This document shows positions 1 through 37,595 of a DNA stretch of 37,595 nt, piece after piece. Made by a program: the position numbers and the translations under genes. Location: contig JAFVVN010000011.1 of NCBI GenBank assembly GCA_017502125.1, positions 1 to 37,595 of the forward strand, in the 5' to 3' direction. This DNA comes from Bacteroidales bacterium. GTDB taxonomy: Bacteria > Bacteroidota > Bacteroidia > Bacteroidales > UBA932. Every line of letters starts with the position of its first letter. The first letter of the stretch is position 1. The notes below the pieces were generated by a model that searched no databases, was not told the DNA's origin, and saw nothing but the letters and a program-made list of their open reading frames with translations.

Positions 1-185
1 CAGAAACTGAAGAAGGAATTACTGTAGAGGCTGGCGCTCTTGCAGCTCCAGAATTTAATGCTGGTACATATACATTTACTGTGTCAGCAAATGAGGGTGC
101 GGAAGATGTTGTCTATAACGTAACATTTACTTATGGAACTCTGGAGGAGACAGTAACAGTTACTCATATGGCTCCAGGTGCATAG
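1..185 (+). CDS. 3' end of a surface or secreted protein (partial)
   Basis: An open frame enters from the left edge (codons starting at position 3) and ends at TAG 183-185, giving the last 60 or so residues of a protein. The tail is rich in Thr, Val, Glu and Gly and alternates short beta-strand-like stretches (TYTFTVSANEG, VVYNVTFTYG), as in an Ig-like or fimbrial beta-sandwich domain. It lies 48 bp before the first fimbrillin-like lipoprotein on the same strand, so it is probably an upstream member of that operon. No family can be assigned from this fragment. Confidence 0.6.
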   Translation, partial: ETEEGITVEAGALAAPEFNAGTYTFTVSANEGAEDVVYNVTFTYGTLEETVTVTHMAPGA

Positions 186-233
186 TGACAATTTACTATA
201 CAAAATAAGTTGTTAACGTAAAAATCTTACACA

Positions 234-1220
234 ATGAAAAAGATATTTGCATTCGCAATCGCAGCTGTCGCACTGACAGTCGGTTGCCAGAAAGCCCAGA
301 ATCCAGTAAATCCTGAAACACCTGTTGACGAGAACGAACTCGTTGAAATCAAGTTCTCAACCAATATTACTACTGTGGAGACAAAGACTGTTGAATCACT
401 TGAAGGTCTTAAACTCATGGTGTATGGTCAGAATATTACCACTCCAGCAAAGCGTTCGTTCTATGATGAGGCTACTGCAGGAGTACCTGATCAAGGTGTT
501 GTGGATTTGACATTTGCTGACACGACTTACTATTACAATGGCAATAACGACAAGTATAATTTCTACGGTTATTACCTTGATGGTGCCACTACAATAGAAG
601 GCGCGGATACATTGTCTGCTACGAATCAGGTCACCACTGTGAAGATTAACGGAAAAAACGATATTCTTCTTGCTCAGGCTGATGAAAATGGAACATATTG
701 TGGTGCTAAGGCTCGTGAAGGCGAAAACCCACATCTGACTTTCAGACATGCCATGTCACAGCTGAAATTCGGGGCTGTCAATTTAGGTGGTTCAACATTA
801 TCTCTTTCTGCTATTACTGTACAGACCGATACTTCAGGTACCATAAATGTAGCAGACACTTTGGCTGTAGCTGTAGCTGGCCTAGGAGACTTTGATCTGC
901 CGATGACAGCACTCAATCTTGATTCATTCAGCGGTACTCCTACCGAGAGTGATTATGAAGAAGTGACTACTGACGGTTCCACAGAATCAGAACTGATCAT
1001 ATTCCCAGGTGCTTCGTCTAACGTTCTTACTCTTGAGCTCAAGCAGGGCAGCGATACACGAAAACTTCAGTATACAATGACACAGACCTTTAAGGCTGGT
1101 CATTCATACAAGCTCCTGATAAAGCTTTACAGTCTGGAGGAGATTGAGATTACTGCTTCACTTACAGACTGGACAGTTGAGACTATTGAGATTGATACTG
1201 ATTCTGCAATTGAATTGTAG
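234..1220 (+). CDS. Fimbrillin-family lipoprotein (Mfa-like)
   Basis: Predicted cell-surface lipoprotein of 328 residues. The N-terminus is a lipoprotein signal (Lys-Lys, hydrophobic core, lipobox LTVGC with Cys18), so it should be lipid-anchored and exported. About 20 residues later comes the I-K-F-S-T...T-K-T strand typical of fimbrillins, then LMVYG, and near residue 165 the HAMSQLKF segment that is a hallmark of the Mfa-like/fimbrillin fold. In this family, monomers are processed at the cell surface and polymerise or act as tip or accessory subunits. It sits 20 bp before a second, different fimbrillin-like gene, so the two are probably co-transcribed. Family membership is well supported. 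Whether it is a shaft, anchor or tip subunit cannot be told. Confidence 0.8.
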   Translation: MKKIFAFAIAAVALTVGCQKAQNPVNPETPVDENELVEIKFSTNITTVETKTVESLEGLKLMVYGQNITTPAKRSFYDEATAGVPDQGVVDLTFADTTYYYNGNNDKYNFYGYYLDGATTIEGADTLSATNQVTTVKINGKNDILLAQADENGTYCGAKAREGENPHLTFRHAMSQLKFGAVNLGGSTLSLSAITVQTDTSGTINVADTLAVAVAGLGDFDLPMTALNLDSFSGTPTESDYEEVTTDGSTESELIIFPGASSNVLTLELKQGSDTRKLQYTMTQTFKAGHSYKLLIKLYSLEEIEITASLTDWTVETIEIDTDSAIEL

Positions 1221-1240
1221 TAGTAGAATTTGCAATACGA

Positions 1241-2314
1241 ATGAAAAGATTCAGTCTAATATTCCTTGGAGCGCTTGCCATTCTTATGGCAGGCTGCTCT
1301 AAGAACAATCCCCAGCAGCCAGATCCGGATGCCTGGGTGCATGATCTGAGTCTTCCAGTTCCTATTCAGTTCGGATCGCCACTACCGGTAACCAAGGCAG
1401 TAGGTTTTGTCGATGCATCAGACTTAGACGGTATCGATATTGGAGTATATGGATTAGATAAAAGTGCGGATGCTGTTTGGAATTTGCAGGATTTGACATC
1501 TGGAGATGTCATTTTGGCAAATAAGAAGGGAACCATCACCGAAGGTTCTATTGATCTTGAAGGCGGTCCGTATTATTATCCAAGAGTGTCAGACAAGAAT
1601 TACACATTTTATGGTTACTATCCAAAGACTTCCCCAACGACATCTGACGGTGGCGGCTTATATGTAAATGTGCCATTGGTTAACACAGATGTACTTTGGG
1701 CTAGGGCAGAAGCTAAAGGAGATGGATATAACGCCATGTATCTGCGTAAAATTCGATCAGGGTTAATAGATGATGAGGTACCGACTTTCAACTTCGAACA
1801 TTCTACCACTGGGCTAAAATTTATAGCTAAGGCTAACCTGGAAGGCGGAATTCATAATGACAATGATTTCACCACAACAAAAATCACCAAAGTTCGTGTC
1901 TTGGATGTGTATCATAATGGACAGTTGTGTGTCGCTCATCAGACAAACAAAGCGCTTGAAGGCTCAATCAGGCCTATTGGCGAAAAGTCGAATGCCAAGA
2001 TTGAAGAACTTGATGAGTCAGTCGGTCTTAGTCCGACAGGGGCTGGTACAGAATTAGGAGAATTATTTCTTTACGCAGATCCTGACTTGACTGATGGCTT
2101 TACAGTGGAAGTTGTAGTCCAGACCAAGGCCTGGAGTGAATATGTATTTTCTTTTACTACAGGCCCCGTTGAACCAAAGACGCAATATACCTTTAACCTG
2201 ACATTTAACTACGAAGATCCGATAAATATCAGGGTAGGTGAGTTGAGCTGGACAGGAGGTACGGAGGTGAAAGATGTTAACACGAGCGGGGAGGTAACAG
2301 GCTCCGGCGACTAA
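1241..2314 (+). CDS. Fimbrillin-family lipoprotein, second copy
   Basis: A 357-residue exported lipoprotein with signal peptide and lipobox LMAGC (Cys19). It shows the same plan as its neighbour: a P-I-Q-F-G...T-K-A-V strand soon after the Cys, then GIDIGVYGLD, a FYGYYP segment near residue 125, and NFEHSTTGLKFIAKA near residue 187, matching the H-x-x-x-x-L-K-F hallmark of Mfa-like proteins. The two proteins are clearly different in sequence, so they are not a recent duplication. It is the last gene of the unit: a strong intrinsic terminator lies 77 bp downstream. It probably contributes to a fimbria-like surface structure. The exact role is unknown. Confidence 0.8.
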   Translation: MKRFSLIFLGALAILMAGCSKNNPQQPDPDAWVHDLSLPVPIQFGSPLPVTKAVGFVDASDLDGIDIGVYGLDKSADAVWNLQDLTSGDVILANKKGTITEGSIDLEGGPYYYPRVSDKNYTFYGYYPKTSPTTSDGGGLYVNVPLVNTDVLWARAEAKGDGYNAMYLRKIRSGLIDDEVPTFNFEHSTTGLKFIAKANLEGGIHNDNDFTTTKITKVRVLDVYHNGQLCVAHQTNKALEGSIRPIGEKSNAKIEELDESVGLSPTGAGTELGELFLYADPDLTDGFTVEVVVQTKAWSEYVFSFTTGPVEPKTQYTFNLTFNYEDPINIRVGELSWTGGTEVKDVNTSGEVTGSGD

Positions 2315-2390
2315 GATTAATCTGGTGATTCATAGAATTTTGTAACTCTTAGAATATGCTAATAGGAACGAAAGACTACTATACTTTACG

Positions 2391-2426
2391 CAGAGAGCGG
2401 CCATCAGGCCGCTCTCTGTTTTTTTT
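2391..2426 (+). terminator. Intrinsic terminator of the fimbrillin operon
   Basis: A perfect 12-bp stem (2391-2402 with 2407-2418, GC-rich, loop ATCA) is followed at once by eight T residues (2419-2426). This is a strong rho-independent terminator in the plus direction. There is no A-tract on its left side, so it should not serve the converging rpn gene. Confidence 0.95.
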
Positions 2427-2562
2427 ATGCTCCTTCCTTATGACTCTCAAAGTAAGTTGCACTATCCATTGAAACGTCACAGTATAAGTGTCATGGGATT
2501 TTATACAAAAAAGATGGCCGAAAGTCTTCGACCACCTCATATCGCACTGCGGAAATCTCCCG

Positions 2563-3570
2563 TCAGAGTCCCTTGATATCCTCCACCGCCAGTCCAGTCG
2601 CTTGAGCGATGATCTCAACATCCACTCCAAGGAGTTTGAACTTCCTGGCAGCATCTGTGTTTGCCTCCTGCCTTCCCTCCTGCCTTCCCTGCTCCCGACC
2701 TTCTTCCCGTCCTTCCTCTCGTCCCTGCTCCAGTCCTCGCATATGACCTCTGATTTCAGCCTCTTCTGCTGCGGTGTTGATTATGTTCTGATAATCTCCC
2801 ATGTTATCTAATGATTTTGCATATTGTTCAAATTCCTCGGCTGTAAATTTATTAATTTCAGCGAGGAAAAACAAACGTCTGAACAGGGGCTCGTCCAATT
2901 CTTTCGGAATTTCCGTCATTTCGTGCATATGTCTCAGCAGATACATCCATTTCTCGAAGACCGTCTCCAGCTCCCAGATGCACTTGTTGAACCTCCCGAG
3001 CTCCAGGAACACGAACCTCAGCACATCCGTCATCACCTCATGACTGCCGTCCTCCCGGAGCCTGTATGACGACCTGTACCTATCCTCCGGCCAGTCACCC
3101 AGATGAGCAAACCTAAAATTCAGAATGGCCACAACCGTGACAGACTTCAAGTTATAGTCCCAGTCGAACTTTGCATCAGTCTTGCCCTCGGCCTTCTCCT
3201 TGACGAACTTGTCTCTGGCGTCCCTCGCTTGCTCGTTGATGGGATAGGTCGTATAATACAGCGCCCTTTTCCTGAAGTGCTTCTGGAATCCCTTCTGCAT
3301 CTCGATGATGAGGGTCTCTCCGTTGTTACATTCAGCCGAGATGTCGAATATGACCTTCCTGTCCTCTTCCGTAAGACCGAGGTGCTCGTTGGGGATGAAG
3401 TTCACCGTCTTGATCTCCTTGTCCTCCAGAATCATGTTCAGGAAGTCCTTCAGGACATCCTTGTTAGCCTCGCTTCCGAACAGTCGTTTGAACATGAAGT
3501 CACACAGCAGTTCGGCGTACTTCTGCCTGCTTTTCTTCTCCTCCACAATTGAACTGTCTATTGTTCTCAT
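2563..3570 (-). CDS. Rpn/PDDEXK-family nuclease (transposase-like)
   Basis: A 335-residue protein of the Rpn recombination-promoting nuclease / PD-(D/E)XK transposase-like family (PF12784 type). Support: the N-terminal D-F-M-F-K-R-L-F-G block (residues 24-32), the nuclease core with Asp76 and the E-x-Q motif at 90-92, a following L-Y-Y segment, and a C-terminal A-T-G-L-x-V-E-D-I-K-G-L ending usual in this family. In family members the core cleaves DNA and promotes RecA-independent recombination. Before the C-terminus lies a low-complexity run of (G-R-E-E)/(G-R-Q-E) repeats (about residues 278-300), encoded by imperfect 12-bp DNA repeats. It is encoded opposite to both neighbours and next to repeat-rich DNA, so it looks like an accessory gene. 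The start is ATG 3568-3570. Confidence 0.85.
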   Translation of the reverse strand: MRTIDSSIVEEKKSRQKYAELLCDFMFKRLFGSEANKDVLKDFLNMILEDKEIKTVNFIPNEHLGLTEEDRKVIFDISAECNNGETLIIEMQKGFQKHFRKRALYYTTYPINEQARDARDKFVKEKAEGKTDAKFDWDYNLKSVTVVAILNFRFAHLGDWPEDRYRSSYRLREDGSHEVMTDVLRFVFLELGRFNKCIWELETVFEKWMYLLRHMHEMTEIPKELDEPLFRRLFFLAEINKFTAEEFEQYAKSLDNMGDYQNIINTAAEEAEIRGHMRGLEQGREEGREEGREQGRQEGRQEANTDAARKFKLLGVDVEIIAQATGLAVEDIKGL

Positions 3571-3597
3571 ATTGCAAATGTTTTAAAATTCCATCTG

Positions 3598-3605
3598 CAA
3601 AGTTC
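3598..3605 (-). promoter_or_regulatory. Possible -7 box for the rpn nuclease gene
   Basis: On the minus strand the octamer GAACTTTG lies 28 bp before the start codon and differs from the Bacteroidota -7 consensus TAnnTTTG at one base. No convincing -33 element is seen upstream, so this is tentative. Confidence 0.35.
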
Positions 3606-3805
3606 CGGAGACTTATCCGTATACCGAAAAAGTACACGGCTATTTGCAAAAATCGCCCTCCTGCTGGCACAGGGAGGTGATTAGCACCTAAAAATTTATT
3701 GAAAAACCTTAGGTTTTCGGACAAATCGCTGTTCTATTTCATACAGACATGGGACGACGCCCCTATCTGTTATTATAACCCAACGGCAACCATGATACGC
3801 TTCCG

Positions 3806-3848
3806 ACCGTCAGGCGCTGAATCAGGCGAAACTCTGCCTGTCGCTCCC
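3806..3848. repeat. 43-bp exact direct repeat, copy 1
   Basis: Identical over 43 bases to 4146-4188 (both begin ACCGTCAGGCGCTGAATCAG). Each copy contains the inverted pair CAGGC...GCCTG, so it could fold into a weak hairpin. This copy is isolated about 265 bp before the tandem cluster of related units. Confidence 0.9.
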
Positions 3849-3939
3849 ACGCGGATAACCAGTATGACGACCCTCTTTGGAAAAATCCAGTGCTGCGGCA
3901 CGATGACTCATAACGCGCATCACCCCGCTGATATGTAAA

Positions 3940-4016
3940 CAGCTGTCTGTCAGCAATATACGCTAAATCGCCTGCGTCAAATGACGCAGGCGATTTAGTG
4001 TAAACTGCTATTAATC
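3940..4016. repeat. Hairpin element, copy A (21-bp stem)
   Basis: Positions 3959-3979 pair with 3982-4002, including a perfect 17-bp core (3963-3979 with 3982-3998) that reads CTAAATCGCCTGCGTCA on its left arm. No T-tract follows, so it is not a standard terminator. The element with its flanks (CTGTC, CAGCA, TAAACTGC, CAGGTG) is recognisably related to a second copy at 15777-15856, and the loop region differs between them. Confidence 0.8.
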
Positions 4017-4071
4017 AGGTGCTTGGCTGTAATGGGGACTCGCGTGGCGAGGCGAAGGTGAGCGACCTGAA

Positions 4072-4259
4072 CTGTCGGCGCGAAGGAATCAACCCAAACT
4101 CTGCCTGTCGCTCTCCAAAATGGTACAGAATTGAGCATTTCCGACACCGTCAGGCGCTGAATCAGGCGAAACTCTGCCTGTCGCTCCCCAAAATCGCACA
4201 TAAAGCCATGTTTTCGGCACAGACAGGCGCTCAAACGGCCCAAACTCTGCCTGTCGTGG
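4072..4259. repeat. Tandem array of about 73-bp units (2.5 copies)
   Basis: Three related blocks, at about 4072-4114, 4146-4188 and 4219-4259, share the core CAAACTCTGCCTGTCG or GAAACTCTGCCTGTCG and are spaced 74 and 73 bp apart. The intervening 32-bp stretches are also similar (both begin CCAAAAT and continue ACA.AA), so the repeating unit is the whole 73-bp block. The middle block is the exact partner of 3806-3848. The last has a 7-bp inverted pair, GACAGGC (4222-4228) and GCCTGTC (4249-4255). Confidence 0.75.
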
Positions 4260-4273
4260 AGGGGGCCTCCTGA

Positions 4274-4350
4274 CCAAACGAAACCTCCAGACCAAACGAA
4301 ACCTCCTGGCCAAACGAAACCTCCAGACCAAACGAAACCTCCAGACCATA
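4274..4350. repeat. 18-bp tandem repeat, about 4.2 copies
   Basis: Units begin at 4274, 4292, 4310, 4328 and, degenerate, 4346. The consensus is CCAAACGAAACCTCCAGA, with one unit varying as CTGG at the end. Because 18 is a multiple of 3, open frames on the minus strand read through it as six-residue repeats (S-G-G-F-V-W). Those frames have no other sign of being genes. Confidence 0.9.
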
Positions 4351-4379
4351 TGAAAGGTGAAAATACGCCTCCCAATATA

Positions 4380-4395
4380 CCTATTATATAATAGG
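4380..4395. repeat. 16-bp perfect palindrome
   Basis: CCTATTATATAATAGG is its own reverse complement. It is AT-rich in the centre with GG/CC ends, resembling a dimeric regulator site, and lies about 130 bp upstream of the promoter of the DUF3575 gene. There is no evidence of a binding protein. Confidence 0.6.
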
Positions 4396-4418
4396 GTGTA
4401 ATATCTCAGTTTGCACCT

Positions 4419-4447
4419 GTCATGTCGAGCATAGTCGAGACGTCTTT
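4419..4447. repeat. REP-like intergenic motif
   Basis: Contains TGTCATGTCGAGCATAGTCG followed by AGACGTC. Short elements of the form GTCAT.TCGAGC...GTCGAGA.ATCT are common between genes in Bacteroidota genomes. A CTGTC/GACAG pair brackets this one. Assignment is by resemblance only. Confidence 0.45.
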
Positions 4448-4526
4448 AAAAGACAGTTAGTGTGGACATATATATCGCTCCCATGTAGTAGGGCATTACA
4501 CCAAAAGATGAAGTTGCTGGAGCGAT

Positions 4527-4557
4527 GTTGCCCATTCATAAAAAAGTTTTAACTTTG
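4527..4557 (+). promoter_or_regulatory. Bacteroidota promoter of the DUF3575 operon
   Basis: A TTG at 4528-4530 and a perfect -7 box TAACTTTG at 4550-4557, 19 bp apart, match the Bacteroidota promoter pattern (TTTG / TAnnTTTG). Transcription should start near 4564, which places the ATG at 4593 about 30 bases into the transcript. Confidence 0.8.
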
Positions 4558-4592
4558 CAAGTTGGGATTTGTATATGGAGAAGTCTGTAAAT

Positions 4593-5165
4593 ATGATATC
4601 TAAACGTTTGGCGGTCATTCTGGTGGCTGTGTGTGCCATGTGTGCCCTCTCGCATGAGGCTCAGGCTCAGCAGGTGGCTGTGAAGACCAATGCTCTGAAC
4701 TGGGCGGTCCTGACTCCGACAATCGGATGTGAGATTGTCACAAGCGAGCATACAAGTGTGGATTTTACTGCCTTTGGACATTGGAAACCATTTAACTTGA
4801 ACTCCAAGCTGGTTGCACTTCAGCCGGAGTTCCGCTACTGGTTCAACGGTCGTCCCATGACACGAGAGTTCATAGGTGCAACATTGATGGTCGCCACTTA
4901 TGATATGACGGTGTCCAGGCAGTTTGTATACAATGGAAACGCCCTTATGCTGGGACTCGTGGGCGGATATGTCTTCTCCCTGAGCGATCACTGGAACTTT
5001 GAGCTGTGCGGTGGATTCGGAATCCTCGGATTCAAGCAGAAACAGTATCATATCAACGACAATTACGACGATTATTTCGTGGACGAGGCAGTCAAGGCAA
5101 ACTCGATGGGATATAAGCTTTTCCCTGCGAAGCTCGGTGTCTCATTTTCATATATCATAAAGTAG
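4593..5165 (+). CDS. DUF3575-like outer-membrane protein
   Basis: I choose ATG 4593 as start (190 residues). It has a GGAG 12 bases upstream, follows the predicted transcription start, and gives a clean signal peptide (Met-Ile-Ser-Lys-Arg, hydrophobic core, A-Q-A-Q cleavage region). An in-frame ATG at 4575 and a TTG at 4569 are less likely. The mature part begins V-A-V-K-T-N-A-L-N-W, has a P-E-F-R-Y-W-F-N-G segment and ends K-L-G-V-S-F-S-Y-I-I-K, all typical of DUF3575 (PF12099) proteins, which look like small outer-membrane beta-barrels. In Bacteroidales these are often encoded beside fimbrial accessory genes. The next gene starts 10 bp downstream, so the two are co-transcribed. Role inferred: outer-membrane anchor or assembly component. 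Confidence 0.75.
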   Translation: MISKRLAVILVAVCAMCALSHEAQAQQVAVKTNALNWAVLTPTIGCEIVTSEHTSVDFTAFGHWKPFNLNSKLVALQPEFRYWFNGRPMTREFIGATLMVATYDMTVSRQFVYNGNALMLGLVGGYVFSLSDHWNFELCGGFGILGFKQKQYHINDNYDDYFVDEAVKANSMGYKLFPAKLGVSFSYIIK

Positions 5166-5175
5166 TGGACGGCAG

Positions 5176-7494
5176 ATGAGACGTTTTCAGATCATAGTTT
5201 TGGCGCTTGTGGCAGCTCTGTCTATGGCAGGGATTGATTCATTTGCACAGGATCGTGCCATTGTGTCAGGACGAATCACCAACAAGACTGATGACAACAA
5301 GCCGTTGACGGACGTCTGTGTCTATGCCTACAGTACTGTGGCTGAGGCGGAGGATGCCTTCAAGAGCTATATGCTGGCAAAGGAGACAGGCGGTTTCTTC
5401 GACCCTGGTCTCACCGTCTATGAGTACCCTGATGCATCGGGATATTATGAAATCAGTGCCGTGGAGACAGGTGCCCTGATGTTCGACCCTATGGGTATAG
5501 CCGACCCTATAGTCAAGCAGATCAACTATCAGAAGGAGATCAATGTGGCATTTGAGGTGGCAATCGTCCTGGATAACTCAACCGTCACAGCCGAGGTCGG
5601 AAGCAAGCCGGTGGTCGATCCTCCTGAAATCTTCGGTAACACTGTGTCCTGCGGTGCGACATACCCTTTCAAGGAGCGCATAGGCAAGACAAATGCCCGT
5701 TTTGTGGTCCAGGCATACCTTCTGGCTGGAAACGAGAAGGATACGATAGAGTACAGACCTCCGATCGTATACGATGGTGAGCAGTATCATCAGACCCAGC
5801 TCCGCCGTCTGAGCTATCATCCTGAGTATGACCCGCTTTATCTGATTGCAGAGAATAACGGACCTCTTACGGACAGCACAATGTCAGTGACATGGAAGGA
5901 TACGGTGTATCTGGATGATCCGTCCGAACTCATATATTGCCGTGCAAAGATATGGGCCGAGGACTACAATATGGTCATTTATGAGGACACGATGAAGATC
6001 TTCAATACCGGCCGCGCCCGTCGTCCTATGAGGTTCCTCGAGTATTCGTTCGATGAATATCATCTGGATCCGAATGAATTCATAAAGAAGCCGAAGCGAG
6101 AGAGAAGGGATGCGGCGGTCAGCACGAACCTGAAGTTTCTTGTGGGCAAGGCCGCCCTCGACCCTGAGGACCTGGCCGGAAAGGCCGATCTGGACAATCT
6201 CAAGCAGGAACTCATCAATGTGATCAATGACGAGGGATCGACCCTCAAGGAGTTCCATGTGGCCGTGACTTCATCTCCTGACGGAACCTATTACAAGAAC
6301 GTGGAGCTTTCCAAGCAGCGAAGCGACTTTGCAAGGAATGAGGTGACATCGGTTATTCCGAGGTCCCTGCAGAAGCGTGTCTACATGACGACCAAATATG
6401 AGGTGGCGTCATGGGAGGCCGTTGCGGATATCCTGGAGAAGGATTCGCTTCTGACCCAGGCGGAGGCTGTGCGTAAGATAGTGAAGCAGAATCCTAACAG
6501 CATGGATGCACAGTGGGGAAAGATCCGTCAGCTGCCATATTACAAGAGCGAGATATCCCCTCGACTTCCTCAGCTGCGCTCGGTGACCTTCAAGTATGTG
6601 AACGAGATCTTCCGTCAGTTGACTCCAGAGGAAATTCTGCACAGATATAACACGGATATGGATTACCGTACGGGCAAGAAGTCGTTTGCCTTGTATGAGT
6701 ATTGGCATCTTTTCGACCTGGTGAAGAATCCTGACGAGCTTGAGCTCCTGTACCGGCGTGCAGTGGTGGATTCAAAGAAGGCAGAGGGACGTATATGGCC
6801 TCTTCCTGCCAACAATCTGGCGGTGGCGCTCATGAGGAAGGGACAGAGTGATACGACCATACTTGCCTCGCTGATAGACGAGAGGGAACCGCTGAACCGT
6901 ATCATCCGAAACAAGCACGACCCTAAGGTGATTGATGAGATCATCAACATAGAACAGGTGGTGGCGAATCAGGTTGTGATGTTCCTCCGTGATGAGAAAT
7001 ACATGAGGGCGATGGAGTTGTGTACCCTCCTTCCTGACTCGAAATATATTCTTCTGAAGTCCATAACGAGGTGTCTGGCCGGATATTTCCGCGACAACAA
7101 GTCGGAAGAGGGACAGAAGGTGTTCAACACTGTCAGGAACTCTACGGACAGGAACCGTGTGGTCATGAACCTTGCTGTGGGAAATATCGGTCTGGCGAGG
7201 AATGCCTTGGGCAAATTGCCTCAGGACGACCCTGTGACGCAATATCTCAATGCCCAGGTTCTCTGCCGAAACCATGACAGCGTGATGGGCATGAAGAACG
7301 CCATCGTGGACTTCACGACCTATGAATCGGAGTATGACAAGGCCCTTGCATATCTCAGAAAGTGCTTCGAGATGGACGAGAAGTACAAGAAGATAGCGGA
7401 AACGGACTGGGATATATATGAGGAACTCTACAAGGAGGCTCTTCAGCCGGCTCCTCCTCCGATGGACTACTACGATTACGACTACAGTTATTAG
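5176..7494 (+). CDS. Exported OmpA-like / repeat protein of unknown function
   Basis: A 772-residue protein with a signal peptide (cut near D-S-F-A-Q, residue 24). Residues about 27-100 resemble a carboxypeptidase-regulatory-like beta-sandwich (V-S-G-R-I-T-N-K, then D-A-S-G-Y-Y-E-I). Residues about 315-395 resemble an OmpA-type domain: F-x-V-A-V-T-S-S-P-D-G-T-Y-Y, then N-x-E-L-S-x-Q-R-S. The rest (about 430-750) is helical and TPR-like, ending in a Tyr/Asp-rich tail (D-Y-Y-D-Y-D-Y-S-Y). Bacteroidales fimbrial loci often pair a DUF3575 protein with an OmpA-like DUF3868 protein, and this gene holds that position, but I cannot confirm DUF3868 itself. Likely periplasmic or outer-membrane attached. 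Function unproven. Confidence 0.6.
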   Translation: MRRFQIIVLALVAALSMAGIDSFAQDRAIVSGRITNKTDDNKPLTDVCVYAYSTVAEAEDAFKSYMLAKETGGFFDPGLTVYEYPDASGYYEISAVETGALMFDPMGIADPIVKQINYQKEINVAFEVAIVLDNSTVTAEVGSKPVVDPPEIFGNTVSCGATYPFKERIGKTNARFVVQAYLLAGNEKDTIEYRPPIVYDGEQYHQTQLRRLSYHPEYDPLYLIAENNGPLTDSTMSVTWKDTVYLDDPSELIYCRAKIWAEDYNMVIYEDTMKIFNTGRARRPMRFLEYSFDEYHLDPNEFIKKPKRERRDAAVSTNLKFLVGKAALDPEDLAGKADLDNLKQELINVINDEGSTLKEFHVAVTSSPDGTYYKNVELSKQRSDFARNEVTSVIPRSLQKRVYMTTKYEVASWEAVADILEKDSLLTQAEAVRKIVKQNPNSMDAQWGKIRQLPYYKSEISPRLPQLRSVTFKYVNEIFRQLTPEEILHRYNTDMDYRTGKKSFALYEYWHLFDLVKNPDELELLYRRAVVDSKKAEGRIWPLPANNLAVALMRKGQSDTTILASLIDEREPLNRIIRNKHDPKVIDEIINIEQVVANQVVMFLRDEKYMRAMELCTLLPDSKYILLKSITRCLAGYFRDNKSEEGQKVFNTVRNSTDRNRVVMNLAVGNIGLARNALGKLPQDDPVTQYLNAQVLCRNHDSVMGMKNAIVDFTTYESEYDKALAYLRKCFEMDEKYKKIAETDWDIYEELYKEALQPAPPPMDYYDYDYSY

Positions 7495-7514
7495 ACTAAT
7501 ATCGCTCATTTCAT

Positions 7515-8855
7515 ATGCTCCGCAAGGTAAGTTTCATATTGGCTTCGTTCCTTTGTCTGTCCTTCTTCGGCACATCGCTTTCTGCACAGTCGGAGACGGC
7601 ACCATCCGTGTCTTCCGACACGACTGCCATAATCGGTGTCACCGACAGTCTCGCAGCTGCTCTGCAAGGTGCTTTCGTCGATACTACGGCAGTTGAAAAG
7701 GTACGTGACAGGGGATTTGATGCGACCCGGTATAAGATGATGAAGCGATATACTCCCAAGGACCATCATGCCTTCAAGAACGAGTTCTTTTCCGACAACA
7801 CATTCTATTCTGTGCGTGCTGCCACACAGAAGTTAGGTACAGTGGACTATCCTTTCGGTCTCGTTGCCGGTTTCTCATTCGGAAAATGGCTCCATGAGGA
7901 CCATGCCCTGAGGCTCAACATCTCGCTCGGACACTGGAGCGACAACTTCAATGGAGCTCATATCCATACTGCAGAGGCCTCGGTTTCATATCTCTTCAAT
8001 GTGACATCCTATCTTGGAGGATATAAGCCGACCAGATTCTGTAATCTCTCAGTGGTTGTAGGAGGAGGCTATGCCAACACGGGATATGAAGGTGTCGGTG
8101 GTCAGGCTGGTACCATCCATGCCGGTCTGAATGTGGATATGAAGCTTTCACAATTTATGACCTTCTTCGTGGAGCCGCTTGCCAAGGCTTATTCCAACGG
8201 AATGGCGATTTCCCGTGCAGGAAACTGGCGCTCGTGGCTTTCAGCCTTCGAAGGATCGCTCGGAATGTCTTTCACCACGCCTGTCGAGGAGGTCATCCTG
8301 CCTACGAGAAAGTGGTTCCTTACCACTGTCTTCGGCACCCAGCTCCAGAATTCATTCAATGTGTATGAGGAGATGGGAATCCTCAATTCCCTCGGTGCCC
8401 ATATTAACCTCGGAGCAGGACATTATGTGACCGACTATATGGCTTTCCGTGGAACTCTGTCATATTCCCGTCACAAGTGGGTCCAGTATGATGAGGTTTT
8501 CCTGTACAGCAACTATTTTGCCTTGAGAGTGGAGGCTATGCTCGACCTTGTCGCGGCTTTTGACAAGAATAAGGACAGACCGGCTGTGAGCGTTGTGCTC
8601 CTTCTCGGTCCGGAATTGGGCTATATGCATAAGGATGATTATGGTGAGGAATACCTTGCGGCACCGTACATGGGTCTTGCAGGAGGACTTCAGCTGAAGT
8701 TCGCTCTCGGCAAGAAAGTACGTATGTTCCTGGAGCCTCATTGTTCTCTGGTTCCATACAATGGCATCTCGTATGACAAGACCACTCTGAATGATTATAT
8801 CAACTATTATGACGGTCTCATAAATATGAGTCTGGGTCTTGAAATTGACCTATAA
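7515..8855 (+). CDS. Outer-membrane beta-barrel protein
   Basis: A 446-residue exported protein: signal peptide ending near L-S-A-Q (residue 24), a short low-complexity linker, then a long run of alternating amphipathic strands with aromatic ends. Two similar halves are visible (about residues 105-255 and 265-446), each with G-hydrophobic strands, and the last strand ends M-S-L-G-L-E-I-D-L, a typical outer-membrane terminal strand. It starts 20 bp after the OmpA-like gene and is probably in the same operon. It may be a two-barrel or large-barrel relative of the DUF3575 protein. No specific family can be named. It could anchor or secrete a surface structure. Confidence 0.6.
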   Translation: MLRKVSFILASFLCLSFFGTSLSAQSETAPSVSSDTTAIIGVTDSLAAALQGAFVDTTAVEKVRDRGFDATRYKMMKRYTPKDHHAFKNEFFSDNTFYSVRAATQKLGTVDYPFGLVAGFSFGKWLHEDHALRLNISLGHWSDNFNGAHIHTAEASVSYLFNVTSYLGGYKPTRFCNLSVVVGGGYANTGYEGVGGQAGTIHAGLNVDMKLSQFMTFFVEPLAKAYSNGMAISRAGNWRSWLSAFEGSLGMSFTTPVEEVILPTRKWFLTTVFGTQLQNSFNVYEEMGILNSLGAHINLGAGHYVTDYMAFRGTLSYSRHKWVQYDEVFLYSNYFALRVEAMLDLVAAFDKNKDRPAVSVVLLLGPELGYMHKDDYGEEYLAAPYMGLAGGLQLKFALGKKVRMFLEPHCSLVPYNGISYDKTTLNDYINYYDGLINMSLGLEIDL

Positions 8856-8869
8856 TTTATCTATCTTCG
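8839..8869 (+). promoter_or_regulatory. Possible promoter of purE-purL
   Basis: TTG at 8839-8841 and TATCTTCG at 8862-8869 (one mismatch to TAnnTTTG), 20 bp apart. It overlaps the end of the preceding gene and lies about 40 bp before purE. Confidence 0.45.
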
Positions 8870-8907
8870 CGGCTTGTTCTGAAAAGTAAAATTTTAGAAT
8901 TTAATAT

Positions 8908-9375
8908 ATGAAAGTCGCAATCATTATGGGTTCGACCAGCGACCTTGACATAATGTCGCAGGCGATCAATGTTCTCGAAGGTTTCGGAGTGGAAGTCGTT
9001 AAAAGGGTGATCAGCGCCCACAGGACTCCTGACCTTATGTGTGAGTTCGCAAAATCAGCAAAGTCGGAAGGAATCGGTGTCATCATCGCCGGAGCAGGTG
9101 GAGCTGCTCATGTGGCAGGTGTGGTGGCAGGTATGACCACTGTTCCTGTGATCGGAGTGCCGATCCAGACCAAGGCTCTCGGGGGAATGGATTCCCTTCT
9201 TTCCATAGTTCAGATGCCGGCAGGCATTCCTGTGGCCACCATGGCCATCAACGGAGCCAGGAATGCCGGTCTCTTCGCAGCTCAGATCCTTGCTTTGACC
9301 GATGAGGCTCTTGCAGCGAAACTCGATGCTTTCAGGGCCGAGCAGACACAGAAAGTTCTTGACGCAACTATCTAA
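8908..9375 (+). CDS. purE: N5-carboxyaminoimidazole ribonucleotide mutase / AIR carboxylase
   Basis: Cytoplasmic enzyme of de novo purine synthesis, forming CAIR (4-carboxy-AIR). The 155 residues match the usual PurE core length. Visible motifs: M-G-S-T-S-D (7-12), S-A-H-R-T-P (36-41) with the catalytic His38, G-A-G-G-A-A-H (62-68), and the [10 protein letters not shown] block. Bacterial class I enzymes use N5-CAIR made by PurK. Class II enzymes use AIR and CO2 directly. I cannot assign the class with confidence, and no purK is in the window. It is 5 bp upstream of purL, so the two are co-transcribed. Confidence 0.93.
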
Positions 9376-9380
9376 GATAT

Positions 9381-12300
9381 ATGGCAAACTATCGCATTTA
9401 CGTAGAAAAATATCCTGAATTTCAGGTGGAGGCACGCAGCCTTCTGAGTGAGTTGAACGAGAATCTTCAGCTCAGCCTCGGATCGCTGCGTCTGCTTAAT
9501 GTATACGACCTCTTCGACTTTTCGAAGGAACTTCTTGAGAAGAGCCGCTACAGCGTGTTCGGAGAGATCGTGACAGACAGTGTGACAGACGAATGTGACC
9601 TGTCAGGTGTAAAATATATTGCCGTGGAGTACCTTCCGGGGCAGTTCGACCAGCGCGCAGCTTCGGCAGTGGACTGCGTCCGTCTCATCGATCCTTCAGC
9701 CAAGGTGAGCATCAAGAGTTCGAAGCTTATCATTCTTCCGGGCGATACGTCTGAGGAGGTGATGGCGAAGATCAGGAAGTATTATATCAATGCCGTGGAG
9801 TCTCGCGAGAAGGATCTTGCAAGGCTTACAGCTCTGGAACAGCCTGAAGTGGCTCCAGTGCCGGTGCTTGAGGGACTTACAGCTCTGAAGGAGGAGGAAC
9901 TTGCTCCATATTGCCGTAAGATGGGTCTTGCCATGAATGCGGATGACCTCCGCGAAGTGGTCAACTACTTCAGGAAAGAGGGACGTGATCCGTCTGAGAC
10001 CGAGCTCCGTATCCTGGACACCTACTGGAGTGACCATTGCCGTCACACCACCTTCACCACAGAACTCGAGGATATTGAGGTGGAGGAGTCTTTCCTCAAG
10101 GAGGAGATTGACGGAACCCTTAACCTCTATATGAAGATTCGTAAGGAACTTGGCCGCGAACATAAGGGTGTGAACCTTATGGATATGGCCACTGTGGGAG
10201 CGCGATATCTCAAATCCAAGGGACTGCTCGATGACATGGAGGTCAGCGAAGAAAACAATGCATGCAGCATATATGTGGACGTGGACATCGTGGACGATGA
10301 AGGGGAGATGACCACAGAGAAGTGGCTTCTTCAGTTCAAGAACGAGACCCACAACCATCCGACTGAGATCGAGCCTTTCGGAGGAGCTGCGACATGTCTC
10401 GGAGGTGCAATCCGTGACCCTCTTTCAGGCCGTGCATATGTGTATCAGGCAATGCGTGTGACCGGTGCAGGTGACATATATCTTCCTGTTGCTGACACTA
10501 TTCCTGGCAAGCTGCCGCAGAGCATCATCTCACGTAAGGCTGCCCATGGATATTCGAGCTACGGAAACCAGATCGGTCTTGCTACGACCCATGTCCGTGA
10601 GGTGTATCACGAGGGCTATGTCGCCAAGCGTCTTGAGGTCGGCGCAGTTGTAGGTGCCGTGAAGGCAGACAGCGTACGCCGTGAGAGCCCGGCTCCCGGA
10701 GATGTGGTCCTTCTGATGGGAGGCCGCACAGGACGAGACGGTGTCGGTGGCGCTACAGGTTCTTCAAAGGAACACACAGAGGAGTCTCTCGAGACTTGCG
10801 GAAGTGAGGTTCAGAAGGGTAATGCACCAGAGGAGAGAAAGCTCCAGAGGCTTTTCCGTCGTCCTGAGGTGACCCGACTCATCAAGAAATCAAATGACTT
10901 TGGAGCCGGCGGTGTCAGCGTGGCTATCGGTGAGCTGACAGACGGTCTCGACATATATCTGGACAGGGTTCCGGTGAAATATAATGGTCTCAATTCCACA
11001 GAACTTGCAATCAGCGAGTCCCAGGAGCGTATGTCCGTGGTCATTGAGGCTAAGGACAAGGATGCTATGATGGCATACTGTGCGAGTGAGAATGTGGAGG
11101 TGACTCATGTTGCTGATGTCACTGACCGGGGACGTATGCGTATGTTCCAGGGTGACAGGATTGTAGTGGATCTTTCACGTGAGTTCATAGACAGTGCGGG
11201 AGCCAGACATTATGCAAAGGCCACTGTGGGTGCGGTCGAGGAGAAAAATCCGTTTGAGCGTACAGTCGAGGGTGAAGACCTGAAGGCAAAGGTATACAGC
11301 AACCTTCAGGATCCGAATGTGACTTCTCAGAAGGGTCTGATCGAGATGTTCGACTCGACGATCGGACGTTCTACTGTCCTCATGCCGTTCGGAGGCATGC
11401 TCCAGTCCACCGAGACTCAGGTTTCCGTTCAGAAACTTCCTGCAGACGGCTACACCGACACAGCCTCCATCATGGCGTTCGGATATAATCCGTTCATCGC
11501 AAGCTGGAGCCCATACCATGGTGCGGCATACTCGGTTGTGGAGGCTTGCTCAAAGGTTGTTGCAGCGGGAGCGTCTTATGAGAAGATGCGTTTTTCATAT
11601 CAGGAATATTTCGAGCGTATGACAGACCGCAGGTCATGGGGCAAGCCGCTTTCGGCTCTGCTCGGTGCCCTCAAGATGCAGGTTGAGTTCGGTCTTCCGT
11701 CCATCGGTGGAAAGGACTCCATGAGCGGAACCTTCGAGAACATCAATGTGCCGCCGATGCTCATGGCCTTCGGTATCACCACTGTGGATGCCGGACAGGT
11801 GATCTCTCCGGAACTGAAGTATGAAGGCAACAAGCTCTATCTGATCAAGCACACTCCTCTTGCCAACCATATGCCGGATGTGGAGCAGCTCAAGAGCAAC
11901 TGGAAATTCATCCACGAGCAGGTTCAGGCAGAGAATATTGTCTCAGGTTATGCCCTCGGATTCGGAGGTCTTGCTGAGGCAATCTGCAAGATGTCATTCG
12001 GTAACGGTCTTGACGCTAAGATCACATATGACGAGAAGGAACTTTTCAATTACGGATACGGCTCCATCCTCGTCGAGTCTGAGAACGAACTGAACCACCC
12101 TTCTGCAGTCCTTGTGGGTGAGGTGACGGACGGAGAAGACAGCGAGCTGACAATCAATGGAGTACGTTTCGATATCTTCGATCTTATGGATGTCAACTCG
12201 GCTAAGTTCGCTCAGGTATACCCTGATACTGCCGAGGCTTATAACAAGGCCGTAGCTCCTGCCGGACTTGAAGGCGTGAAGCCGTTCAAGGCTAAGAAGG

Positions 12301-13139
12301 CTGAGCTCAGATATAAGGGAGAACCGGTGGAAAAACCTATAGCTTATCTCCCTGTGTTCCCGGGTACCAACTGCGACTACGATTCAGCCAAGGCCTGGAG
12401 AAATGCAGGTGCGGAAGTCCGCATGAGCGTGTTCTGCAACCTCACGGAGGATGATATCTTCCGTTCTATCGCCGAAATGAAGAGGAATATAGACGAGTGT
12501 CACATCCTTATGCTCAGCGGTGGATTCTCTGCGGGTGACGAACCTGACGGAAGCGGAAAGTTCATTGCAAATGTGTTGAATAACAAGGATATAGCGGATG
12601 CAATTCACGCCCTTATCGACCGTGGAGGTCTGATTCTGGGTATATGCAACGGATTCCAGGCTCTCGTGAAGTCAGGTCTCCTTCCATATGGCCGTCTGGG
12701 TCAGGTGACGAAGGAGAGCCCTACTCTCTTCCGCAATGACATCAACCGCCATATCTCGCAGATGGTGACCACGAGAGTGTCTACAACCAACTCTCCTTGG
12801 CTTGCCGGCTTTGCTGTGGGAGACCTGCATACAATTGCTGTGAGTCACGGTGAGGGTAAATTCGTCGTCAATGAGGAACTGGCTCGTGAACTCTTTGCCA
12901 ACGGCCAGGTGGCCTTCCAGTATGTGGATCCGCTTGAGGAGGAGGTGACGATGGAGTCTCCATACAATCCTAACGGTTCATATTACGGAATCGAGGGTAT
13001 CATCAGCCGCAACGGTCAGATTCTTGGAAAGATGGGACATACAGAGCGTTATGAGGAGAATCTCTTCAAGAATATAATGGATGAAGGACTGGAGCAGCCT
13101 CTCTTCATCAATGCAGTTGAGTATTTCAGAGGTAATTAA
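9381..13139 (+). CDS. purL: Phosphoribosylformylglycinamidine synthase, single-chain
   Basis: Converts FGAR, glutamine and ATP to FGAM, the fourth step of purine synthesis. At 1252 residues it is the large single-chain type, with an N-terminal PurS-like domain, the two-part synthetase, and a C-terminal glutaminase domain from about residue 988. The synthetase shows S-D-H-C-R-H-T-T-F near 215-223 and N-E-T-H-N-H-P-T near 320. The glutaminase is intact: G-I-C-N-G-F-Q with nucleophile Cys1089, and H-x-E at His1220/Glu1222. This intact glutaminase contrasts with the one in GuaA further along. The ATG at 9381 follows purE by 5 bp. Confidence 0.95.
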   Translation: MANYRIYVEKYPEFQVEARSLLSELNENLQLSLGSLRLLNVYDLFDFSKELLEKSRYSVFGEIVTDSVTDECDLSGVKYIAVEYLPGQFDQRAASAVDCVRLIDPSAKVSIKSSKLIILPGDTSEEVMAKIRKYYINAVESREKDLARLTALEQPEVAPVPVLEGLTALKEEELAPYCRKMGLAMNADDLREVVNYFRKEGRDPSETELRILDTYWSDHCRHTTFTTELEDIEVEESFLKEEIDGTLNLYMKIRKELGREHKGVNLMDMATVGARYLKSKGLLDDMEVSEENNACSIYVDVDIVDDEGEMTTEKWLLQFKNETHNHPTEIEPFGGAATCLGGAIRDPLSGRAYVYQAMRVTGAGDIYLPVADTIPGKLPQSIISRKAAHGYSSYGNQIGLATTHVREVYHEGYVAKRLEVGAVVGAVKADSVRRESPAPGDVVLLMGGRTGRDGVGGATGSSKEHTEESLETCGSEVQKGNAPEERKLQRLFRRPEVTRLIKKSNDFGAGGVSVAIGELTDGLDIYLDRVPVKYNGLNSTELAISESQERMSVVIEAKDKDAMMAYCASENVEVTHVADVTDRGRMRMFQGDRIVVDLSREFIDSAGARHYAKATVGAVEEKNPFERTVEGEDLKAKVYSNLQDPNVTSQKGLIEMFDSTIGRSTVLMPFGGMLQSTETQVSVQKLPADGYTDTASIMAFGYNPFIASWSPYHGAAYSVVEACSKVVAAGASYEKMRFSYQEYFERMTDRRSWGKPLSALLGALKMQVEFGLPSIGGKDSMSGTFENINVPPMLMAFGITTVDAGQVISPELKYEGNKLYLIKHTPLANHMPDVEQLKSNWKFIHEQVQAENIVSGYALGFGGLAEAICKMSFGNGLDAKITYDEKELFNYGYGSILVESENELNHPSAVLVGEVTDGEDSELTINGVRFDIFDLMDVNSAKFAQVYPDTAEAYNKAVAPAGLEGVKPFKAKKAELRYKGEPVEKPIAYLPVFPGTNCDYDSAKAWRNAGAEVRMSVFCNLTEDDIFRSIAEMKRNIDECHILMLSGGFSAGDEPDGSGKFIANVLNNKDIADAIHALIDRGGLILGICNGFQALVKSGLLPYGRLGQVTKESPTLFRNDINRHISQMVTTRVSTTNSPWLAGFAVGDLHTIAVSHGEGKFVVNEELARELFANGQVAFQYVDPLEEEVTMESPYNPNGSYYGIEGIISRNGQILGKMGHTERYEENLFKNIMDEGLEQPLFINAVEYFRGN

Positions 13140-13147
13140 GAGTTATG

Positions 13148-13180
13148 GGAGGGAAGGGAAAAACTAAATCTCTTCCCTCC
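13148..13180 (+). other. Hairpin between purL and purF
   Basis: GGAGGGAAGGGA (13148-13159) pairs with TCTCTTCCCTCC (13169-13180) over 12 positions, one of them a G-U pair, with a 9-base A-rich loop. No T-tract follows, so it is not a classical terminator. It could stabilise the purEL message or reduce read-through into purF. No promoter of the TAnnTTTG type is clear in the 105-bp gap. Confidence 0.5.
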
Positions 13181-13244
13181 TATCACTTCAGATCAATGAA
13201 GATCGGTTTGGTGGGAGTAAACGTGGATGGAAATATTTTAGGTT

Positions 13245-14642
13245 ATGTGTAAGTGTAATAAATGTTATAGGGATGGCAAGCTGCATCATGAGTGTGGTGT
13301 GCTTGGTATATATGGCGTCCCGGATGCTGCAAATCTGGCATACTACGGTCTTCATACCCTGCAGCACAGAGGGCAGCAGGGATGTGGTATAGTAACTGTG
13401 GATTCTGAAGGTCAGTTCCATCGGGTCAAGGGTGACGGTCTGGTTACAGAGGTCTTCAATGAACAGAAGATGGGTCTCCTGCCTGGAATGATGGCCATCG
13501 GTCATGTGCGTTACAGCAATGCCGGATGCAAGGGAACGGAGAATATCCAGCCTTTCCTTTTCCATCATAATTCGGGTGATTTCGCTCTGGCTAACAATGG
13601 GCAGGTGGTGAATTACAACCAGTTGCGTCAGAGTCTTGAGGACAGGGGAAGTCTGTTCCAGTCTTCGTCTGATGCTGAGGTCCTCGCGCATCTGATCAAG
13701 AAACAGGGTGTGGACAGGAGTCTGCCTCGTATCCATGCTCTCAAGGATGCCCTGAACCAGATTGACGGAGCCTTTGCCTTTGTGGTGATGACCGGAAGAC
13801 GCATTTATGCATGCCGTGACAAGTACGGATTTCATCCTCTGGCCATCGGCAAGTTGGAGAAGGGATATGTTGTGGCGAGCGAGACCTGTGCATTCGACGT
13901 GCTGGGAGCTGAGTATATACGTGATGTCGAGCCTGGCGAAATCGTGACCATCGACCATCATGGCATCCGCAGCCAGTTCTATGCCGAGCCGGAAAGACAT
14001 GCCATGTGCGCCATGGAGTTTGTATATTTTGCCCGTCCGGACAGCGATATAGAAGGATGCAATGTGCACAATTACCGCAAGGAGTCCGGAAAAATCCTTT
14101 TCCGGGAATCTCCGGTGGATGCGGATATCGTGATCGGTGTTCCTGATTCGAGCCTTTCTGCAGCCCAAGGTTATGCTGAGGCAAGCGGACTGCCATATGA
14201 GATGGGACTCATAAAGAGTAAATATGTGGGACGAACCTTCATCCAGCCGACTCAGGCAATGCGTGAGAAGGGTGTGAAGATGAAGCTTTCTCCTGTAAAG
14301 ACAATCGTCAAGGGCAAGAGGGTAGTGCTGGTGGATGATTCCATAGTGCGCGGAACCACATCTCTGAAGATCGTGAAGATGCTTCGTGAGGCTGGGGCGA
14401 CCGAGGTGCATGTCCGCATTGCAAGTGCTCCGCTTAAATATACCTGCTATTATGGAGTTGATATCCACACACCTGAGGAACTCATCAGTTCCAGCCATGA
14501 TGTGGACGAGGTGTGCAGGATGATTGAAGCGGATTCTCTGGCCTTCCTCTCTCATAAGGGAATGCTTGATGCCGGTCATCGCGATGATCTTTGTCTGGCC
14601 TGCTTCAACAATCAATATCCGACAGACCTTTACAATGAATAG
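13245..14642 (+). CDS. purF: Amidophosphoribosyltransferase (Fe-S, Bacillus type)
   Basis: First committed step of purine synthesis: PRPP and glutamine to phosphoribosylamine. The 465 residues include an N-terminal Ntn-hydrolase glutaminase whose nucleophile should be Cys17 (H-E-C-G-V-L-G-I), so the first 16 residues act as a propeptide. Further support is Q-H-R-G-Q-Q-G near 40 and the PRPP loop V-L-V-D-D-S-I-V-R-G-T-T. Four cysteines in the contexts C-A-M-E-F-V-Y-F-A-R-P, C-Y-Y-G-V-D-I and C-L-A-C-F match the [4Fe-4S] ligands of the Bacillus-type enzyme. The propeptide is odd: it begins M-C-K-C-N-K-C. ATG 13245 is the only sensible start. A terminator follows directly. Confidence 0.95.
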   Translation: MCKCNKCYRDGKLHHECGVLGIYGVPDAANLAYYGLHTLQHRGQQGCGIVTVDSEGQFHRVKGDGLVTEVFNEQKMGLLPGMMAIGHVRYSNAGCKGTENIQPFLFHHNSGDFALANNGQVVNYNQLRQSLEDRGSLFQSSSDAEVLAHLIKKQGVDRSLPRIHALKDALNQIDGAFAFVVMTGRRIYACRDKYGFHPLAIGKLEKGYVVASETCAFDVLGAEYIRDVEPGEIVTIDHHGIRSQFYAEPERHAMCAMEFVYFARPDSDIEGCNVHNYRKESGKILFRESPVDADIVIGVPDSSLSAAQGYAEASGLPYEMGLIKSKYVGRTFIQPTQAMREKGVKMKLSPVKTIVKGKRVVLVDDSIVRGTTSLKIVKMLREAGATEVHVRIASAPLKYTCYYGVDIHTPEELISSSHDVDEVCRMIEADSLAFLSHKGMLDAGHRDDLCLACFNNQYPTDLYNE

Positions 14643-14648
14643 ATAATC

Positions 14649-14674
14649 AGGGGGCTCCGGCCCCCTTGTTTTTT
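14649..14674 (+). terminator. Intrinsic terminator after purF
   Basis: A 7-bp GC-rich stem (14649-14655 with 14660-14666) with loop TCCG, followed by TTGTTTTTT. It lies 7 bp past the purF stop codon and only a few bases before the next gene. Confidence 0.88.
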
Positions 14675-14679
14675 GAGAA

Positions 14680-15693
14680 ATGGATATAAGGAAGACAATC
14701 AAGGAGTGGATTCTGCCTATCGCTATGGTCAGCGGGGCATCTCTATACCTTATCTATCATATATTGCCGGCCGAGGTGCATAAGGCAGGACCCTTTCTGG
14801 CATCTGCAGTCGGAGTGATACAGCCCTTGCTTATCTTCGGCATGCTGTTCCTGACGTTCTGCAGAATCGAACCGAAGGATCTGAAACCGCATAGATGGCA
14901 TTGGTGGCTGCTGCTGATCCAGGGCGGTCTCTTTGCCGGTCTTGGAGGCCTTGCCTTGCTGATTCTCCGCTATATGCCCTGGGCTCATGACCATGTGGTG
15001 CTGATTGAGAGTGCCATGCTCTGCTTCATATGTCCCACAGCAACAGCCGCGGCTGTCGTCACCCGTAAACTCGGTGGTGATATTCCGGGAATCACGACCT
15101 ATATAATCCTCATAAATCTTCTTGCCGCCGTCCTTGTCCCTCTGGTGGTCCCTTTGATCCAGCCCATGGCGGGACTCGGCTTCTGGGAAGCATTCAGCCT
15201 CATCCTGGCGAAGGTTCTTCCGCTTCTGATGCTTCCCTGCCTGTGTGCATGGCTGGTCAGATACCTCCTACCTTCCCTGCATAGGCGGCTTCTGGAAAAG
15301 GAGGACCTTGCATTTCATCTGTGGGTTGTGGCCCTTACACTTGCCATTGCAGTCACAACCAAGTCCATCGTCAGAAGCCATATGCCTTGGACCACGATTC
15401 TGTCAATCTCGGCGGTCTCGCTGCTCTGCTGTGCCTTCCAGTTCGCTGCCGGAAGGTATGTGGGCAGCCGTTACCGTCCCCGTCGTCCGCTTTCAGCCGA
15501 AGCCGAGGCCCGTGCCAGAGAGATCAGAAAGGTGACGGCCGGTCAGTCGCTCGGTCAGAAGAACACTGTCTTTGCAATATGGATGGGATACACCTTCCTC
15601 ACTCCCGAAACTGCCATTGTCGGAGGTCTCTACAGCATCTGGCACAATCTCTACAATTCCTGGCAGCTGCGTCGTGCCAGCCACCAGGCTTGA
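14680..15693 (+). CDS. BASS-family (bile acid:Na+ symporter-like) transporter
   Basis: A 337-residue integral membrane protein with about nine or ten hydrophobic helices. It resembles the bile acid:sodium symporter superfamily (PF01758 type): C-P-T-A-T-A-A-A-V-V-T-R near residue 113, and a C-terminal G-Q-K-N-T-V-F-A-I-W helix followed by T-P-E-T-A-I-V-G-G-L-Y. Prokaryotic members carry organic acids, pantoate, bile acids and others, and the substrate cannot be read from sequence. It sits between purF and purM on the same strand but directly behind the purF terminator. The start ATG 14680 overlaps no other gene. No separate promoter is visible, so it may depend on read-through. A link to purine metabolism is only positional. 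Confidence 0.75.
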   Translation: MDIRKTIKEWILPIAMVSGASLYLIYHILPAEVHKAGPFLASAVGVIQPLLIFGMLFLTFCRIEPKDLKPHRWHWWLLLIQGGLFAGLGGLALLILRYMPWAHDHVVLIESAMLCFICPTATAAAVVTRKLGGDIPGITTYIILINLLAAVLVPLVVPLIQPMAGLGFWEAFSLILAKVLPLLMLPCLCAWLVRYLLPSLHRRLLEKEDLAFHLWVVALTLAIAVTTKSIVRSHMPWTTILSISAVSLLCCAFQFAAGRYVGSRYRPRRPLSAEAEARAREIRKVTAGQSLGQKNTVFAIWMGYTFLTPETAIVGGLYSIWHNLYNSWQLRRASHQA

Positions 15694-15982
15694 TTTGGCT
15701 TTCGTCATGCCTCAATTGCGACCCCCGGTTTTGCAGTTCACTCATCAAAAGTCCTCTCCACTGTAAACGCTCAACCCTCTGTCACTCAGCATGTTATGCT
15801 TAATCGCCTGCTCCATTGGCCGCAGGCGATTTCGGTTAACTGCCTGGAAGCAAGGTGGTTATAGTGGAGAGTTTTAGGTCGGGTGAAGTGGCTGGTTGCG
15901 AAGTCGGGTGAGGTGGGAGGAGAGAAGGAGGATAAAGAGACATCATCCTCTCATGGCAGGTTCAGGATTTGCTGAAAATTGT
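15694..15982. other. Intergenic region with nested inverted repeats upstream of purM
   Basis: No gene is seen here. CTCTCCACT (15754-15762) and AGTGGAGAG (15863-15871) form an outer inverted pair around the second copy of the hairpin element. Beyond it are two copies of GTCGGGTGARGTGG (15878-15891 and 15903-15916) and a purine-rich stretch to about 15948. No terminator with a T-tract was found for the transporter gene. Confidence 0.6.
15777..15856. repeat. Hairpin element, copy B
   Basis: AATCGCCTGC (15802-15811) and GCAGGCGATT (15822-15831) form a 10-bp stem with a 10-base loop. GTTA (15793-15796) and TAAC (15837-15840) can extend it. The order CTGTC - CAGCA - TA.GCT - AATCGCCTGC - loop - GCAGGCGATTT - TAACTGC - AAGGTG parallels copy A at 3940-4016, indicating common origin. 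Confidence 0.7.
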
Positions 15983-15990
15983 TATATTTG
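15983..15990 (+). promoter_or_regulatory. -7 box of the purM-purH-purD-folD operon
   Basis: TATATTTG is a perfect match to TAnnTTTG, 25 bp before the purM start codon. A good -33 element at the usual distance is not evident. Confidence 0.65.
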
Positions 15991-16015
15991 CAGAATATTG
16001 TAATCAAGACCTGTT

Positions 16016-17185
16016 ATGAGCAACCAAAGGTACATGCAGCGAGGCGTCTCGGCATCCAAGGAGGACGTGCACAACGCTATCAAGAACATCGACAAAGGCA
16101 TTTTTCCAAAGGCATTCTGCAAGATCATTCCTGACATTCTGGGTGGCGACCCGGAATACTGCAACATCATGCATGCGGACGGAGCGGGCACCAAGTCTTC
16201 CCTTGCATATCTCTATTGGAAGGAGACCGGTGACCTCAGCGTATGGAAAGGCATTGCCCAGGATGCATTGATAATGAACATCGACGACCTGCTTTGTGTG
16301 GGTGCTGTGGACAATATCCTTGTGTCTTCGACGATTGGCCGCAACAAGCTGCTTGTGCCGGGCGAGGTGATCAGCGCAATCATCAACGGAACCGATGAAC
16401 TCCTTGCCGAACTGCGTGAGATGGGTGTGGGCGTGTATGCCACAGGCGGTGAGACAGCCGATGTGGGAGACCTTGTGCGTACCATCATCGTGGACTCTAC
16501 GGTGACATGCCGAATGAAGCGCAGCGACGTGATCGACAACGCCAACATCCGTCCAGGAGACGTGATCGTGGGACTTGCATCCTATGGACAGGCAACGTAT
16601 GAGAAGGAGTACAACGGAGGTATGGGAAGCAACGGACTGACAAGCGCGCGTCACGACGTGTTCTCGAAGTATCTTGCGGAGAAATATCCTGAGAGTTATG
16701 ACAAGGGGGTTCCTGAGGACCTCGTGTACAGTGGAGGTCTCAAGCTGACGGATGCGGTGGAGGGCTCTCCGGTCGATGCAGGAAAGCTGGTGCTTTCTCC
16801 TACCAGGACATATGCTCCGGTTGTGAAGAAGCTGCTTGACGCACTCAGGCCTCAGATTCATGGTATGGTCCACTGCTCTGGTGGTGCCCAGACCAAGATC
16901 CTGCACTTCGTCGGTGACAATATCCGTGTCATCAAGGACAATCTCTTCCCAGTACCGCCTCTTTTCAGGACCATTCACCAGCAGAGCGGAACCGATTGGG
17001 CTGAGATGTACAAGGTGTTCAACATGGGTCATCGTCTTGAAGTATACCTCTCGCCCGAGCATGCGGAGGAAGTCATCGCGATCTCAAAGAGCTTCGGCAT
17101 AGACGCACAGGTGGTCGGAAGGGTAGAGGAGTGCGACCATAAGGAACTCATCATCAGATCAGAATTCGGAGAATTTAAATATTAA
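16016..17185 (+). CDS. purM: Phosphoribosylformylglycinamidine cyclo-ligase
   Basis: Closes the imidazole ring, converting FGAM to AIR with ATP. The 389 residues are longer than the E. coli enzyme (345) but close to the form I associate with Bacteroidota. Visible features: H-A-D-G-A-G-T-K-S near residue 53, the D-D-L-L-C-V-G metal/ATP-binding segment near 90, G-G-E-T-A-D near 142, and G-L-A-S-Y-G-Q followed by G-S-N-G-L-T near 204. First gene of a four-gene operon: purH begins 3 bp after its stop. Start ATG 16016 follows the predicted promoter. Confidence 0.93.
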   Translation: MSNQRYMQRGVSASKEDVHNAIKNIDKGIFPKAFCKIIPDILGGDPEYCNIMHADGAGTKSSLAYLYWKETGDLSVWKGIAQDALIMNIDDLLCVGAVDNILVSSTIGRNKLLVPGEVISAIINGTDELLAELREMGVGVYATGGETADVGDLVRTIIVDSTVTCRMKRSDVIDNANIRPGDVIVGLASYGQATYEKEYNGGMGSNGLTSARHDVFSKYLAEKYPESYDKGVPEDLVYSGGLKLTDAVEGSPVDAGKLVLSPTRTYAPVVKKLLDALRPQIHGMVHCSGGAQTKILHFVGDNIRVIKDNLFPVPPLFRTIHQQSGTDWAEMYKVFNMGHRLEVYLSPEHAEEVIAISKSFGIDAQVVGRVEECDHKELIIRSEFGEFKY

Positions 17186-17188
17186 TAT

Positions 17189-18739
17189 ATGAGAGCATTA
17201 TTCAGTGTAAGTGATAAGACCGGCGTGGTAGAATTCGCCAGTCAGTTAGTGGACCTCGGCTGGGAGATCATCGCGACCGGAGGTACGATGAAGCTTCTGC
17301 AGGATGCAGGACTTAAGGTGATCAACATCAGTGAGATAACAGGATTCCCTGAAATCTGTGACGGTCGTGTGAAGACTCTTCACCCGAAGGTGCACGGCGG
17401 ACTTCTCGGACGTCGTGACCTCGACAGCCACATCGCCCAGCTCAAGGAGAACGGCATCGAGTTCATCGACATGGTGTGCGTGAACCTCTATCCTTTCAAG
17501 CAGACCATCGCAAAGCCGGATGTGACGATGGAGGACGCAATCGAGAACATCGACATAGGAGGACCTTCAATGCTCCGCTCCGCTGCAAAGAACTGGAGTG
17601 CAGTGACAGTGGTCTGCAACCCTGAGAACTATGCGAAGATCATCGCAGAGATCCGCGAGAACGGCAACACAACCAAGGAGACCCGTCTCCAGCTGTCTGC
17701 CGAGGCATATACCCACACCGCAGAATACGACATGATGATCGCCACATATATGCGTAAGGCAGCCGGTCTGAATGAGAAGCTTTTCCTCGAATATGACCTC
17801 AAGCAGAGCCTCCGCTACGGCGAGAACCCTCATCAGAATGCTAAGTTCTATGCCACTCTCGACAAGGTTCCGTACTCTCTCGCGACAGCGGAACAGCTTA
17901 ACGGAAAGGAACTCTCGTATAATAATATACAGGACGCGAATGCAGCGCTCAACATCGTCCGCGAGTTTGATGCTCCATTCTGCGTAGGTCTGAAGCATAT
18001 GAATCCATGCGGTGCGGCAATCGGAACAGACGTTGTGGACGCATGGAAGAAGGCATATGAGGCGGACAAGGTCAGCATCTTCGGAGGTATCGTGGCTGTG
18101 AACCGCGAGATCAACAAGGAGGTGGCCGAACTCATGAAGCCGATATTCCTTGAGATCATCATGGCACCGAGCTTCACTGACGAGGCTCTCGAGGTGCTCT
18201 GCACAAAGAAGAACCTCCGTCTCCTCAAGGTGGACATGAGCAATGAAGAGGGTGGACACAACATGTATGTCAGCATGAACGGCGGTCTCCTCGTTCAGGA
18301 GCAGGATATAGACACGAAGACTGTGGTGGCAGACATGTGCGTGACAGAGGCAAAACCTTCTGAGGTTCAGCTCACTGACCTCGACTTTGCATGGAGGATC
18401 GTAAAGCATGTCAAGTCCAACGCCATCGTGGTCGTGAAGGACGGTGCGACCCTCGGAGTGGGAGCTGGCCAGATGAACCGTGTGGGCTCGGCAAAGATTG
18501 CCCTGGAGCAGGCTGAGGCTGCCCTCAAGGAAGCAGGAAAGGACATCCGCAACGAGGCTCTTGTTCTCGGTTCAGACGGATTCTTCCCGTTCGACGACAC
18601 TGTGACCCTTGCAGCGGAGTATGGTGTGAAGGCTATCGTGCAGCCTGGCGGAAGCGTCCGCGATGAGGATTCTGTAAAGAAGGCCAACGAGTGCGGAATC
18701 ACGATGCTCTGCACAGGAATGCGTCATTTCAAACATTAA
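17189..18739 (+). CDS. purH: Bifunctional AICAR transformylase / IMP cyclohydrolase
   Basis: Catalyses the last two steps to IMP, using 10-formyl-tetrahydrofolate. The 516 residues are normal for PurH. The N-terminal MGS-like cyclohydrolase domain begins A-L-F-S-V-S-D-K-T-G and contains R-V-K-T-L-H-P-K-V-H-G-G. The transformylase domain carries the catalytic K-H-x-N-P-C-G motif (K-H-M-N-P-C-G-A-A near residue 271) and G-Q-M-N-R-V near 430. The operon also includes folD, which makes the folate precursor of its cofactor. Confidence 0.95.
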   Translation: MRALFSVSDKTGVVEFASQLVDLGWEIIATGGTMKLLQDAGLKVINISEITGFPEICDGRVKTLHPKVHGGLLGRRDLDSHIAQLKENGIEFIDMVCVNLYPFKQTIAKPDVTMEDAIENIDIGGPSMLRSAAKNWSAVTVVCNPENYAKIIAEIRENGNTTKETRLQLSAEAYTHTAEYDMMIATYMRKAAGLNEKLFLEYDLKQSLRYGENPHQNAKFYATLDKVPYSLATAEQLNGKELSYNNIQDANAALNIVREFDAPFCVGLKHMNPCGAAIGTDVVDAWKKAYEADKVSIFGGIVAVNREINKEVAELMKPIFLEIIMAPSFTDEALEVLCTKKNLRLLKVDMSNEEGGHNMYVSMNGGLLVQEQDIDTKTVVADMCVTEAKPSEVQLTDLDFAWRIVKHVKSNAIVVVKDGATLGVGAGQMNRVGSAKIALEQAEAALKEAGKDIRNEALVLGSDGFFPFDDTVTLAAEYGVKAIVQPGGSVRDEDSVKKANECGITMLCTGMRHFKH

Positions 18740-18826
18740 TCTGTCATGGAGACAGTACTCTTTCTGCATGGTGTTGACCAATCTGAAAAGGGTGAGGCAG
18801 GAACTGTAAATATAACGGATCTATAT

Positions 18827-20080
18827 ATGAAGAAAGTATTGGTGATCGGCGGCGGTGGCCGTGAACATGCGATCGTGGATGCGCTCAGCCGTAGTCCACA
18901 GGTCGGAAAGATCTATTGCGCCCCCGGAAATGCCGGCATAGCACAGCAGGCCGAGTGTGTGGCCATAAAGGATACTGATGTCGAGAAGCTCAAGGCATTT
19001 GCTCTTGAGAATGGAGTCGATCTTGCTGTCGTGGGCCCTGAGGTGGCTCTGGCAGCCGGCGTGGTGGATGCCTTCAAGGAGGCCGGCCTCAGAATATTCG
19101 GACCTTCAAAGGCGGCTGCGACAATCGAGGCAAGCAAGGACTTTGCAAAGCAGCTGATGGCTAAATATGACATTCCGACTGCGGCATTTGCGACATTCGA
19201 GGATTATAACGAGGCTTTGGAATATGTGAAGAAAGGCTCTTTCCCTGTCGTGCTCAAGTACGACGGTCTTGCTGCCGGCAAGGGAGTTGTCATTCCTGAG
19301 ACTCTTGAGGAGGCTGACGCTACATTGAAGGACATGCTTCTTGATGCCAGATTCGGCAAGGGTAAGGTCGTTGTGGAGGAATTTCTCACCGGTCCTGAAT
19401 TTTCGTTCATGTGCTTCGTCGACGGGCTGGATGTGTATCCGATGACCCTCTCGCAGGACCACAAGCGTGCCTATGAAGGGGACAAGGGACCGAACACGGG
19501 CGGTATGGGCGCATATTCTCCTGTTCCTATCATTTCGGATGAGGATGTCGAGTATGCTCTTGAGAAGATCATGAAGCCGACGGCTGCCGGAATGGTTGCA
19601 GAGGGCTGCCCATTCACCGGAGTACTTTACGGCGGACTCATGAAGACTCCGACCGGAGTGAAGGTCATCGAGTTCAACTGCCGTTTCGGCGATCCTGAGA
19701 CAGAGGTCGTTCTTCCAAGGCTTGAGTCAGACATATATGACATATTCTCTGCAGTGGCAGATCACACTCCGATGCCGCAGATCGAGTGGAAGAAGGAAGT
19801 TACGATGGGCTTTGTGATGGCATCCAAAGGTTATCCGGGATCATATGACAAAGGATATGAGATCACCGGTCTGGACAATCTGCCTGAGGATATCAGGGTC
19901 TTCCATATGGGCACGGCCCTGAAGGACGGGAAATATCATACTGCCGGAGGACGTGTGCTGATGGTCGTTGGTTTCGGAGCGGATCTTCAGGAGGCTCATG
20001 ACAAGGCTCTTGCAGCTGTCGAGTCAATCGGATGTGATAATCTTTTCTATCGTCGTGATATAGGTTGGAGAGTGTTGTAA
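18827..20080 (+). CDS. purD: Phosphoribosylamine-glycine ligase
   Basis: Joins glycine to phosphoribosylamine using ATP, giving GAR. I choose the ATG at 18827 (417 residues). It gives the family's own N-terminus, M-K-K-V-L-V-I-G-G-G-G-R-E-H-A, while the in-frame ATG at 18746 would add 27 residues unrelated to PurD. ATP-grasp features: K-A-A-A-T-I-E-A-S-K near 95, K-Y-D-G-L-A-A-G-K-G-V near 142, and F-N-C-R-F-G-D-P-E-T-E near 283. An 87-bp gap separates it from purH, and its stop overlaps the folD start. Confidence 0.95.
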   Translation: MKKVLVIGGGGREHAIVDALSRSPQVGKIYCAPGNAGIAQQAECVAIKDTDVEKLKAFALENGVDLAVVGPEVALAAGVVDAFKEAGLRIFGPSKAAATIEASKDFAKQLMAKYDIPTAAFATFEDYNEALEYVKKGSFPVVLKYDGLAAGKGVVIPETLEEADATLKDMLLDARFGKGKVVVEEFLTGPEFSFMCFVDGLDVYPMTLSQDHKRAYEGDKGPNTGGMGAYSPVPIISDEDVEYALEKIMKPTAAGMVAEGCPFTGVLYGGLMKTPTGVKVIEFNCRFGDPETEVVLPRLESDIYDIFSAVADHTPMPQIEWKKEVTMGFVMASKGYPGSYDKGYEITGLDNLPEDIRVFHMGTALKDGKYHTAGGRVLMVVGFGADLQEAHDKALAAVESIGCDNLFYRRDIGWRVL

Positions 20081-20937
20081 TGGCAAAAATTATATCTGGA
20101 AAGGAACTTTCAGCAAGGCTGAAGGATGAAATGAAGGCCCAGGTGGCCACATTCCCTGAAAAATACGGTCGTGTGCCTCACCTTGTGGTGATTCTCGTGG
20201 GCGAGGATCCGGGCAGCGTGTCATATGTTACAGGCAAGGCCAAGGCATCTGAATATGTAGGAATAAGGAATACGACAATCCGCAAGCCTGACACGATAGG
20301 CGAAGCCGAGCTTCTCGGTCTTATCGAGGAACTCAACGCGGACGATACTGTGGATGGCATTCTGGTGCAGCTGCCTCTTCCCAAGCATATAAGTGAGGAC
20401 AAGGTCATCGCCACGATTGCAAAGGAGAAGGATGTGGACGGTTTCCACCCACTCAATGTGGCTGCTCTCTGGCAGAAACAGGAATGCACTCTTCCATGCA
20501 CTCCCAAGGGCATCATCAAGATGCTCAAGGTGGCAGGAGTCGACATCAGGGGCAAACGTGCCGTGGTAATAGGACGAAGCAATATCGTAGGCCTTCCGGT
20601 GTCCAAGCTTCTGCTGGATGAGAATGCGACAGTGACAATTGCCCACAGCCGCACGGTCAATCTTCCTGAAGTGACACGCAATGCGGAGATTCTTGTGGTT
20701 GCTATAGGCCGGCCTAAGTTTGTGACTGCCGATATGGTTTCCGAAGGAACTGTAGTGATCGACGTGGGAGTCAATCGTGATCCTGAGACAGGAAAGCTCT
20801 GCGGTGATGTGGACTATGCGGCAATCGAACCAAAGGCCTCAGTCATAACCCCGGTTCCCGGCGGTGTGGGTCCTATGACGATATGCTGCCTTATGGAGAA
20901 CACCATAGAGTGCTTCCTCCGCAAGATGAATGCTTAA
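20080..20937 (+). CDS. folD: Methylene-THF dehydrogenase / methenyl-THF cyclohydrolase
   Basis: Oxidises 5,10-methylene-THF (NADP-dependent in most bacteria) and hydrolyses the product to 10-formyl-THF, the one-carbon donor for PurH. The start is the ATG at 20080, which overlaps the purD stop as TAATG, suggesting translational coupling (285 residues). Active-site Tyr49 and Lys53 lie in Y-V-T-G-K. Other family signatures are V-D-G-I-L-V-Q-L-P-L-P and P-C-T-P-K-G, the Rossmann loop G-R-S-N-I-V-G-L-P, and the end P-G-G-V-G-P-M-T. Its place in the operon links folate supply to purine demand. Confidence 0.95.
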   Translation: MAKIISGKELSARLKDEMKAQVATFPEKYGRVPHLVVILVGEDPGSVSYVTGKAKASEYVGIRNTTIRKPDTIGEAELLGLIEELNADDTVDGILVQLPLPKHISEDKVIATIAKEKDVDGFHPLNVAALWQKQECTLPCTPKGIIKMLKVAGVDIRGKRAVVIGRSNIVGLPVSKLLLDENATVTIAHSRTVNLPEVTRNAEILVVAIGRPKFVTADMVSEGTVVIDVGVNRDPETGKLCGDVDYAAIEPKASVITPVPGGVGPMTICCLMENTIECFLRKMNA

Positions 20938-20975
20938 AAAAAGAACTCCAGGGGTCGCCTGGAGTTCTTTTTCTT
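20936..20975. terminator. Bidirectional terminator between folD and guaA
   Basis: A perfect 12-bp stem (20941-20952 with 20958-20969, loop GGTCG) is flanked by A residues on the left and TTTTTC-type sequence on the right. It can therefore stop transcription of folD on the plus strand and of guaA on the minus strand. Confidence 0.92.
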
Positions 20976-22281
20976 ATTCCCACTCGATGGTTGCCGACGG
21001 CTTCGGCGAGAGGTCGTAGCATACTCGGTTCACGCCTGGAACCTCAGCGAGGATCCTGTCTGTGATCTTCATCAGGATAGGCCAGTCGATCTGTTCTATG
21101 CTTGCAGTCATGGCGTCGATGGTGTTCACGGCGCGGATGATCACAGGCCAGTCGTATGAACGTGCATTGTTGCGTACTCCCACTGACTTGAAGTCCGGAA
21201 CCACTGTGAAGTACTGCCATACCTTCTTGTCGAGACCGGCGAGGGCGAACTCCTCACGGAGGATTGCGTCTGCCTCGCGAAGAGCCTCGAGACGGTCACG
21301 GGTGATAGCTCCAAGGCAGCGTACTCCGAGACCTGGTCCTGGGAACGGCTGACGGTACACCATCTCATATGGAAGTCCGAGCTCCACTCCGCATGCACGG
21401 ACCTCGTCCTTGAAGAGCTGCTTGAGCGGCTCGACGAGTTCGAACTGGAGGTCGTCAGGCAGACCGCCTACATTGTGGTGAGACTTCACCATCTTTGCTG
21501 TCTTTGTACCGCTCTCAACGATATCAGGATAAATTGTTCCCTGACCGAGGAAATCGATTCCGTCGAGCTTGCGTGCCTCCTCCTCAAATACACGGATGAA
21601 CTCTCCGCCGATGATCTTTCTCTTCTGCTCAGGGTCTGCAACTCCTTCGAGAAGACCGAGGAAACGGTCTGTAGCATCTACATATATAAGGTTAGCGCTG
21701 AGCTGGTTGCGGAACACTTCCACAACATTCTCGCTCTCACCCTTTCTCATGAGTCCGTGGTTCACATGCACGCACACGAGGTTGTCACCGATAGCCTTCA
21801 GAAGGAGGGCTGCAACCACTGAGCTGTCCACGCCGCCTGAGAGTGCAAGGAGGACCTTGCGGTCTCCCACCTGTCTGCGGACGAGTTCGATCTGGTCAGC
21901 CACGAAATTCTTCATGTTCCAGTTTGCCTCAGCCTTGCATGTGTCGAATACGAATGATTTCACTGCCTCTTTCACGCTCTCCTCGTCGTTAGTGAACTCA
22001 GGAAGCTTCACCTCGCAGAGTGCCTTGTCGTGACCTGCGGCCATCACAGGAAAACCTGCTTCGTAGATTTCAGGAAGGACATCGATCGCAACACCGTCTA
22101 TCACATTGTTCGGACCCCCGTTGATGATGATTCCCTTGACGTTTGGCAGTGCCTTCAGCTCTGCAGCAGTAATGTCGTGCGGATAGATTTCGCTGTAAAC
22201 TCCCAGCGCGCGGATAGCTCTTGCAACCACTGTGTTCTCATGGCTGCCGAGATCCAGAATTACAATCATGTCCTGTTTCAT
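20974..22281 (-). CDS. guaA: GMP synthetase with degenerate, shortened glutaminase domain
   Basis: Converts XMP to GMP. The synthetase half is intact: P-loop S-G-G-V-D-S-S (148-154), the R-Q-P-F-P-G-P-G-L-G-V-R block, and the canonical I-E-W-E C-terminus. The N-terminal domain starts normally (I-L-D-L-G-S, then I-I-I-N-G-G-P), but where family members have L-G-I-C-Y-G with the nucleophile Cys, this protein has V-M-A-A-G-H-D (79-85). The next roughly 80-90 residues, which hold the catalytic His and Glu, are missing. Homology resumes at F-V-F-D-T-C (110-115) and W-N-M-K-N-F. Total length is 435, against about 505-525 usual. It cannot be a normal glutaminase: it probably uses free ammonia or a separate amidotransferase. 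The frame is open throughout, so this is not a simple frameshift. Confidence 0.9.
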   Translation of the reverse strand: MKQDMIVILDLGSHENTVVARAIRALGVYSEIYPHDITAAELKALPNVKGIIINGGPNNVIDGVAIDVLPEIYEAGFPVMAAGHDKALCEVKLPEFTNDEESVKEAVKSFVFDTCKAEANWNMKNFVADQIELVRRQVGDRKVLLALSGGVDSSVVAALLLKAIGDNLVCVHVNHGLMRKGESENVVEVFRNQLSANLIYVDATDRFLGLLEGVADPEQKRKIIGGEFIRVFEEEARKLDGIDFLGQGTIYPDIVESGTKTAKMVKSHHNVGGLPDDLQFELVEPLKQLFKDEVRACGVELGLPYEMVYRQPFPGPGLGVRCLGAITRDRLEALREADAILREEFALAGLDKKVWQYFTVVPDFKSVGVRNNARSYDWPVIIRAVNTIDAMTASIEQIDWPILMKITDRILAEVPGVNRVCYDLSPKPSATIEWE

Positions 22282-22325
22282 AGTTTGATGTCTTTTGTTT
22301 TTCTGTTTGTTTTCTTTTTCGGGCG

Positions 22326-22333
22326 CAAAAATA
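22326..22333 (-). promoter_or_regulatory. guaA: -7 box of guaA
   Basis: On the minus strand, TATTTTTG matches TAnnTTTG perfectly, 45 bp before the guaA start codon. The -33 region is AT-rich without a clear TTTG. It lies in a 163-bp divergent region shared with typA. Confidence 0.6.
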
Positions 22334-22341
22334 GAAAAAGA

Positions 22342-22374
22342 TTGGAAAATATTTTATAAAAATATCTACTTTTG
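22342..22374 (+). promoter_or_regulatory. typA: Promoter of typA
   Basis: TACTTTTG (22367-22374) matches TAnnTTTG, with a TTG at 22342-22344, 22 bp upstream (slightly long). Transcription would begin near 22381, leaving a leader of about 64 bases. Confidence 0.6.
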
Positions 22375-22385
22375 CAAATCTTTTA

Positions 22386-22404
22386 CGACCGGAAAACCCG
22401 GTCG
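22386..22404 (+). other. Hairpin at the start of the typA leader
   Basis: CGACCGG (22386-22392) and CCGGTCG (22398-22404) form a 7-bp GC-rich stem with loop AAAAC, a few bases after the predicted transcription start. The TTTT that follows is too short for a firm terminator call. It may protect or regulate the message. Confidence 0.45.
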
Positions 22405-22444
22405 AGTTTTACTGCGCTCTTAAAGTGCTAAATATTAGTGGATT

Positions 22445-24250
22445 ATGGATATTAGAAACATAGCAATCATCGCTCATGTGGACCACGGCAAGACAACGCT
22501 CGTGGACAGGATGATATATCAGGCGCGTCAGGCGCGCGAGCAGGAAAAGCTGGGAGAGCTCATCCTTGACAATAATGACCTTGAAAGGGAGCGCGGAATC
22601 ACTATTCTTGCAAAGAATGTGTCTGTAGTATATAAAGGTGTAAAGATCAATGTCATAGATACTCCGGGACATAGCGATTTCGGAGGTGAGGTGGAGCGTG
22701 TGCTCAACATGGCTGACGGTGTGATCCTTCTCGTGGATGCGTTCGAGGGATGTATGCCCCAGACGAGGTTCGTGCTCCAGAAAGCCATCGAGATGGGCAA
22801 GAAACCGGTGCTCGTCATCAACAAGGTGGACAAGCTGAACTGCCGCCCAGACGAGGTTCAGGAGGAGGTGTTCGACCTTATGTTCGCTTTGGGAGCGACT
22901 GAGGACCAGCTTGATTTCCGCACCATATATGGAAGTGCGAAACAGGGCTGGATGTCTCATGACTGGAAGCAGCCTACCAATGACATCACAGCTCTCCTGG
23001 ACACCATCCTTGAGGTCATACCTGCCCCGGAAATGGTGGATGGAACCCCTCAGATGCTCATTTCTTCACTTGAATATTCCCCATATGTGGGACGTATCGC
23101 CGTGGGAAGGGTTACCCGTGGATCCCTCCAGGCCGGAATGAACATCACCCTATGCAAAAGATATGATATCCAGCAGAAGCAGAAGATCAAGGAACTCATG
23201 ATCTTTGACGGACTCGGAAAGTCAAAGGTGGACCAGGTGCAGTGTGGAGACATCTGTGCTGTGGTGGGTCTGGAAGGCTTCGAGATCGGAGACACGATAG
23301 CGGACTTCGAGAATCCGGAGGCCCTGCCTCCTATCGAGGTGGACGAGCCTACGATGAGCATGCTCTTCTGCATCAACAATTCACCGTTCTTCGGCAAGGA
23401 AGGAAAGTTCGTCACCTCACGTCACCTGAAGGAACGTCTTGAGAAGGAGCTTGAGAAGAATCTCGCCCTCAGGGTGAAGCCGGGTCCGAATGCCGATTCG
23501 TTCATCGTGTATGGCCGTGGTGTCCTTCATCTCTCTGTCCTCATCGAGACAATGCGTCGTGAGGGCTTCGAACTCCAGGTGGGACAGCCTAAGGTGCTGG
23601 ACAAGGTGATAGGAGGCCAGCGCTGCGAGCCTATCGAGAACCTGACCATTGACCTTCCTGAGGAATTTGTGGGAAGAGCCATAGAGATGGTCACACGCCG
23701 CAAGGGTGCCCTCATCCAGATGGAGGGAAGGGGAGACAGGACTCACCTCGAATTCGATATTCCTTCGCGCGGACTTATGGGGCTGAGGAGCAACCTCCTC
23801 ACGGCCACCCAGGGAGAAGCTGTGGTCGCTCACCGTCTGAAGGGCTATGAACCATATAAGGGTGATATCGAGCGTCGTACCAACGGCTCGCTCGTGTCCC
23901 TTGAGACAGGTCTTTCCGTGGCCTATTCGATGGATAAGCTTCAGGACCGCGGACGTTTCTTCATCGAACCGGGAGTGGAAATATATGAGGGTCAGGTCGT
24001 GGGAGAGCACACCCGTGAGCGTGACCTTAACATCAATATATGCAAGACCAAGAAACTCACCAATATGCGTGCTTCAGGAAGTGACGACAAGGTCATGCTC
24101 CCTCCTCCTATAGTCTTCTCGCTTGAAGAGGCGCTTGAGTATATCCAGGAGGATGAGCTTGTGGAAGTTACTCCGAAGTCAATGAGACTTAGAAAGATTA
24201 TTCTTAACGAAATTGAGCGCAAAAGAAAAAGTTTGGACATAAATTGTTAA
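22445..24250 (+). CDS. typA: Ribosome-associated GTPase TypA/BipA
   Basis: A translational GTPase of the elongation-factor family that binds ribosomes and supports 50S assembly and growth under stress. The 601 residues match the usual length. The GTPase signatures are all present: A-H-V-D-H-G-K-T-T (10-18), R-G-I-T-I, D-T-P-G-H and N-K-V-D. Downstream are the EF-G-like domains and the TypA-specific C-terminal region, with G-R-G-V-L-H-L-S and R-K-G-A-L-I-Q-M-E-G-R-G-D-R. Start ATG 22445 gives M-D-I-R-N-I-A-I-I-A-H-V-D-H-G, the normal N-terminus. Confidence 0.96.
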   Translation: MDIRNIAIIAHVDHGKTTLVDRMIYQARQAREQEKLGELILDNNDLERERGITILAKNVSVVYKGVKINVIDTPGHSDFGGEVERVLNMADGVILLVDAFEGCMPQTRFVLQKAIEMGKKPVLVINKVDKLNCRPDEVQEEVFDLMFALGATEDQLDFRTIYGSAKQGWMSHDWKQPTNDITALLDTILEVIPAPEMVDGTPQMLISSLEYSPYVGRIAVGRVTRGSLQAGMNITLCKRYDIQQKQKIKELMIFDGLGKSKVDQVQCGDICAVVGLEGFEIGDTIADFENPEALPPIEVDEPTMSMLFCINNSPFFGKEGKFVTSRHLKERLEKELEKNLALRVKPGPNADSFIVYGRGVLHLSVLIETMRREGFELQVGQPKVLDKVIGGQRCEPIENLTIDLPEEFVGRAIEMVTRRKGALIQMEGRGDRTHLEFDIPSRGLMGLRSNLLTATQGEAVVAHRLKGYEPYKGDIERRTNGSLVSLETGLSVAYSMDKLQDRGRFFIEPGVEIYEGQVVGEHTRERDLNINICKTKKLTNMRASGSDDKVMLPPPIVFSLEEALEYIQEDELVEVTPKSMRLRKIILNEIERKRKSLDINC

Positions 24251-24274
24251 TACCAAAAGTTTTTCTTATCTTTG
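24244..24274 (+). promoter_or_regulatory. Promoter of the yceD-rpmF pair
   Basis: TTG at 24244-24246 and a perfect -7 box TATCTTTG at 24267-24274, 20 bp apart. The -33 element overlaps the last codons of typA. This favours ATG 24302 as the start of the next gene. Confidence 0.8.
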
Positions 24275-24301
24275 CGGGCTCAAATCTGTTTACGGGTCGG
24301 T

Positions 24302-24826
24302 ATGAACGATAAATTTATAATACCTCTAAATGGATTGGCAGCCGGGGAAAGCAGGTTTTCCTGGACTGCCGGAAAGGAGTTCTTCGAAAGCTTTGAGAAT
24401 TCGGAAATCCTTGATGCTGAATTGGATATATCGGTGAGGGTGGAGAAGTCAGGCCGCTATCTTGGCGTTGATTGTGAGGTGGAAGGCAAGGTGGTTGTCG
24501 AGTGTGACAGGTGTCTTGACGAGCTCGAAATGCCGGTGGATTCAAGCATATGTCTCAGTGTCAAATATGGCAGTGAGGAGAATGATGAGATGCATCAGGA
24601 GGATGAAAGGGAGATAGTCTTCATTCCGGAAGATTGTGCTGAGCTGGATCTCAGTCAGGTGATATATGATTATGTATGTCTTTCCCTGCCGATGCAGAGG
24701 GTTCACGAAGAGGGAGGATGCAATCCGGCTGTCATGAAGTATTATGACGCACCGGAGGAGGATATGAGTGGTGATGTTGAGGATGCTTCGAATCCGTTTG
24801 CAGCTTTGAAGGACATGTTTAAATGA
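24302..24826 (+). CDS. YceD-family protein (DUF177)
   Basis: A 174-residue acidic cytoplasmic protein. DUF177/YceD genes are very often found directly before rpmF, as here. Plant and bacterial relatives take part in 23S rRNA accumulation and large-subunit assembly. The family hallmark C-D-R-C (Cys68 and Cys71) followed by L-D is present, and a later Cys lies in H-E-E-G-G-C-N-P. I use ATG 24302; an upstream alternative start at 24272 would begin inside the promoter. The 27-bp gap to rpmF indicates one transcript. Confidence 0.85.
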   Translation: MNDKFIIPLNGLAAGESRFSWTAGKEFFESFENSEILDAELDISVRVEKSGRYLGVDCEVEGKVVVECDRCLDELEMPVDSSICLSVKYGSEENDEMHQEDEREIVFIPEDCAELDLSQVIYDYVCLSLPMQRVHEEGGCNPAVMKYYDAPEEDMSGDVEDASNPFAALKDMFK

Positions 24827-24853
24827 TTATTAATAATTAAAAAAATATAGAAA

Positions 24854-25036
24854 ATGGCACATCCAAAACACAGGGTCTCTAAGCAGAGACGAGACAAGAG
24901 AAGAACACACGACGTAGCTGTGGTTCCTACCCTCGCTACATGTTCAAATTGCGGTGCAACTATCATGTACCACAGAGTATGCCCTGAATGCGGCTTCTAC
25001 AGAGGCCGTCAGATCATTGAGAAGAAGGCAGAGTAA
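24854..25036 (+). CDS. rpmF: 50S ribosomal protein L32
   Basis: A small basic ribosomal protein of 60 residues. It starts A-H-P-K-H-R-V-S-K-Q-R-R-D-K-R-R and carries four cysteines (30, 33, 43, 46) in a C-x2-C...C-x2-C zinc ribbon, so it is the zinc-binding (C+) form. It lies directly after the YceD gene, the usual arrangement, and 6 bp before a tRNA gene, so the tRNA may share its transcript. Confidence 0.97.
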   Translation: MAHPKHRVSKQRRDKRRTHDVAVVPTLATCSNCGATIMYHRVCPECGFYRGRQIIEKKAE

Positions 25037-25042
25037 TTATTG

Positions 25043-25114
25043 GGCCCTGTAGTTCAACGGATAGAATGGAAGTTTCCTAAACTTTAGATAGCAGTTCGAT
25101 TCTGCTCGGGGCTA
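25043..25114 (+). tRNA. tRNA-Arg (anticodon CCU)
   Basis: The cloverleaf folds fully. The acceptor stem is GGCCCTG with CGGGGCT (two wobble pairs), the D stem GTTC/GAAT, the anticodon stem GAAGT/ACTTT with loop TTCCTAA (anticodon CCT at 25076-25078), a 4-base variable loop, and the T stem AGCAG/CTGCT with loop TTCGATT. The discriminator base is A25114. The CCA end is not encoded. It decodes AGG. Confidence 0.95.
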
Positions 25115-25116
25115 CG

Positions 25117-25151
25117 AAAAGGGAGTTGCTGGTGACAGTGACTCCCTTTTT
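25117..25151 (+). terminator. Terminator after tRNA-Arg
   Basis: AAAAGGGAGT (25117-25126) pairs with ACTCCCTTTT (25141-25150). Two wobble pairs and CTG/CAG extend the stem to a GTGA loop, giving about 15 pairs, and the right arm ends in a T-run. Confidence 0.93.
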
Positions 25152-25196
25152 GTGTACAATACTGTGTCAGTGATATGCGGTTTTGTCAAATTTTAT

Positions 25197-25204
25197 TAAA
25201 TTTG
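25197..25204 (+). promoter_or_regulatory. -7 box of the ridA operon
   Basis: TAAATTTG matches TAnnTTTG perfectly, 39 bp before the ridA ATG. No good -33 element is seen at the normal distance. It supports ATG 25244, since a longer upstream frame would start before the promoter. Confidence 0.65.
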
Positions 25205-25243
25205 CGTGTTTATACAGAAATTTGGACATATAAATACAACATT

Positions 25244-25618
25244 ATGAAAAGAGTAATAGCAACTCCTGACGCACCTAAGGCGGTTGGCCCGTATTCGCAG
25301 GCCATTGAAGTGAACGGAACCCTTTATATTTCAGGTCAGATTCCGGTGAATCCGGCTGACGGAAAGGTTCAGGAGGATATTGTCGCTGCGGCACATCAGT
25401 CTCTCAAGAATATCGGTGCCATCCTCAAGGAAGCAGGCATGACTTATGACAATGTCGTAAAGACCACTGTGCTTCTTGCGGATATCGCTGATTTCAAGGC
25501 TGTCAACGAGGTCTATGCAGAGTATTTCACAGGTGACAAGCCTGCAAGAGCGTGCTATCAGGCAGCTGCCCTCCCGCTTGGCGTGAAAGTCGAGATCGAG
25601 GCCATTGCTGTAAAATAA
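25244..25618 (+). CDS. ridA: RidA-family enamine/imine deaminase
   Basis: Hydrolyses reactive 2-aminoacrylate-type enamines released by PLP enzymes such as threonine dehydratase. The 124 residues are a standard RidA length. Seen: V-G-P-Y-S-Q-A (14-20), S-G-Q-I-P (30-34), and the substrate-binding Arg102 in A-R-A-C-Y-Q-A and Glu118 in V-E-I-E-A-I-A. Start ATG 25244. The next gene begins at the base after its stop codon, so the two are tightly coupled. Confidence 0.92.
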   Translation: MKRVIATPDAPKAVGPYSQAIEVNGTLYISGQIPVNPADGKVQEDIVAAAHQSLKNIGAILKEAGMTYDNVVKTTVLLADIADFKAVNEVYAEYFTGDKPARACYQAAALPLGVKVEIEAIAVK

Positions 25619-27733
25619 ATGAACAGAAAATCTCTTATATTCTGCCTGGCTGCCCTTGCGGTGATGATCCTCGGAATCGGAGTGGCAGTTGCCTTCCTGT
25701 ATTCCGGAGTCGAAGGGACCGGCAGTCATGGAAAAGTCAGGGAGACGGATTCCCGCCGTTCCCCTGTACTTTGTGCTGTGCCTTCTGATGCTATCCTGGT
25801 GGCAGTGTGCAGGGAGGCAGGTATGTCCCCTGTATCGGTCAAGGCACCTTCGGCTTTGTCGCTCCATTACTATGCCGGCAAACTTCACAGGCTCCATGTC
25901 ATTGATATGGAGGATTGTCCGGACATGACGGAAGACGCATGCAGGGAGGCGGAGAATAAGGAACTTTATACGGGTGTAGTCGGAAATCTTCTTCTGATAT
26001 CCGACTCAGAAACCCTGCTCAGGTCTTCCCAGAGGCATCTTGACAAGAATATTTCCATTCTTGATGCATCCGGTTTTCAGGATGCGGTCAATGCGGTCGA
26101 GGGAGAGAATCTGCTTTATATATCCAATTCACATTTCGGAAAGCTTCTGCCATCTGTCCTGTCTAAGCCGTACTCGTCCTATTCCGGATTTATGGAAAGA
26201 CTGGCCGACTGGTGTGTGTTCGACGTGACCACGACTTCCGAGGTCACTTCCTTGACAGGAACTCTTCTGCATGACACCGATGTGTCTGATTTCATGAATG
26301 TCCTGGAATTGTCGCGGCCCTCTTCTTCAGCTGTGTCTGAGATACTTCCGTCATACACATTGTTTGCGGCATCTCTGCCTATGAAGGATATGGATGCTTA
26401 TGTTTCTGCCTATAAGTCATATCTGGACAGCCGTCAGAAACTCCAGCTCTATCTTGCCGCCCAGGACCAGACCGGTTTTGTCAGGCATCCTATGGACCTT
26501 CTTCGCAAATGGGGTGTCAGGGAAGTTGCAACGGCATCTTTCAAGACCGGAAGCGTGCTGGAGACAGTCAATCTCATGAAAGTTACGTCCCCCGAACTTT
26601 CCACCCTTTTTCTCGGAACTGAGATTTCCAGTATGAAAGGATATTATCCTGTCGTGCATGACTGGGCTTATCCCTCATTGCTCTCGTCTGTCTTCGGTGA
26701 CTTCTTTGCCAGAAAGGATGAGTCATGCTTCACCTATATTGACGGCTGGGTCGTGACCGGAAGTCGTGATGCTGTGGAGGAATATGCAAGTGGAAGGGCA
26801 CTGGAATATACACTGAAGCAGTATATGTCTGACGCCGGTCAGCAGGATCTTCTGGCTGAAAACTCATCGTCTTTCGTTGCCTACTTCTCCTTCTCGGAGA
26901 CCGAGGTGGAAATTGATGCCATCCTCCGAAAGGGATTCATCAAGGAATTCGGGCATATATGGGATGGAGCCGAATATGCTCCTGCCGTACTTACCGTCGG
27001 GGGAGGTCGCAGGAATGCTCTGGTCAGCCTCGACATGCATCGCCTGACCCTTAAGAAGACCAAGGCTCCTGCATTTGAAAGAGATACTGTGGTCATCGTT
27101 CCGAAGGGACCTTTCGAAGTGAAGAATTCGGGAACTGGAAAGATGAACAGGTTCTATCAGAACTCCCACAATTCCATCTGTCTGAACCAGGACGGCAAGG
27201 ACCTTTGGGGCGTTCCTTTCGACAGGTCCATATGCGGACGTGCCGGTACTGTGGACTATTTTGCCAACGGCAAGCTCCAGATCCTCTTCTGTGCAGGCGA
27301 CAAGCTCTATCTTATCGACCGTCTTGGAAGATATGTCAACGGGTTCCCTCGCTCACTGGGTCGCGAAGTGCTTCTCGGTCCTGACATATACGATTTCAAC
27401 GGTGCAAGGAAATATAACGTAATGATCCTTCATAAGGACAATGTCATAGAAATGTACAATCTCAAGGGACAGAAGCCTGCTGCCTGGAAAGGAATCACGG
27501 CGCAGGAGACCATAAAGAATCTTCCTGAGAGAATATTTGTGGGTGGAAACTCATTCTGGGTGGTCAGGACATCGATCCAGACCCTGATATTCCCGTTCTA
27601 TGGCGGTGACCCTCTTACGTCCTACACCGGCAATCAGATGATTCGCCCGGATAGTGAGGTGAGGGCAGTGGATGATGCCACTGTGGAATTTGCCTGCTAC
27701 GACGGCAAGGTGCGTACTTTGAAATTGAAATAA
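25619..27733 (+). CDS. Membrane-anchored protein of unknown function (propeller-like C-terminus)
   Basis: A 704-residue protein with an N-terminal membrane helix (about 6-28) that could be a signal anchor, so the bulk is probably periplasmic. Residues about 50-480 are mixed alpha/beta without recognised motifs. Residues about 510-700 show repeated strand motifs such as N-Q-D-G-K-D-L-W-G, L-Y-L-I-D-R-L-G-R and E-M-Y-N-L-K-G-Q-K, suggesting a PQQ- or WD40-like beta-propeller. It abuts ridA with no gap and an acyl-CoA synthetase follows 20 bp later, so it is in an operon, but this gives no clear function. I do not recognise the family with confidence. Confidence 0.65.
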   Translation: MNRKSLIFCLAALAVMILGIGVAVAFLYSGVEGTGSHGKVRETDSRRSPVLCAVPSDAILVAVCREAGMSPVSVKAPSALSLHYYAGKLHRLHVIDMEDCPDMTEDACREAENKELYTGVVGNLLLISDSETLLRSSQRHLDKNISILDASGFQDAVNAVEGENLLYISNSHFGKLLPSVLSKPYSSYSGFMERLADWCVFDVTTTSEVTSLTGTLLHDTDVSDFMNVLELSRPSSSAVSEILPSYTLFAASLPMKDMDAYVSAYKSYLDSRQKLQLYLAAQDQTGFVRHPMDLLRKWGVREVATASFKTGSVLETVNLMKVTSPELSTLFLGTEISSMKGYYPVVHDWAYPSLLSSVFGDFFARKDESCFTYIDGWVVTGSRDAVEEYASGRALEYTLKQYMSDAGQQDLLAENSSSFVAYFSFSETEVEIDAILRKGFIKEFGHIWDGAEYAPAVLTVGGGRRNALVSLDMHRLTLKKTKAPAFERDTVVIVPKGPFEVKNSGTGKMNRFYQNSHNSICLNQDGKDLWGVPFDRSICGRAGTVDYFANGKLQILFCAGDKLYLIDRLGRYVNGFPRSLGREVLLGPDIYDFNGARKYNVMILHKDNVIEMYNLKGQKPAAWKGITAQETIKNLPERIFVGGNSFWVVRTSIQTLIFPFYGGDPLTSYTGNQMIRPDSEVRAVDDATVEFACYDGKVRTLKLK

Positions 27734-27753
27734 AGATACTTAACTGTAATTTT

Positions 27754-29412
27754 ATGGAATTCACATCAGTAAACAAGATTTTTGAACAGTCTTTCAAGAA
27801 GAACTGGGACCGCCCTGCGATATCCAATTATCAGGGAGTGACTCTCAAGTATGGTGACGTGGCGAGACGTATGGAAAAGCTCCATATAATGTTTGAGGAA
27901 TGCGGACTTGAGAGGGGCAACAAGGTGGCCATATGTTCTCGAAATCAGGCAAACTGGGCAGTTGCCTTCCTGGCAACCATGACTTATGGAGCTGTCCCTG
28001 TGCCGCTTCTTCATGAATTCAAATCAAGCAACATACATCATCTTGTGAATCACTCCGAAGCGAAGATCCTCTTTGTGGACGATGTCATCTGGGAAGGTCT
28101 TTCGGAAAGTGAGATGCCTGATCTTCATGCAATCATCCAGGTGAATACCTTCAAGTTGCTGCATGCTTCTGATGAGAGAATCGTTGAGGCCCGTCTGCAT
28201 CTTAATGAACTTTTCGGAAGGAAATACCCTATGGCCTTCACCCCGGATGCCCTTGATTATTATGAGGATAGCGAGGACGAGCTCGCAATAATCAACTACA
28301 CTTCCGGAACATCCGGCTTCTCGAAAGGAGTAATGATTCCATTCCGTGCCATCAGGTCGAATATGGAATTTGCAGCCAAGGTGCTTCCTGGACTTGATAA
28401 CACCAGGAGTGTGGTTTCAATGCTCCCGTGTGCCCACATGTACGGCCTTATGTTCGAGCTTCTTTATGAGCTTAGCGTCGGTGCTCATGTCCATTTCCTT
28501 TCGCGTGTTCCGAGCCCTAAGATCATCATGCAGGCCCTTGCAGAGGTAAAGCCATATGTCATCATCGCTGTCCCTCTCGTTATCGAGAAGATATACAAGA
28601 GCAAGGTGAAGCCGGTGCTTGAGAAGGAGGGAATCAAGTTCCTCATGAAGCTCCCTGGTCTGAATCAGGTGGTGCTCAACAAGGTCAAGGCAGAGCTCAT
28701 CAATGCATTCGGAGGAGAGTTCTATGAGGTCATCATCGGTGGAGCTGCGTTCAACACCGAGGTGGAGGCCTTCTTCAAGAGAATGAACTTCCCGTTCACT
28801 GTCGGTTATGGAATGACAGAGTGCGCTCCGATCATAACATACGATGACTGGAAGGAAGAAAAGCTCTATTCCTGCGGTAAGGCAGCCCCTAACATGGCTG
28901 TGAAGATCAATTCAACCGATCCGCAGAATGTACCTGGAGAAATTCTTGTCAAGGGTGACAATGTCTTCCTCGGATACTATAAGAACGAGGAGGCTACAGC
29001 CGAAGTCTTCACCGAGGACGGATGGTTCCGCACAGGAGATATGGGTGTCCTTGACGCAGATGGCAGCCTCTTCATACGCGGTCGTGCGAAATGCATGATC
29101 CTTGGCCCGAGCGGTCAGAACATCTACCCTGAGGAGGTCGAGACTGTGATCAACAGCCAGCCATATGTTGTGGATTCCCTCGTGATCGAGGACAACGGCG
29201 GACTGACAGCCCTCGTCTATCCGGACTATGCTCAGGGTGTCAAGGATGGAATCCGTCAGCGCGACTTCCAGAAATATTTCGACGATGTTCTTCCAGAGCT
29301 CAACAAGGAACTCCCTAACTATGCTAAACTCAAGAAGATAGAGGTGATGTTCGAGGACTTCGAGAGGACTCCGAAGAAGAGTATCAAACGATATATCTAC
29401 CAGAGGTCATAG
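27754..29412 (+). CDS. Long-chain fatty acid-CoA ligase (AMP-binding)
   Basis: Adenylate-forming enzyme, 552 residues, activating a fatty acid to acyl-CoA through an acyl-AMP. Motifs in order: Y-T-S-G-T-S-G-F-S-K-G (ATP/phosphate loop, near 180-190), G-Y-G-M-T-E-C-A-P (near 350), T-G-D-M-G (near 427), G-R-A-K-C-M-I, and the C-terminal lysine region R-T-P-K-K-S-I-K-R-Y near 540. The exact substrate chain length is not readable. It lies 20 bp after the unknown protein and 6 bp before a dCMP deaminase gene. Confidence 0.9.
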   Translation: MEFTSVNKIFEQSFKKNWDRPAISNYQGVTLKYGDVARRMEKLHIMFEECGLERGNKVAICSRNQANWAVAFLATMTYGAVPVPLLHEFKSSNIHHLVNHSEAKILFVDDVIWEGLSESEMPDLHAIIQVNTFKLLHASDERIVEARLHLNELFGRKYPMAFTPDALDYYEDSEDELAIINYTSGTSGFSKGVMIPFRAIRSNMEFAAKVLPGLDNTRSVVSMLPCAHMYGLMFELLYELSVGAHVHFLSRVPSPKIIMQALAEVKPYVIIAVPLVIEKIYKSKVKPVLEKEGIKFLMKLPGLNQVVLNKVKAELINAFGGEFYEVIIGGAAFNTEVEAFFKRMNFPFTVGYGMTECAPIITYDDWKEEKLYSCGKAAPNMAVKINSTDPQNVPGEILVKGDNVFLGYYKNEEATAEVFTEDGWFRTGDMGVLDADGSLFIRGRAKCMILGPSGQNIYPEEVETVINSQPYVVDSLVIEDNGGLTALVYPDYAQGVKDGIRQRDFQKYFDDVLPELNKELPNYAKLKKIEVMFEDFERTPKKSIKRYIYQRS

Positions 29413-29418
29413 AGTCTT

Positions 29419-29823
29419 ATGGAAAAGTTCGATAAAAGCTACATAGAGATGGCGGGAGTATGGGCCAGGAATTCATACTGCAAGCGTCGTCAGGTCGGAG
29501 CCTTGATAGTCAAGGACAGAATGATCATTTCGGACGGATACAACGGCACTCCTTCCGGATTTGAGAACATATGTGAGGACGAGAACGGTGTGACAAAACC
29601 ATATGTGCTTCATGCTGAGGCCAATGCCATCACAAAGGTGGCAAAGTCGGGCAATAACAGCAATGATGCCACCCTCTATGTGACTGCTTCTCCTTGTGTC
29701 GAGTGTGCGAAACTGATCATCCAGTCGGGAATAAAGAGGGTGGTCTATCGTGATCCCTATCGTATCACTGATGGAATCGACCTTCTTCGCCGTGCCGGCA
29801 TCGTCGTTGAGCAGGTCGACTGA
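29419..29823 (+). CDS. Deoxycytidylate (dCMP) deaminase
   Basis: Zinc enzyme converting dCMP to dUMP, the precursor for thymidylate. The 134 residues include the zinc/catalytic set His65-x-Glu67 (H-A-E) and Cys93/Cys96 in S-P-C-V-E-C-A, plus Y-N-G-T-P-S-G-F near 41-48, which is typical of dCMP and not cytidine deaminases. ATG 29419 lies 6 bp after the acyl-CoA ligase stop. The function is unrelated to the upstream genes. Confidence 0.9.
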   Translation: MEKFDKSYIEMAGVWARNSYCKRRQVGALIVKDRMIISDGYNGTPSGFENICEDENGVTKPYVLHAEANAITKVAKSGNNSNDATLYVTASPCVECAKLIIQSGIKRVVYRDPYRITDGIDLLRRAGIVVEQVD

Positions 29824-29925
29824 GCATCCTGACGCCGGCTGATCCGGCCATGACTGACTCTACCGACATTTACGACACATCTTCCGTGTCGACCTGAGTC
29901 GGGACATCCATAAACAATTCATGAA

Positions 29926-31512
29926 ATGAAACTTTCCAACAATAATATCCTCACAGCACTCCTGGGCGTCGTCCTGGGAGTGCTTCTTACCATGCTTGTC
30001 GTCAAGATGCTTCCGGACAGGAAGTTCGATGGTGACTATAACCGCTGGCGCAAGCTTAACCTCATCCTTCAGGAGGTCCAGAAACACTATGTCGACACTA
30101 TCGACATGGCAGCCATGACTGATGCTGCCGTGGTTGCGGCTCTTGCCGAACTGGATCCACATTCAGTATACCTTCCACCTGTGGAACTCACTGAGTCTGA
30201 GGTCGAACTGGCGGGTAACTTTGAGGGTATCGGCATTACTTTCAATGTCCCGAACGACACGGCAATCGTCCTGAATGCAGTCCCCGGAGGCCCATCCGAA
30301 AAGGCGGGTCTCATGTCCGGAGACCGTATAATAAAGGTTGATGAAAAGGTCATTGCAGGAAAGAAGACCCCTCAGGACAGCATGGTCCGCCTGATGAAGG
30401 GACCTGCAGGAACCAAGGTAAAGATCACGGTAAACCGCGATGGAGTGCTGATCCCGTTTGAGATTGTCCGTGACAAGATACCTATGCATTGTGTGGATGC
30501 CGCCTTCATGATTGATGATGCAACCGGATATATCAAGCTTTCCAAGTTCTCCAGAACCACATTCAAGGAATTCAGAGAGGCATCGGCAAAATTGCTTGAT
30601 GCAGGGATGTCTCACCTTATCTTCGACCTGAGAGGGAATACAGGAGGCTATTTCGACCAGGCTCTTATGCTTTCGAACGAATTCCTCCAGCAAGGTGAAG
30701 GCATAGTGTACATGGAAGGTCGCCAGCGTCCCCGTCAGGACTTTGATGCGGACGGAAGGGGAGCGCTGAAGGATGTCAGACTTTCCGTGCTTATTGACGA
30801 GAGCACAGCTTCTTCCAGTGAGATCTTCTCAGGAGCCATCCAGGATAACGACAGGGGAACCATCATAGGTCGCCGGTCTTTCGGAAAAGGACTGGTGCAG
30901 GAGCCTATAAACTTCACTGACGGATCGGGAATCCGTCTGACGGTCTCGCGTTTCTATACACCTTCAGGAAGATGCATCCAGAAGCCTTATGACGATGATT
31001 ATGCATATGACATCTATGAGCGTTATGCTCATGGTGAGATGACCTCTGCAGACAGCATGAAGGTCGATACGACAAAGGTATATTATACGGTCAAGGGTCG
31101 CCCGGTCTATGGCGGTGGCGGAATCATCCCCGATGTCTTCGTCCCTATGGACACCACTAGAGCCACGAAATTTTTTGTCAGATGCAGCAAGAAGGCGACC
31201 ACCATGCGTTTCGCCTCTGACGTATTTGACAGGTATAAGTCGCGACTGTCCGGAATTTCGGATTTTGAAGAACTCTCAAGATATCTTGAAAGTCTGGATC
31301 TGGGAACCCAGTTCCTGGAATATGCAGAGAAAGTGGATGGCATAAAGGCTGCCAAAGGAGAATGGGAGGAGTCGCGTACCTATATGATGCCTCAGATCAA
31401 TGCCCTCGTCGGCCGCTATTCGAAGCTGGATGATGAAGCTTTCTACCGCTTCTATATACCTATAGACGAAACCATCCAGACTGCATTGAAACACGAAGGG
31501 CACCTTGATTGA
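29926..31512 (+). CDS. S41-family C-terminal processing protease
   Basis: A periplasm-facing serine protease of the CtpA/Prc type, 528 residues. Order: N-terminal membrane helix (about 7-27), helical domain, PDZ domain (about 90-170, with N-F-E-G-I-G-I-T-F and P-S-E-K-A-G-L), then the protease core. The catalytic Ser296 is in S-T-A-S-S-S-E and Lys321 in S-F-G-K-G-L-V-Q, 25 residues apart as in known family members. Such enzymes trim or degrade periplasmic proteins. The 102-bp gap upstream shows no clear promoter. The gene converges on the TonB-like gene with 46 bp between the ends and no visible terminator. Confidence 0.9.
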   Translation: MKLSNNNILTALLGVVLGVLLTMLVVKMLPDRKFDGDYNRWRKLNLILQEVQKHYVDTIDMAAMTDAAVVAALAELDPHSVYLPPVELTESEVELAGNFEGIGITFNVPNDTAIVLNAVPGGPSEKAGLMSGDRIIKVDEKVIAGKKTPQDSMVRLMKGPAGTKVKITVNRDGVLIPFEIVRDKIPMHCVDAAFMIDDATGYIKLSKFSRTTFKEFREASAKLLDAGMSHLIFDLRGNTGGYFDQALMLSNEFLQQGEGIVYMEGRQRPRQDFDADGRGALKDVRLSVLIDESTASSSEIFSGAIQDNDRGTIIGRRSFGKGLVQEPINFTDGSGIRLTVSRFYTPSGRCIQKPYDDDYAYDIYERYAHGEMTSADSMKVDTTKVYYTVKGRPVYGGGGIIPDVFVPMDTTRATKFFVRCSKKATTMRFASDVFDRYKSRLSGISDFEELSRYLESLDLGTQFLEYAEKVDGIKAAKGEWEESRTYMMPQINALVGRYSKLDDEAFYRFYIPIDETIQTALKHEGHLD

Positions 31513-31558
31513 GGCCGAGCTTCTCCGCCAGGACAGCCTGTTCTGTGGGCAGATGATG

Positions 31559-32329
31559 TTATTGGGCTATAAAGCGATAGAGGATTTCGCCGGTCTGGCG
31601 GGCCGGTGCCGTGGTGGAGGCCGAGAATCTTGAAAGCCGGGCGGCGCGGATTGCAAAACTTCGTAGGCACTGGTCGTCAGAGGACACCTCTTCCATGACC
31701 TTGGCGCTCACGACACGCCCCGAATTGTCAACAGTGATGATGACTGCAACGTCCCCGCTGCCATAACAACGGTATGCGGGGATTTTCAGCTGGCTGGCCT
31801 TGCGACCATCCAGAGTATATGATACGACAGAAGGGCCGCTGTATTCCTTCTGTTCCTCTTTCTTTTCATCTTTCTTCTGATGGGGGAGTTCCACTGTCTC
31901 CTCCCTGGCATCTTCCTGCATCTGGCCGCTCTTGAGCTCTCTTGCCAGCCTTTCTGCCTCCTTGTAGAGCTCCTCAGCATCAGTGCCACGGTCGTCCTTC
32001 AGTTTTGAACCGGCATCCACGGCAATGTTCCTTATCGGCTCTGATGACTGGCGTGACATCTCGATGAGCTGATCCAGCCTCTTGCTTATGTCCTCCTTGA
32101 AGGCCTTCTCCTTCATGACCCTTTCCATCTCCTCCTGTTTGGAGAAGTCGAGGACGAAGCTCTCTTCGCGTTTGAGTGTGGAATCTATTCCATAGACCAG
32201 CAAGACAATAATCACCGTGAGATGGAATATCACGGTGATATATAATCCGGCCTTGTCTTCAGACTTCCATCTTCTGAACCAGATGGCGATCTTTCTTGAC
32301 AGACGGTTTATGGAGCTTCTTATATCCAC
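31559..32329 (-). CDS. TonB-like energy transducer
   Basis: A 256-residue inner-membrane-anchored protein: cytoplasmic N-terminus, one helix (about 29-48, L-Y-I-T-V-I-F-H-L-T-V-I-I), a charged coiled-coil/linker rich in Glu and Lys (about 60-165), and a C-terminal TonB-like domain with G-S-G-D-V-A-V-I-I-T-V-D-N-S-G-R and A-R-L-S-R-F-S-A. TonB proteins pass proton-motive energy to outer-membrane receptors. The start is GTG at 32329, sharing its G with the udk stop (TAGTG). No ATG lies before the helix, so this start is well supported. Its ExbB/ExbD partners may be those encoded near 36-37 kb. Confidence 0.8.
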   Translation of the reverse strand: MDIRSSINRLSRKIAIWFRRWKSEDKAGLYITVIFHLTVIIVLLVYGIDSTLKREESFVLDFSKQEEMERVMKEKAFKEDISKRLDQLIEMSRQSSEPIRNIAVDAGSKLKDDRGTDAEELYKEAERLARELKSGQMQEDAREETVELPHQKKDEKKEEQKEYSGPSVVSYTLDGRKASQLKIPAYRCYGSGDVAVIITVDNSGRVVSAKVMEEVSSDDQCLRSFAIRAARLSRFSASTTAPARQTGEILYRFIAQ

Positions 32330-32946
32330 TATTTCCTTTTGCTCAGATCCTTCTCGATTCTTGCAGAAATCATGTCGATGGCCACCTTGTTGTGTCCTCC
32401 CTGAGGAACTATGACATCTGCATATCTCTTGCTTGGCTCAATGAACTGGAGGTACATAGGCTTCACGGTGTTCGAGTATCTCTCGATGACCCATTCCACA
32501 GTCTTGCCTCTTTCCACAATGTCCCTTGACATCACCCTCATCAGTCTGTCGTCATCGTCTGCATCCACGAAGATCTTGATGTCCATGAGTTTACGCAGCT
32601 TGGGGTCTGTGAAGATCAGGATGCCTTCCACAATTATCACCTCTGCAGGTCTGACAGTCAGGGTCTCTGTCTTTGAACGTCCGCATGTTATATAGGAATA
32701 TATAGGCTGCTCAACAGTCTTTCCCTCTCTGAGTTCCTTCAGCTGGTGCCTCAGGAGCTCGAAATCGATGGAATCAGGATGGTCGAAGTTATGGACACGT
32801 TTCTCTTCCTCGGTGGCGTGACTCAGATCCTTGTAGTATGAGTCCTGAGGAATTACCACAACATCGTCCTTGAGTTGCTCTGTGAGGGCCTTGACAACTG
32901 TAGTCTTGCCTGATCCGGATCCTCCGGCTATTCCTATTATCAGCAT
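32329..32946 (-). CDS. udk: Uridine kinase
   Basis: Phosphorylates uridine and cytidine in pyrimidine salvage. I use ATG 32946 (205 residues), which gives M-L-I-I-G-I-A-G-G-S-G-S-G-K-T-T with the Walker A loop at residues 8-16. An upstream in-frame start would add 19 residues of repeat-like sequence. Other motifs: Q-D-S-Y-Y-K-D, N-F-D-H-P-D-S-I-D, V-E-G-I-L and V-I-V-P-Q-G-G-H-N. It is translationally coupled to the TonB-like gene by a one-base overlap. Confidence 0.93.
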   Translation of the reverse strand: MLIIGIAGGSGSGKTTVVKALTEQLKDDVVVIPQDSYYKDLSHATEEEKRVHNFDHPDSIDFELLRHQLKELREGKTVEQPIYSYITCGRSKTETLTVRPAEVIIVEGILIFTDPKLRKLMDIKIFVDADDDDRLMRVMSRDIVERGKTVEWVIERYSNTVKPMYLQFIEPSKRYADVIVPQGGHNKVAIDMISARIEKDLSKRK

Positions 32947-32997
32947 ACTGCTCTGTTTTAGTTGAAGATATCCTTCCCTTCGTTCAGGATGATACAA

Positions 32998-33033
32998 TGT
33001 CATTCCGACCGAGCGAAGCGAGTGGAGAAATCT
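32998..33033. repeat. REP-like intergenic motif beside asnS
   Basis: TGTCATTCCGACCGAGCGAA followed by GCGAGTGGAGAAATCT. Motifs of the type TGTCATTCCGA...GAGCGAAGCGAG...GAGAAATCT recur between genes in many Bacteroidota genomes. It ends at the first base of the asnS stop codon, as if inserted right after the gene. Confidence 0.6.
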
Positions 33034-34427
33034 TAATATTCTGCGTTCTTAGGTGTACGAGGGAATGGAATTACGTCGCGGATGTTGCTCATTCCTGTCA
33101 CGAAGAGGAGGAGTCTCTCGAAGCCGAGACCGAAGCCGCTGTGAGGAGCCGATCCGAAACGGCGTGTGTCGAGATACCACTCAAGTCCCTTGCGGCTCAT
33201 TCCGAGTTCGTCGATGCGTGCCTCAAGTTTCTGCAGTGATGCCTCGCGCTCGGATCCTCCGATGATCTCACCGATCTTAGGGAAGAGAACGTCCATTGCA
33301 CGGACAGTCTTGCCGTCCTCGTTCTGCTTCATATAGAACGCCTTGATGTCCTTTGGATAGTCTGTGAGGATCACAGGCTTCTGGAAATGCTTCTCCACGA
33401 GATATCTTTCATGCTCGCTCTGAAGGTCTGTGCCCCAGCTTACAGGGTATTCCCAGTCCACTCCGGCTGCCTCAAGGATCTTGATTCCCTCAGTGTATGT
33501 AAGGCGAACGAACTCAGTGTCTGCAACACTCTCAAGGCGTGCGATAAGTTCATTGTCATATCTGTCGTTGAGGAACTTTATGTCATCGTAGCAGTTGTCA
33601 AGGGCATACTTCACGAGATATTTGATGAACTCCTCTGCGAGGTCCATGTTGTCCTTGATGTCGTAGAAGGCCATTTCCGGCTCTATCATCCAGAACTCTG
33701 CAAGGTGGCGAGGAGTGTTGGAGTTCTCGGCACGGAAGGTAGGCCCGAAGGTATAGATGTCACCAAGTGCCATCGCTCCGAGCTCGCCCTCAAGCTGACC
33801 GCTGACTGTGAGGCTTGTCTCCTTGCCGAAGAAGTCCTTTGTATAGTCGATTCCACCCTTCTTGTTGCGTGGAAGGTTCTCCATGTCGAGAGTGGTCACG
33901 CGGAACATCTGACCGGCGCCTTCGCAGTCTGAAGCCGTGATGAGCGGAGTGTGCACATATACGAAACCCTTCTCATTGAAGAACTTGTGAATGGCATAGG
34001 CCATCTTGCTGCGTACACGGTAGATCGCTCCGAATGTGTTGGTCCTTGGACGGAGGTGTGCCACGGTCCTGAGGAACTCGAATGAGGTGTCCTTCTTCTG
34101 GAGAGGGTAGCGTACAGGATCGCACTCTCCGTAGATCTCGACCTCTGTAGCCTGGATTTCCGTAGCCTGGCCGCCTCCCATTGACTCCACGAGCTGTCCC
34201 TTCACGGCGATGCACGCTCCTGTAGTCACCTTCGCAAGAATGACCTCGTTCTCAGGAGTCTTGTCAACTACTATCTGTATGTTATTGATTGTCGAACCAT
34301 CGTTAAGGGCGATGAATGCCACATTCTTGTTTCCTCTCTTTGTCCTTACCCAACCTTTTGCAAGAACTTCCTGACCCGGCTCGCTTTTGAGCAGGTCCTT
34401 TACCTTGGTTCTGATGACTGTTTCCAT
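33033..34427 (-). CDS. asnS: Asparagine-tRNA ligase
   Basis: Class II aminoacyl-tRNA synthetase of 464 residues, charging tRNA-Asn. The N-terminal OB-fold ([11 protein letters not shown] near 24-34) binds the anticodon. The catalytic domain has motif 2 in [16 protein letters not shown] and motif 3 in G-F-G-L-G-F-E-R-L. The presence of asnS implies direct charging of tRNA-Asn in this organism. Start ATG 34427 follows a perfect -7 box. Confidence 0.96.
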
Positions 34428-34455
34428 TGTTATATTACTATTTACTCAAACTCTG

Positions 34456-34463
34456 CAAAGATA
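34456..34463 (-). promoter_or_regulatory. asnS: -7 box of asnS
   Basis: On the minus strand TATCTTTG matches TAnnTTTG exactly, 29 bp before the start codon. The -33 region would lie within the end of the phosphatase gene and shows no clear TTTG. Confidence 0.65.
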
Positions 34464-34475
34464 ACTCTTTTATAT

Positions 34476-35696
34476 CTATTCGCCTAAAATTTTCCCCTTG
34501 ATGTCGGAGTTATCCATTCTTCCGCTGAATCTCTCCGCGCCTTTGCCCTTGGCATAAAGTGGAACAGGCTCTCCTGTGTGATTATGTGTAGTCCATCCTA
34601 TCTGTGCCCTGTCGTTGAGGGCCTTGTTCTCTTCCGCAGAAAGCGATACCTTTCCCTGTGATTCATTCCGCTGTGCCTCCAGCAGGTCCCATCTGAAATT
34701 CTCAGGTCTCCAGTCCGGTCCCTGACCGAGTGCAGCCCCTCCCGTTCCATGGTCTGCCGTCACAAGGATGAGAGTCTCCTCGGGGTGTCTGTTATAGAAT
34801 TCGATGGCCACGTTCACCGCCTTCTCGAAATCAAGAATCTGGTGTACTGTCTCCATAGTCTTGTTCTCATGTGCGGCCCAGTCGATCTCTCCACCCTCGC
34901 ACATGATGAAGAACGGCTCGTCCTCACCGAGAAAATCAAGTGCGAGCGTCACCATAGCATCAAGACTTATATCCTCTTCCTCCCTTCCGTCGCTGACGTA
35001 GAAATCCGTATCCTCTTTCCTTCCGCTTGCCTGAATGAACACCATCTTGTCCGTACTGTCCTTCTGACCCCTGTATTCTTCCATTCCGTAGCACACTTCA
35101 TAGCCGTTTCGCTCGATGTAGCTGTCAAGCGGTTCGCGGTTCTCGCCTTTATGACCTCTTGGCTTGTATAATCCGGAACCTGCAAAGAAATCGAAACCGC
35201 TTTCAGGAAGTTCCATACCGATTTCATAGTACTTGTTTCTATCATCCTGATGGGCATAGAATGCTCCTGGTGTGGCATGATTCACCTGCACATTGGACAT
35301 GATGCCCACTTTATATCCTTCTTTCTTCAGGACAGTAGCCACACTTTCCAGAGCCTTGCCGTCAGCATCAACTCCGATATAGTTGTTGTTTGTCTTGTTT
35401 CCGCATGCTATGGCTGTACCGGCAGCTGATGAGCAGGTCACGTTGTAATCGACTGAATGTGTCTCACAAGTTCCCAGGATAGGGAATTCGGTGAATGAAA
35501 GTCTTTCTCCGCCAAACTTACCTTCCTTATATGAGAGATATGATTCTGTGAGTGAGACCTGTGTATGTCCCATGCCGTCTCCGATGAACAGGAAGATGTA
35601 TTTTGCAGGCTGGTCCTCGTCAGAGGTGTTTGAGCATCCGCTGAATGCGAGGCATGATGCAAATGCAAGCGAGAAGATATAAAGTACTTTTTTCAT
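34476..35696 (-). CDS. Alkaline phosphatase lipoprotein
   Basis: Hydrolyses phosphate esters outside the cytoplasm. I choose ATG 35696 (406 residues): it follows the predicted promoter and gives a lipoprotein signal with lipobox A-F-S-G-C (Cys21), while the GTG at 35714 would be almost leaderless. Metal and active-site blocks: F-I-G-D-G-M-G, C-S-S-A-A-G-T-A-I-A (nucleophile Ser, with Ser in place of the Asp usual before it), H-A-T-P-G-A, C-E-G-G-E-I-D-W-A-A-H, T-A-D-H-G-T-G-G and T-T-H-N-H-T-G-E-P-V-P. It stands as a single gene between the exbD operon and asnS. Confidence 0.92.
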   Translation of the reverse strand: MKKVLYIFSLAFASCLAFSGCSNTSDEDQPAKYIFLFIGDGMGHTQVSLTESYLSYKEGKFGGERLSFTEFPILGTCETHSVDYNVTCSSAAGTAIACGNKTNNNYIGVDADGKALESVATVLKKEGYKVGIMSNVQVNHATPGAFYAHQDDRNKYYEIGMELPESGFDFFAGSGLYKPRGHKGENREPLDSYIERNGYEVCYGMEEYRGQKDSTDKMVFIQASGRKEDTDFYVSDGREEEDISLDAMVTLALDFLGEDEPFFIMCEGGEIDWAAHENKTMETVHQILDFEKAVNVAIEFYNRHPEETLILVTADHGTGGAALGQGPDWRPENFRWDLLEAQRNESQGKVSLSAEENKALNDRAQIGWTTHNHTGEPVPLYAKGKGAERFSGRMDNSDIKGKILGE

Positions 35697-35721
35697 TTTA
35701 TCTAAAGTTTTCACAATCTCA

Positions 35722-35729
35722 CAAATTTA
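35722..35729 (-). promoter_or_regulatory. -7 box of the alkaline phosphatase gene
   Basis: On the minus strand TAAATTTG matches TAnnTTTG exactly, 26 bp before ATG 35696. No Pho-box-like direct repeats were noticed. Confidence 0.65.
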
Positions 35730-35760
35730 ACGAAAAAAAGCATATGACCGACCTGCTTTA

Positions 35761-35792
35761 AAATAAAAAAGCAGTCCTTCTATGAGGACTGC
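35761..35792 (-). terminator. Terminator of the exbB-exbD operon
   Basis: Read on the minus strand, an 8-bp stem GCAGTCCT/AGGACTGC (35785-35792 with 35771-35778, 6-base loop) is followed by TTTTTTATTT. It lies 23 bp past the last exbD stop. Confidence 0.9.
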
Positions 35793-35814
35793 CTTCTTAA
35801 ATATGATCTGCCGA

Positions 35815-36282
35815 TTAATTAGACGGCTTTCTTGCTGTGTACATGATCTTAAGTGCCGAACACTTTCTGAGTTCCTGCTTTACATCAGTGACGATACCCA
35901 TACGGGTGTTCTCGTCGGCCTTGATGGCAACGGTCATGAATGACCTGTCTGCCTCTGAGAGCGCATCGCGTTCTGCTGCGATAAAGTCACGGATCTCATC
36001 AACGGTCTTGAACGAGTCGTTGAGCTGGATACGTGAGTCGTTACCGAACTGGCCCTGAAGTGAACGGATAGGTGTACCGATGTTGATGTACGATGTCAGA
36101 TCCTTTCTTTCGAGCTTGGCGATCTCGGATGCCTCAGGAAGTACAACCTGAACCTTTGACTCTTCGGTCCTCATGGTTGTAGTCACCATGAAGAAGAACA
36201 GCAGCATGAACACGATATCGGAAAGTGATCCTGAAGGCGGATTTGGCACTGTCCTTTTTTCTTTCTGTTTGAATTTTGACAT
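35815..36282 (-). CDS. ExbD/TolR-family protein (last in operon)
   Basis: A 155-residue inner-membrane protein with one N-terminal helix, S-D-I-V-F-M-L-L-F-F-F-M-V-T-T-T, whose Asp (near residue 22) is the proton-carrying residue of the family, and a periplasmic domain. With ExbB it forms the proton channel that powers TonB or Tol-like systems. It is the second of two unlike ExbD proteins in the operon, a common Bacteroidales layout, 14 bp after the first. Confidence 0.9.
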   Translation of the reverse strand: MSKFKQKEKRTVPNPPSGSLSDIVFMLLFFFMVTTTMRTEESKVQVVLPEASEIAKLERKDLTSYINIGTPIRSLQGQFGNDSRIQLNDSFKTVDEIRDFIAAERDALSEADRSFMTVAIKADENTRMGIVTDVKQELRKCSALKIMYTARKPSN

Positions 36283-36296
36283 ATTGCTATTCTCCT

Positions 36297-36872
36297 TTAT
36301 TTTTTAGAAACATCCTTAGGTTCAGCCTCAGAAATGTTCTGAGGTACAGCCTTTCTCACTACAGCCTGTTCTTCTTCGTTACACTTGAGGTATAACTTGC
36401 CGTAGTTCGCCATTGCGAAGTCGTCACGGAGCTCATTGACGGCCTTTACAAGCTCGTTCTGAACTGCCATGTAGGCCTGGTAGCTGGTACCACGGTCATT
36501 CTGGAGTGAGATGACTCCCTTTGAAACCATACATGGACCGAAGTTATCGATTTCGATCTCCTCCTTTTCGGGAAGGTTAGGGTCGTCAGTAGGGTTTGTA
36601 AGGAATTCCTTGATCTTGTCCTTAAGTTGGCTGACATCCATTGGCTCCGAACCAGCAAGCAGTCTGTCGGCAGAGTTGATCTTCACAACGATGATGTTTC
36701 GACGGTTCACCTTCTGGTCCTCGACTTTCTGATTAGGGTCAGGCATAGGAGGCAGACGACGCTGCAGACCCTTGTCCTGGTCCATAGTAGTGGTCATCAA
36801 GAAGAAACAGAGCAGGATGAACGCCATATCCGCCGTTGAACTTGAATTGATTTCTGGTGTTTTCTTTGCCAT
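36297..36872 (-). CDS. ExbD/TolR-family protein (longer paralogue)
   Basis: A 191-residue protein with the family helix A-D-M-A-F-I-L-L-C-F-F-L-M-T-T-T-M near residues 14-30 and its conserved Asp. The periplasmic region is longer than in the neighbouring ExbD and carries an extra charged section (N-P-T-D-D-P-N-L-P-E-K-E-E) and a Lys/Glu-rich end. It likely forms a mixed ExbD pair with the shorter paralogue, linking ExbB to TonB. It is 8 bp after the small membrane protein gene. Confidence 0.9.
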   Translation of the reverse strand: MAKKTPEINSSSTADMAFILLCFFLMTTTMDQDKGLQRRLPPMPDPNQKVEDQKVNRRNIIVVKINSADRLLAGSEPMDVSQLKDKIKEFLTNPTDDPNLPEKEEIEIDNFGPCMVSKGVISLQNDRGTSYQAYMAVQNELVKAVNELRDDFAMANYGKLYLKCNEEEQAVVRKAVPQNISEAEPKDVSKK

Positions 36873-36880
36873 GGCGTAAA

Positions 36881-37312
36881 TTATTTACGAGTTGCACCTA
36901 CAACCCAACCTACGATGAGCGCAACGATTGAAGCACCGAATGCAACGTATGTAAGGTTGAGGACGGTATCAGTAAGTTTAAGTGTGCTGTCAGATACAGG
37001 CTCGCCGAGGTATCCTACGGCAGGAGTTCCTGGTGCAAGCACATATGCTACTGCTACGATTGCTCCGACAACAACGAGTCCGATGAGAAGCTTGAGCAAG
37101 GTCTTCGGGTTGTTGATGCCACCGATGACAACTACTCCTGTCAATACAGCCAGAAGAGCTATGCCGGCGTAAGCATAGGTACAGTAGAGCAGAACGTCCA
37201 CTGCGGAGTTGCCGTTTGTCTCAAATCCTACTACGAAACCGTAGAGGCTGATTACGACTCCCAGGACGAACAATGCTGCCAGGACCCATTTGATTATTTT
37301 TTCGTATTTCAT
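36881..37312 (-). CDS. Small integral membrane protein in the exb operon
   Basis: A 143-residue protein with about four hydrophobic helices (near 8-28, 44-65, 73-93 and 118-139) and short loops rich in Gly. It has no catalytic motif. It lies between exbB and exbD, 14 bp after exbB, a position where similar small membrane proteins occur in Bacteroidales. I infer an accessory role in assembly or stability of the proton channel. It could also be a structural remnant with another function. Confidence 0.7.
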   Translation of the reverse strand: MKYEKIIKWVLAALFVLGVVISLYGFVVGFETNGNSAVDVLLYCTYAYAGIALLAVLTGVVVIGGINNPKTLLKLLIGLVVVGAIVAVAYVLAPGTPAVGYLGEPVSDSTLKLTDTVLNLTYVAFGASIVALIVGWVVGATRK

Positions 37313-37326
37313 TGTGTGAGATTCAA

Positions 37327-37595
37327 TTATTTGCTCTGATACTTAACCAAGATATCCATCAATGAGATAGATGCATCCTCCATGTCGATGGTGAGTGACT
37401 CAACCTGTGAAAGGATGTAGTTGAAGAAGATCTGAAGGATAACGGCAACGATCAAACCACCCACAGTAGTGATGAGGGCCACCTTCATACCACCTGCTAC
37501 GACTGCTGGAGACATGTCACCTGCAACCATGATGGCGTCGAATGCCTGGATCATACCGATAACTGTTCCCAAGAATCCGAGGGATGGAGCGATAG
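37327..37595 (-). CDS. ExbB/TolQ/MotA-family proton channel protein (5' end missing)
   Basis: The frame stays open to the window edge, leaving the C-terminal 88 or so residues. It begins I-A-P-S-L-G-F-L-G-T-V-I-G-M-I-Q-A-F, the conserved A-P-x-L-G-x-L-G-T-V-x-G-M helix of ExbB. A second helix, V-A-L-I-T-T-V-G-G-L-I-V-A-V-I, follows, then a cytoplasmic tail. First visible gene of the operon continuing with the small membrane protein and two ExbD proteins. The true start and promoter lie outside the window. Confidence 0.92.
   Translation of the reverse strand, partial: IAPSLGFLGTVIGMIQAFDAIMVAGDMSPAVVAGGMKVALITTVGGLIVAVILQIFFNYILSQVESLTIDMEDASISLMDILVKYQSK

Follow-up and report, generated by a model that had tools for sequence, protein, structure and literature searches.

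Textbooks present GMP synthetase as a glutamine enzyme, and the locus described here raises the question of where such an enzyme obtains its nitrogen once its glutaminase domain has lost the catalytic residues. The window, i.e. the whole stretch of 37 595 nucleotides analysed here, comes from a member of the Bacteroidales and contains a minus-strand ORF of 435 codons plus stop, encoding a short GuaA that we refer to as form A. According to the part of PMC10526850 used here, all GMP synthetases studied prefer glutamine as their physiological donor. The features at and beside the gene are as follows.

20974..22281, minus strand: short guaA, GMP synthetase with a remnant glutaminase domain (form A), from the ORF and profile matches
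22445..24250, plus strand: divergent neighbour of guaA, which we take to be typA/bipA from knowledge of the family
21994..22281, minus strand: glutaminase remnant, aa 1–96, first part of the class I glutamine amidotransferase (GATase) fold and predicted to be an ordered unit, from PF00117, TIGR00888, pLDDT and pN/pS
22027..22047, minus strand: residues 79–85, VMAAGHD, replacing the nucleophile elbow (VFGVCYG in E. coli), from the alignment
21910..21993, minus strand: linker, aa 97–124, the least constrained part (pN/pS 0.144)
20977..21909, minus strand: complete ATP pyrophosphatase (ATPPase) and dimerization domains, aa 125–435 (TIGR00884, positions 1–310 of 310; PF00958, 1–92 of 92)
21820..21840, minus strand: P-loop SGGVDSS, aa 148–154, from sequence and alignment
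21472..21489, minus strand: lid-loop motif VKSHHN, aa 265–270, from the alignment; its counterpart in PfGMPS is IK(T/S)HHN (PMC10526850, same part)

An intact synthetase half behind a glutaminase remnant

The synthetase half is as complete as the preliminary description of this DNA had claimed. TIGR00884 matched over its full span with 454.6 bits (cut-off 338.75) and the dimerization domain PF00958 with 125.3 bits, and SGGVDSS, KSHHN and KDEVR were all retained in the alignment; the ATPPase motifs given for GMP synthetases are the P-loop SGGVDS, IK(T/S)HHN and KD(D/E)V (PMC10526850, in the part cited). Since the short GuaA also scores 545.4 against the NCBIfam model ‘glutamine-hydrolyzing GMP synthase’ (NF000848; cut-off 400), automatic annotation would assign that name to it.

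Only the start of the class I GATase fold is matched, by residues 1 to about 81, with PF00117 covering profile positions 1–76 of 190 and TIGR00888 positions 1–75 of 188 at 50.2 bits (cut-off 172.15). When the protein was aligned with the full-length GuaA of E. coli and B. fluxus, the elbow Cys and the HPE segment with its His and Glu were missing; the positions of E. coli Cys86, His181 and Glu183 are deleted or replaced, and the elbow has given way to VMAAGHD, exactly as first described. The deletion junction is ambiguous to the residue, MAFFT and phmmer placing it differently. The short GuaA therefore does not possess the GATase domain with a Cys-His-Glu triad by which a glutamine-hydrolysing enzyme is recognized. 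The loss is in frame. Full-length GuaA has 517 residues in B. fluxus and 525 in E. coli (the latter length from the cited part of PMC10526850), so the short form falls 82 and 90 residues behind, in agreement with the 70–90 residues initially estimated. Compared with the two-domain bacterial GuaA (NF000848; E. coli 1GPM), form A thus shares the ATPPase and dimerization domains, their motifs and their fold, and its remnant corresponds in the alignment to the beginning of the GATase domain, but it differs by about 82–90 fewer residues and the absence of the triad.

The remnant is not simply debris. In the predicted structure it forms a block with pLDDT 81–96 that extends to residue 110, its pN/pS is 0.079 (aa 2–96) versus 0.102 in the synthetase, and residue 83 is Gly and residue 89 Cys in all 78 different 435-aa coding sequences. 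Remnant and synthetase are both under purifying selection, and with such a pN/pS in the remnant a decaying pseudogene was rejected.

Carriers, relatives and neighbours of form A

We kept a set of 80 form A loci from public genomes, 73 of them complete and 7 cut by contig ends, with a few assemblies giving two loci. Considering that the same form recurs, with a constrained sequence, in many gut Bacteroidales, an assembly error, which had been named as a possible refutation, or a frameshift artefact is excluded. The carriers include the named species B. fluxus and B. clarus, which answers the earlier doubt as to whether the variant was already catalogued, and where the record titles of relatives give a sampling site, these are mostly gut sites.

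The full 435-aa form was present in 8 of 61 genomes of the genus sample and in eight more, from four other genera, of the family sample (149 genomes). Among the matches listed, full-length GuaA was found in none of these 16 genomes, one of which, with form A alone, is 99 % complete (G064); three (G071, G091 and G109) have one further match beyond those listed, and the GATase census described below gave no GuaA-type GATase there. A search of the window's own genome (assembly 78 % complete) for a second guaA or a stand-alone GuaA glutaminase, suggested in the preliminary description, found neither. Among 16 further form A genomes reached via named records, full GuaA was undetected in 15 and present in one (G573); contig ends split the gene in two of those 15. 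The genus-level sample around B. fluxus yielded an intact form A in 13 of 60 genomes, all but one of which also encode full GuaA; in B. fluxus itself the two genes lie in tandem, with 40 bases between them. One more genome of this sample has a form A copy with an in-frame TAG (G253:C1:3460004-3460912), likewise beside a full-length GuaA. In the order sample, 7 of 295 genomes from four families carry form A, and outside the Bacteroidales no carrier was found in the phylum sample at a strict E <= 1e-20, the single hit among 247 genomes being the window's own. The carriers are related by descent, and these counts are therefore not independent.

Such numbers bear on whether form A might be a regulatory or back-up paralogue, GMP being made mainly by salvage or by a full-length GuaA missing from the assembly. 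The full form does accompany the intact copy in 12 of the 13 Bacteroides-sample carriers, the TAG-interrupted copy also sits beside a full GuaA, and CTP synthase illustrates how a gene at a contig end may escape detection (see below). On the other hand, full GuaA went undetected, among the matches listed, in 16 of 16 family carriers that are up to 99 % complete, some copies are linked to guaB and the ATPPase motifs are retained, so that we regard a back-up role as unlikely.

Two related forms are stand-alone synthetases, i.e. form B of about 330 aa (67–78 % identical) and form C of about 320 aa (about 50 % identical). Synthetase domains were placed in a quick maximum-likelihood tree of 93 rows, which include 36 of the 106 form A rows (SH-aLRT support only). 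Forms A and B and two 429-aa IMG/VR sequences fall into one group there (99, starred), and inside it form B sits next to the 429-aa pair (100, starred). Two full-length rows on long branches attach to this group as well, a join that the program warns may be false. Form B looks like form A after loss of the remnant. The 429-aa intermediate form is encoded on the IMG/VR contigs L180 and L181. The four form C rows group together (100, starred) among full-length sequences (99, starred), their placement there being open; considering that form C thus groups with full-length sequences, apart from form A, the glutaminase was lost at least twice. The form C lineage comprises L030, L031, L032 and L058, and in three of the four the gene lies directly behind guaB.

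Between the family and the Bacteroides group, the mean identity is 88.8 % for form A (42 pairs) versus 69.6 % for TypA of the same genomes. The corresponding values are 87.6 % versus 81.0 % across genera within the family (17 pairs) and 93.3 % versus 96.9 % within a genus (3 pairs), all for 13 of 15 genomes, since TypA of G026 and G071 was missed by the pattern. These flat form A distances suggest that form A passed between families, with the caution that full-length GuaA is itself 68.5 % identical within the family (10 pairs) and 71.2 % identical between family and Bacteroides (30 pairs; 5 family sequences). Mobile elements at the 3' end of guaA are listed for other bacteria in the part of PMC5704250 cited here; nothing links such an element to the short guaA, and this origin was set aside.

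Transfer between families, as suggested by the identity levels, would also suit a variant retained because glutamine-analogue inhibitors attack a Cys that it does not have, and DON and acivicin do inactivate the GATase of GMP synthetases (PMC10526850, part cited). Escape from inhibitors would leave unexplained both the link to guaB and the retained Cys of PurF and PurL, and we consider it hardly credible.

In the window, guaA is flanked by folD, with which it converges, and by typA, from which it diverges; in relatives, the place beside typA is taken by form A, B or C or by full GuaA. The window also encodes purE, purL, a purF-like gene, a purM-like gene and purH, based on Pfam matches and reading, while purD and folD were identified from reading of their translations. 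The product of guaB makes XMP. Of the 80 loci, 11 have a same-strand guaB upstream of form A by motif search, six at a spacing of 34–81 nt and five at 274–581 nt; the three of these guaB genes that were scanned all scored above the cut-off of the IMP dehydrogenase profile TIGR01302. By the same type of search, seven genes of form B or C have guaB upstream at a distance of 1–21 bases. At one locus (L119), a 134-aa ORF without a family match is found between guaB and guaA. Two further observations concern the window itself, i.e. an inverted repeat with T runs on both strands, seen by eye between folD and guaA (20938-20972) where a terminator scan reported none, and a PD-(D/E)XK family transposase gene (2563-3570) upstream of the purine genes.

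The nitrogen donor of the short enzyme

A GMP synthetase without its own glutaminase could recruit a separate subunit, as the archaeal two-subunit enzyme does and as the preliminary description had envisaged. The archaeal ATPPase subunit (6JP9, 2DPL) resembles form A in having no working glutaminase on the same chain; form A differs in retaining the remnant, and it is the layout of forms B and C that resembles the archaeal subunit. While the archaeal enzyme has its GATase as a separate subunit, none was found for form A in a census of class I GATases covering 25 chosen genomes, all but G033 without detected full GuaA, plus the window's own. In the 13 form A genomes, several of them incomplete, PF00117 revealed no second GuaA-type GATase, and in G032 and G039 (91 and 94 % complete) the remnant is the sole class I GATase match. 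Two GATases of about 200 aa among the carriers are HisH, one scoring over the TIGR01855 cut-off (G146) and the other lying between his genes (G198). GATases of 239–287 aa were also considered, and none was counted as a partner: seven were read, five of which have a signal-like start, and the two that were profile-scanned fitted gamma-glutamyl-GABA hydrolase best, below its cut-off. Nor was a GATase seen adjoining guaA among those ORFs of the window that were scanned. Recruitment of a partner is thus unsupported, and we hold it to be quite improbable. Separately, in four genomes (G057, which is 94 % complete, G006, G009 and G038) no class I GATase domain was found, and form B is the sole GMP synthetase match.

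Since the chain carries no glutaminase and no partner turned up, the simplest donor is free ammonia. Judging from the sequence, form A is probably a genuine GMP synthetase that uses free ammonia to aminate XMP and is unable to hydrolyse glutamine. The preliminary description had suggested as much, and the lost triad, the intact synthetase and the mostly gut sampling sites named for relatives support ammonia as the best reading. Also in favour are the absence of a detected full GuaA from the sampled family carriers, the guaB genes upstream, purifying selection on both halves, the separate form C lineage and the broken CarA and CTP synthase triads described below. The ATPPase half would form adenyl-XMP as in other GMP synthetases, and cytosolic NH3 would then attack this intermediate. 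In the GMP synthetases studied, adenyl-XMP formation by the ATPPase is independent of the GATase and external ammonia is accepted, with a Km for NH4+ of 10.8–174 mM (PMC10526850, in the part considered). At such values an unadapted enzyme would work poorly; therefore, a lower Km is predicted for form A. Against ammonia as the donor speak the Cys retained in PurL and PurF, the 78 % completeness of the window's assembly, and the full GuaA that 12 of the 13 Bacteroides-sample carriers encode beside form A. The single CarA control, the intact CarA of one carrier and a CTP synthase picture that does not fit neatly (see below) weigh on the same side.

As for the conserved remnant, it may be retained for structure, i.e. 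support of the lid loop or closure of the active site, and not for glutaminase chemistry. In the GMP synthetase of P. falciparum, His20 of the GATase contacts Glu374 beside the lid loop (PMC10526850, same part), and since the remnant spans the N-terminal region of that contact, a role in lid closure is reasonable. We infer both this role and ammonia as the substrate. Ammonia-type members are also described for the PP-loop amidotransferase family in the cited part of PMC3376133, i.e. the NH3-dependent NAD+ synthetase, which acts on another substrate and belongs to a family other than GuaA.

Other class I glutaminases and nitrogen flow

Within the window, the loss appeared to be specific to GuaA, as PurL and PurF retain their Cys by motif. 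Genome-wide this does not hold. Reading CarA triads against E. coli Cys269, His353 and Glu355, we found G-S-E in the window's own genome (G000:C21; L001:925-2034), where Cys and His are both lost, and loss of either from the small subunit is the mark of an ammonia-dependent carbamoyl phosphate synthetase. CarA was found in 11 form A genomes, 10 of which have a broken triad, as do 14 of the 16 family sequences overall; either Gly, Ser or Asn replaces the Cys, or the Cys is retained and the His lost. The triad is intact in one form A genome (G091) and in G033, the sole genome with full GuaA in the set and thus a control of one genome. The motif of a carB start was detected behind carA in 7 of the 16 stretches, at a distance of about 190 bases in the window's own genome, and was not found in the other nine. 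Given the loss of the CarA triad, carbamoyl phosphate in the window's family is probably also derived from ammonia. In human CPS1, the glutaminase domain is inactive, its Cys being replaced, and the ammonia is supplied from outside (PMC4655335, part cited); by analogy, the broken CarA would work like CPS1, which is an animal urea-cycle enzyme, while the broken CarA comes from gut bacteria.

The evidence from CTP synthase is mixed. In 47 complete or near-complete PyrG genes, read against E. coli Cys379, His515 and Glu517, none of the three triads from form A genomes is intact (A-M-H, C-L-D and S-M-D, all from genus code g12). Intact triads were found in 34 of 35 genomes with full-length GuaA, alone or together with form B (the exception, G044, reads G-H-E), in three of four with stand-alone form C, assigned by size and identity with one of them in the tree, and in all five with unclear or no detected GuaA. 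Full-length GuaA of 14 family genomes reads C-H-E throughout. CTP synthases with a complete synthetase domain and a broken triad are those at L092, L096-L098 and L227 (G096, G071, G109, G091 and G044). A search for the CTP synthase N-terminal domain (PF06418) gave no match for 10 of 13 form A genomes and for 30 of the 149 in the family sample; of the 83 family genomes that are near-complete, 15 were without a match. In G146 and G109, C-terminal pieces of CTP synthase with HPE kept lie at contig starts (L263, L264), and G109 has a complete gene as well; therefore, the apparent absence elsewhere may be partly assembly loss. As G146 is one of the ten carriers, the idea that they lack CTP synthase was dropped.

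Taken across these enzymes, we tentatively propose, with somewhat less than even confidence, that a lineage of gut Bacteroidales lost class I glutaminases in parallel and thereby came to make GMP, carbamoyl phosphate and, in places, CTP with free ammonia instead of glutamine, and that an ammonia-type GuaA with a conserved half-glutaminase was passed between families. A widespread, conserved form without a glutaminase that NCBIfam scores as ‘glutamine-hydrolyzing’ would change models of nitrogen flow in gut bacteria. Form A is also a natural system for asking which roles a glutaminase domain has beyond making ammonia, and the broken CarA triads make the general idea testable, i.e. that glutaminases become less necessary where the hindgut provides ammonia steadily.
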